Below, in pieces: positions 1 to 42,853 of a DNA stretch of 42,853 nucleotides. Source of the stretch: Clostridiaceae bacterium (GTDB lineage: Bacteria; Bacillota; Clostridia; Saccharofermentanales; Saccharofermentanaceae); the NCBI GenBank assembly GCA_012729635.1, contig JAAYCT010000038.1, forward strand, positions 1 through 42,853, read 5' to 3'. Within the stretch, counting starts at the first letter, position 1; each line of letters begins with the position of its first letter. Made by a program: the position numbers and the translations under genes. The notes under the pieces were generated by a model. That model made no database searches, was not told the DNA's origin, and was given only the letters and a program-made list of their open reading frames with translations.

Positions 1-96
1 CAGGAAATCAATCGCATTGAACAGTGGCTGAACACATATCCCCGGAAGATACTGGACTACAGGACGCCACAAGAAGAATACACCCGGGTCGCTTAA
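1..96 (+). CDS. IS30-family-like transposase, C-terminal fragment (cut by window edge)
   Basis: Frame 1 is open from the first base to a TAA at 94-96 and gives 32 residues. They include NRIEQWLNTYPRKILDYRTP, which matches the conserved C-terminus of IS30-family transposases (the LN..PRK.L.Y.TP motif at the end of the DDE catalytic domain). Only this tail is in the window, so it cannot be said whether the gene is intact. The family catalyses cut-and-paste or circle-mediated transposition. The following bases look like an IS right end, and tRNA-Val follows about 100 bases downstream. Confidence 0.7.
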   Translation, partial: QEINRIEQWLNTYPRKILDYRTPQEEYTRVA

Positions 97-130
97 CAAC
101 TGCGACACTTAATATTGCAATCCGCAGTTT
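97..130. repeat. Probable right terminal inverted repeat of the IS30-like element
   Basis: Directly after the transposase stop comes a segment reading AACTGCGACACTTAATATTG and then CAATCCGCAG. IS30-family elements usually end within a few tens of bases of the transposase stop in an imperfect inverted repeat rich in TTGCAAT-like words. The left end is outside the window, so the repeat cannot be matched to its partner. The call rests on position and composition only. Confidence 0.35.
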
Positions 131-152
131 ACAATGGATTCTCGATATGGTA

Positions 153-181
153 TGGACACGGGGACCATAATTCAGTATAAT
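153..181 (+). promoter_or_regulatory. Sigma-A promoter of tRNA-Val
   Basis: TGGACA at 153-158 and TATAAT at 176-181 are separated by exactly 17 bases. The tRNA begins 12 bases after the -10 box, as expected for a tRNA promoter. It lies between the IS end and the tRNA, so the insertion left the tRNA promoter intact. Confidence 0.7.
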
Positions 182-193
182 CATTATTCGTTC

Positions 194-270
194 GGGTGGT
201 TAGCTCAGCTGGTTAGAGTACTTGCTTGACATGCAAGGGGTCGATGGTTCGAGTCCATTACTACCCACCA
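194..270 (+). tRNA. tRNA-Val (anticodon GAC)
   Basis: A full cloverleaf can be drawn. The acceptor stem GGGTGGT (194-200) pairs with ACTACCC (260-266). The D stem is 203-206 with 216-219. The anticodon stem CTTGC/GCAAG (221-225/233-237) carries the loop TTGACAT, giving anticodon GAC at 228-230, which reads GUC/GUU valine codons. The variable loop is 238-242. The T stem is 243-247/255-259 with loop TTCGAGT. The CCA end is encoded (268-270). It is a single gene with its own promoter upstream and terminator downstream. Confidence 0.97.
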
Positions 271-273
271 TAC

Positions 274-316
274 AAAAGCCCTCCAAGTCATCTGACCCGG
301 AGGACTTTTCTTTTTT
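274..316 (+). terminator. Intrinsic terminator of tRNA-Val
   Basis: AAAAGCCCTCC (274-284) pairs with GGAGGACTTTT (299-309) with a single mismatch, followed by a T-rich run to 316. It starts four bases after the tRNA CCA end. Confidence 0.8.
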
Positions 317-433
317 CGCAGAATTAACCGAAGTCAATTAACGCAGGACTTTGGATTACCATTCTATTCATTTTTTCCATAATTTGCCCTCCTTGAAAAA
401 CGGATACACAGTGATTATTTATTTAAAATCATG

Positions 434-442
434 TGATATAAT
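434..442 (+). promoter_or_regulatory. Extended -10 promoter of the zinc-ribbon membrane protein gene
   Basis: TGATATAAT at 434-442 is a perfect extended -10 (TGn-TATAAT). No good -35 hexamer sits 17 bases upstream, which is usual for extended -10 promoters. The start codon at 487 is 44 bases downstream. The rest of the gap from 317 to 433 shows no other feature. Confidence 0.55.
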
Positions 443-486
443 TAACACTAATGAGATTATGGAACACCTAAAAAGGAGGGAATGGA

Positions 487-1179
487 ATGAAATGTCCGAA
501 ATGTAAGACCGAAGTATCCGAACCTGCAGTGTTTTGCCCCGAATGCGGAGCGAACATGATGGAAGCAGTTTCCGAAACTGCGGATGAAATCAAAGCAGAG
601 ATAAATGAGGCTGAAACCAAGATTGCTGATAAAGTGTCGGATCAAACCGAGGAAGTCGTTGATTTAGTGGAAGAAAAAGCAAAGGAAATTAAAGAAGAGG
701 TGGTACAGGCGGTTGAGGAGGCAGGGAGTGCGGCGGTTGTCACTGCGGCCGCTCCTGTGGTCGCCGCGACTGCTCCTTCCGCTGAAGATTTGAGGGCAAA
801 AAAGCTCGAAATGAAGGCCCAGGAAAAAGCAATGAAGCTGAAGAAGAAAGAGGAAAAGAAGCAGGAAAAGGCCAGACTGGTTTCGTCGGTTCCGAAGGAG
901 CTCAAGCCGTTTACGACTGCGGGCGCATTCTGGTATATGTTTCTTTTGTCCGTTCCGATCATCGGCTTTATCGCAATGTTGATTTTCGCGTTTGCCAGCA
1001 AAAATGTAAACCGCAAGTCCGTTGCACGTGCCGTACTGATTGCCCTGATCATCGGAATTATCATTTCTATCGGAGTTTCGGTGTCCACTTACTTTATTTT
1101 TAGGGATACGATTGAGGAGATTGCCGAATATGTTCAGGATAACGTGGAGTTTGATGACGGTGTGATCCGAATCGGTTAA
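487..1179 (+). CDS. Zinc-ribbon membrane protein of unknown function
   Basis: The 230-residue product opens with a zinc ribbon (C3, C6, C17, C20; CPKC...CPEC). A long charged segment follows (residues 25-135): first acidic and heptad-like, then an Ala/Val patch, then a Lys/Glu-rich coiled-coil-like stretch. Two hydrophobic helices at about 145-170 and 180-205 are probably membrane spanning, and a short acidic tail ends the protein. The start is fixed by AAAAGGAGGG at 471-480. It is a single gene between a promoter and a terminator. Zinc-ribbon plus two-TM proteins are common in Clostridia, but I do not recognise a characterised family and assign no function. Confidence 0.85.
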   Translation: MKCPKCKTEVSEPAVFCPECGANMMEAVSETADEIKAEINEAETKIADKVSDQTEEVVDLVEEKAKEIKEEVVQAVEEAGSAAVVTAAAPVVAATAPSAEDLRAKKLEMKAQEKAMKLKKKEEKKQEKARLVSSVPKELKPFTTAGAFWYMFLLSVPIIGFIAMLIFAFASKNVNRKSVARAVLIALIIGIIISIGVSVSTYFIFRDTIEEIAEYVQDNVEFDDGVIRIG

Positions 1180-1257
1180 AGGGCCACAATGACTTAAAAC
1201 GGCAAGACATTTGCCACTTTAGCGTTCAATGCCTGTAACATTGTTCCATTACAATCA

Positions 1258-1294
1258 AGCTGTAGACTCGGGGGATCCCGTCTGCAGCTTTTTT
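1258..1294 (+). terminator. Hairpin with U-run just before the DUF4004 gene
   Basis: AGCTGTAGAC-T-CGGG (from 1258) pairs with CCCGTCTGCAGC, loop GGAT, followed by TTTTTT (1289-1294). It probably ends transcription of the 487-1179 gene, 80 bases upstream. The ribosome binding site of the next gene (GAGGTG, 1298-1303) begins only four bases after the U-run, so the hairpin could also act as an attenuator for that gene. Confidence 0.75.
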
Positions 1295-1308
1295 GTAGAG
1301 GTGAAAAT

Positions 1309-1938
1309 ATGGGGGAAGAAGAACTCATTTCAAAACGTGATCTGCTCCGGGCCGCCCAAATATCCTACGGAACCCTATATCGTTGGAAAAGAATGAATTT
1401 AATCCCGGAATCCTGGTTTATTCACAGAGCGACAAAGACCGGTCAGGCAACTTTTTTCCCGAAGGAAAGAACCTTGGCGCGCGTTGGAAAAATTCAGGAG
1501 CTGAAAAGCGAGCTTTCCGCGGATCAATTAAAGGAAATATTCTCCGCAAACGTAAAAAGCTTTCAGATCCCGATGAACGATTTCGTTAAGTTGAATATGG
1601 TTAATAAGCTTGCGGTTACGGCGTTTGCCTCTGTTTTTCCCCAAAAGGAAAGACTGGATTTCGACGATGTTTTTTCCATGTATGTCGTGGATCATCTTAT
1701 GCGACTTTCGGGCATATACCTTGAAGACGCAAAGCAGGTTTTGCGTATGCTTTTGAAATATCTTTCGTCCAAGGACAGTAAGGAATACCAGTTGATACTC
1801 CTTCGGAAAATGGGCGTGCCGCTGATGATGCTCGTCAGCGGTGAAGATGAAATCCTGCTTGAAGAAAACACGGAGGTCATTGCTTGTGCAAACCTCGCGG
1901 AATTTGAGGATGCGCTAAAGGATCAACTCATTTCTTAG
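1309..1938 (+). CDS. DUF4004 / YhbD-like MerR-type DNA-binding protein
   Basis: The 209-residue protein starts with ELISKRDLLRAAQISYGTLY and continues into a WKR..LIPE.WF segment. This is the winged-helix MerR-like head of the DUF4004 family (Bacillus YhbD), with the conserved TGQ..FFPKE..LARV motif after it. The rest is helical with no metal-binding cysteines. Family members are uncharacterised predicted transcription factors. The start is set by GAGGTG at 1298. It precedes an ArsR-type regulator by 26 bases, so the two are likely co-transcribed. No ligand or target can be read from the sequence. Confidence 0.85.
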   Translation: MGEEELISKRDLLRAAQISYGTLYRWKRMNLIPESWFIHRATKTGQATFFPKERTLARVGKIQELKSELSADQLKEIFSANVKSFQIPMNDFVKLNMVNKLAVTAFASVFPQKERLDFDDVFSMYVVDHLMRLSGIYLEDAKQVLRMLLKYLSSKDSKEYQLILLRKMGVPLMMLVSGEDEILLEENTEVIACANLAEFEDALKDQLIS

Positions 1939-1964
1939 TTGTACGGAAGAAGGAGGAAATTACT

Positions 1965-2471
1965 ATGTCAGAAGATTCCAATGATACAATTTCATCGGCA
2001 GATGAAGCTTTGCTCATTCAGGTTGTGTCCGATCCGACACGAATACAAATCATGAAAACGCTTTCCGAAAACGGTCCGATGTGCGGGAAAAGCATCCTTT
2101 CATTTTTTACGATCACGCAACCCACGCTCTCTCATCACATGAGCCTCTTATGCTCATCGGGCTTGGTGGATTCGAAAAAAGAAGGAAAGTTTGTCGTATA
2201 TAAAATTTGTCCGGCCGGAGTGAAAACGATCGTTTTGTTTTTTGAAAAATTGATTTCAGAGGAGAAAAAATTGGAACCCGGGGAGACAAGGAATATCAAA
2301 GCCTCGTCCAAAAAACCTTCACTAATCAAAACCCCGATGCTCCCGAAGTTGAAGACCTCGGTCCCGAGTCCGGAAATTCCTTCGGATACAATTATTGAGG
2401 GCAAAAAAATAAAGAATAAAGACAAGGGCAAGGACAGCAAAAAAGAGAAAAAAAAGAAAAAGAAGAAGTAG
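1965..2471 (+). CDS. ArsR-family winged-helix regulator with lysine-rich tail
   Basis: Residues 12-100 form an ArsR-type winged helix: DPTRIQIMKTL, then FTITQPTLSHHMSLL as recognition helix, then a KEGKFVVYKI wing. The usual ArsR/SmtB metal-binding cysteine motif is absent; the only nearby cysteines are in MCGKS and LLCSS. Residues 105-168 are a disordered, highly basic extension ending in an uninterrupted lysine run. AAGGAGG precedes the ATG. It is probably an operon partner of the DUF4004 gene. The tail is coded by an A-rich tract (2437-2468) that could be prone to slippage. It may add nonspecific DNA affinity; its role is not known. Confidence 0.85.
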   Translation: MSEDSNDTISSADEALLIQVVSDPTRIQIMKTLSENGPMCGKSILSFFTITQPTLSHHMSLLCSSGLVDSKKEGKFVVYKICPAGVKTIVLFFEKLISEEKKLEPGETRNIKASSKKPSLIKTPMLPKLKTSVPSPEIPSDTIIEGKKIKNKDKGKDSKKEKKKKKKK

Positions 2472-2490
2472 GAATTTCGTTGCTCTCCGT

Positions 2491-2519
2491 TTGACATTAA
2501 ATAAGGTAAGCATTATTAT
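2491..2519 (+). promoter_or_regulatory. Sigma-A promoter of the perR-rubrerythrin-desulfoferrodoxin cluster
   Basis: TTGACA (2491-2496), a 17-base spacer and TATTAT (2514-2519) form a near-consensus promoter 30 bases before perR. A PerR-box-like sequence overlaps the -10 box. Confidence 0.75.
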
Positions 2520-2527
2520 GATGTAAA
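2513..2527. promoter_or_regulatory. Possible PerR box overlapping the perR -10 element
   Basis: TTATTATGATGTAAA matches the 15-base PerR consensus (TTATAATNATTATAA) at about 10 positions by eye. Autoregulation of perR through such a box is standard in Bacillota. The match is imperfect, so this is a candidate only. Confidence 0.35.
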
Positions 2528-2548
2528 GATTACAAGAAAGGAGAGCGT

Positions 2549-2974
2549 ATGAGTCCGTATTCACAAGAGGTAGTTCATGATATCGTCGAACTCTTCGGAA
2601 AGAAGAATATTCGACTTACTCCGCAAAGAATCGGAGTATACAGATACCTGCTGGAAAATCGCAATCATCCGACCGTCGATGCCGTTTTCCATCATTTGAA
2701 GACGGATAATCCGTCGCTTTCCAAAACCACGATATACAATACCGTTGATACCTTGGCCTCTGCCGGCTTGTTACGTATGATCCGGGCGACGGAGGGTGAG
2801 GTTCGTTTGGATGCCGTGACGGAGTGCCACGGGCATTTCATCTGCGAGAAATGCGGAGAAATTTCTGATTTCTCGTTGGATGGTTGTCGATTGCCGGATC
2901 GATTGAATCAGTATGAGGTACACAATTACGAAGTTCGGGTATTCGGAGTTTGCTCAAAATGCCAGGATAAATAA
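2549..2974 (+). CDS. perR: Peroxide stress regulator PerR (Fur family)
   Basis: The 141-residue Fur-family protein has an N-terminal winged helix (residues 10-85, recognition helix around SLSKTTIYNTVDTL) and a C-terminal dimerisation domain. A structural zinc site is formed by C99/C102 and C135/C138. The regulatory metal ligands of Bacillus PerR all have counterparts: H40, D88, H94, H96 and D107 (H37, D85, H91, H93, D104 in B. subtilis). Aspartate at the last position favours PerR over Fur. PerR senses H2O2 by iron-catalysed histidine oxidation. It sits directly upstream of rubrerythrin and superoxide reductase, its usual targets. Confidence 0.92.
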   Translation: MSPYSQEVVHDIVELFGKKNIRLTPQRIGVYRYLLENRNHPTVDAVFHHLKTDNPSLSKTTIYNTVDTLASAGLLRMIRATEGEVRLDAVTECHGHFICEKCGEISDFSLDGCRLPDRLNQYEVHNYEVRVFGVCSKCQDK

Positions 2975-2997
2975 TTAGTCGGGAGGAGACATAGAAC

Positions 2998-3537
2998 ATG
3001 GAGCTAAAGGGAACGAAGACAGAAAAGAATCTCAACGAAGCTTTTGCGGGAGAGTCAATGGCGACCAATAAGTATGCGTATTACGCTTCAAAGGCGAAGA
3101 AGGAAGGCTACGTACAAATATCGGATATATTCACGGAAACCAGCGGGAACGAACGGGAGCACGCTAAACTCTGGTTCAAGGCACTTCACGGTGGTGATGT
3201 ACCGGAAACGAAACAGAATCTGCTGGATGCCGCTGACGGCGAGAATTATGAATGGCAAGACATGTATAAGCGGTTTGCGGAGGACGCCAGAGAAGAGGGA
3301 TTCAACCAGATTGCCGCTCTGTTTGAAGGAGTTGCGAGGATCGAGAAAGAGCATGAAGCCAGATACCGTCTGCTCGCTCAAAGACTTGAAAAGGGAGAGG
3401 TTTTTGAGCGAGACGGAGTAGTCGTGTGGAAATGCGGAAATTGCGGGCATCTCCACATTGCAAAAACACCGCCTCAAGTATGTCCCGTGTGTAACCATCC
3501 GATGGCATATTTCGAGATTCAATCCACGAACTATTGA
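2998..3537 (+). CDS. rbr: Rubrerythrin
   Basis: The 179-residue protein has a ferritin-like four-helix diiron domain (residues 1-140). The helix motifs are [22 protein letters not shown] and [11 protein letters not shown], which supply the Glu and His ligands. A C-terminal rubredoxin domain carries CGNCG and CPVCN, binding one Fe(SCys)4. Rubrerythrin reduces hydrogen peroxide to water in the cytoplasm of anaerobes. GGAGG lies at 2982-2986. It is 23 bases after perR and 24 before desulfoferrodoxin, so one PerR-controlled operon is likely. Length is normal for the family. Confidence 0.96.
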
Positions 3538-3561
3538 CCGAGTGAGTCAAGGAGGTAAAAA

Positions 3562-3942
3562 ATGGCCGTTGAACGTAAGATTTTCAGATGCTCCATTTGC
3601 GGAAACATTGTAACTCTTTTGCATGAAGGAAAGGGAGAACTTGTTTGTTGCGGAGAACCGATGAAACGATTGATTGCGGGAGAAGATGATTCCGCCGCAA
3701 AAGAAAAGCATGTCCCCGTGGTTAAGGTTGTTGACGGAAAGCTTCGGGTGGATGTCGGAGATGTTCCGCATCCGATGGTTCCCGAGCACTATATTGAATT
3801 TGTCATTTTAGTGACCGGAACGGGATTCTTTGTAGAATTTCTTGATCCGGGTAAGGAGCCGGTTGCGTGGTTTACTCTTCCGGAAGACGACGATTATGAG
3901 GTGTTTGAATACTGTAATTTACATGGTCTGTGGAAGGCATAA
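3562..3942 (+). CDS. dfx: Desulfoferrodoxin (superoxide reductase)
   Basis: This 126-residue two-domain superoxide reductase has an N-terminal desulforedoxin-type FeS4 site at C10, C13, C29 and C30. The catalytic domain's Fe(His)4Cys centre is formed by H50 (in EKHVP), H70 (PHPM), H76 (EHYIE), C118 and H121 (CNLHGLWK). The catalytic Glu48-Lys49 pair is present. It reduces superoxide to peroxide without making oxygen; peroxide then goes to rubrerythrin. GGAGG precedes the ATG. It is the last gene of the oxidative-stress cluster, followed by a terminator. Confidence 0.97.
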   Translation: MAVERKIFRCSICGNIVTLLHEGKGELVCCGEPMKRLIAGEDDSAAKEKHVPVVKVVDGKLRVDVGDVPHPMVPEHYIEFVILVTGTGFFVEFLDPGKEPVAWFTLPEDDDYEVFEYCNLHGLWKA

Positions 3943-3957
3943 TGCCATTGTCACAAT

Positions 3958-3989
3958 CAAAAAGCGGCGCCTTACGGTGCCGCTTTTTT
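3958..3989. terminator. Bidirectional terminator between dfx and ilvC
   Basis: GCGGCGCC (3964-3971) pairs with GGTGCCGC (3976-3983), loop TTAC in between, then TTTTTT (3984-3989). A run of five A (3959-3963) lies on the other side and acts as the U-run on the minus strand. It serves both dfx (plus) and ilvC (minus), which converge here. Confidence 0.88.
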
Positions 3990-4006
3990 CGTTTAAAAAC
4001 ATGTAT

Positions 4007-5002
4007 TTACTCGCCTGTATTCCAGCTCATCAAGGCTCGAAGATCCTTGCCGACCTTTTCGATCGGGTGCTCGGTTTCGATTCTTCTCCGGGCATTAAAG
4101 TTCAAGCGACCGGATTGATTTTCCAGGATCCAGTTGCGTGCAAAGGTTCCGTCCTGAATCTCGCGGAGCACTTTTCTCATCTCGTTTTTGGTTTCATCGG
4201 TAATAATCCGTTTTCCGATTGAATAGTCTCCGTACTCGGCGGTATCGGAAACCGAATAACGCATGAAGGTTAATCCTCCGCGGTATACCATATCAACGAT
4301 CAGTTTCATTTCGTGCATACACTCATAGTATGCGTTCTCCGGATCATATCCGGCCTCACACAGCACCTCAAAACCGGTTTTCATCAACTCGGACACACCG
4401 CCGCACAGAACGCACTGCTCGCCGAACAAATCCGTTTCCGTTTCTTCGCGAAAAGATGTTTCGAGAAGCCCGGCTCTGGATCCGCCGATACCATGACCGT
4501 AATCAAATGCGATATCTTTGCATTTTCCCGTGAAGTCCTGGTATACGGCGTAGAGGCAAGGAACGCCCCGTCCGATGACATATTCGGCCCGAACTGTATG
4601 GCCGGGACCCTTCGGAGCGATCAGGAATACATCCACATCCTTCGGCGGAACGATACGCCCGAAATGAATGTTGAAGCCGTGCGCAAACGCAAGCGCTTTG
4701 CCGGCCGTGAGGTTCGGTAGAATATCCTTTTCGTACATAGCCGGTTGCTTCTCGTCGTTTATCAGGATCATGATCACGTCGGCTTTCCGGGTAGCCTCGG
4801 GGGTCGTCATCACCTTTAGGCCGGCCTTCTCGGCAACGGACCATGAAGAGGAGCCCTCGTAGAGTGCAACGATTACATTGTAACCGCTGTCCTTTAGATT
4901 CAAAGCATGGGCGTGTCCCTGGCTTCCGTACCCGACAATCGCGACCGTCTTATTGTTTAAAGCACCGGTCTTGCATTCGGAATCTTTGTAGATCTTTTTC
5001 AT
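4007..5002 (-). CDS. ilvC: Ketol-acid reductoisomerase (class I)
   Basis: The 331-residue class I KARI starts MKKIYKDSE. Its Rossmann motif [17 protein letters not shown] is at about 24-40. The catalytic domain has [23 protein letters not shown] and the Mg-binding [12 protein letters not shown] and YECMHELK-like segments. It converts acetolactate or acetohydroxybutyrate to the dihydroxy acid with NAD(P)H and Mg2+ in valine/isoleucine/leucine synthesis. A GGAGG site precedes the start. It lies 54 bases after ilvN and is probably co-transcribed with it. No ilvB or ilvD is seen. Confidence 0.97.
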
Positions 5003-5056
5003 TTATTTGTGCCTCCTTGTTTGACTCAAAATTATTATACCCTTTCGGGTCAAATG

Positions 5057-5557
5057 CTATTCTCCGTCCAGAGAAAGAACACGATCTCCGCGCTCAATCG
5101 AGATTGAGCCCGTGCGTACTACCTCAAGAATCCCAAATGGTGTAATCAATTCCATCAGCGCCTCGATTTTGTCACTGTCTCCGGAGATCTCGATGGTTGC
5201 GGTTTTGGGGGATACGTCTACGATGTGTCCTCTGAAAATATCAACAATCTGAAGGACCGAGGTGCGCGTAGTATCATCGCATGTCACCTTGATAAAGGCC
5301 AACTCGCGTGTGAAATGTGCATCCCTTTCCAGCCGTTTGACCTTGAGCACAATCGGAAGCTTATGGAGTTGTTTCACGATTTGAGCAATCTCTGTATCAT
5401 CCGCGATTACGCATACCGATATTCTGGAGATTGAAGGGTTCGCCGTTGTTCCGACGGCGAGGCTTTCAATATTAAACCCACGCCGAGCAAAAAGGCTGGC
5501 GACGCGAGCGAGGACTCCGGAATGATTCTCGACGAGTATCGAAATATTGTGCCTCAT
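5057..5557 (-). CDS. ilvN: Acetolactate synthase small (regulatory) subunit
   Basis: The 166-residue IlvN/IlvH protein starts MRHNISILVENHSGVLARVA, an N-terminal ACT domain that binds valine for feedback inhibition. The second domain begins near KRLERDAHFTRELAFIKV. I chose the ATG at 5557 because GGAGGTG lies seven bases upstream; the frame stays open further upstream, but that part has no similarity to the family. The large catalytic subunit gene ilvB, normally directly upstream, is not present here; mscL occupies that position. IlvC follows. Confidence 0.94.
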   Translation of the reverse strand: MRHNISILVENHSGVLARVASLFARRGFNIESLAVGTTANPSISRISVCVIADDTEIAQIVKQLHKLPIVLKVKRLERDAHFTRELAFIKVTCDDTTRTSVLQIVDIFRGHIVDVSPKTATIEISGDSDKIEALMELITPFGILEVVRTGSISIERGDRVLSLDGE

Positions 5558-5682
5558 TTTCGCACCTCCGTTTCTTCTTAACGTATCACGATTTATGCGC
5601 GAGTACAACACAGGACCGAATCGACAAGGCTTTTCGGACGAAAACGACAAGAAAAAGAAATGAAACAATCAATACGGTTCCG

Positions 5683-6111
5683 TCAGTCTTTCTTGAGCAG
5701 GTCTCGAATTTCCGTAAGCAGCACGATATCCGGAGCGGGAGCCGCCGCTGCTTTTTCCGCTTCCATTTTATTCAATTTTTCTGCTGCTTTGCGTGCTTTT
5801 TGGATTGCTTTCACAATCAGGAAAATAACGAATGCGACGATCAGAAATTGGAGTACGGCGGTAATGAGAACACCGTATCCGATCGCGATTTCCGGAGTGC
5901 TGACCGCACCTGCCGCATCGAGTGTTTCAGATTGCAGAACCACTTTCATGTCCGCGAAATCAACGCCGGCGGTAAGGATTCCAATGCAGGGCATGATGAT
6001 GTTGTCGACCAGTGCGGATACGATTTTACCGAAAGCGGCACCGATGACCACGGCAACGGCGAGATCAATGACGTTTCCCTTCAGAATAAATGCTTTGAAT
6101 TCCTTTAGCAT
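5683..6111 (-). CDS. mscL: Large-conductance mechanosensitive channel MscL
   Basis: The 142-residue protein has the MscL layout. An N-terminal amphipathic helix (MLKEFKAFILKGN) leads into TM1 (about 14-45, with VIDLAVAVVIGAAFGKIV, the pore-lining helix). A periplasmic loop follows, then TM2 (about 76-100, with the conserved charged RK cluster after it), and a C-terminal cytoplasmic helix ends the protein. The channel opens under membrane tension to release solutes on osmotic downshock. The ATG at 6111 is chosen for its GGAGG site; an in-frame ATG 30 bases upstream lacks one. A terminator separates it from the upstream gene. Confidence 0.96.
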   Translation of the reverse strand: MLKEFKAFILKGNVIDLAVAVVIGAAFGKIVSALVDNIIMPCIGILTAGVDFADMKVVLQSETLDAAGAVSTPEIAIGYGVLITAVLQFLIVAFVIFLIVKAIQKARKAAEKLNKMEAEKAAAAPAPDIVLLTEIRDLLKKD

Positions 6112-6139
6112 GATACTTTCCTCCTTCTTATATCGAAGC

Positions 6140-6166
6140 AAAAACGACCGCTTCCCAGAGCGGTCG
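6140..6166 (-). terminator. Terminator of the small P-loop gene (minus strand)
   Basis: On the minus strand CGACCGCT (6166-6159) pairs with AGCGGTCG (6152-6145), followed by TTTTT (6144-6140). It lies between the P-loop gene ending at 6212 and mscL, so mscL needs read-through or its own start. Confidence 0.75.
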
Positions 6167-6211
6167 CCTGCTTCGTTACCGTGAAACGGTTGCTAATAAG
6201 CAACCCAAAAA

Positions 6212-6622
6212 TCAGCAGTACTTTGCGATTCGCTCATCAAGGCTATCGCAGTCACTGCTGCAAATGATACTGGCGGTTATGTTTTTATCTTTGAGGAAGT
6301 CTTCCAGTTTATCGAGGAAATCCGCGAAATCTGACTGAAGATCCGACTGTGCTACTTTATAAATGCTATCAATGTACAGGTGAGTCAAATCGTAGTCCCG
6401 GGCATATACTCCGCATATAAAGGCGAGAAGTTGACCGTAATCGTTACAGAAATACTCACTTACGTCGATTAATCGAATTCGGTATTTTAGCAACCGATCC
6501 AGTCGGTTTCCCCGCTCGATACAAACGATATTGTTCGTCTCGCGGGTTGCCTGCTCGTTAATATCATCCACGAGTCGGGCCGTTTTTCCGGTACCTTTCG
6601 CACCGGCAATCACTTTTATCAT
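6212..6622 (-). CDS. Small P-loop nucleotide-binding protein, function unknown
   Basis: The 136-residue protein begins MIKVIAGAKGTGKTARLVDD. It has a clear Walker A motif (G7-T14, GAKGTGKT) after a beta strand and a possible Walker B strand (HLYIDSIYKV). The C-terminus (ASIICSSDCDSLDERIAKY) may be a sensor strand. Proteins of this size in Clostridia are sometimes named PilT-like, but no pilus gene is near and no PilT-specific box is seen. AAAGGAGATG precedes the ATG. It diverges from the rimP-nusA operon. I can support ATP or GTP binding only. Confidence 0.85.
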   Translation of the reverse strand: MIKVIAGAKGTGKTARLVDDINEQATRETNNIVCIERGNRLDRLLKYRIRLIDVSEYFCNDYGQLLAFICGVYARDYDLTHLYIDSIYKVAQSDLQSDFADFLDKLEDFLKDKNITASIICSSDCDSLDERIAKYC

Positions 6623-6833
6623 TGGGCATCATCTCCTTTTATGGTGATTATCCAACGCAAATTGAATTGGATTGATTCCATTCTACCTGATATCCTTGAT
6701 AAAATGAATAGTAAAAAAGGGGAATCGGAGGTTCCGTTTTGTGTAAGCTGCAAAAAAAAGACATTACTTTACGCGGATCATTCAAATCATGACGCCGTTT
6801 TTTTGAATCTTTCAAAGGAACCTCTCCTTAATA

Positions 6834-6862
6834 TTGCACTTGCCGCACAATAATGATAAAAT
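6834..6862 (+). promoter_or_regulatory. Promoter of the rimP-nusA-infB operon
   Basis: TTGCAC (6834-6839), a 17-base spacer and TAAAAT (6857-6862) preceded by TG at 6854-6855 (extended -10). A short leader with a hairpin lies between it and rimP at 6943. The 6623-6833 stretch upstream, between the divergent genes, shows no gene with a ribosome binding site. Confidence 0.7.
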
Positions 6863-6888
6863 CTCGATGTAGTGTATCGGTTTTCGTG

Positions 6889-6916
6889 AGAGTGGGTGAT
6901 TCCCGCTCTTTCTTTT
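6889..6916 (+). promoter_or_regulatory. Leader hairpin before rimP (candidate attenuator)
   Basis: AGAGTGGG (6889-6896) pairs with CCCGCTCT (6902-6909) through eight pairs including one T-G, loop TGATT, followed by TTCTTTT. It looks like a weak intrinsic terminator within the 5' leader, 27 bases before the rimP start. NusA, encoded in this operon, acts on hairpin-dependent termination, so feedback is possible but not shown. Confidence 0.5.
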
Positions 6917-6942
6917 GTAAAGGATTTCCGAGGAGAGATAGA

Positions 6943-7404
6943 ATGGCGGCCCGATCGAAAATTGCGCAAGCCGCATATGATTTAGCAGAACCCGTTGCCT
7001 CCGAAATGGGCTTGGATCTGGTTGATGTTGAGTATAAAAAGGAAGGCAGTGCTTACTTTCTCCGTATTTATGCCGATCGCAAAGGCGGAATTACGATTGA
7101 CGAATGTGAAAAATTGAGCAAGGTTCTCGATCCGATTTTCGACCGTGAACTGTCTGCAGATCCGGATTATTTCGAGGTTTCGTCACCGGGCCTGACACGA
7201 CCGCTAAAGACCCGAAAGGATTTTCTGAGATGCATCGGCGAAGAAATCGATGTTCGTTTCTTTGAGTCCCGGGAAAAGGGGAAAGTCATAAAGGGCATCA
7301 TCTTGGACGCATCGGAAGATTCACTTGTTTTGGATGCCGGGGGAACCGAGGAAACATACCTGTTATCAAAAATCGCTTCGGCGAAAAGAATAATCCGTTT
7401 TTAA
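6943..7404 (+). CDS. rimP: Ribosome maturation factor RimP
   Basis: The 153-residue protein starts MAARSKIAQAAYDLAEPVAS. The RimP N-terminal domain contains LGLDLVDVEYKKEG, DECEKLSKVLDP and SSPGLTRPLK. The C-terminal SH3-like barrel covers about 90-153. It is needed for 30S subunit maturation. I chose the ATG at 6943, with GAGGAGA upstream; the frame extends further up but without a site or similarity. It is the first gene of the long RNA/translation operon and lies 58 bases before nusA. Confidence 0.94.
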   Translation: MAARSKIAQAAYDLAEPVASEMGLDLVDVEYKKEGSAYFLRIYADRKGGITIDECEKLSKVLDPIFDRELSADPDYFEVSSPGLTRPLKTRKDFLRCIGEEIDVRFFESREKGKVIKGIILDASEDSLVLDAGGTEETYLLSKIASAKRIIRF

Positions 7405-7462
7405 TGAATATCTGCGCCGGTTTCATTCGGTGCCGACAGAATTATCGTAAAGGAGACTATCG

Positions 7463-8662
7463 ATGAACGAGGAAATGATCAAAGCGATCAAAATGCTGGC
7501 CAAGGAAAGAGGACTCGACGAAGAGGTTCTTTTCGAAGCGGTCGAAGAGGCAATTGTTGCTGCCTTTAAACGCGAATTCTCGGAATCCCGACAGAACGAC
7601 AATGTTTTCGCGGAAATTGATCGCGAAACCGGTGAAATGTATGTATATGAGGTTCGCGAGGTTTCCGAAACGGTCGATAATCCCAAGACGCAAATCTCTC
7701 TTGAGGAAGCCAAGATGATTGATCCGGAGTTGGAGGAAGGGGATACGATCGAAATGACAATCCCTGTCGAATCTCTCGGTCGTTTGGCCGCGAATGCAGC
7801 AAAAAGCGCGATCAATCAGAAGCTGAGAAGTGCCGAGCATGTCCGGATTCAAAACGAATTTTCGGACCGGATCGGTGAGCTGGCATCCGGTGTCATCCAG
7901 AGGAAAGACAGCAAGTTTGTTTTTGTGGATATCGGACGGGCAGAGGCTACACTCACTCGTCAGGAACAGATTCGGGACGAGAAATATAATTTCAATCAAC
8001 ACATGCGGTTTCTCATCCTCAAAGTTGAGGAGCACAACGGAAGACCGGTTGTCTACATCTCAAGGAGCCATCCGAATCTCGTCCGCAAGTTATTCGAGCA
8101 GGAGGTCCCCGAGATTTCAAACGGAATAGTCGAGATTGTGTCCGTCGCACGTGAAGCCGGTTCTCGTACCAAAATCGCCGTCCTGTCAAGAGACGAGGAC
8201 GTCGATCCTCTCGGCGCGTGTGTCGGGCAGAGAGGAACTCGGGTTCAGGCCGTCATGGATGAGCTCGGCGAGGAAAAAATTGACGTAATCGAATGGAATT
8301 CCGATCCCGCTATTTTTATTAGTAATGCTTTGCTTCCCGCAAAGGTGGTCCGTGTTGACACCGAGATAATCACAAGGACGGACGGAAGCAGAGAAATGAA
8401 CGCCAAGGTAGTCGTTCCCGATCATCAATATTCTCTGGCGATCGGAAGAGCGGGTCAGAACGTTCGTCTTGCGGCGCGACTGACCGGATGGAAGATAGAC
8501 ATCAAGAGCGAAACACAGTATCGCGAACTGTTGCAGGAAGAGTTTATGTCAAAATTCACCGTTGCCGGTGAAGAATCCGAGGAATCGGTTGAGGCGCAAT
8601 CATCAGAGGATGAAGTTGCCGATTCCGCTACCGGGGACTCTGTCGACGTTACGGAGTCTTGA
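7463..8662 (+). CDS. nusA: Transcription termination/antitermination factor NusA
   Basis: The 399-residue NusA has an N-terminal RNA polymerase-binding domain (1-125) and an S1 domain (about 132-200, with VDIGRAEATL). Two KH domains follow: DPLGACVGQRGTRVQAV is the first, and VPDHQYSLAIGRAGQNVRLA the second. An acidic tail (365-399) replaces the AR repeats of enteric NusA, as usual in Bacillota. It binds paused RNA polymerase and nascent RNA in the cytoplasm. AAGGAGA precedes the ATG. It lies in the standard rimP-nusA-ylxR order. Confidence 0.97.
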   Translation: MNEEMIKAIKMLAKERGLDEEVLFEAVEEAIVAAFKREFSESRQNDNVFAEIDRETGEMYVYEVREVSETVDNPKTQISLEEAKMIDPELEEGDTIEMTIPVESLGRLAANAAKSAINQKLRSAEHVRIQNEFSDRIGELASGVIQRKDSKFVFVDIGRAEATLTRQEQIRDEKYNFNQHMRFLILKVEEHNGRPVVYISRSHPNLVRKLFEQEVPEISNGIVEIVSVAREAGSRTKIAVLSRDEDVDPLGACVGQRGTRVQAVMDELGEEKIDVIEWNSDPAIFISNALLPAKVVRVDTEIITRTDGSREMNAKVVVPDHQYSLAIGRAGQNVRLAARLTGWKIDIKSETQYRELLQEEFMSKFTVAGEESEESVEAQSSEDEVADSATGDSVDVTES

Positions 8663-8681
8663 TTTCGGTCGGAGGGCGGAA

Positions 8682-9332
8682 GTGAAGAAGATACCGCAAA
8701 GAATGTGTGTTTCGTGCAGGGAGAGAAAAAACAAAAGCGAATTAGTTCGTGTTGTTCTCTTGCCCGACGGAAGAATCGAGGTGGATCCGACCGGAAAAAT
8801 GGCCGGCAGAGGCGCATATGTATGTAAAAACAAAGAATGCTTGGATGCCGCCATAAAAGCACACCGCATCGAAAAAAGCCTGAACGGGAAAGCCGATGAT
8901 ATGATAACGGAGAGGATATCGGAAATGATCGGTCGCGAAAGCGAGCGGATCGGAGATCCGGAATCCGGTTCGGGGACCGGTGAAGAAAAAACGAACCGAA
9001 ATGGCAAGCCATCATCGGAAGAAAAAATTCTTTCATTTCTCGGTTTGGCGAATAAAGCGGGACAGGTGGTATCGGGAGCAGACGCAGTTTCGGCCGCATC
9101 CGGGAAGAATACGGTTTTTCTGTTTATAGCGTCCGAAGACGCAGCACAAGGAACGGTTCGTCTCTTGACGCGGATATCGGCGGATAAAGGAATTCCGTTA
9201 TATCGATTTTCTACCAAGAGCCGGCTCGGTTCGAAACTGGGGAAAAGAGATCGGGCGGTAATTGCGGTAACGGATAAGAACTTTTCGACGCGTTTAGCGG
9301 AACTGCTAAATGAGCACATTTTGAACAAATAA
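8682..9332 (+). CDS. YlxR (RnpM)-YlxQ (L7Ae-like) fusion protein
   Basis: The 216-residue protein joins two usually separate genes. Residues 1-75 are a YlxR/DUF448 domain (RMCVSCRERKNKSELVRVV, then AGRGAYVC...C). Residues 76-115 are a charged linker. Residues 118-216 are an L7Ae/YlxQ-like RNA-binding domain (ILSFLGLANKAGQVVSGADA, LFIASEDAAQGT). YlxR (RnpM) binds RNase P RNA in Bacillus; YlxQ-type proteins bind kink-turn-like RNA. The start is GTG at 8682 with GGAGGG at 8671-8676. An upstream in-frame ATG lies inside nusA. The fusion sits exactly where ylxR and ylxQ are separate genes in most Bacillota. Confidence 0.9.
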   Translation: MKKIPQRMCVSCRERKNKSELVRVVLLPDGRIEVDPTGKMAGRGAYVCKNKECLDAAIKAHRIEKSLNGKADDMITERISEMIGRESERIGDPESGSGTGEEKTNRNGKPSSEEKILSFLGLANKAGQVVSGADAVSAASGKNTVFLFIASEDAAQGTVRLLTRISADKGIPLYRFSTKSRLGSKLGKRDRAVIAVTDKNFSTRLAELLNEHILNK

Positions 9333-9375
9333 TGTATTATGATGACTGACGGTGATTATCAATTAGGAGGAATTC

Positions 9376-12054
9376 ATGACAGATAAAAAAAGTAATGCCG
9401 GCATAACGCCCGAAGAGGGCACCGATTCCCGCGAAAAGAAGCAGGAGATTTCTTCCGGCCCTGAAATCACCGTAAGCGGAATTTCGGGAACCAAGACGTT
9501 GCGAGTCGGTCGGGTCAACAAGAAAGCCCGTCCCAAGGCCGAAGAAAAAGTCGCGGAAGAAAAGCCCGCGACCACAACATCCGTTCCTTCGGAGACGAAA
9601 CCCGTAACGAAAGAAAAAGCGGCGACGGAGAGTGCTTCGGATAAAGAAAAAACATCGCCCGAAAGCCAGCCGGAAGATGAAAAGAAAACAACCGAAAAGG
9701 TTGTTATTCCGGAGAAGAAAGCATCCGACGGACCGGTCAGACCTCAAAGTGCTGCGCCCGGACCTCGTTCCGCCCAAGTCGAAACCACATCGAGGTCGAC
9801 GTTTATTCGACCTTCCGGACGAGAAGGCGCATATAATCCCGGAACATCTTCCGCTCAGGCGGTCGGCCAAGGAAGGTCAAGGACCGGAGCCGCATATCCG
9901 CCGCGCAGACCGTCCGGGTTTGCCGGAAAAGATGAGGGTGACAATCAGGGCTTCCGGGGACCTTCGGCTCATCGCGGTGCGCCCAAGGCAGATGCCGAGA
10001 ACATCCCGATTGAGATTACCAAGGATAAAGCGAATTTTGCGGCCAGAGATGCTTTTGAGAAAACCAGAAAGGATCCCTCCAAAGATTCCAGAAAGGACCC
10101 GGGCAAACCGATTTCTTCGCAGAACGATCGCCGGTCCGGGAATATGCGTGCCGTAAATTCCGCAATTTCCGGCATGGAAGCAAACGAGATTCTTAAAGAT
10201 GATACAGCGTTAGAGGCCATTTACAGGTCTCAGCCGAAAGGACGTCGCGGTGCGCCGAGAAAAAGAGGTTTTTCTTCGCCCGCACCTCAACCCAAAGCGG
10301 TTCTGACGCACGTCCAGCTCCCGCAAAGCATTACAATCAAAGATTTTTCCGAGGGTATTCAGAAGAGATCCTCTGAGGTCATTAAAAAGCTGATGAAGCT
10401 CGGACTTTTGGCAACTATCAATCAGGAAATTGATTTTGATACCGCAACGCTCATTGCGGAAGAATTCGGGATCACAACCGAGCTTTTGGTCGAGGTCACC
10501 GAAGAAGATATTCTCTTTGATGAGACGGAAGACACGGACGAGAACCTTCTGCAAAGACCGCCGGTTGTTGTGGTTATGGGCCATGTCGACCACGGGAAAA
10601 CGTCGCTTTTAGACAAGATTCGCTCTTCATCCGTTGTAAAGGGCGAGGCGGGAGGCATCACTCAGCATATCGGAGCATATACCGTAAAACTGAAGGGTCG
10701 TCCCATTACCTTTTTGGATACACCCGGCCATGAGGCATTTACGACCATGCGCGCACGAGGAGCCCAGGTTACCGACATTGCGATTCTTGTTGTCGCGGCG
10801 GATGACGGAGTGATGCCGCAAACGATTGAGGCGATTAATCATGCTCACGCCGCCAATACGGAAATTGTTGTGGCCATTAACAAAATGGACCGCCCGGGAG
10901 CCAATCCGGACAAGGTTAAACAAGAGTTATCTACGCACGGAATCATTCCCGAAGAATGGGGAGGTTCAACGGTTGTTGTTCCCGTTTCCGCTCATACCGG
11001 AGAAGGCATTGACGAGCTTTTGGAGATGGTTCTTCTGACAGCGGATGTGATGGATTTGAAGGCGGATCCGAACAAACAGGCGAAAGGGACGGTCATCGAA
11101 GCGAAGCTTGATAAAAACAGAGGCCCGGTTGCGACCGTCCTGGTTCAGCGCGGAACTCTGCGTAACGGAGATGCGGTAGTAACGGGCTCAATCGTGGGTC
11201 GTGTTCGGGCGATGACCGACGATAAAGGAAGCACGGTAAAGAAAGCCGGTCCTTCGATTCCCGTCGAAATTCTCGGATTATCCGAGGTCCCGGAAGCCGG
11301 TGAGCTTTTCTACGCGGTTACCGATGAAAAGGTTGCCCGTCAGTTGGCGGATAAGAGAAAGACCAAACAGCGTGAAGACCAGCTTCGCAAGACTTCTCGA
11401 ATGACCTTGGAGACGCTTGCCGAAACGTTAGCCGCCGGAGAGGTTCTGGATCTCAACCTGATTATCAAAGCAGATGTTCAGGGCTCGGTAGAGGCCGTTA
11501 CCCAGTCGCTCGAAAAGCTTTCCAGCGATGAAGTGCACGTCCGAGTCATTCATGGAGCGGTCGGTGCGATTACCGAATCCGATGTTATGCTCGCGGATGT
11601 TTCCAATGCGGTTATCATCGGATTCAATGTTCGTCCCGGAGCGGGAATCGCCGAAAAGGCAAAAGATATCGGTGTGGATATCAAGTTGTATCGCGTCATT
11701 TACAATGCGATCGAGGATATTCAGGCCGCTATGAAGGGCATGCTTAAACCGAAGTATGAAGAGGCGGTTTTGGGGCACATTGAAATTCGCCAAATCTTCA
11801 AGGTTTCCAATGTCGGGACCATCGGCGGCGCATATGTAACCGATGGTAAGGTGCTCCGATCTTCGGAAGTTCGTGTCGTTCGAGACGGTATCGTTGTTCA
11901 TGAGGGGAAACTCGCTTCACTCAAACGATTCAAGGATGACGTGAAGGAAGTCGTTACGGGTTACGAGTGTGGTATTTCGATAGAAAATTATAATGACATT
12001 AAGGAAGGAGATGTCATCGAAGCATTCGAGATGCGAGAAATCGTTCGAAAATAG
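9376..12054 (+). CDS. infB: Translation initiation factor IF-2
   Basis: The 892-residue IF-2 begins with a long disordered, charged and Pro-rich N-terminal region (1-305). An IF2_N helical segment (about 315-370) and the GTPase domain follow. G1 is GHVDHGKT at 402-409, G3 is DTPGHE, G4 is NKMD, and G5 is in SAHTGEG. Domain II, domain III and the C-terminal fMet-tRNA-binding domain (ending [20 protein letters not shown]) are complete. It places initiator tRNA on the 30S subunit and promotes 50S joining. TAGGAGGAATTC precedes the ATG. It lies in the standard ylxQ-infB-rbfA order. Confidence 0.98.
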
Positions 12055-12068
12055 CGTTTGCGCAGAAG

Positions 12069-12449
12069 ATGACGTCGGTACGTAATATGAAAAGAGATCG
12101 GGCTTCGCGAGTAGGCGACGAAATGAGGAAAGCCGTATCCGAAATTTTGCGAAATGAAGTAAAGGACCCCAGAATTCCGATGATGACCTCGGTCGTCGAA
12201 GTGAAAATGTCCAATGATTTATCTCATGCGAAAGTCTTTCTGTCAGTATTGGCCGATGACAAAGGTAAACAGGATTTCAAGGATGCGATTGCCAGCGCTT
12301 CCGGGTTCATTCGAAGAGAAGTCTCGCGCCGTGTAAATCTTCGAACCGCTCCCGAGATTCAGTTCGTTTGCGACGATTCCATCGAAAAAGGAATGGAGTT
12401 AATGAAGTTGATTGATGAGACCATCCGGGAGGATGAGGCACGTGATTGA
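12069..12449 (+). CDS. rbfA: Ribosome-binding factor A
   Basis: This protein of about 126 residues has the single KH-like RbfA fold: RASRVGDEMRKAVSEILRNE, then DPRIPMMTSVVEVKMSNDL, AKVFLSVL, and the C-terminal RTAPEIQFVCDDSIEKGMEL. It binds 30S precursors and helps 16S rRNA 5' processing, including after cold shock. The start is uncertain: ATG 12069 has a weak AGAAG, and ATG 12087 (MKRDRASRV) fits the family but has no clear site. The 3' end overlaps nrnA by eight bases. Confidence 0.94.
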   Translation: MTSVRNMKRDRASRVGDEMRKAVSEILRNEVKDPRIPMMTSVVEVKMSNDLSHAKVFLSVLADDKGKQDFKDAIASASGFIRREVSRRVNLRTAPEIQFVCDDSIEKGMELMKLIDETIREDEARD

Positions 12450-13458
12450 CCGATTAGACAATCTGACGAGTTTCTTTAGCGAATTCGTTGATTCCCCGAA
12501 GGAGATTTTTGTCTTTCCGCATCTTCGATTGGACGGGGATTGTATCGGATCGGCCGCTGCTCTTGTAGTCACGCTGCGAAAGCTTCGAATCAATGCATCC
12601 GTCGTGATGGATGAACCGGTTCCCGATCGGTTGCATTTCATGTCGATTCCCGAGGATCTTTTGATTGTGTTTTATTCTGATGAAATACATAATTACGAGA
12701 CAAGAATGGGGGCGGCCGTTGCGGTTGATTGCTCGGAAGCCGGAAGAATGGGGAATTCCGGACAACTTTACTCTCTTTCCAAAAAGAAAGCGATTATCGA
12801 TCATCATGTTTCAAGCAGGGGCAATTCCGGTATCCGTTATGTTGTACCGACCTCGGCTTCAACGGCAGAACTGATATTGAACATCATTAAAAGCCTGGAG
12901 CAAACATTCGGACAAAAACTGATGGATCCGTTTATTGCCAATTCATTAATGATCGGAATTCAATCGGATACCGGGCGGTTTTCTTTTCAGAACACGACAC
13001 CGGATACACTGCGTGCCGCGGCAGAGTTATTGGAGTGCGGTGCGAATGTTTTTGTGAATGCCTACCATCTTTTCGACGCAACCAGTGTCGAACGGATGAA
13101 GTTGATCGCAAAGGCCATGTCCGGAGCGAAAATGTTTTATGACGGAAAGCTGGCACTTACCGTAATCACTATGGATATGCTCAAGGATACAAACGCTTCG
13201 GAGTATGCGGCGGATGGGCTTGTGTCCAGTCTTCGGGATATCGAGGGGGTTATGGTTTCTTTTGTGGTCCGTGAGTCGGAGGATGAAGTGCGCGTGAATA
13301 TACGAAGTCGTGAACCTTTTGATTCATCGGCTTTCGCTGAATCATTCGGCGGCGGAGGACACTACCGAGCAGCGGGATTCTCGGTTAGCGGGGCTTCGGC
13401 AAACGAGGTTTGCAAATCGATTATCGATAAAGCTGCGGCGTTCTTTTCCGAAAGATGA
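12442..13458 (+). CDS. nrnA: NrnA-like DHH phosphoesterase (oligoribonuclease / pAp phosphatase)
   Basis: The protein of about 338 residues is in the DHH/DHHA1 family. Motif I is HLRLDGDCIGSAAAL, DHH motif III is IIDHHVSSRGNS, there is an ASTAEL segment, motif IV is MIGIQSDTGRFSF, and the C-terminal DHHA1 signature is GGGGHYRAAGF. It degrades nano-RNAs and 3'-phosphoadenosine 5'-phosphate using Mn2+. I chose GTG 12442 because GGGAGG sits nine bases upstream; the ATG at 12433 abuts that site and is too close. It overlaps the rbfA stop, implying coupled translation. Confidence 0.92.
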   Translation: MIDRLDNLTSFFSEFVDSPKEIFVFPHLRLDGDCIGSAAALVVTLRKLRINASVVMDEPVPDRLHFMSIPEDLLIVFYSDEIHNYETRMGAAVAVDCSEAGRMGNSGQLYSLSKKKAIIDHHVSSRGNSGIRYVVPTSASTAELILNIIKSLEQTFGQKLMDPFIANSLMIGIQSDTGRFSFQNTTPDTLRAAAELLECGANVFVNAYHLFDATSVERMKLIAKAMSGAKMFYDGKLALTVITMDMLKDTNASEYAADGLVSSLRDIEGVMVSFVVRESEDEVRVNIRSREPFDSSAFAESFGGGGHYRAAGFSVSGASANEVCKSIIDKAAAFFSER

Positions 13459-14435
13459 TGTCCGATTATGAGCCGGTTGTTTCCGGCGTGATTGTTGTGG
13501 ATAAGCCTGAGGGACTCACCTCATTTCGAATCGTATCCATGATCCGAAAATTATGCGGCGTAAAAAAGGTCGGACACAGCGGGACCCTTGATCCGTTTGC
13601 GACCGGAGTGCTTCCGATATGTGTCGGGAAAGCCACTCGGCTGATTCGATACTTGGAGCATGATGACAAAGAATATCGGTGCACGATTCGCTTTGGGCGG
13701 TTTTCGGAAACACAAGATACCGAGGGCGTCCTCTACGGCGGCAGAAAACCGACCGAAGAGGAGCTTCACCGAATGAAAAAAAACGATTATTCGGATATTC
13801 GGGAAATATTTGATGCTATTCCGGGGACGATTCAACAAATTCCTCCGATATATTCCGCCGTCAAAGTAAACGGCCGAAAAGCTTACGAATATGCCCGAAA
13901 GGGACAGCATGTCGAATTGATGCCAAGAACCGTTCATATTTATTCCTGCACCATACTGAAGATTGACTCGGATCCGGAACTGGAAGTCGATTTTCTGATT
14001 TCTTGCTCGAAAGGAACCTATATACGATCGATTTGCGAAGAACTGGGAAAAAAGACCGGTTTCGGGGCATATGCACTATGTTTGCGGCGGACAAGAAGCG
14101 GGTGTTTTTCGTTGGATCATGCACACACGCCGGAAGAAATCGATCGCGCTGCAAATAAAGGAGCACTTCGGGAGTTGTTTCTTCCCGAAAAGGTATGTGT
14201 TCGCCATTTGCCTTCCGTCGATTTGACAAGAACCGAAACGGAACACATACGATACGGACGCATTCTCCCTCTTTCGGATTTCACGGATCGAATCAACGTG
14301 GAGACCGATAATCCAAATACAGATCAACCTCGTTTTTGTGCAATGTACCATGACAAACTGATTGCTATCGTTTATCCTGCCTATGAAGGGGATAGCCGTA
14401 TACTCAAAATCGAAAGGATGTTGGACGAGCTTTGA
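13455..14435 (+). CDS. truB: tRNA pseudouridine(55) synthase TruB
   Basis: This 326-residue protein has the TruB motifs. VVDKPEGLTSF comes first, then KKVGHSGTLDPFATGVLPIC with the catalytic Asp in GTLDP, CTIRFGRFSETQDTEG, PPIYSAVKVNGRKAYEYAR, and SKGTYIRSICEELG. It makes pseudouridine 55 in the T loop of tRNAs. It is slightly longer than the E. coli enzyme because of a C-terminal extension (about 250-326), possibly a PUA-like end. The start ATG overlaps the nrnA stop by four bases (ATGA), and the next gene overlaps its end. Confidence 0.96.
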   Translation: MMSDYEPVVSGVIVVDKPEGLTSFRIVSMIRKLCGVKKVGHSGTLDPFATGVLPICVGKATRLIRYLEHDDKEYRCTIRFGRFSETQDTEGVLYGGRKPTEEELHRMKKNDYSDIREIFDAIPGTIQQIPPIYSAVKVNGRKAYEYARKGQHVELMPRTVHIYSCTILKIDSDPELEVDFLISCSKGTYIRSICEELGKKTGFGAYALCLRRTRSGCFSLDHAHTPEEIDRAANKGALRELFLPEKVCVRHLPSVDLTRTETEHIRYGRILPLSDFTDRINVETDNPNTDQPRFCAMYHDKLIAIVYPAYEGDSRILKIERMLDEL

Positions 14436-15433
14436 AAACTTGGGCATTTCGAGAGAATGCGGAGGGGGAACTCCTGATACCCGACGGCTTTTCGCAAGCG
14501 TTTCCTTCGGGCAGCGCGGTGGCGTTGGGATATTTTGACGGAGTTCACCGCGGCCATCGGAAATTGTTTTCACAACTGAAAACCGCCGCGCGATTGAAAG
14601 GGGTAAAGACGGTTGCGCACACATTTTCGAATACACCGAAATCTAAGGTTTTTTCAACCGGAGGAGACGGCTTGATTACAACCCTATCCGAAAGATGCTC
14701 TCTGATTCATGCCGCAGGGATCGAGGATGTCGCCGTGTTTCCGTTTTCCGACAGCCTTTCATCCATGAAGGCAATCGATTTTCTGGACGAATATGTCGGA
14801 CGGCTGCTCAAAGCCACCGTCGTTGTGGCGGGAGAAGACTATCACTTCGGAGCGAATCGCGAAGGCAATTCGAGCTTTTTAATCGATTGGGCGAAACACT
14901 TAGGGATTGAAGCGATTCTTGTCCCCGCAGAAATGCATGAGGGAAGGGTGATATCCAGTTCCTGGATTCGGAACAGCATTCTCGAAGGAGATATGGATAC
15001 TGCATCGAAGCTTCTGGGGCGACCGGTTGTTTATGAAGGAGAAGTGATGGTAGGGCGGGGTCTCGGAGGAACGCTCGGCTTTCCGACCGCCAACATCGGC
15101 ATCCCTTCGGGAAAAGTGAATCCCGCTTTCGGTGTGTATATTTCCCTTATGCAGGTTGGTGGGGAAATTTACCGGTCCATATCCAACATCGGTTTGCGGC
15201 CCACGGTTACGGAGGGCGAAGGACACCCGCTGATTGAAACGATGGCTTTGGGAGTGACATTGAAGCTCTACGGGGAAAAAATATCGGTGTATCCGATCCG
15301 AAGAATCCGGGAGGAGCAAAGATTCACGTCTTTGTCGGACTTACGGAATCAGATTCGTTCGGACGTTGATATCGCCACAGCGTTTCATAATGATCACCCC
15401 GACTATTCGATATTTCTAACGGATATGCTATGA
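14432..15433 (+). CDS. ribF: Bifunctional riboflavin kinase / FAD synthetase
   Basis: The 333-residue protein has an N-terminal FAD synthetase (nucleotidyltransferase) domain with VALGYFDGVHRGHRKLF (HxGH-type) and VAGEDYHFGANREGN. The C-terminal flavokinase domain carries GRPVVYEGEVMVGRGLGGTL then GFPTANI, and ends with the Arg-rich RRIREEQRF segment. It converts riboflavin to FMN and FAD. The start is TTG at 14432, overlapping the truB TGA. The site AAAGGATG is about 13 bases upstream, so expression probably relies on coupling. It is the last gene of the operon before lgt. Confidence 0.96.
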   Translation: MKTWAFRENAEGELLIPDGFSQAFPSGSAVALGYFDGVHRGHRKLFSQLKTAARLKGVKTVAHTFSNTPKSKVFSTGGDGLITTLSERCSLIHAAGIEDVAVFPFSDSLSSMKAIDFLDEYVGRLLKATVVVAGEDYHFGANREGNSSFLIDWAKHLGIEAILVPAEMHEGRVISSSWIRNSILEGDMDTASKLLGRPVVYEGEVMVGRGLGGTLGFPTANIGIPSGKVNPAFGVYISLMQVGGEIYRSISNIGLRPTVTEGEGHPLIETMALGVTLKLYGEKISVYPIRRIREEQRFTSLSDLRNQIRSDVDIATAFHNDHPDYSIFLTDML

Positions 15434-15479
15434 TTATTTCGCTCGGTTAAACAAAAACGGATGAATGAGGAGAGATAAA

Positions 15480-16583
15480 ATGATGGGATCGATATTGCTG
15501 GATGTTGAAAACGTCGATTTTCCCGGATTGGGGATTGAAGGAATCAAGGTGGATAATGTTGCGTTTGCAATCGGAAACGTTCAAATCTACTGGTACGGAA
15601 TTCTGATTGCCTTAGCGATGTTTTTGTGTGTTTTTCTTGCAATCCTTCACTCCAAAAAGAATCGCTTTTCCGCAGATCTGGTAATCGATATTGCATTAGT
15701 CAGTTTTCCTGCCGCGATGGTAGGTGCAAGACTCTATTATGTTTTCAGCGAGTGGGACTATTACAAAGGCGACTTGATGCGCATTATTAATATTCGGGAC
15801 GGTGGTCTCGGTGTCATCGGCGGAGTTTTGGCGGCGTTTTTGGCCGGTTATATTTTGATTCGCGTCAAGAAATTGCCGGTTCATGTTGTGTTTGACTACT
15901 GCATTGTGTATATCCCCTTAGGTCAGGCAATCGGAAGATGGGGGAATTTCTTTAATCAGGAAGCCTTCGGTACAAACACGAATCTTCCTTGGGGGATGAT
16001 CAGCGAGCAAACATCAAGGTATTTGGACGTTTTCTGTCCGGAATTGGATCCGAATGTTCCGGTGCACCCGACATTTCTTTATGAGTCATTGGCGACTCTT
16101 TTGATATTTTTCGCTCTGGTATTGATTCGTAAAAAAAGCAAATATGCCTTCGATACTACTTCCGGGTATTTGGTGCTTTACGGATTGATTCGGTTTTTCA
16201 TTGAAGCGCTCAGAACGGACTCTCTATATATCGGGGACACGGGTATTCGACTTTCTCAATTTACCTCCGCGTTGATGGTTATTGTCGGAATTGCATTGGT
16301 TATAACAAGCAGAAAACGGAACTGGGAGAGAGTCACGGTATCAATGGATGATCTTTATACCCGGTCAAATGCACAAAAACGTACCGAAGCTTCTGATAAT
16401 ACTCCGCTTGCAGCAACGCAAGACAAGGATGTATTGTCGGAAGATTCAACCGAAACAACGGACGATGCAAACAAATCAGTCGAAGAGCCGACCGAAACAA
16501 CGGACGATGTAACCGATTTGACGGAAGATTTTGCCAAACCAATGGGAGTCGAAGAAACAGACTCTTCCGGCGATATGCCGTAG
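15480..16583 (+). CDS. lgt: Prolipoprotein diacylglyceryl transferase
   Basis: This integral membrane protein of about 367 residues has the Lgt signature YIPLGQAIGRWGNFFNQEAF (with the essential Arg and Asn) and GGLGVIGGVLAAFLAGYI. There are about seven hydrophobic helices up to residue 285. It transfers diacylglycerol from phosphatidylglycerol to the lipobox cysteine of prolipoproteins. GAGGAGAG sets the ATG at 15480 (15483 is also possible). An unusual acidic tail of about 75 residues, rich in Thr, Glu and Asp, follows the last helix and contains a coded 19-base direct repeat (16449-16467, 16491-16509). Most Lgt proteins end near the last helix. Confidence 0.95.
   Translation: MMGSILLDVENVDFPGLGIEGIKVDNVAFAIGNVQIYWYGILIALAMFLCVFLAILHSKKNRFSADLVIDIALVSFPAAMVGARLYYVFSEWDYYKGDLMRIINIRDGGLGVIGGVLAAFLAGYILIRVKKLPVHVVFDYCIVYIPLGQAIGRWGNFFNQEAFGTNTNLPWGMISEQTSRYLDVFCPELDPNVPVHPTFLYESLATLLIFFALVLIRKKSKYAFDTTSGYLVLYGLIRFFIEALRTDSLYIGDTGIRLSQFTSALMVIVGIALVITSRKRNWERVTVSMDDLYTRSNAQKRTEASDNTPLAATQDKDVLSEDSTETTDDANKSVEEPTETTDDVTDLTEDFAKPMGVEETDSSGDMP
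16449..16509. repeat. 19-base direct repeat inside the lgt acidic tail
   Basis: ACCGAAACAACGGACGATG occurs at 16449-16467 and again at 16491-16509 without mismatch, 42 bases start to start (an in-frame period of 14 codons). Both copies code TETTDD. The identity at DNA level suggests recent duplication within the disordered tail. Confidence 0.85.
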
Positions 16584-16626
16584 AGAATGAATCCGGTCGC
16601 AACAGAAAAAACGGAAAGGTGTACCG

Positions 16627-17757
16627 ATGAGTGGCGGAAAATCAGGCATCATTCAATTACGCAACAATTATTTCCGGTCGGTTGATTATTGGCTTGTCAT
16701 TCCGATTCTCCTTCTAACCCTAATCGGAATCTTTGTACTTAATAAAGTTTTGTCGGACGGTTTTGTCGATTATCCCAATAATCTTTACCGGCAGGCGGCT
16801 GCTGCCGTTCTCGGAATGGCACTTGCGCTGTTCATCTGTCTGATTGACACTCATTTTCTAAAGGCGATCGGCTGGGGGATATACGGAATATCGGTTTTAT
16901 TGCTTCTCCTCGTATTGGTTGACGGAAGTTCAAAGGTTCAAGAATGGGGAGCCGATGCATGGTTGGATCTTCCTTTTATCGGAACGTTTCAGCCTTCTGA
17001 ACTATCAAAAATCGGAATGATTATCGTAACCGCGTTTTTCCTTGAATCCATTAAAAATAAAGAGATTTCAATGCTTAGAGGATTCTTATATATCGGAGCG
17101 GTTTGTTCCGTGCCGCTTCTTTTGATTTTCATCCAACCGGACTTCGGTACCGCGATGGTGATTCTCTTTTCACTGATGTGTATGATTTTTGTTTGGGGTA
17201 TCAAATATAGATATCTATTTCTCGGGCTTTCCGCGGTCATTGTCGGAATCATACCGATTCTGTGGAATTTCCTTTTTTCGTCGATACAGAAGGCCCGCAT
17301 ACTTTCCTTTGTTTTTGCGGGTTCGGATCCCTCGGGAGAATACAACCTGGTTCGCGCGAAGGCAGCAATCGCTTCCGGCGGTCTAATAGGGAACCGAACC
17401 GGGGAAATCATCTCCGTTCCGGTCAAATGGTCGGACTTCATTTACACCGCCGTTTCCGAACACATGGGATTTATCGGAACCACTTCCGTAGTCATTCTGG
17501 CGTTCTTCTTTCTTACGCGAAGCATATATGTGGCATCCAGGGCCACACAAAAGGCTTACACCTACTCAGTCATCGGATTGACGGGTGCTTTCGCCTTCCA
17601 CTTTATTGAGAACATGGGGATGAGCGTCGGCCTTCTTCCGATTACCGGTATTCCGCTTCCGTTCATCAGCTTGGGCGGGTCCGCCTTGTTGGTAAATTTT
17701 ATCTCGTTCGGGATCATATTAAATATCTCCATGGAAAGATCCGTGGAAAGAAAATAA
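16627..17757 (+). CDS. rodA: SEDS-family peptidoglycan glycosyltransferase RodA
   Basis: The 376-residue protein has about ten membrane helices and the SEDS signatures: GTFQPSELSKIG, IQPDFGTAMV (the catalytic-region Asp of RodA), ARAKAAI-type and GLLPITGIPLPFISLGGSAL. It polymerises glycan strands during side-wall growth together with a class B PBP. A second SEDS gene, ftsW, lies in the division cluster at 25722, so the lone copy near lgt is assigned to elongation. The start ATG is preceded by GGAAAGGTG. It is followed by a terminator. Confidence 0.9.
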   Translation: MSGGKSGIIQLRNNYFRSVDYWLVIPILLLTLIGIFVLNKVLSDGFVDYPNNLYRQAAAAVLGMALALFICLIDTHFLKAIGWGIYGISVLLLLLVLVDGSSKVQEWGADAWLDLPFIGTFQPSELSKIGMIIVTAFFLESIKNKEISMLRGFLYIGAVCSVPLLLIFIQPDFGTAMVILFSLMCMIFVWGIKYRYLFLGLSAVIVGIIPILWNFLFSSIQKARILSFVFAGSDPSGEYNLVRAKAAIASGGLIGNRTGEIISVPVKWSDFIYTAVSEHMGFIGTTSVVILAFFFLTRSIYVASRATQKAYTYSVIGLTGAFAFHFIENMGMSVGLLPITGIPLPFISLGGSALLVNFISFGIILNISMERSVERK

Positions 17758-17787
17758 CCATTATCTGATCGTTTGATCATTGAGGGG

Positions 17788-17833
17788 AGCTGTCTCAAAA
17801 GACTTGTAACAAAGTCAAATGAGGCAGCTTTTT
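17788..17833 (+). terminator. Terminator of the lgt-rodA unit
   Basis: AGCTGTCTCA (17788-17797) pairs with TGAGGCAGCT (17820-17829) with one G-T pair. An inner GACTT/AAAGTC helix sits in the loop, and TTTTT follows. It lies 30 bases after the rodA stop. Its 3' arm can alternatively pair with 18080-18086 (see the candidate RNA). Confidence 0.8.
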
Positions 17834-18092
17834 CTGTCTAAACAGAATTGACGGACCGCCCTTTCGCGCCGGTGCGAAAAGTCCTACTAAACCGGCCGGC
17901 TCATGTCATTTAGTAGGATGTTTTCCCCGCGAGCGCCGTCCACCGGCTTGAAAATACCGCTCGGATTCACACTTTCGTATGCATTGGGATGTCGCTAAGC
18001 GGTGCCCTTCAAAAAGCTAATACTTCCATAAGGAGTGTTCAGCCTTATCACCGCCGCTTGGGTATTCTTCGTTTTGAGACTGCCTCTTTTTT
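17821..18092 (+). ncRNA. Candidate structured non-coding RNA between rodA and mraZ
   Basis: This gap has no convincing gene but dense base pairing. GAGGCAG (17821-17827) pairs perfectly with CTGCCTC (18080-18086), which is followed by TTTTTT, like a closing helix plus terminator. Inside are hairpins 17832-17847 (TTCTGT/ACAGAA), 17862-17879 (TTTCGC/GCGAAA) and 17882-17918 (ten perfect pairs, TCCTACTAAA/TTTAGTAGGA). A long-range helix GAAAATACC (17950-17958) pairs with 18061-18070 with one bulged base. It encloses AAGCGGTG (17997-18004) with CACC...GCTT (18049-18059) and then ATAAGG/CCTTAT (18028-18033/18043-18048). These helices are mutually compatible. I do not recognise an Rfam family, and no promoter is visible. 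A degraded mobile element is the alternative. Confidence 0.35.
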
Positions 18093-18144
18093 CTGCTTGT
18101 CGATTTTGGTTTTCAATATTGGCCGACTTTTTATGGAAAAAGCC

Positions 18145-18173
18145 TTGATATTGCGTGCGTGAATGTGTAGAAT
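18145..18173 (+). promoter_or_regulatory. Sigma-A promoter of mraZ and the division cluster
   Basis: TTGATA (18145-18150), a 17-base spacer and TAGAAT (18168-18173). It is directly followed by the GTGG repeats and, at 18257, by mraZ. Confidence 0.8.
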
Positions 18174-18181
18174 ACAATCAA

Positions 18182-18253
18182 GTGGTGAAATGTGGTGAAT
18201 ATTGCATCATTTGTGGTGAAACGTGGGGATAACATTGTGGAAACAGGGGATAA
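18182..18253 (+). promoter_or_regulatory. MraZ-type operator: GTGG direct repeats
   Basis: GTGG words occur at 18182, 18192, 18213, 18223 and 18237, with a related AGGGG at 18245. Three pairs have roughly 10-base spacing: GTGGTGAAAT twice in tandem, then GTGGTGAAAC plus GTGGGGATAA, then GTGGAAACAGGGG. MraZ binds such in-phase repeats upstream of its own gene and represses the cluster. The last repeat contains the mraZ ribosome binding site (AGGGG), so binding could also hide it. Confidence 0.75.
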
Positions 18254-18256
18254 CTG

Positions 18257-18691
18257 ATGGCTCGATTTACAAACAAAATCGATGTTAAGGGAAGAGTCTT
18301 TCTGCCTTCCAAGCTCAGAGATACTTTGGGCCGAAATGTTGTTGTCACGCTGAGTCTGGATGAGGGGTTCTTATCCGTCTATACCGACTCCAGATTCCGT
18401 CGGATTCGGGAGCAGTTCGAACAACTCAACAGCATGGATCCGAAAGTTCGAAGAGTCACCCGACTGATTGTCGGAGAAGCCTTATCCTGTGATGTCGATG
18501 CTCAAGGCAGAATATCGGTATCCAGCGAACTCTGGGATCATATCGGAGTAAAGCCCGGAGAAGAGGTTTGCATAGTGAACATCGGTGACAAACTGGATCT
18601 TTGTGCCAAGGAATTCTATGAGCGGAAGAAGGCAGAGTTAAGTTCGGTAATGGAGCTTGATCTGACGGAATACAATGTTACGGGACTCTGA
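18257..18691 (+). CDS. mraZ: Division/cell-wall cluster regulator MraZ
   Basis: The 144-residue protein has two SpoVT/AbrB-like repeats. The first is residues 1-55 (FTNKIDVKGRVFLPSKLRD) and the second 75-125 (CDVDAQGRISVSSELWDHIG). These DXXGR motifs form the DNA-binding ring of MraZ. It acts as a transcriptional regulator of the dcw cluster through the GTGG repeats just upstream. The start ATG has AGGGG 9 bases upstream. Its stop lies inside rsmH (17-base overlap). Confidence 0.97.
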   Translation: MARFTNKIDVKGRVFLPSKLRDTLGRNVVVTLSLDEGFLSVYTDSRFRRIREQFEQLNSMDPKVRRVTRLIVGEALSCDVDAQGRISVSSELWDHIGVKPGEEVCIVNIGDKLDLCAKEFYERKKAELSSVMELDLTEYNVTGL

Positions 18692-19646
18692 TTATTTACA
18701 TAAGTCGGTGCTTTTTCAAGAAAGCATCGATGCACTTATGATCAAACCCGACGGGGTGTACGTCGATTGTACAGCCGGAGGAGGAGGACACAGCCTGGGA
18801 ATTCTTAATCAACTACTCGAAAAAGGAATCTTGATATCGCTGGATAAAGACGATCAGGCAGTTGCGGAGTGCAAAAGGATTTCCGAGGAGATCGACTTGC
18901 CGGGTCGTTGGATCATTAAAAAAACGGATTACTCGGAAATCGAGGGGGTCTTGGACGAGATTGGAATCGAAAGGGTAGATGGTGTTCTTGCGGACCTCGG
19001 AGTGTCGTCGCATCAGCTGGACACCGTAAACAGGGGATTCTCATATGGTTCTGAAGGACCTCTTGATATGCGAATGGATAAACAGCAGGAGCTGTCCGCA
19101 TATCAGGTGGTCAACGAGTATGAGACAGACAGACTCATAAAAATCCTTCGGGAATTCGGCGAAGAACGATTTGCGGGGAGGATCGTCCGTGCGATTGAAT
19201 CGTACAGAAAAAAGGAACGGATCAATACAACATCCGAACTATCAAGGATTATCGCGAGTGCAATGCCGTCTCGTTCAAAAAGAGAGGATCAACACCCGGC
19301 ACGAAGGACGTTTCAGGCGATAAGAATTGAGGTTAACAATGAATTGTCCTCGGTATCCAAACTTTTGGCGAGTGCACCAAAACGACTTAGCGATAAGGGG
19401 CGGTTCGTTATAATATCTTTTCACTCTTTGGAGGATCGATTGGTGAAAGAGGCATTTCGAACATATGAGTCGCCCTGCACGTGCCCCAGAGAGTTTCCGG
19501 TGTGTGTTTGTCATCGAAAACCTCTCGGAAAATGTATAACCGGAAAACCGATAACGGCCGGACCTGATGAGTATGTGGCAAACCGCCGCGCGAAAAGCGC
19601 AAAACTGAGAGTGTTTGAAAGGAACGGGGAACCATGGATCGATTAA
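18675..19646 (+). CDS. rsmH: 16S rRNA (cytosine(1402)-N4)-methyltransferase RsmH
   Basis: The 323-residue enzyme starts MLRDSDYLHKSVLFQESIDA. SAM-binding motif I is YVDCTAGGGGHSLGIL; other signatures are GVLADLGVSSHQLD, DMRMD, RFAGRIVRAI, and the HPARRTFQAIRIEVN region. It ends with the typical SLEDRLVKEAF and a CxC segment. It methylates N4 of C1402 in the ribosomal P site. The start overlaps mraZ by 17 bases, with only a weak site, implying coupling. It overlaps ftsL by 13 bases. Confidence 0.97.
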   Translation: MLRDSDYLHKSVLFQESIDALMIKPDGVYVDCTAGGGGHSLGILNQLLEKGILISLDKDDQAVAECKRISEEIDLPGRWIIKKTDYSEIEGVLDEIGIERVDGVLADLGVSSHQLDTVNRGFSYGSEGPLDMRMDKQQELSAYQVVNEYETDRLIKILREFGEERFAGRIVRAIESYRKKERINTTSELSRIIASAMPSRSKREDQHPARRTFQAIRIEVNNELSSVSKLLASAPKRLSDKGRFVIISFHSLEDRLVKEAFRTYESPCTCPREFPVCVCHRKPLGKCITGKPITAGPDEYVANRRAKSAKLRVFERNGEPWID

Positions 19647-20269
19647 AAGAAAACCATTGGGATACAAAAGAACTCCATTATTCATCCGGGCGTCCGAGTG
19701 TCGGACATCCCTATGAAAACGAATTGGGTATGCTTTATCCCGTGAACGGATCAGTCGTTCTTAAACCCGTTTTTAATCCGGACTATGATCCGGCCGAGAA
19801 AAAGAGCCGAAAGGATATGGAGGAGAAACGGCTACGCAGGGTCGCGCTTTTGCGTCAGTATAAGCAAAAGGAAAGAGGGGTTTCCAAGAAGAGACTCAAG
19901 GAAAGTCTTGCGGTAATAATCGCCGTAGCGATTGTTACCGGGATGTTCTCCGTCGTCCTCTTTCGACAGGCGCAGATTGCGAGCCTCAATTTTCAGAACA
20001 ACGCGACGCAGAGGAGAATTGACACAATTCGACAAGAAACGGCTCAAATTCGCGAGGGTTTAATTCTGGGAACGGATCTTGAGATGATTCGCCGGGAGGC
20101 GATGGAGCGTTTGGGGATGCAAAAACCCGGAAGCAATCAAATCATTTCCTCCGCGAAAGTGAGCGGTGATAAATTAATAACCGGAGATTCCGATTCTTCC
20201 ATCGATGTTTCACCGGAAGCACTTGCAAAGGCCAAGGAGGATTTGGCAAAATACTTTTCGAATGATTAA
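19634..20269 (+). CDS. ftsL: FtsL-like division protein
   Basis: The 211-residue protein occupies the ftsL slot between rsmH and the class B PBP. It has a long polar cytoplasmic N-terminus (1-92, with a basic KKRLKES end), one membrane helix (about 93-112, LAVIIAVAIVTGMFSVVLF), and an extracytoplasmic heptad-repeat helix (113-150). A terminal segment with the ARERLGM-like EAMERLGMQKP and an acidic tail follow. FtsL sequences are weakly conserved, so the call rests on topology and position. It would link PBP2B and DivIB/FtsQ at the septum. It is longer than usual (about 120 residues). Confidence 0.82.
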   Translation: MDRLKENHWDTKELHYSSGRPSVGHPYENELGMLYPVNGSVVLKPVFNPDYDPAEKKSRKDMEEKRLRRVALLRQYKQKERGVSKKRLKESLAVIIAVAIVTGMFSVVLFRQAQIASLNFQNNATQRRIDTIRQETAQIREGLILGTDLEMIRREAMERLGMQKPGSNQIISSAKVSGDKLITGDSDSSIDVSPEALAKAKEDLAKYFSND

Positions 20270-20286
20270 TTAAGGGGGACAGGCCT

Positions 20287-22716
20287 TTGAAGAAAGAGCA
20301 ACTCCGCTTGCCGAAAACGCCCGAAACGAATCAGACGTTGTCGGGCGATTGGTCTGGATCCCAAAACCAAGCGGAAGGAAAACGTTCCGTTACGGTGAAG
20401 CGTAAGGCCTGGGTTCTTCTGGTCGGAATATTGGCTACATTATTTGCGGCAATCCTCGTTTCCGAACTATATCAGATCCAAGTGGTTCATTATGACAAAT
20501 ATGCTCTTATGGCATCTCAGATGCACTGGAGAAGGATTCGTGACATTCCGGTTCGCGGGGATATTCTGGACTCGAACGGGAATGTATTGGCAAGTACAAC
20601 CTATGAGTATACCGTTGGCATCACGCCCAAAGATGTACGGTCCATTCAGAATAAAATCTCCGAGGATGAAATCGCAACACTTTTGTCTCAATACTTGCAT
20701 TTGGACCGGGAATATGTTGTGAACGCGCTCCTTCAAAAGGAAGCGTCATATATTCAGCTAGCGAAGAAACTTTCGAAGGATGATATCGAAAAGCTTCGTT
20801 TATTTATGACCGAATACAGCCTGGGCGGAATAAAAATCGATTCCGATCCGAAAAGATATTATGTGTACGGAGACTTAGCCGCTCAGGTCATCGGTTTTGC
20901 GGATCAAAGCGAGAACACCTTGATCGGTCAATATGGAGTGGAAGCTTACTATAACTCCGTCTTATCCGGAATGGAAGGCTACACATACGTGGAGGTTGAT
21001 AATTATAGCGGAGCGCTTCCGTATTCTCCTCCAACGACAATCGAAAAAAAAGACGGACAAAACATCGTTCTGAATATCGATATGAACATTCAAAAAATAG
21101 CGGAGAAAGCTTGTGACGATGCCTTTTACGCATACGACCCGAAGGAGGGGGTATGCGCAATCGTCATGGAGCCGTATACCGGAGCAATCCTTGCCATGGC
21201 ATCCTCTCCGGATTTTGACTTAAATAATCCGAGAGGCTGTCCGCAGGCCATACATCCCTTTATTTGGGATTCGATAACCGATGAGGAAAAAATGCAGCGC
21301 CTGATGTCCGGGTTTTGGAGAAACAGAGTGATTTCCGATACCTATGAGCCCGGATCTACCTTTAAGGTATTAACGACGGCAATTGCCCTGGAGGAAGGCC
21401 TGACCTACGAGGACGAAATTTTCAGCGATGCTCCGATACAGGTATCCGAAATGCACACCATCTCCTGTTGGCGTGAGCATGAGGGCGGAAATCACGGAAT
21501 GGAGACGCTGAAACAGGCTTTTGAAAGGTCATGTAACCCGGTTTTTGTCCAATTGGCGAATCGAATCGGTATTAGTAAATATTACCAGTATGTTCGAAAT
21601 TTTGGATTTTATGATAAAACCGGAGTGGATCTACCTGCGGAAGAAAAAGGTATATTTCATATAAATCCGAATGTAATCGATCTGGCGTCCTTATCCTTCG
21701 GGGAATCGTCTACCGTAACACCGCTTCAGCTGGCAAATGTATATTGTGCACTTGTAAACGGCGGCACATTGATGACACCGCAGGTAGCCAAATATCTGAC
21801 GGATACGGATGGGAATATCATAAAGGAATTCGCGCCGAAGCCCGTAAAAACAATATTTTCCGAGCAGACAGCCGATCGGGTCAAGGCGATGATGAAAACC
21901 GTTGTTACGGAGGGAACCGGAACGGCGGGATATGTTGAAGGCTATCGTGTGGCCGGAAAGACCAGCACATCAACGATCGACGTCGGAGACGACAAGGGGA
22001 TGCATGTTCTTTCGTTCGGTTGCTACGCTCCTTATGATAATCCCGCTATCGTCGTGCTTGTCGTAATCAACAAACCGATGGACAATGATCTCGGATCCAG
22101 CTCGGCCACTAAGGTTGCCGCCGGTATTGTATCGTCCACTCTTGAGTATTTGGGCGTAAAGCGAATCTTGAGTGAAAGCGATTACTCGAAAATGGTCTTG
22201 AAATTCGAGTTGCCCGATGTTACGGGAATGAGTTATAAACAGGCGAGGCAGACACTATACAAAGAGGGGTTTACAGCCGTCGCGGGTGACGATAATATGA
22301 CTGATGATTGCGAAGTGAAATCGATGTATCCCACCTCGGATATGATTATTTATCGAAACGGTGTGGTCGTCCTTTATGCGACGGAGCCTGAAACAGCGCA
22401 ACTTAAGATGGTTATGGTTCCCGATTTCATCGGGAAGAATATTACCGAATGCCTCAGATTGGCCAGAGAAAGCGGGGTCAACATCAATATTCGTGGCAAT
22501 GCAGCGGGCGTTGTAATATCCCAAAATCCCGCATTCGGTTTTATGATACCCGGACAAAACGAAGAAGTCGTTACAGATTCGGAATCCGGTGGTATCGAGG
22601 AGAACTCCGAAGCAAGCGAAACAACCGTAGAATCAACGTTCGAAGAAGGTCCGGTTGCGGAACCGGAAAGAATTACCACACAAGCGGGAACAATCATCCA
22701 ACTGATTATGGAGTGA
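20287..22716 (+). CDS. Class B penicillin-binding protein with two PASTA domains (FtsI/SpoVD type)
   Basis: The 809-residue transpeptidase has a cytoplasmic N-terminus, one TM helix (about 40-62), a dimerisation domain (IPVRGDILDSNGNVLAST) and a transpeptidase domain. The active-site serine is S357 in STFK, and the SxN motif is S415-C416-N417. The third motif is K558-T559-S560, KTS rather than the common KTG. Two PASTA repeats follow (about 640-705 and 710-765) and then an acidic tail. It crosslinks septal peptidoglycan with FtsW. The start is TTG with AAGGGGG upstream. Two PASTA domains fit PBP2B; single-PASTA SpoVD is the alternative, and I cannot separate them here. Confidence 0.92.
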   Translation: MKKEQLRLPKTPETNQTLSGDWSGSQNQAEGKRSVTVKRKAWVLLVGILATLFAAILVSELYQIQVVHYDKYALMASQMHWRRIRDIPVRGDILDSNGNVLASTTYEYTVGITPKDVRSIQNKISEDEIATLLSQYLHLDREYVVNALLQKEASYIQLAKKLSKDDIEKLRLFMTEYSLGGIKIDSDPKRYYVYGDLAAQVIGFADQSENTLIGQYGVEAYYNSVLSGMEGYTYVEVDNYSGALPYSPPTTIEKKDGQNIVLNIDMNIQKIAEKACDDAFYAYDPKEGVCAIVMEPYTGAILAMASSPDFDLNNPRGCPQAIHPFIWDSITDEEKMQRLMSGFWRNRVISDTYEPGSTFKVLTTAIALEEGLTYEDEIFSDAPIQVSEMHTISCWREHEGGNHGMETLKQAFERSCNPVFVQLANRIGISKYYQYVRNFGFYDKTGVDLPAEEKGIFHINPNVIDLASLSFGESSTVTPLQLANVYCALVNGGTLMTPQVAKYLTDTDGNIIKEFAPKPVKTIFSEQTADRVKAMMKTVVTEGTGTAGYVEGYRVAGKTSTSTIDVGDDKGMHVLSFGCYAPYDNPAIVVLVVINKPMDNDLGSSSATKVAAGIVSSTLEYLGVKRILSESDYSKMVLKFELPDVTGMSYKQARQTLYKEGFTAVAGDDNMTDDCEVKSMYPTSDMIIYRNGVVVLYATEPETAQLKMVMVPDFIGKNITECLRLARESGVNINIRGNAAGVVISQNPAFGFMIPGQNEEVVTDSESGGIEENSEASETTVESTFEEGPVAEPERITTQAGTIIQLIME

Positions 22717-22721
22717 CGGAA

Positions 22722-24263
22722 ATGACACACAGTCTGAACAAACTGATGAAAAATATTCCTTATGAGGTTATTACGGGAAAAGAAGATATCGAGTTTTCTT
22801 CCGGTATTGTATGTGATTCGAGAAACATCTCGGAGGGATGTGTTTTCGTTTGTATCCATGGCCACATTTTCGACGCACACCGATATATTCCCGAGGCGGT
22901 TGAGAAGGGCGCGAAAGCAATCATAGTCAGTGAAGATCAGGATGTTTTCTCCGACGAAGAATTGATTTCTCTTTCGGAGAGAACCGGAGTTGCTTTCCTC
23001 CGGGTTCCCGATACAAGGCTCGCGCTGGCCATAATGAGCTCGTCGTTTTTTGAAAATCCGGCCGATCAATTGGAATTAGTCGGAATAACCGGGACAAAAG
23101 GGAAAACAACCACATCTTATATGGTCCACAACATATTGGCCGAAGCAGGAAAAGATGTCGGACTGATCGGAACGGTTTCCTACATCGTTTCCGGGGAGGT
23201 TAAGCCTGCGTCCCGGACGACCCCGGAAGCTTTCGAGTTACAAAGCATGCTGTCCGATATGGTTAAATCGGGATCGGAGATCTGTGTGATGGAGGTTTCT
23301 TCACTCGGGCTCGTTTTTGAGCGTGTTCACGGGTGCCGTTTCCGTGTCGGTGCCTTTACTAACTTGTATACAGATCACATCAGTCAGTCCGAGCACGTTG
23401 ATATGAGAGATTATTTGGATGCAAAGCTCCGTATTTTCGAGCAAAGCAACTGTGCCGTAGTCAATGAGGATTGTACCGTAGGAAAAGAAGTTGCCGAATA
23501 TGCAGGTAAGTTTGGTCCGGTATATACCTTCGGAATCAACGATTATTCCGATTGTAGAGCCGGATCGCTTAAAACGGTACGAAAAAAAGGTGTCATCGGC
23601 ACTGAGTTTTTCGTTACCAGTCCGTGGTATAACGGAAAGGTTTTTGTTGCGCTGCCCGGACGTTTCAATGTCCACAATGCTCTTTGCGCAATAGCCATAT
23701 CCGGACTTTTTGAAATTCCTTTTGCGGCAGTGCGGGATGCTTTGGCTACGGTGACGGTTCCGGGAAGAATCCAGATGATTCCGAACAACAGAAATATTAC
23801 GATTCTGGTCGATTATGCGCATAATGCAGCCAGCCTCGAAATTTTGTTGAGTACTCTGCGAGAGTACTGTAACGGAAGACTGATTACTGTTTTCGGATGT
23901 GGAGGAAATCGATCAAAAACGAGACGAACCGAAATGGGTGCGGTTTCCGGAAAATTTAGTGACCTTACGTTTGTTACCACGGATAATCCGAGAGGCGAAG
24001 AACCGGGCGATATCATTCGTGACATTTTGGAAGGGCTTCGACCGACGGGAGGAGCACATCGAATCGAACCGGACCGGACGGCGGCAATTCAAATGGCGAT
24101 TGCGGAAGCAAAGGACGATGATTTCGTGATAATTGCCGGAAAAGGACACGAAAATTACCAAATATTCAAAGATAAAACCATTCATTTTGATGACGTTGAG
24201 GTCGCCGGTGAAGCGCTAATTCGATTGAATGAAGAGAATGGGAGAGTCGGTCGGGATGCTTGA
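22722..24263 (+). CDS. murE: UDP-N-acetylmuramoyl-tripeptide synthetase MurE (meso-diaminopimelate type)
   Basis: The 513-residue Mur ligase has an N-terminal UDP-binding domain (with GIVCDSRNISEGCVFVC), the ATP-binding motif GITGTKGKTTTSYM, the HISQSEHVDMRDYLDAK region, and the C-terminal domain. The DNPR motif in TTDNPRGEEPGDII marks addition of meso-diaminopimelate rather than lysine. I chose ATG 22722 with GGAG eight bases upstream; the frame is open further up but that part lies within the PBP gene. It is five bases from the PBP stop and overlaps murF by eight bases. Confidence 0.97.
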   Translation: MTHSLNKLMKNIPYEVITGKEDIEFSSGIVCDSRNISEGCVFVCIHGHIFDAHRYIPEAVEKGAKAIIVSEDQDVFSDEELISLSERTGVAFLRVPDTRLALAIMSSSFFENPADQLELVGITGTKGKTTTSYMVHNILAEAGKDVGLIGTVSYIVSGEVKPASRTTPEAFELQSMLSDMVKSGSEICVMEVSSLGLVFERVHGCRFRVGAFTNLYTDHISQSEHVDMRDYLDAKLRIFEQSNCAVVNEDCTVGKEVAEYAGKFGPVYTFGINDYSDCRAGSLKTVRKKGVIGTEFFVTSPWYNGKVFVALPGRFNVHNALCAIAISGLFEIPFAAVRDALATVTVPGRIQMIPNNRNITILVDYAHNAASLEILLSTLREYCNGRLITVFGCGGNRSKTRRTEMGAVSGKFSDLTFVTTDNPRGEEPGDIIRDILEGLRPTGGAHRIEPDRTAAIQMAIAEAKDDDFVIIAGKGHENYQIFKDKTIHFDDVEVAGEALIRLNEENGRVGRDA

Positions 24264-25725
24264 ACTGTCGCTTCGTGAAATTGCTTCGGCCGTTAACGGA
24301 AGAAGCATGAATTATTCCGGGATTGCGGATGAAACGATAATAACCAAGGGAATCAGTACGGATTCGCGGACTGTTTTGCCCGGGAATCTTTTTGTCGCGC
24401 TCAAGGGAGAGAAGTTTAACGGACATGCGTATTGTAACGAAGCGAGAAAAAAGGGAGCGGCGGTCTTTCTCATTTCCGATCCGCAATCATTACCCGAAGG
24501 TGCGGTTGGAGTAATTACGGATGACACGCTTCTCGGTTTGCAGAAGTTGGCCCGTCATTATCGGGATCGTCTTGATTGTGTGGTTGTTGCCGTAACCGGC
24601 AGTGTCGGGAAGACATCGACTCGGGAAATGATTGCGGCCGCGCTGAGCGGATCGTTTAAAATACACGTGACTTCGATGAATTTCAATAATGAAATCGGTC
24701 TTCCGTCAACCATTTTGAGCGCACCGGCGGACACTCAGGTTTTACTATTGGAGATGGGCATGCGGCAGAGAGGTGAAATTCGTTTATTAAGCCAAATCGC
24801 ACAACCGGATATCGCCGTTATCACTAATATCGGAACCGCTCATATTGAACTGCTCGGGTCTCCTCATAGTATTCTGTCCGCCAAAACGGAGATTTGTGAA
24901 GGGCTGCGTGATCATGGAACACTGATTATAAACGGGGATGATAAGTATCTGTTGGAATATGTCTCCGACCCGAAGAGAAAAAAATGGGAAAGACTTGGCA
25001 TGGCTACGTTTTCACACGCACGTCCTCAGGAGGTCATAACGGATTACCGGATTTATGCGGATCAAGTCACTATGTCACGAACCGGGATTGCCTTGAAAGC
25101 CATTGTGGAAGATTCAACTTGTACCGAATCGGTACAAGTGGCGATTCAATCGTTCGGAAAACACCAGGTGAAAAATGCTTTGATCTCGCTTTTGTGCGGA
25201 TATATTCTCGGCGCAAAGCTCTCAAAGATCCGGGATTCGCTGAGCCGGTTTACTCCGCCGCCCGGGCGCGGAAACATCATTTTGACGAATCATTTTACGG
25301 TCGTCGATGATTCGTATAATGCAAGCCCGGAGTCGATGGAAGCCGCGTTTGAGAGCGTTCGGCTCATGGCGGGTGCGAAAAGAAAAATTGCGGCACTCGG
25401 AGGAATGCTTGAGCTCGGACCGAATTCACCCGAGCTTCATTTCCGTGTAGGGGCCAGTGCGGCAAGAGAGGGGATCGATGTGCTGTTTGCCTGCGGGGAT
25501 GAAGTCGAATTTCTCGTTAGCGGGGCACTCTCGGAAACACCGGAAATGCCGGTCTATACTTTTAAGAATACCGAAGATTTAAGTCAAGCATTAGTCCATT
25601 TTCTAAAGAACGAAGATGTGGTATTGATTAAAGCCTCGCACGCATTCGGATTCGAACGTATCGCCGAAGCAATCGTAAAAAATGACGGTATTGCTTCGGA
25701 TCACGAGGGGAGGGGGGACATTTGA
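24256..25725 (+). CDS. murF: UDP-MurNAc-tripeptide-D-Ala-D-Ala ligase MurF
   Basis: The 489-residue Mur ligase starts MLELSLREIASAVNG. It has the domain-1 motif ISTDSRTVLPGNLFVALKGE, the ATP loop VAVTGSVGKTSTREM, NFNNEIGLPSTIL, LLEMGMRQRGEI and DDSYNASPESMEAAF. It adds D-Ala-D-Ala to the UDP-MurNAc tripeptide. The ATG at 24256 is preferred, with GGAGAG eight bases upstream; ATGs at 24229 and 24241 are alternatives. It overlaps murE by eight bases and ftsW by four. mraY and murD, which normally follow, are absent. Confidence 0.96.
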   Translation: MLELSLREIASAVNGRSMNYSGIADETIITKGISTDSRTVLPGNLFVALKGEKFNGHAYCNEARKKGAAVFLISDPQSLPEGAVGVITDDTLLGLQKLARHYRDRLDCVVVAVTGSVGKTSTREMIAAALSGSFKIHVTSMNFNNEIGLPSTILSAPADTQVLLLEMGMRQRGEIRLLSQIAQPDIAVITNIGTAHIELLGSPHSILSAKTEICEGLRDHGTLIINGDDKYLLEYVSDPKRKKWERLGMATFSHARPQEVITDYRIYADQVTMSRTGIALKAIVEDSTCTESVQVAIQSFGKHQVKNALISLLCGYILGAKLSKIRDSLSRFTPPPGRGNIILTNHFTVVDDSYNASPESMEAAFESVRLMAGAKRKIAALGGMLELGPNSPELHFRVGASAAREGIDVLFACGDEVEFLVSGALSETPEMPVYTFKNTEDLSQALVHFLKNEDVVLIKASHAFGFERIAEAIVKNDGIASDHEGRGDI

Positions 25726-27023
25726 ATACCGAAACCGCAAATCGCCTCCGTGAGAGAAAGAACGACGTGCTGGAGGTCCAGAGTCCCTATCGCATGAATA
25801 TCCCCGTTTTGCTCCTTACGTTCATTTTGATTTGCTACGGTATGATCATGCTTTTTTCCGCAAGCATGTCCAGAGGCTATGCTCTGGAAAAAAACCCGTT
25901 GTTCTATGTTATCAATCAAGCTCAATGGACCTTGATTGGAATCGGGGTTGTTATTCTGTTGCTGTTTATTCCCATCCGATTTTTTGACCATTGGCCGTTC
26001 GTTGTTATCGCGTATCTTACCGCATTGGCTTTAGCGGTGATCACCTGGAAGTTCGGTTCGGTATACGGCGGATCCAGAAGGTGGTTGGAAATCGGCGGTA
26101 AAACCTTTCAAACCTCTGAATTTATAAAAGTCGCCGTGGTCTTCTGTATTGCGGGATATCGATCATTTGTTATCCGATTAAGAAATTCGGGAAAGTTGAT
26201 TTGTCGTAATCCGAATGTGCAGGGCTTTTTTGACGGATTTATCGACCTTGCGCTGCCGGCACTGTGTATTCTTGTGTGCCTTTCCTTTGTGGTGATGCAA
26301 CCGCATATGTCTTGTTTCATCATTGTAATGGCGATTTCCGGCCTTTGTTTTTTAGTTTCGGGCATTCGCTTGCGGTCATGGCTTTATGGAGGAATCCTTC
26401 TGTTAACGGTTTGCGCGATTGCGATATCCACTTTCGCTGTTTTCGCGAAGGAAGAAGACAAGAAGCGGTTGGCGGATAATTTTTCGCATGTCGGGACGCG
26501 ATTGAATATCTTTTCCACATTAAAATCCGACGATGATTCCGAAGAAAATGCATCGAATGAGGCGGACGAAAACGAGGTTTATCAAAACCGTCAATCGATC
26601 ATTGCCATCGGTTCCGGCGGGGTTTCGGGCGTGGGATTCGGAAACAGCCGGCAAAAGTTCATGTATCTTCCTGAAGCGCATAATGATTTTGTGTTTGCTA
26701 TCGCATGCGAGGAGCTCGGGTTGATCGGAGGGTTGTCGATTATTACTTTGTTTTGGGCATTTTTGTGTGGAGGTTTGTCGATCGCATGGAGAGCAAAGGG
26801 CGATTTTGCGCGAATTTTGGCAGTCGGGTACACGACATTAATTGTACTCCAGGCTTTTTTAAACATCGGTGTAGCGATGGGTGTGGTACCGCCGACCGGC
26901 ATCACATTGCCTTTTTTTAGTGCGGGCGGATCCGCAAACCTCTTTTTTCTTGTTGCCGTAGGTCTCTTGCTATCCGTATCCAGGTCCGGGGTCGGTCGTA
27001 AAAAAATGACGATTATCGAGTGA
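25722..27023 (+). CDS. ftsW: SEDS-family septal glycosyltransferase FtsW
   Basis: The 433-residue protein has about ten membrane helices and SEDS motifs: FQTSEFIKVAVVF, VMQPHMSC, IAIGSGGVSGVGFGNSRQKF, LPEAHNDFVFAIACEELG and GVVPPTGITLPFFSAGGSAN. It polymerises septal glycan with the class B PBP. The start is TTG at 25722 with AGGGGGG upstream, overlapping the murF TGA. A polar insertion (about 255-285, DDDSEENASNEADENE) lies in the large extracellular loop. SpoVE is a paralogue in spore-formers; position within the cluster favours FtsW. Confidence 0.94.
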   Translation: MNTETANRLRERKNDVLEVQSPYRMNIPVLLLTFILICYGMIMLFSASMSRGYALEKNPLFYVINQAQWTLIGIGVVILLLFIPIRFFDHWPFVVIAYLTALALAVITWKFGSVYGGSRRWLEIGGKTFQTSEFIKVAVVFCIAGYRSFVIRLRNSGKLICRNPNVQGFFDGFIDLALPALCILVCLSFVVMQPHMSCFIIVMAISGLCFLVSGIRLRSWLYGGILLLTVCAIAISTFAVFAKEEDKKRLADNFSHVGTRLNIFSTLKSDDDSEENASNEADENEVYQNRQSIIAIGSGGVSGVGFGNSRQKFMYLPEAHNDFVFAIACEELGLIGGLSIITLFWAFLCGGLSIAWRAKGDFARILAVGYTTLIVLQAFLNIGVAMGVVPPTGITLPFFSAGGSANLFFLVAVGLLLSVSRSGVGRKKMTIIE

Positions 27024-27033
27024 GGTAGAATCT

Positions 27034-28155
27034 ATGAGTGTTCGATTACTAATAGCGGGCGGCGGCACAAGCGGACATATCAATCCCGCAATATCGATCG
27101 CAGACAGAATTCGGACGGATGCTCCCGGGAGTGAGATCGAGTTTTGCGGAACCCAAAACGGGATGGAAAGCCATTTGATTCCCGAGGCCGGATATCGAAT
27201 GCATGTTATTCGTGCGAGCGGATTCCCGTCTGTACCCTCTCTGAAATTGATCCGGGCTCTTTCCGACTTTAAAGCCGGAAGAGAAGCGTGTCTTCAACTG
27301 ATATCGACATTCCGGCCCGATGCGGTCGTGGGAACGGGAGGATATGTTTGTTCTCCGTTGATTTCTGCAGCGGCAAAAAAGAATATCCCGATTATTCTTC
27401 ATGAGCAGAACGCTTATCCGGGGCGATCCAATCGCTTTCTTTCGAGAAAAGCAGCCGCCGTTCTTACAGGATTTCCCGATATGGAACATTATTTTCCGTA
27501 CGCAAAGGAAGTCTGTTTTACGGGCAATCCGATTCGTTCCGTATTTCGAAACACCAACAAAATTGCTTCCAGAAAAGCGCTTGGGTTCCGTTCGGATGAG
27601 TTTGTGATTCTTGCAATGGGCGGTAGTCTCGGATCCAGGACCATCAATCGCGCAATCGTGGATCTTTCGAAAAAACTGAATCGTCCAAACATACGAATTA
27701 TACTTTCTGCGGGCAAACAGCAGTATGCGGAATTGAAAGAAGAAATCAACGGAAGGGATATCCCCGTAGAGATCTACGAGTATATCGACGAAACACACAC
27801 GTATTTGTCTGCTGCCGACCTGGTTATCTGTCGTGCAGGTGCGATCACATGTGCAGAAATCGCTTCGATCGGGCTGCCATCCATAATGGTTCCGTATCCC
27901 TTTGCGGCCGGTGACCACCAAACCTATAATGCGCGTGCATTTGAGGAGGCGAAAGCAGGATTAATGATATCCGATTCAAACCTCAGTGCGGATCGCCTTG
28001 CGGAAGAAATCGGTAAACTTTTGGACTGCCCGCATTGGACTGACGAAATGGCAAAAAATGCTCGCGGTCTGCATATTTCCGATTCCGATGAAAAAATATC
28101 GGAGATCATACGAAGAATATGTAATAAAGACGAAAAATCGTCCCGGGAGGCATAA
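27034..28155 (+). CDS. murG: UDP-GlcNAc:undecaprenyl-PP-MurNAc-pentapeptide transferase MurG
   Basis: The 373-residue GT-B glycosyltransferase has the N-terminal glycine-rich loop IAGGGTSGHINPAISIADRI, VVGTGGYVCSPLI, LHEQNAYPGRSNRF, and the second-domain loop LAMGGSLGSRTINRAI. The UDP-GlcNAc site is ICRAGAITCAEIASIGLPSI. It makes lipid II from lipid I on the inner face of the membrane. GAGGTAG precedes the ATG. It is ten bases after ftsW and immediately followed by ftsQ. Confidence 0.97.
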   Translation: MSVRLLIAGGGTSGHINPAISIADRIRTDAPGSEIEFCGTQNGMESHLIPEAGYRMHVIRASGFPSVPSLKLIRALSDFKAGREACLQLISTFRPDAVVGTGGYVCSPLISAAAKKNIPIILHEQNAYPGRSNRFLSRKAAAVLTGFPDMEHYFPYAKEVCFTGNPIRSVFRNTNKIASRKALGFRSDEFVILAMGGSLGSRTINRAIVDLSKKLNRPNIRIILSAGKQQYAELKEEINGRDIPVEIYEYIDETHTYLSAADLVICRAGAITCAEIASIGLPSIMVPYPFAAGDHQTYNARAFEEAKAGLMISDSNLSADRLAEEIGKLLDCPHWTDEMAKNARGLHISDSDEKISEIIRRICNKDEKSSREA

Positions 28156-29013
28156 TTGTCAAACCTATTTCTTTCGGATAAAAAAACAAATAAAAAAAGA
28201 AAACCGGTCCGAGTCAGAAGCGGAGGTATCGTCGCGCTCGTCGTAATCGTAACCCTTTTACTTTGTGTTTTTCTTGTGATGATTCTTCCTGCGTTTCGGA
28301 TTCTCGAGATTAATGTTTCCGGTAACCAAATCATAAAAACGGAGGATATTTTGTCCACGATCTCCGTTCGAAGAGGAGATAATGTATTTCTTGCCGTAAG
28401 CGGCGGGCTAAAAAGAGTGATTTCTTTGCGGTACGGATCCGTTGAGGATATTTTATCGGAGAATTATCCGTACATCAAAACCGTAACGGTTCGTGCGGTT
28501 ATACCTTCCGAAGTAAACATTGTAATCGAGGAAAGAAAAAAGATCGGATACTTGGATGTTCCTGATGGGTATGCGGTGATTGATATGGACGGATATGTAA
28601 TCGGATTATTCGGTGAAACGGCACCGAAGGGTATCCCCGTAATTGAGGGAATACCCGTGAATACGGCGGTGTTGGGTAAAAAACTAATGTTGAGCAATGA
28701 TGAAGGATTCAATCGAGCACTGTTGATATTCGGAGCGATTCTTTCTGCGGATGAAGCGAATTCTGACGGTTCGGGATATGATCTGATGAGTTGTATCGAT
28801 ACCGTTCGTTATGTTGGTGACAATACGGTTTATCTGGATGTCAGTCCGATGAAATCGTCGAAAAGTATTATCATAAAAATCGGAAATCTTAAAAATATTC
28901 ATGATGATATGATATGGCTTCGGACGGCACTTGCGAAGGATATGATTGATTATTCCGAACCCAGAGTGTTGGACATGTCCGGGGAAGAATTCACATTAAA
29001 AATGAATGACTAG
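28156..29013 (+). CDS. ftsQ: Division protein FtsQ/DivIB
   Basis: The 285-residue bitopic membrane protein has a basic cytoplasmic N-terminus (about 1-30), one TM helix (about 31-52), and a POTRA domain (about 53-125; FRILEINVSGNQIIKTEDIL, YIKTVTVRAVIPSEVNIVI). The beta domain (EERKKIGYLDVPDGYAVIDM, GIPVIEGIPV) covers residues 125 onward. It links FtsL and the septal PBP complex. The start is TTG directly after the murG stop, with GGGAGG upstream. It occupies the usual ftsQ position, but no ftsA follows. Confidence 0.93.
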   Translation: MSNLFLSDKKTNKKRKPVRVRSGGIVALVVIVTLLLCVFLVMILPAFRILEINVSGNQIIKTEDILSTISVRRGDNVFLAVSGGLKRVISLRYGSVEDILSENYPYIKTVTVRAVIPSEVNIVIEERKKIGYLDVPDGYAVIDMDGYVIGLFGETAPKGIPVIEGIPVNTAVLGKKLMLSNDEGFNRALLIFGAILSADEANSDGSGYDLMSCIDTVRYVGDNTVYLDVSPMKSSKSIIIKIGNLKNIHDDMIWLRTALAKDMIDYSEPRVLDMSGEEFTLKMND

Positions 29014-29023
29014 GAGGAGATAA

Positions 29024-29095
29024 ATGAAACGGTATCGCGAATGTAACATGTCTGAAATATATAGTCAAATTCTCTTGCTTGACCACTACATTTAG
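29024..29095 (+). CDS. Possible 23-residue small protein or leader peptide between ftsQ and ftsZ
   Basis: A short ORF starts ATG at 29024 (MKRYRECN...), just after AGGAGGAG (29012-29019), one of the best ribosome binding sites in the window, and stops at TAG 29093-29095. The product is a basic head and a hydrophobic end (SQILLLDHYI). It lies 10 bases after ftsQ, and its end runs through the -35 box and half of a palindrome in the ftsZ promoter. It may be a leader peptide, a micro-protein, or a remnant left after gene loss. No homologue is known to me. Confidence 0.45.
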   Translation: MKRYRECNMSEIYSQILLLDHYI

Positions 29096-29103
29096 TGTAG
29101 AAT
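29075..29103 (+). promoter_or_regulatory. Promoter of ftsZ with an overlapping palindrome
   Basis: TTGCTT (29075-29080), 17 bases, and TAGAAT (29098-29103) form a sigma-A promoter 77 bases before ftsZ. The inverted repeat CTACA-TTTAG-TGTAG (29086-29100) spans the spacer and enters the -10 box, a typical repressor site position. Confidence 0.65.
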
Positions 29104-29179
29104 CAGAGCAAATGACACAATAGAATTGATTTTAAAGGTTCACTTGTGAAACATTTTTGAAATATACGGAGGTTTTCTC

Positions 29180-30706
29180 ATGTCAGACTATCGACTTGGA
29201 TTCTCTATGGAAGAAGATCCTTTTGCTTCAATCAAGGTTGTGGGTGTCGGCGGCGGCGGATGTAACGCGGTAGACAGGATGATTGACAGCGCTGTGCAGG
29301 GAATCGACTTTATATCAATCAACACAGATCATCAGGCTCTGGCTCGTTCAAAGGCTCAGACACGGATACAGATCGGTGAAAAAATTACTCGAGGGCTCGG
29401 TTGCGGTGCGGATCCCTCCATCGGGGAAAAGGCGGCCGAGGAATCAAAGGATGAGATTGCACAGGCGATCCGCGGGACGGATATGCTTTTCATAACCGCC
29501 GGAATGGGTGGCGGTACAGGAACGGGCGGCGCCCCGGTCGTTGCTCAAATTGCACGCGAACTCAATATTTTAACCGTTGCGGTGGTAACGAGACCATTTC
29601 GGTTCGAAGGTCCCAGACGAATGCAAAACGCGGAACGCGGAATTCGGGAGATTGAAAAATATGTCGACTCCCTGATCGTGGTTGCCAATGATAAGCTTCT
29701 TGAGATTACGGATGAGAATACATCCATCGACGATGCGTTTAATATGGCGGATCAGGTACTCAAGTTCGGTGTTGCGGGAATCTCTGATTTGGTAGCGATT
29801 CCCGGACTGATCAACCTCGACCTTGCCGACGTTCGTCGCGTAATGACCAATGCGGGTGTTTGCCACATGGGTATCGGTCGCGCTTCCGGCGAAAGCCGTG
29901 CAGCCGTTGCGGTTAAACAAGCGATCAGCAGTCCGCTCCTCGATACTACGATTGAGGGTGCCCGCGGCGTTATTCTGAATTTTACCGGCGGAAAGAACAT
30001 GAAACTTCATGAAATCGATGATGCGGCTTCTGTTGTCCGTGATGCCGTTTCCGGAGACGCGGATATCATTGTCGGTGCCGTAATCGATCCTACGCTGGAA
30101 GATGAGATCATGATCACCGTAATCGCATCCGGGTTTGAAGGTTCGGATCAGATCAACTCGTTCAAACCGGCAACCTCAACCTTATCCAGGCATAATCCTC
30201 CGGTCACCGGGATTCGGGAGCCTTCGAAACCCGCTCCGGCGGCGGCTTCTGCATATGGAAGAACTGCTTCGAAGCCTGCGGCATCTGCTCCTGACATGCC
30301 CCAGTTTCTTTTCGGGGATCCGGAGGAGGAAAAAACTCCGCCTCGCACGGAACAAGCTCCGACTGCGGCCGCTTTCCCTCCGGTTGAGCCGTACCGTCCC
30401 CAGCCGGGGCCGTATTCTCATCCCGGACAGCCTCAGCAACGCCCTGTACAGTATCCGAGAGAAGGACCGGCAGGAAAACCCCACGCTCCGGGACAATATC
30501 CGCCACAGGGCGGAGCCCCCAGACAACCGTCTCATCCACCGCAACAGCGCCCAAGCGGTCGCCCTCAGCAGAATGTATCTCCGGTTCGTCCCAATCGACC
30601 GGGCCCCGTCCCCGCTCAGCGTGAGCAGGAATCTGTTCAGGGACCCGAGAAGAAGAACAGGGTGCTCCCATGGTTTTTAACCGATAACGAGAACATGGAT
30701 GAGTAA
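29180..30706 (+). CDS. ftsZ: Cell division GTPase FtsZ with long Pro/Gln-rich linker
   Basis: The 508-residue protein has the full FtsZ GTPase core (about 12-320): VVGVGGGGCNAVDRM, the tubulin signature GGGTGTGGAPVVA, NADLRR-type NLDLADVRRVM, and the C-terminal lobe. A linker of about 170 residues, rich in Pro, Gln, Arg and Gly, follows. The end peptide VLPWFLTDNENMDE resembles the conserved C-terminal tail that binds membrane anchors. It forms the Z ring. GGAGG precedes the ATG. Usual length is 350-400 residues, so the linker is unusually long. ftsA is not seen. Confidence 0.97.
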   Translation: MSDYRLGFSMEEDPFASIKVVGVGGGGCNAVDRMIDSAVQGIDFISINTDHQALARSKAQTRIQIGEKITRGLGCGADPSIGEKAAEESKDEIAQAIRGTDMLFITAGMGGGTGTGGAPVVAQIARELNILTVAVVTRPFRFEGPRRMQNAERGIREIEKYVDSLIVVANDKLLEITDENTSIDDAFNMADQVLKFGVAGISDLVAIPGLINLDLADVRRVMTNAGVCHMGIGRASGESRAAVAVKQAISSPLLDTTIEGARGVILNFTGGKNMKLHEIDDAASVVRDAVSGDADIIVGAVIDPTLEDEIMITVIASGFEGSDQINSFKPATSTLSRHNPPVTGIREPSKPAPAAASAYGRTASKPAASAPDMPQFLFGDPEEEKTPPRTEQAPTAAAFPPVEPYRPQPGPYSHPGQPQQRPVQYPREGPAGKPHAPGQYPPQGGAPRQPSHPPQQRPSGRPQQNVSPVRPNRPGPVPAQREQESVQGPEKKNRVLPWFLTDNENMDE

Positions 30707-30709
30707 GCG

Positions 30710-31165
30710 ATGAAGTGCCCTTTTTGCGGACATGACGAAGATCGGGTAATTGACTCGAGACCCGCAGAGGACGGTGCGGCGATTCGAAGGCGTCGTGAGT
30801 GTATTCAATGCGGATCGCGATTTACAACTTACGAGAAGATCGAATCGCTTCCGCTTCTGGTTATAAAAAAGGACGGAAACAGGGAGCCTTTCGATACCGA
30901 TAAAATACTAAACGGTCTTCTGAAGGCTTGCGAGAAGAGACCCGTATCCAATGACCAGCTGATGGAGATCCTCTCATACGTTGAGGGACACATACAGGGG
31001 TCCGCAAACCGAGAGATATCTTCCGGAGAAATCGGCGAGTTGGTTATGGCGAAGTTAAAGGAAATCGACGAGGTGGCGTATGTCCGTTTTGCATCGGTTT
31101 ACAGGCAGTTTAAGGATGTTCATTCATTCATGGAAGAACTCAACGAGATGTTGAGCAAAAAGTGA
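30710..31165 (+). CDS. nrdR: Ribonucleotide reductase repressor NrdR
   Basis: This 151-residue protein has an N-terminal zinc ribbon ([32 protein letters not shown]) and an ATP-cone domain (about 48-138; [20 protein letters not shown]). It senses dATP/ATP and represses ribonucleotide reductase genes through NrdR boxes. It is three bases after the ftsZ stop, a common clostridial order. Its 3' end overlaps an alternative GTG start of the next gene. Confidence 0.97.
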
Positions 31166-31173
31166 GGTGTGAG

Positions 31174-31893
31174 ATGAAAAAAGTATTGGTTGTTGACGAT
31201 GATCCCAATATTGTTGAAGTCCTTCGCCTGTATTTCGATAAGGACGGTTTTGCGGTCATCAGCTGTCTTTCCGGTGCCCGAGCAGTGGACACCTTTTATG
31301 CGTCCAATCCGGATCTGGTGGTTTTAGACCTGATGCTTCCCGGCAAGGACGGATATGATATTTGCAGGGAGATTCGAAAAACCTCGGATGTCCCGATCAT
31401 CATGCTTACTGCGCGTACGGATACGCTCGACAAGGTGGTCGGTCTTGAACTCGGCGCAGACGATTATGTTCAAAAGCCCTTTGAACCGAAGGAGTTACTG
31501 GCCCGCGTAAAAGCCGTGCTCCGGAGAACCGAGAAAAAAGAAGAAGCACCGCCTCCTCAACAGGATGCATCCGAACCGGGTGAGGTCGTTCAGTACAAAG
31601 GACTTATCGTGGATAAAGCGCGGTATGTGGTTCTCGTCGAGGATCAGGAGATTGAGATGCCTCCGAAGGAACTCGAATTACTCTTTTTCCTTGCATCACA
31701 CCCGAATCGAGTATTTACCAGAGAGCAGTTGCTCGAAAATGTGTGGGGCTATGATTTCTACGGGGAGTCGAGGACCGTGGATGTCCACGTAAAGCGTATC
31801 CGTGAAAAAATCGAGGATCCCAGAAGAGATGTGAACTGGCAGATAAAAACAGTCTGGGGTGTCGGCTACAAATTCGAATCGTCACCCGTGTAA
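31174..31893 (+). CDS. OmpR/PhoB-family response regulator
   Basis: The 239-residue protein has a receiver domain with D8-D9 and the phospho-acceptor D52 (LVVLDLMLPGKDGYD), a conserved Lys in QKPFEPKELLARV, and a DNA-binding winged helix (about 140-238; SHPNRVFTREQLLENVWGYD, DVHVKRIREKIE). ATG 31174 has GAGGTG upstream and is preferred over GTG 31162. It is 29 bases upstream of the histidine kinase gene, its likely partner. Stimulus and targets cannot be read from the sequence; a PhoP- or SrrA-like role is possible. Confidence 0.93.
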   Translation: MKKVLVVDDDPNIVEVLRLYFDKDGFAVISCLSGARAVDTFYASNPDLVVLDLMLPGKDGYDICREIRKTSDVPIIMLTARTDTLDKVVGLELGADDYVQKPFEPKELLARVKAVLRRTEKKEEAPPPQQDASEPGEVVQYKGLIVDKARYVVLVEDQEIEMPPKELELLFFLASHPNRVFTREQLLENVWGYDFYGESRTVDVHVKRIREKIEDPRRDVNWQIKTVWGVGYKFESSPV

Positions 31894-31922
31894 TGATTAT
31901 TTGCATGGAGAACGATTAAGCG

Positions 31923-33434
31923 ATGGCGGATAAGTACAGAAGCAGCTCGGTATATATTAAAACGATTCTTTCTCTGACACTGACGACGGTGCTCGTTTTC
32001 GGTGTCTTGAGTTTTGTCTATTACCAAAGAACATCCAATACCCTGATATCCGAGGAGTCACAGGAAGTCTCATCCGTCGCCCGGTTTTACGCGCAAAGGT
32101 TATTGGAGATCAGCGTTGATCCGAATGCATCGTCGATTGTTCTGTCCGATCGTGAAAAAGAGTTGCTTCTCGGGTGGTCGCTGGGTCGTTCCATTTGGGT
32201 TGTGGATAGCAACGGACAGATTCTTTATTCTTCAGATATTCCTAACCCTGCGATTGCTCAACTGACCCGAAGAAGCGGAGTTTTTTATATTCCCGAGGCC
32301 TATTCCTCCAATCTTCTGATTGAGGGAGGCGCAGTTGAAAATACTCGTAAGAGCGGATTGTTCACGGATTCCCGGAACGACTGGATTACGGCGTCTGCGC
32401 CGGTCGGTGACTCGGGGGTGTTTCTCCTGGTCCATTCGTATGTGAATGTGGAGAAACAGACGATGTCGATGCTCGCGAATGTATTGGCACTTCCGATCGG
32501 TATCTCATTTGCCATCGCACTTTTGCTGTTTACCCTGATGACCCGGGCAATTGTAAAACCGATTCGATTGCTGTCCGAGGTTGCCCGAAAAGTGACGCAG
32601 GGAGATTTATCGACGCGCATTCAGTATTCGGAGCTTGAAAAAGAGTCACCGTTTCAATACCTGATTGTCGATGAACTCGGTATGATGATTACCGCGGTGA
32701 ATGACATGATTGAAAGACTTGAGCGACAGGAGGCCGATCGTCGTGTGTTTATATCCAGCATCGCACATGATTTGCGAACTCCGCTTACATCGGTGAACGG
32801 TTTTTTATCGGCGATTCTCGACGGTACCATTCCGCCGGATAAAATTGAAAAATATATGCAAATCATCAAAACGGAAGTAGAGAGGATCCAGGTATTGACG
32901 GATACGATGACGGAAGCGACGTCCCTGGCCTATGTCGACAAAGAGAATATGGACGTTTTTGATCTGAACGTTTTAATAAAGGAAACGCTAATCGGTCTTG
33001 AAAACCAAATGTTTGCCAAAGGACTCGGTGTTCAGCTGGAGTTGTTTGAAAACAACAGCGGCGAGCTTCCCGCATTCGGAAACCGCCAGGCCATTTCCAG
33101 AGTGCTTTATAACCTTCTGACCAATGCAATCAAATTCTCACCGGAAGAAGGGACCATCGCCGTATCCGCATATTTCGAGGCGGGTGATAATCTGATTACC
33201 GTTTCTGTTGAGGACTCCGGACCGGGTATCCCGCACGACCAGAAGACCCGAGTGTTTGACAGTTTTTATAAGATCGATCCGTCCAGGACGGATGTAGGCT
33301 CCGGACTCGGTCTTTTTATTTGCAAGGAAATCCTCAGAGCCCACGGACACGGGATAAAAGCGGAGGACAGCAGGGAACTGGGTGGAGCGAGCTTTATTTT
33401 TACCCTGAGCGGCGATCGCGAAAGGACAGAATAG
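31923..33434 (+). CDS. Sensor histidine kinase (HAMP-HisKA-HATPase)
   Basis: This 503-residue kinase has TM1 at about 12-34, an extracellular sensor domain of about 150 residues (dCache/PAS-like), and TM2 at about 183-205. A HAMP domain (VKPIRLLSEVARKVTQGDLS), a HisKA domain with phospho-acceptor H282 (SSIAHDLRTPLTSVNGF), and a HATPase domain follow (N box NLLTNAIKFS, G1 DSGPGIP, F box FDSFYK, G2 GSGLGLF). It phosphorylates the response regulator encoded just upstream. The ribosome site (GGAG, 12 bases before the ATG) is weak. No ligand-binding motif is recognised. Confidence 0.95.
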   Translation: MADKYRSSSVYIKTILSLTLTTVLVFGVLSFVYYQRTSNTLISEESQEVSSVARFYAQRLLEISVDPNASSIVLSDREKELLLGWSLGRSIWVVDSNGQILYSSDIPNPAIAQLTRRSGVFYIPEAYSSNLLIEGGAVENTRKSGLFTDSRNDWITASAPVGDSGVFLLVHSYVNVEKQTMSMLANVLALPIGISFAIALLLFTLMTRAIVKPIRLLSEVARKVTQGDLSTRIQYSELEKESPFQYLIVDELGMMITAVNDMIERLERQEADRRVFISSIAHDLRTPLTSVNGFLSAILDGTIPPDKIEKYMQIIKTEVERIQVLTDTMTEATSLAYVDKENMDVFDLNVLIKETLIGLENQMFAKGLGVQLELFENNSGELPAFGNRQAISRVLYNLLTNAIKFSPEEGTIAVSAYFEAGDNLITVSVEDSGPGIPHDQKTRVFDSFYKIDPSRTDVGSGLGLFICKEILRAHGHGIKAEDSRELGGASFIFTLSGDRERTE

Positions 33435-34070
33435 TTGAAGAAAAGGGATAAGGTACGATTTATTCTTGAAGAACTGGAACGCATGTATCCCGATGCAGCC
33501 TGCTCATTGACTCTCGACGGTAACTCGTTTCATTTTTTGGTTCGCGCGATATTGTCCGCTCAATGTACCGACAAAAAGGTAAACGAACTGACAGATACCT
33601 TGTTCGAAAAATATCCCGACATACTTGATTTTGCCGCAGCAGAACAAAAGGTTTTGGGTGAAGAAATTCGAAGTTGCGGACTTTTTCGCGCAAAATCAAA
33701 GGCGATTATCGCGACATCCTTCATTTTGGCGGAACGTTTCGGAGGAGAAATACCATCATCTTCCGAGGATCTCATCAGCCTCCCGGGGGTCGGTCGTAAA
33801 GTGGCCAATCTGATCCGGGGAGAACTTTTCGGAATACCCGGAATCGTTGTGGACACGCATTGCGCCCGTGTTGCGAAAAGACTCGGACTTACAAGCTCAA
33901 ATCATCCCGCGCAGATAGAGCGGGATCTGAGTGCTTGCATTCCGAAAGACAAATGGATTACACTGGGACACAGATTCGTTGCACACGGTCGCGCGCTTTG
34001 CGCCGCAAGAAGACCGGCGTGCGATCACTGCTCTCTCGGTGAGGTTTGTTTATATGCCAATCGATCATAA
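33435..34070 (+). CDS. nth: Endonuclease III (DNA glycosylase/AP lyase)
   Basis: The 211-residue protein has the helix-hairpin-helix glycosylase fold: LVRAILSAQCTDKKVNEL, the HhH motif LPGVGRKVANL with the catalytic Lys, and the catalytic Asp in VVDTHCARV. The C-terminal [4Fe-4S] loop is C-x6-C-x2-C-x5-C (CAARRPACDHCSLGEVC). It removes oxidised pyrimidines and nicks the AP site. The start is TTG immediately after the kinase stop, with AAAGGAC upstream. It overlaps recG by 17 bases. Confidence 0.96.
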   Translation: MKKRDKVRFILEELERMYPDAACSLTLDGNSFHFLVRAILSAQCTDKKVNELTDTLFEKYPDILDFAAAEQKVLGEEIRSCGLFRAKSKAIIATSFILAERFGGEIPSSSEDLISLPGVGRKVANLIRGELFGIPGIVVDTHCARVAKRLGLTSSNHPAQIERDLSACIPKDKWITLGHRFVAHGRALCAARRPACDHCSLGEVCLYANRS

Positions 34071-36162
34071 CACGCCCGATCCGGACCGGGAGGATTATCT
34101 GAATATCCCGATTGAAAAATGTGTCAATGTACCCGTCAAGCAACTTGAATTAATTCGTCGCCTGGGCATTGACCGCGTATATGATCTGATTTCATTTTTC
34201 CCGAAGGACTATGAGGATTGGTCGAATCCGAAATATATATCGGAGCTCTGTGATCAGACGGTATCGGCTTTTTCCGCGATCGTGAGACAATCCCCCTCGC
34301 TTTACCGGAAGGGGCGAATCTCGGTTTTACAGACCGTTTTATCAGACGAATCCGGAATGATTCGGGCAATATGGTTCAATCAACCCTATTATCGATCAAA
34401 ACTGATTAAAGGACAGTCCTATTTATTTCGCGGAAAGATCAAGCGCGACGGAAGAGTGTTTGAGGTGATTAATCCGCTTTTTCGGGAGGGAGGATCCGAA
34501 GATATCCCGCTTGTCCGCGGTATATATCCGATGACCAGAGGGTTAACTCAAAACAGAATACGCTCGATGATCGAGAAGATTTTGCCGAGAGCACTTATGG
34601 AGCTTCCCGAGCCGATACCACCGTCGATATTACGATCCGAGCACCTCTGCTCCGCACCCTACGCTTACGAGAAAATTCATTTTCCGGATTCGCCTCGCGC
34701 CCTGGAAGAAGCAAAAAAACGTCTGGTGTTTGAAGAATTATTCCTGATTCTCGGAGGCCTCCGGGCGATGAAACGAAAAAAATCATCCTCAGGAAAAGCG
34801 GTCGTGAATAAGCCCGATAAAGGGGCCACTGAGCGGTTGCAACGCTTTATGGAATTGTTTCCTTTTCGCTTCACACCGGACCAGATTAAGGTGTGCGGAG
34901 AGATTTCGGAGGATTTATCATCCGCACGCCCGATGAATCGACTGATCCAGGGAGATGTCGGATCAGGGAAAACAGCCGTTGCCGCTTATGCGATGTGCCT
35001 TTGTGCGGCGTGCGGTAATCAGAGTGTTTTTATGGCTCCGACCTCCGTTTTGGCTTCCCAGCATTTTGCCAACCTTGAAGCGTTGTTCCGGACGGTAGGA
35101 ATCGGAGTGGAACTGATGCTCGGAAGTACCCCGGACAAAGAAAAGCGGCTCATTCGTGAGCGATTGGCCGACGGAAGATCTCAGGTGCTGATCGGAACGC
35201 ATGCGGTTCTTTCGGAAAAAAATGAATATCGATCTCTGGCATTGCTGATTACGGATGAGCAACATCGATTCGGAGTTCGTCAAAGGGGTGCGTTGACGGA
35301 AAGCGGATCCAAGGATATTCATACCCTGGTAATGTCCGCAACGCCGATCCCCAGGACACTCGCCATGATTCTTTACGGTGATCTTGACATTTCCGTCATT
35401 GCGTCCGTCCCGTCCGGTCGTATACCGGTCGAAACATACTTGGCAACCGCTTCGGAAAATGATCGGATCTACGGAATCATGAAGAGACAAATGGACGCGG
35501 GACGACAGGTGTATTATGTATGTCCTCAAATTGATTCCGAGGATTCGGACGAGACATTCATTGCGACGGTTACGGAGCAATATGATCTTTTTCGCAAGAG
35601 TGTTTTCCCGTCCTATCGAGTCTCACTATTACACGGAGGGATGCCGACCGACGAAAAAGACCGCGTAATGCGCTCGTTTTCCGACGGATTAACGGACCTT
35701 TTGGTTTCAACGACAGTAATCGAAGTCGGAGTCGATAATCCGAACGCATCGCTTATGGTGATTGAGAATGCGGAGCGTTTCGGACTGGCAACTCTGCATC
35801 AGCTTCGCGGGAGAATCGGACGCGGACCCCATCGCTCGGTTTGCATACTTAAAACCGATAAAACGGACGAGTCCGTAATAAAAAGGCTTAAGACAGTATG
35901 CAAAATCACGGATGGGTTTTTGCTTGCGGAGAAAGATTTGGAGCTTCGCGGTCCGGGAGATTTTTTCGGGACCCGTCAGCATGGTTTACCGACCTTGAGG
36001 ATCGCGAATTTATACCGGGACGCCGGGCTTTTGTCCAGAATTTCCGAATATGTCGATGAGTTATTAGTCAAGGATGAGAATCAACCGGGAGAACAGAGCG
36101 TTAAGCTGTTCGACGCGTTTTGTCGTCGATTTGGAGCGGAAATGGATAAAGCACCGCTGTAA
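34054..36162 (+). CDS. recG: ATP-dependent DNA helicase RecG
   Basis: This protein of about 702 residues has an N-terminal wedge/OB region (about 15-180), helicase motif I GDVGSGKTAVAAYAM, motif II DEQH in LLITDEQHRFGVRQR, motif III SATPIPRTLAM, and motifs V and VI (STTVIEVGVDNPN, QLRGRIGRG). It ends with the RecG-specific GPGDFFGTRQHGLP. It remodels stalled replication forks and Holliday junctions. I chose ATG 34054 (site GGTGAGG, nine bases); the frame extends upstream inside nth without support. Confidence 0.97.
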   Translation: MPIDHNTPDPDREDYLNIPIEKCVNVPVKQLELIRRLGIDRVYDLISFFPKDYEDWSNPKYISELCDQTVSAFSAIVRQSPSLYRKGRISVLQTVLSDESGMIRAIWFNQPYYRSKLIKGQSYLFRGKIKRDGRVFEVINPLFREGGSEDIPLVRGIYPMTRGLTQNRIRSMIEKILPRALMELPEPIPPSILRSEHLCSAPYAYEKIHFPDSPRALEEAKKRLVFEELFLILGGLRAMKRKKSSSGKAVVNKPDKGATERLQRFMELFPFRFTPDQIKVCGEISEDLSSARPMNRLIQGDVGSGKTAVAAYAMCLCAACGNQSVFMAPTSVLASQHFANLEALFRTVGIGVELMLGSTPDKEKRLIRERLADGRSQVLIGTHAVLSEKNEYRSLALLITDEQHRFGVRQRGALTESGSKDIHTLVMSATPIPRTLAMILYGDLDISVIASVPSGRIPVETYLATASENDRIYGIMKRQMDAGRQVYYVCPQIDSEDSDETFIATVTEQYDLFRKSVFPSYRVSLLHGGMPTDEKDRVMRSFSDGLTDLLVSTTVIEVGVDNPNASLMVIENAERFGLATLHQLRGRIGRGPHRSVCILKTDKTDESVIKRLKTVCKITDGFLLAEKDLELRGPGDFFGTRQHGLPTLRIANLYRDAGLLSRISEYVDELLVKDENQPGEQSVKLFDAFCRRFGAEMDKAPL

Positions 36163-36176
36163 AAAGGAGAGAGTCC

Positions 36177-36791
36177 ATGCCGAGAGTGATTTCCGGACGG
36201 TTTAAAGGGACAAGGCTCCTGGCGCCTAAGGGCGACCGGACACGTCCGACATCCGATAAGGTGAAGGAGGCGCTGTTTTCAATCATTCATGCCCGAATTC
36301 CCGGATCAAGCTTTTTGGATCTATATGCAGGAAGCGGACAAATCGGAATTGAGGCTGTAAGCAGGGGGGCATATGAAGCCGTTTTAGTCGAGCAAAGCCG
36401 GGCGGTTACGGATATCATTCGACTCAATATCGAAAAAGTACATGCCGGCAACACAATATCAGTATGGAGCTCGGATGTGTTCTCGGCGCTTCGAAAGCTC
36501 GGTGAGAGTAAACACCGGTTTGATCTGATTTTTATGGACCCGCCTTATGCGGAAGCGGCTGCCGCTTTTCGAAAAGCGGTGACCATAATCCATCGATATG
36601 ATTTGTTGAAGGAGGACGGACTGTTAATTGTAGAACATTCGTCGGACTCGGGCATCGAAGAAAATGTAATCAACTTGACATTGAGCAGACGTTGTAAGTA
36701 TGGATTGACTCTGCTAACATTCTATAACAGATACAATGATACGGGGGGTACCGTACGAAGTGAAGACCTTTCTGTTCCCCGGGAGCTTTGA
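36177..36791 (+). CDS. rsmD: 16S rRNA (guanine(966)-N2)-methyltransferase RsmD
   Basis: This 204-residue SAM-dependent methyltransferase starts MPRVISGRFKGTRLLAPKGD, then TRPTSDKVKEALFSII. SAM motif I is FLDLYAGSGQIGIEA, and the catalytic motif is DLIFMDPPYAEAA. It methylates G966 of 16S rRNA. AAAGGAGAG precedes the ATG. It is 14 bases after recG and overlaps coaD, the standard recG-rsmD-coaD order of Clostridia. Confidence 0.96.
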   Translation: MPRVISGRFKGTRLLAPKGDRTRPTSDKVKEALFSIIHARIPGSSFLDLYAGSGQIGIEAVSRGAYEAVLVEQSRAVTDIIRLNIEKVHAGNTISVWSSDVFSALRKLGESKHRFDLIFMDPPYAEAAAAFRKAVTIIHRYDLLKEDGLLIVEHSSDSGIEENVINLTLSRRCKYGLTLLTFYNRYNDTGGTVRSEDLSVPREL

Positions 36792-37248
36792 TCCTTTCTC
36801 GTTGGGACATCGGGACATCGCAAAAAGAGCGGCCGATTTGTGTGACCGGTTGGTGGTCGCCGTATTAAATAATCGCGGTAAATCTCCGGTTTTTTCTTTG
36901 CAAGAGCGTGTCGAAATGGCAAACCAGAGTCTTTCCGGGGTTCCGGGTGTTGAAGTGATATCGTATGTCGGACTGCTGGTAGACCTTTATCGCAACGTGG
37001 ATGCAGCGGCTGTCGTTCGCGGGTTGCGTGCGGAGTCGGATTTTCGGATTGAGGCGGAAATGGCCGCCGCGAACAAGTTGCTCAACCCGGATTATGAAGT
37101 GATTTTATTACCGTCGAGTGCGGATATGGTTTTTATCAGTTCATCGACAATCAAAGAAGTGGCTTTTTTCGGCGGTGATGTTTCGAAAATGGTCTGTCCG
37201 CAAATCGCTGAATTCGTTAAAGCGAAGATTTCGGAAAGGAAGGCGTAG
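36760..37248 (+). CDS. coaD: Phosphopantetheine adenylyltransferase CoaD
   Basis: This protein of about 162 residues has the nucleotidyltransferase motif FPGSFDPFSLGHRDI (HxGH-type) and AVVRGLRAESDFRIEAEMAA. The C-terminal ISSSTIKEVAFFGGDV has Lys where Arg is more common. It makes dephospho-CoA from 4'-phosphopantetheine. GTG 36760 is preferred because GGGGGG lies upstream and it matches the family's start; ATG 36736 is the alternative (170 residues). It overlaps rsmD by 32 bases. Confidence 0.95.
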   Translation: MKTFLFPGSFDPFSLGHRDIAKRAADLCDRLVVAVLNNRGKSPVFSLQERVEMANQSLSGVPGVEVISYVGLLVDLYRNVDAAAVVRGLRAESDFRIEAEMAAANKLLNPDYEVILLPSSADMVFISSSTIKEVAFFGGDVSKMVCPQIAEFVKAKISERKA

Positions 37249-37253
37249 TTTTA

Positions 37254-37742
37254 ATGGAGGAGTATGCGGCACCGGATAATGTAAGGTCCAATCGTTCCGG
37301 TGAGTCTGATTTATTTGAACTGCTTGACCAGCTTCAAGAAACGGTTACTCAAGCCAAAGGCTTACCGTTTTCGGATAACTGCGTCGTTGATCGTCAGGAT
37401 GTCCTGTACTGGATCAATCAGATTCGAGAGAATTTGCCCGAGGAAGTTAGACAAGCCAGATGGATTGTCGAGCAAAATCGGCAAATTGTAGCAAGCGCGC
37501 GCCAGAAGGCAGAAAGCATACTTAGGGAAACCGAGCAGCGCTCCGCCATAATGATTGACGAACACGAAATCACATTACGTGCACGCGAAATGGCACAAAC
37601 GACCATTGAGCAGGCAAATCAGGCGGCCTGGCAAATTCGTGTCGCGTCGACGGATTATGCAAGACAACGTCTGACCGAAATCGAGAATCAATTGACGGAG
37701 ATTCTTGTGAAAGTGCAAAAAAACAAGAAAGAACTCAAGTAG
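37254..37742 (+). CDS. Coiled-coil protein (ATP-synthase-b/DivIVA-like helix), function unknown
   Basis: The 162-residue protein is almost wholly helical and charged. After a disordered head comes LFELLDQLQETVTQAKGLPF, DVLYWINQIRENLPEEVRQA, and a long heptad coiled coil (about 70-160). Similar genes directly follow coaD in many Clostridia and are often labelled ATPase or V-type ATPase subunit H-like only because of the coiled coil; no nucleotide-binding motif is present. The start ATG at 37254 has GGAAAGG upstream. A structural or division-related role is plausible but not shown. Confidence 0.8.
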   Translation: MEEYAAPDNVRSNRSGESDLFELLDQLQETVTQAKGLPFSDNCVVDRQDVLYWINQIRENLPEEVRQARWIVEQNRQIVASARQKAESILRETEQRSAIMIDEHEITLRAREMAQTTIEQANQAAWQIRVASTDYARQRLTEIENQLTEILVKVQKNKKELK

Positions 37743-37763
37743 CCTCGCGTAAGGAGTATTCCG

Positions 37764-38975
37764 ATGCTGTTGGGGATCAGAATCAAAAATTACTCGCTTT
37801 TCCTCGATGATCGGGCGGGAGCCCTTCTCGAGGATTATTTGTCCGGAGGCGTCAACAACGGTGCGGCTATGTCTGCCGGACTTCCCGCAATCATCCCGAT
37901 GTCAAGCCTCAACGCCGTAATCGGGAGAAACCAATCCGGGAAAAGCACATTTTTTGACTGCTTGTCATTTATTTCCGATGCTGTTTCCAAGGGGTGTGTC
38001 GAGGCCTCGGTTATTCGCGGAAGATCGGGTTTTTCCCGTCTGATTTCCCAGGGAGCGGATTCGATGAGCTTTGAGCTGCTGTTTTTCATGTCCAACGGCC
38101 ATAACCCGGCTCTTCCGGATGAATTCTATGTTTCCTATTCATTTTCGCTCCGGCCGGATGGTAACGGTAAACCTTCCTTCATCTCCGAAAATGTTCGATA
38201 TACCACGAGGCCTGAACACAAGGACAGCTATAAGACCGTTCTTTCCGTAGAAAACGGAACCGGTCGTGTATATTTCTCGGACATTGCGATGGAAGCCAGC
38301 CTGTCCGATTCACGACACTCCGCGCTCAGAACATATGGAAATATTCTGCAGTGTCCGGTATTGAATGCGTTGCTTGATGAAATGACCAAATGGTTTTTCT
38401 GCCGTTTTTCCGTGAGCAAGGCAGAGAACGGTATGAAGCAAAAAGTCGCTCCGGGCGCACACAAGCATTTGAATAGCGACGGAAGCAACATGAAAAATGT
38501 GCTTGATTATCTTTCAAAAGAAAACCCGAAACAGTACAGGCGTCTCATGGATCGATTGTCCGAAAAGATACCTAAGGTCGGACGAGTGATGGATAAATTG
38601 CCGGATGATTTCCGATCGAGTCCGAATCGTCTGTTTCTCTATTTGCTTTTACTACACGATCCCGTTCCGCGTCCGTTGATTTGCATCGAGACGCCCGACC
38701 TTGAGCTTTATCATGATATGGTTGATGTACTGTCAGCGGAATTTCGTGATTACTCGATCCGAAACCCGTATTCGCAGATCATATTTTCAACGCATAACCC
38801 ATATATTCTTGAGGCGATGGCTCCGAACGAAGTGTGGATTTTTAAAAGAAGCGATGAAGAGGAGCCCGATTCGGTGGACATCCGGTGTGCCGGAGCGGAT
38901 CCGGTCGTTTCGGAAATGTACGAACAAGGCGTCGGTATGGGGGCGATGTGGTATTCGGGGCATTTTGACGATTGA
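37764..38975 (+). CDS. AAA (AAA_15/AAA_21, OLD/RecF-like) ATPase of a two-gene module
   Basis: This 403-residue protein has an N-terminal ABC/SMC-like ATPase half. Walker A is GRNQSGKS at 54-61. A central insertion of about 250 residues precedes the Walker B strand LICIETPDLELYH (E309, D312) and the switch motif IIFSTHNPYILEAM (S342-H344-N345). It has no fused nuclease domain. Such ATPases pair with TOPRIM-type partners in OLD- and PARIS-like defence systems. It lies 14 bases before a DUF4276 gene, each with its own ribosome site (AAGGAG here). No phage-specific evidence exists in the window; a repair or housekeeping role is possible. Confidence 0.88.
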   Translation: MLLGIRIKNYSLFLDDRAGALLEDYLSGGVNNGAAMSAGLPAIIPMSSLNAVIGRNQSGKSTFFDCLSFISDAVSKGCVEASVIRGRSGFSRLISQGADSMSFELLFFMSNGHNPALPDEFYVSYSFSLRPDGNGKPSFISENVRYTTRPEHKDSYKTVLSVENGTGRVYFSDIAMEASLSDSRHSALRTYGNILQCPVLNALLDEMTKWFFCRFSVSKAENGMKQKVAPGAHKHLNSDGSNMKNVLDYLSKENPKQYRRLMDRLSEKIPKVGRVMDKLPDDFRSSPNRLFLYLLLLHDPVPRPLICIETPDLELYHDMVDVLSAEFRDYSIRNPYSQIIFSTHNPYILEAMAPNEVWIFKRSDEEEPDSVDIRCAGADPVVSEMYEQGVGMGAMWYSGHFDD

Positions 38976-38989
38976 ATCGGGGAGAGCGA

Positions 38990-39664
38990 ATGCGTTTTGA
39001 AGTATTGACGGAAGACCGATCCGGCGCGGTGATGATGAACCGTTTAATGGACAAAATATTAGACCCTCTTCTTACCGACTATTCGGTTTCACTTCGTCCT
39101 CATCGGGGACGGGGAGATTGGCCGGCAAATCCTTTTGGACCGCCGAAAGCCGAAGCGACGGGTCTTTTGGATCTTCTGCCCGCCAAGCTTCGGGCATATG
39201 ACCGGATTTATGCGGGTAGCAAATGGGTTCTGGTCGTCGTAATGGATTCTGACTATCATTCCCCGGGTGAGCTCAGGGCTGAGTTGATTGATTTATGTAA
39301 AAAGTTTGCCCCTTCGATTCCCTTTGTTATCGGGTTATGTGTAGAGGAAACCGAGTCATGGTTAATCGGTGATCAAGTGGCACTTACATCCGCTTATCCG
39401 AATGCGGATCTTTCTGTTTTTGAAGAATATCGTCAGGACAGCGTTTGCGGAACGTGGGAAATGCTCTGTCATTCGATTTTGGGATCCTCCGCGGATCGGG
39501 TAATCCGGATCGGGTATCCCGCGATCGGTCAGTACAAGCATGAATGGGCCAATCGAATATCCGAATATATGGACCCCGAACGAAACGTGTCACCGAGCTT
39601 CAAGAAATTCTACTCATATCTTCGGTACATTGTAAAGAAAGAATCGGAGCAACAGAGCAAATGA
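38990..39664 (+). CDS. DUF4276 family TOPRIM-like protein, partner of the ATPase
   Basis: The 224-residue protein starts MRFEVLTEDRSG. It has a TOPRIM-like acidic set: E8 in LTEDRSG, D86 and D88 in VLVVVMDSDYHS, and E119/E122 in LCVEETESWLIGD. It ends with EYMDPERNVSPSFKKF, a DUF4276 signature in my reading. TOPRIM proteins cut or manipulate nucleic acid with Mg2+. ATG 38990 has GGGGAGAG upstream; the TTG at 38972 is unlikely. It overlaps hemW by four bases (ATGA). Nuclease activity is an inference, not shown. Confidence 0.85.
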   Translation: MRFEVLTEDRSGAVMMNRLMDKILDPLLTDYSVSLRPHRGRGDWPANPFGPPKAEATGLLDLLPAKLRAYDRIYAGSKWVLVVVMDSDYHSPGELRAELIDLCKKFAPSIPFVIGLCVEETESWLIGDQVALTSAYPNADLSVFEEYRQDSVCGTWEMLCHSILGSSADRVIRIGYPAIGQYKHEWANRISEYMDPERNVSPSFKKFYSYLRYIVKKESEQQSK

Positions 39665-40809
39665 CCGAGTGTTCCTCCGCATATATTCACATTCCGTTTT
39701 GTTTAAGAAAATGCCCGTATTGCGATTTTGTATCCTTTGATGACTCGTCGGCGCTCCGGCCTTCATATCTCATTGCACTGAGGAAAGAGATTGAACGAAC
39801 GGCTATCACGCATCCGGTCGGAGAGATGAAAACGATATATTTCGGTGGCGGCACTCCGACACTTTTTAGTCCCGAAGAACTCAAGAGTATTTTAACCGCA
39901 ATTCTTTTTTCGTTCGATGTTCACTCCGGAGCGGAAATTACCGTGGAGGCAAATCCGGGCACAATCGATTTTAATTCGTTAACGGGATATAAGACTGCGG
40001 GATTCAACAGAATTTCAATCGGGGTTCAGAGTTTTTCGGAAGCGGATCTTCGTGTGCTCGGAAGAATTCACTCGGCCGATCAAGCGAAAGAGTCCTTGTT
40101 GATAGCTCGTGAGGCCGGGTTTTCAAATATATCCTGTGACCTGATGATCGGACTTCCCGGACAAACGATCGATACGGTTCGAGGTAATGCGGGTCAGTTG
40201 ATCTCGATGGGTATTCCCCATATTTCCTGTTACTCCCTTTCCCTTGAGACGGGAACCTTGTTTCACCGTCGATATTCGACTCATTCGGATCAGCTTCCGA
40301 CCGATGAAGAGGAGCGGGAAATGTATCATGCTATCCGGAGAATGCTCTTGTCCGAAGGATATATCCATTATGAAATCAGTAATTTCGCACTGCCCGGATA
40401 TCAGAGCCGACATAATACGACATATTGGGATGCCAAAGGATATTACGGGTTCGGGTGCGGAGCTCATTCCTACGTTGAAAGGACTCGGTACGCCAACACA
40501 ACCGATCTTAAAGAGTATATTCATATCATGTTGTCCGACGATTCGAATCCGGACCGGATACGTAAGGATAAGGAATCGATCGGACCCAAGGAAGAGGCCT
40601 CTGAGTTTATGCTCCTCGGATTCAGGAAAACGGAAGGCATATCGCGCGGCGACTTCGAATCCAGATTGGGTGTATATCCCGAGGAAATCTTTTCAAAAGA
40701 ACTATCTGAGCTCATCAAGAAGGGGTTGATTGAGCGCGATGAGGATCGGTATCGACTGACCGAGAAAGCACTTGATTTTGCGAATGTTGTTTTTCGGAGT
40801 TTTGTGTAA
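39661..40809 (+). CDS. hemW: HemW-type radical SAM protein (heme chaperone, HemN-like)
   Basis: The 382-residue radical SAM protein has IHIPFCLRKCPYCDFVSFDD, whose three cysteines bind [4Fe-4S]. It also has the GGGTPTLFSPEEL and SIGVQSFSEADLRVLGRIHS motifs and the HNTTYWDAKGYYGFGCGAHS segment typical of HemW. True coproporphyrinogen oxidase HemN has a different C-terminal end, so HemW is preferred. HemW binds heme and inserts it into targets. ATG 39661 overlaps the DUF4276 stop; GGAG lies about ten bases upstream. A terminator-like hairpin follows. Confidence 0.94.
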   Translation: MTECSSAYIHIPFCLRKCPYCDFVSFDDSSALRPSYLIALRKEIERTAITHPVGEMKTIYFGGGTPTLFSPEELKSILTAILFSFDVHSGAEITVEANPGTIDFNSLTGYKTAGFNRISIGVQSFSEADLRVLGRIHSADQAKESLLIAREAGFSNISCDLMIGLPGQTIDTVRGNAGQLISMGIPHISCYSLSLETGTLFHRRYSTHSDQLPTDEEEREMYHAIRRMLLSEGYIHYEISNFALPGYQSRHNTTYWDAKGYYGFGCGAHSYVERTRYANTTDLKEYIHIMLSDDSNPDRIRKDKESIGPKEEASEFMLLGFRKTEGISRGDFESRLGVYPEEIFSKELSELIKKGLIERDEDRYRLTEKALDFANVVFRSFV

Positions 40810-40832
40810 TTCCGTATATAAAAATAACTCGG

Positions 40833-40857
40833 GGAAAATTGAGATTTTCCATTTTTA
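40833..40857 (+). terminator. Terminator after hemW
   Basis: GGAAAAT (40833-40839) pairs with ATTTTCC (40844-40850), loop TGAG, followed by ATTTTTA. It is short and AT-rich, so of moderate strength. It lies 23 bases after the hemW stop and before the hrcA promoter. Confidence 0.6.
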
Positions 40858-40909
40858 CCCGGATCTTATTCGTGAAAAAAGCAAGTTGAATAAATATTCC
40901 GGATTCTAT

Positions 40910-40938
40910 TTGACATTCTTTGACTATGGTGATAAATT
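40910..40938 (+). promoter_or_regulatory. Sigma-A promoter of hrcA-grpE
   Basis: TTGACA (40910-40915), a 17-base spacer, and TAAATT (40933-40938). The CIRCE operator begins five bases after the -10 box, so it covers the start site. Confidence 0.82.
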
Positions 40939-40942
40939 GATT

Positions 40943-40969
40943 TTAGCACTCAAGCATGAAGAGTGCTAA
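40943..40969. promoter_or_regulatory. CIRCE operator (HrcA binding site)
   Basis: TTAGCACTC (40943-40951), nine bases, and GAGTGCTAA (40961-40969) form the perfect consensus CIRCE inverted repeat. HrcA binds it to repress the heat-shock operon. It is located 75 bases before hrcA, confirming autoregulation. Confidence 0.98.
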
Positions 40970-41044
40970 GCCCCTGCGGAATTGTGAAATAATTCCGAGA
41001 TCGGGCATATAGGAAAACGTAAAAACGAAAGGAGGCGGGCGGAA

Positions 41045-42100
41045 ATGTCATTGGATCAAAGAAAAAAACTCATTCTCCAGGCCATCGTTGATGATTATGT
41101 CTCAACGGCCGAGCCGGTCGCTTCCAAAGCTCTTATAGAGCGGCATGATTTCCGGCTCAGCTCGGCGACTGTTCGTAATGAGATGTCGGATCTGGAACAA
41201 TTGGGTTATCTTGAGCAACCGCATACCTCCTCGGGGAGAATCCCTTCGGATAAGGGATATCGGGAATATGTTGATTCTCTGATGAAGGTAGACCGGCTTA
41301 CGGATGAGGAAGGAGAAATCATTCGGAAAAGATTGAGCGAGAGTTTTGACGAGCTGACCGGATTACTGAAAAAGGCGTCCAATGCTCTTTCAGAGCAAAC
41401 CGGTTATGTATCGCTTGCTTTGTCTCCGAGATTGCGTAAAAGCTATCTGAAACAATTAAAAATGATGATGATCGAACCGGGAAAAGTCTTGGTGGTTGTT
41501 GTTTTATCGGCCGGAGTTGTCAAGGATCGTCTGGTACGAATTCCGGATTACCTCACCCCGGAGCAGCTCGCTCAAATATCAAAGGCAATCGAAACCGGGC
41601 TGTGCGGAAAATCCCTGGAGGATATTACTTTGGTGACCGTCACGTCCGCTGCAAAGGATGCCCGGTTACCGGATGCATTGTTAAATCAGATTCTGTTTGA
41701 GGCGTATACAGCGATTAAGCAGGCGGATAACCTGGAGATTTATATGGATGGTACCAACCGAATGCTATCTCTTCCGGAATTTAGTGATATTTCCAGGGCG
41801 AGATGTCTTTTTGACACACTGGCAAGAGACGGTATCGTATCCGGATATATCAATGAAATGACTCAGGATGACGATAAAGGATCGTACATGATTCGTATCG
41901 GACAGGAAATATCTATTGAAGGATTGTCCGACTGCAGCTTTGTAACGACCACATATAACGTCGGCGAAAAGATTGCCGGTAATATCGGGGTGATCGGACC
42001 CAGGCGAATGGAGTATTCAAAGGTGGTTTCGCAGATCAGTTTTGTAAGACAAGTAATCAATAACCACCTGGATCAATTCAAAGCATTGAACGGAGGATGA
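41045..42100 (+). CDS. hrcA: Heat-inducible transcription repressor HrcA
   Basis: The 351-residue HrcA has an N-terminal winged helix (MSLDQRKKLILQAIVDDYVS, SSATVRNEMSDLEQLGYLEQ, HTSSGRIPSDKGYR) and the C-terminal GAF-like dimer domain ending with GNIGVIGPRRMEYSKVVS. It binds the CIRCE site upstream and is kept active by GroEL. AAAGGAGGCGG precedes the ATG. It is the first gene of the hrcA-grpE unit. Confidence 0.97.
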   Translation: MSLDQRKKLILQAIVDDYVSTAEPVASKALIERHDFRLSSATVRNEMSDLEQLGYLEQPHTSSGRIPSDKGYREYVDSLMKVDRLTDEEGEIIRKRLSESFDELTGLLKKASNALSEQTGYVSLALSPRLRKSYLKQLKMMMIEPGKVLVVVVLSAGVVKDRLVRIPDYLTPEQLAQISKAIETGLCGKSLEDITLVTVTSAAKDARLPDALLNQILFEAYTAIKQADNLEIYMDGTNRMLSLPEFSDISRARCLFDTLARDGIVSGYINEMTQDDDKGSYMIRIGQEISIEGLSDCSFVTTTYNVGEKIAGNIGVIGPRRMEYSKVVSQISFVRQVINNHLDQFKALNGG

Positions 42101-42104
42101 CAAC

Positions 42105-42722
42105 ATGACAAAAAGGCCCCACAAAGAAGCGCAGGCAGATGCACAAGAGCCTATCGCGAACGAAAAGAATGCGGATTTTGAGCAGAGGGAAGACACGGTA
42201 AAAAATGAATTGCCGGAATCTTCAGACATCTCGTTCGAAAAAAAGGGGGGAACCCCCGAGAAGCTGATTCCGGACAGCGAAATCGAAAAAGAACTTTCCG
42301 AGCTGAACGAACGTTATGTTCGTCTTGCGGCGGAGTATGATAATTATCGTAAGCGCACACAAAGAGAGCGTGAGGCTTTATACAAGGACGCTGTGGCGGA
42401 TATTACGAAGGAATGGCTGCCTGTGGTGGATAATGTAGAGCGGGCGATGTGTTTTTCAGACGAGCAGTCTCCGGAAACCGTGCAAAAGGTTGCCGAGGGG
42501 GTTCGTTTGATTCACCGACAGATCCAAGAGGTTTTCGCGAAATTCGGAATCGAAGAAATTGAGTGCCCGATCGGGGAATGCTTTGATCCGAAAATCCATG
42601 AGGCGGTTCTTCACACAGAGGACTCCGAGTTCGGTGAACATTGTGTTGCACAGGTTTTTCAAAAGGGTTATCGAACATCCGACAGAATCATCAGACATTC
42701 GGTGGTTAAGGTAGCAAACTGA
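42105..42722 (+). CDS. grpE: Nucleotide exchange factor GrpE
   Basis: The 205-residue GrpE has a variable acidic N-terminus (1-55), a long dimerising helix (about 60-120; ELSELNERYVRLAAEYDNYR, KRTQREREALYKDAV), and the C-terminal beta domain (about 145-205; ECPIGECFDPKIHEAVLHTE, GYRTSDRIIRHSVVKV). It releases ADP from DnaK. GGAGG at 42091-42095 precedes the ATG, four bases after hrcA. dnaK does not follow within the remaining 131 bases. Confidence 0.96.
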   Translation: MTKRPHKEAQADAQEPIANEKNADFEQREDTVKNELPESSDISFEKKGGTPEKLIPDSEIEKELSELNERYVRLAAEYDNYRKRTQREREALYKDAVADITKEWLPVVDNVERAMCFSDEQSPETVQKVAEGVRLIHRQIQEVFAKFGIEEIECPIGECFDPKIHEAVLHTEDSEFGEHCVAQVFQKGYRTSDRIIRHSVVKVAN

Positions 42723-42817
42723 TTAATAAAGTCCAGCGGTAATTAGTCAATAGACTATTTACATATATGCACCTAGAAAATTGAATAGTTTCGAATCGGA
42801 CGCGAGAAAAGAGGACA

Positions 42818-42853
42818 ATGCAAACAAACCCTGCCTCAACGATACAAAGACCG
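42818..42853 (+). CDS. Start of an unidentified gene, cut by the window edge
   Basis: An ATG at 42818 has GAGGA (42811-42815) upstream, and the frame stays open for 12 codons to the edge (MQTNPASTIQRP). It does not match the DnaK N-terminus. The preceding 95 bases (42723-42817) are AT-rich and hold no clear gene or terminator. Too little is present to name it. Confidence 0.35.
   Translation, partial: MQTNPASTIQRP

Follow-up and report, generated by a model that had tools for sequence, protein, structure and literature searches.

The closest described counterpart of the gene pair analysed here is HEC-01, a defence candidate that PADLOC models as an ATPase (HEC-01A) followed by a DUF4276 protein (HEC-01B), and whose name we take to imply a location in or near other defence genes. 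Searches of the openly licensed PMC literature turned up HEC-01 in five papers, one of which lists it as a detected system, but no experimental test of it and no mention of DUF4276; HEC is likewise not named in the excerpted main text of the PADLOC papers. The same literature yielded nothing tying a HEC-01/DUF4276 pair to Saccharofermentans or to vertical inheritance, and nothing relevant on MADS or on domesticated core defence genes.

Dyads in which two genes encode an OLD ATPase and a Toprim protein have been widely interpreted as conflict systems (excerpts of PMC12839542 and PMC10440598). PARIS (AriA-AriB, class 4 OLD) and AbiL (AbiLi-AbiLii) have this layout, with an ATPase and a Toprim-type protein encoded by separate genes, and AriB, the Toprim partner of its OLD ATPase, is described as cutting tRNA (excerpt of PMC12409363). 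Gabija GajA (class 2 OLD), also a fusion, is partnered by a helicase; it is a true defence protein that has probably lost ATP hydrolysis, according to the excerpted text of PMC12796447. The same text describes Cran1 (class 5 OLD), which is kept vertically across one order, the archaeal Sulfolobales, apparently not for defence, and which is apparently needed for the cell cycle. Cran1 is a single fused protein in which, as described there, all ATPase and nuclease active-site residues are conserved.

The pair reported here is of an already known kind, that of the PADLOC candidate HEC-01; the unusual part is its inheritance. Like HEC-01, it consists of an ATPase gene and then a gene for a DUF4276 protein, and the PADLOC models cover most of both proteins. 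Unlike HEC-01, it is non-mobile, lies outside any defence region and is inherited vertically beside hemW, and the copies in the window's family lack the ABC signature and the catalytic glutamate of the ATPase.

A HEC-01-type gene pair directly upstream of hemW

The window, by which we mean the whole stretch of 42,853 nucleotides that was analysed, has two adjacent + strand open reading frames at 37764-39664, an ATPase gene and then a gene for a predicted DUF4276-like nuclease. They match HEC-01A (PDLC04182, 7.2e-68) and HEC-01B (PDLC04205, 2.2e-60), respectively. Their neighbours are rsmD, coaD (36736-37248, +) and a coiled-coil gene (37254-37742, +) upstream, and hemW (39661-40809, +) followed by two genes that we take, from sequence and customary gene order, to be hrcA and grpE downstream. 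The stop codon of the nuclease gene overlaps the start of hemW in an ATGA at 39661-39664. The initial annotation had described a two-gene module inside a housekeeping run, with an ATGA overlap into hemW, and both observations held.

The coiled-coil gene is found upstream of the pair in the window's family only and has no confident family assignment. Its protein is 93-94% identical within the genus, above coaD or recG, and ~30% identical in another genus of the family.

Predicted ATPase and nuclease sites

The first gene (37764-38975, +; coding 37764-38972, with the stop codon running to 38975) encodes a 403-residue protein that was correctly read at the outset as an OLD/RecF-like ATPase: it has a Pfam AAA_21 match of 1.2e-15, above the cut-off, and its structure model (pLDDT 86.3) had Gabija GajA as the best Foldseek match, followed by other OLD ATPases, and also matched retron Eco8 and SMC/Rad50 heads, so that it can be classed as an OLD/SMC-type ABC ATPase. 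Walker A occupies residues 54-61 (GRNQSGKS, 37923-37946, +), and its lysine K60 is kept in every group examined. At residues 284-287 (38613-38624, +) the ABC signature is degenerate, reading RSSP where all homologues outside the order have SDGT. The Walker B region spans residues 306-312 (ICIETPD, 38679-38699, +), ETPD being residues 309-312, and has T at position 310, which is E in all outside homologues. An STH at residues 342-344 includes the H-loop histidine H344 (38793-38795, +), invariant in all groups. The motif names (ABC signature, H-loop) and the label of catalytic glutamate follow usage for ABC ATPases.

The second gene (38990-39664, +) encodes 224 residues when read from the ATG at 38990; the ORF listing also gives a longer alternative from a TTG at 38972. 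This protein was first read as DUF4276. The window protein scores 20.7 bits against DUF4276 (PF14103), under the gathering cut-off of 30.2, but in the orthologue alignment 28 of the 30 rows match it with E no higher than 0.01, the best being 1.2e-11. Seven of its residues do not vary inside the order or in outside homologues: E8 (39011-39013, +) after strand 1; D86 and D88 of a DxD motif, D86-S-D88 (39245-39253, +), after strand 3; the three glutamates of E119-E120-T-E122 (39344-39355, +) after strand 4; and K183 (39536-39538, +). E8, D86 and D88 were invariant in 30/30 and 11/11 alignment rows. The positions initially assigned to these three residues, and to Walker A, ETPD and STH in the ATPase, were all correct.

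The active site of BpOLD comprises E400, E404, D455, D457, T506/E508 and K562 (excerpt of PMC6755086), and the invariant nuclease residues run in the same order. By that order E8 would be equivalent to E400 and the two aspartates to D455 and D457, the glutamates after strand 4 offer a candidate metal-B acid like E508, and K183 is a candidate equivalent of K562; E404 is left with no obvious counterpart. In the structure model (pLDDT 91.1) the strands lie at residues 2-7, 32-37, 79-85 and 112-117, with the acids right after the strand ends, which gives the strand order and motifs of a Toprim fold. The initial annotation had named absence of such a fold as grounds for doubt; the model has this arrangement, and the fold match is not decisive. 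Foldseek returned no match to the nuclease model with E below 0.001, and a second structural aligner placed OLD Toprim regions in its top rows (Z 7.6, rmsd 4.2, 169 aligned), with an Argonaute MID domain tying at 7.5. In a search of the nuclease sequence against solved structures there was no convincing relative, the best match (E 0.0035) being to a short chain. Because Foldseek was null and unrelated folds tie in the second aligner, the Toprim assignment rests on motif order, which suggests that the second protein is a Toprim-type nuclease.

The proposal that the locus is PARIS-type did not hold: no AriB or DUF4435 model matched the second protein at E up to 1, and the ATPase matches AriA models only weakly (2.7e-13). 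The ATPase matches the AbiLi model (2.1e-15), and identity with AbiL was rejected for want of an AbiLii/RloB match in the second protein. MADS identity was rejected too, since a match to MAD3 reached 51.9 bits against an NCBIfam cut-off of 420. Membership of class 5 OLD was rejected as well, the pair being two genes in Clostridia and not one fused Sulfolobales protein.

Distribution within the order

We denote the window's family f1 and three other families of the same Clostridia order f2, f3 and f4. Of 58 genomes searched, the window's own included, 47 have the ATPase gene and exactly these have the nuclease gene, a co-occurrence that excludes chance pairing. The nuclease gene was found in 137 of 188 genomes of the order and, by a family tally counted from the result rows, the pair was found in 108 of 115 f1 genomes, which does not support a patchy presence at the locus. 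The seven f1 genomes without the pair are all 74-86% complete, and six of them also lack hemW, so that the locus is not assembled there; in the remaining one (G008) hemW comes straight after the coiled-coil gene, so that the pair is cleanly missing. The pair is also absent from whole clades of the order, and together with G008 this indicates that it is not essential order-wide. Two nuclease matches occurred in three of the 137 carriers, in one of which (G026) a contig break cuts the gene in two. The other two (G112 and G150) each have two near full-length nuclease matches on different contigs, which could reflect either contamination or a duplication.

In 44 of 46 relatives, from four families, the ATPase gene, the nuclease gene and hemW stand in this order on one strand, with the pair directly 5' of hemW. 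The exceptions are a genome in which hemW is inverted (G040) and G026, where a contig end breaks the locus and an extra gene precedes hemW. This extra gene, lying between the nuclease gene and hemW (L067, 730-1944), encodes an AAA_14/DUF4143 ATPase. The nuclease and hemW frames overlap in 24 of the 44 loci, with starts picked by script. The upstream side is rsmD, coaD and the coiled-coil gene in f1; carriers in f2-f4 mostly have an SPFH protein gene, the pair and then hemW at the loci looked at. The link to hemW has thus outlived a change on the upstream side. Non-carriers in the order have SPFH or M28 peptidase genes next to hemW with no pair between. Nine of the flanking proteins at these carrier and non-carrier loci were assigned by Pfam, and the others from the first 60 residues of each. 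No defence genes were found beside the pair in the window or in its relatives, all neighbours being of housekeeping type.

Inheritance and selection

The pair is inherited vertically at a single locus under purifying selection, and its tree largely agrees with that of core genes. For 26 f1 genomes, 11 of 13 well-supported splits in the pair tree recur in a recG-rsmD-coaD-hemW tree, with no supported conflict; the distance between the two trees is 18/46, and that of hemW from the same core tree, which contains hemW, is 16/46. Single-gene trees showed one (ATPase) and three (nuclease) supported conflicts with the core. A pair tree of 45 genomes from across the order recovers f1, f2 and f4 each as a clade (f2 is not one in a tree of the ATPase alone) and has three supported conflicts with hemW. 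With 15 outside homologues included, the ATPases of the order group in a single clade (support 0.97); two loci were omitted from this tree, one (L204) because it duplicates the prophage stretch of L197 and the other (L215) because it repeats the ATPase gene of L207.

Over 25 close pairs dN/dS was 0.012-0.132 for the ATPase, 0.018-0.113 for the nuclease, 0.022-0.097 for coaD and 0.07-0.21 for hemW, values that are rough because many pairs have a dS greater than 1 and two cells have no defined dS; the pair is near coaD and mostly below hemW. A specific co-evolution of ATPase and nuclease was rejected, their family distance correlation (0.94) being no higher than that with recG (0.95).

The initial annotation held that universal, vertical inheritance at this locus with no link to defence islands would speak against its proposal. 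Within f1 this is nearly what is found, and it argues against an ordinary mobile defence system.

Homologues outside the order

Outside the order the distribution has the pattern of a mobile module, unlike that within it. Among 393 genomes of the class there was no match outside the order, all 17 matches being inside it, and in a 398-genome sample of the phylum matches occurred in nine other genomes of nine genera and nine families. Five records of a plasmid collection, one record of a phage collection and three IMG/VR entries also matched. Homologous pairs lie in a phage-gene region (prophage) of a Rahnella plasmid, on a Pseudomonas conjugative plasmid and inside a type I restriction operon of a Meiothermus plasmid. 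The ATPase gene was in front of the nuclease gene at each outside locus that was opened. On an unverified phage record (L199, MT836340.1) the pair is accompanied by genes for a tyrosine integrase and an rRNA adenine dimethylase; the record may represent an element integrated in a bacterium.

Loss of ATPase motifs

The ABC signature and the catalytic glutamate are lost in the window's family, and the nuclease residues are intact. Motifs were compared in an alignment of 33 f1, 78 named-record (mostly f1), 14 other in-order, 6 mobile and 10 sporadic loci; two of the sporadic loci come from one gene, 78 of 80 named-record loci had a full ATPase, and L204 was again omitted and L215 retained. The Walker A lysine K60 and the H-loop H344 are kept in every row. 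At all 16 outside loci the ABC signature reads SDGT and Walker B has E-E. In all 33 f1 copies the signature glycine is replaced (by S in 18, by K in 15), and so is the catalytic glutamate (by T in 18, by S in 12, by A in 3); among the 78 named-record loci each is kept in two. In f4 both are lost in 6/6 copies, by other residues than in f1. In f2 the glycine is kept in 6/7 and the glutamate in 3/7, and the single f3 copy keeps both, so motif loss is not order-wide. Because GajA is described as having probably lost hydrolysis too and still defends, motif loss alone does not prove a non-defence role.

Discussion

On balance the pair is probably a captured HEC-01-type module that became fixed next to hemW in the ancestor of the order, was inherited vertically and was adapted to a cellular job. 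The ancestor of this Clostridia order would have captured the module, an OLD-like ABC ATPase with a DUF4276 Toprim-type nuclease, once. Loss of the ATP-burning motifs together with an intact nuclease site suggests, at the level of sequence, that the module was tamed for the cell's own job. We infer that the ATPase subunit would bind ATP and dimerise or hold the nuclease, acting as a nucleotide-dependent switch rather than as a fast-cycling motor, and that a DNA state, or less likely RNA, may trigger release of the two-metal Toprim nuclease. The cellular job, best supported by analogy with Cran1, would most likely be chromosome maintenance or a stress response. Like the pair, Cran1 is an OLD-type ATPase-nuclease inherited vertically across one order; its cell-cycle role is shown in the excerpted text of PMC12796447. 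Of the two possibilities first raised for the locus, a domesticated or an unrecognised system, "domesticated" is the better half; "unrecognised" falls because PADLOC already models the pair.

The main alternative is that the pair is still anti-phage, a chromosomal immune system fixed lineage-wide in which, as in PARIS or AbiL, a toxic Toprim nuclease would be set free once the ATPase detects infection. We consider this rather unlikely, though several observations speak for it: the HEC-01A and HEC-01B matches place the pair among PADLOC's defence candidates, relatives outside the order occupy prophage, conjugative-plasmid and type I restriction-operon settings, no nuclease residue has been lost, OLD ATPase-Toprim dyads are described as conflict systems in the excerpts cited above, and GajA is said there to defend after losing hydrolysis. 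Against it are the single fixed locus, vertical inheritance, low dN/dS, the lack of a defence island and the finding that f1 copies have lost both ABC signature and catalytic glutamate. That the pair is instead a passenger, kept before hemW by operon structure as a relic under weak or no selection, is quite improbable: frame overlap means that deletion could hurt hemW translation, but dN/dS is low, the catalytic residues are invariant, frames are full-length in all families and G008 illustrates that clean loss is possible.

That the pair processes RNA, perhaps as a stand-in for RNase M5 (the Toprim enzyme of 5S rRNA maturation), also seems very unlikely. Not one of 62 genomes from the order had an RNase M5 (TIGR00334) match over the cut-off, with a positive B. 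subtilis control, and AriB offers a precedent for RNA cleavage by a Toprim partner; yet members of the order without the pair likewise lack RNase M5, with no complementary pattern, and RNase M5 is not known to have an ATPase partner. The stand-in was rejected because the enzyme is absent from carriers and non-carriers alike. Its absence across the 62 genomes means that 5S rRNA there is probably matured by another enzyme. Hardly any probability attaches to a replacement or duplicate of RecF-RecR, the classic pair of ABC ATPase and Toprim protein (RecR) in gap repair. The general pairing of an SMC-like ATPase with a Toprim protein is the same, but RecF is over the cut-off in 57 and RecR in 54 of the 62 genomes, carriers included, and with both present almost everywhere neither has been replaced; in the window's own genome the matches to TIGR00611 and TIGR00615 sit elsewhere (G000:C35 and G000:C28).

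Returning to the captured and adapted module, its further reading as a bacterial counterpart of Cran1 is a serious possibility, somewhat short of probable: a mobile two-gene immune module would have become a vertically inherited genome-maintenance device that lost its ATP-cycling motifs and kept its nuclease, with graded intermediates among families. The passage from immune module to cellular machinery has so far mostly been inferred from isolated examples. In the present case a single module is visible as a mobile form and, at one fixed place, as partly canonical forms (f2, f3) and as a motif-stripped core form (f1, and f4 by other residues), which makes the order of steps testable by a few residue swaps. 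PADLOC-type annotation will score what is here a core pair of genes as acquired defence in an order whose carriers are a group of gut and environmental Clostridia.
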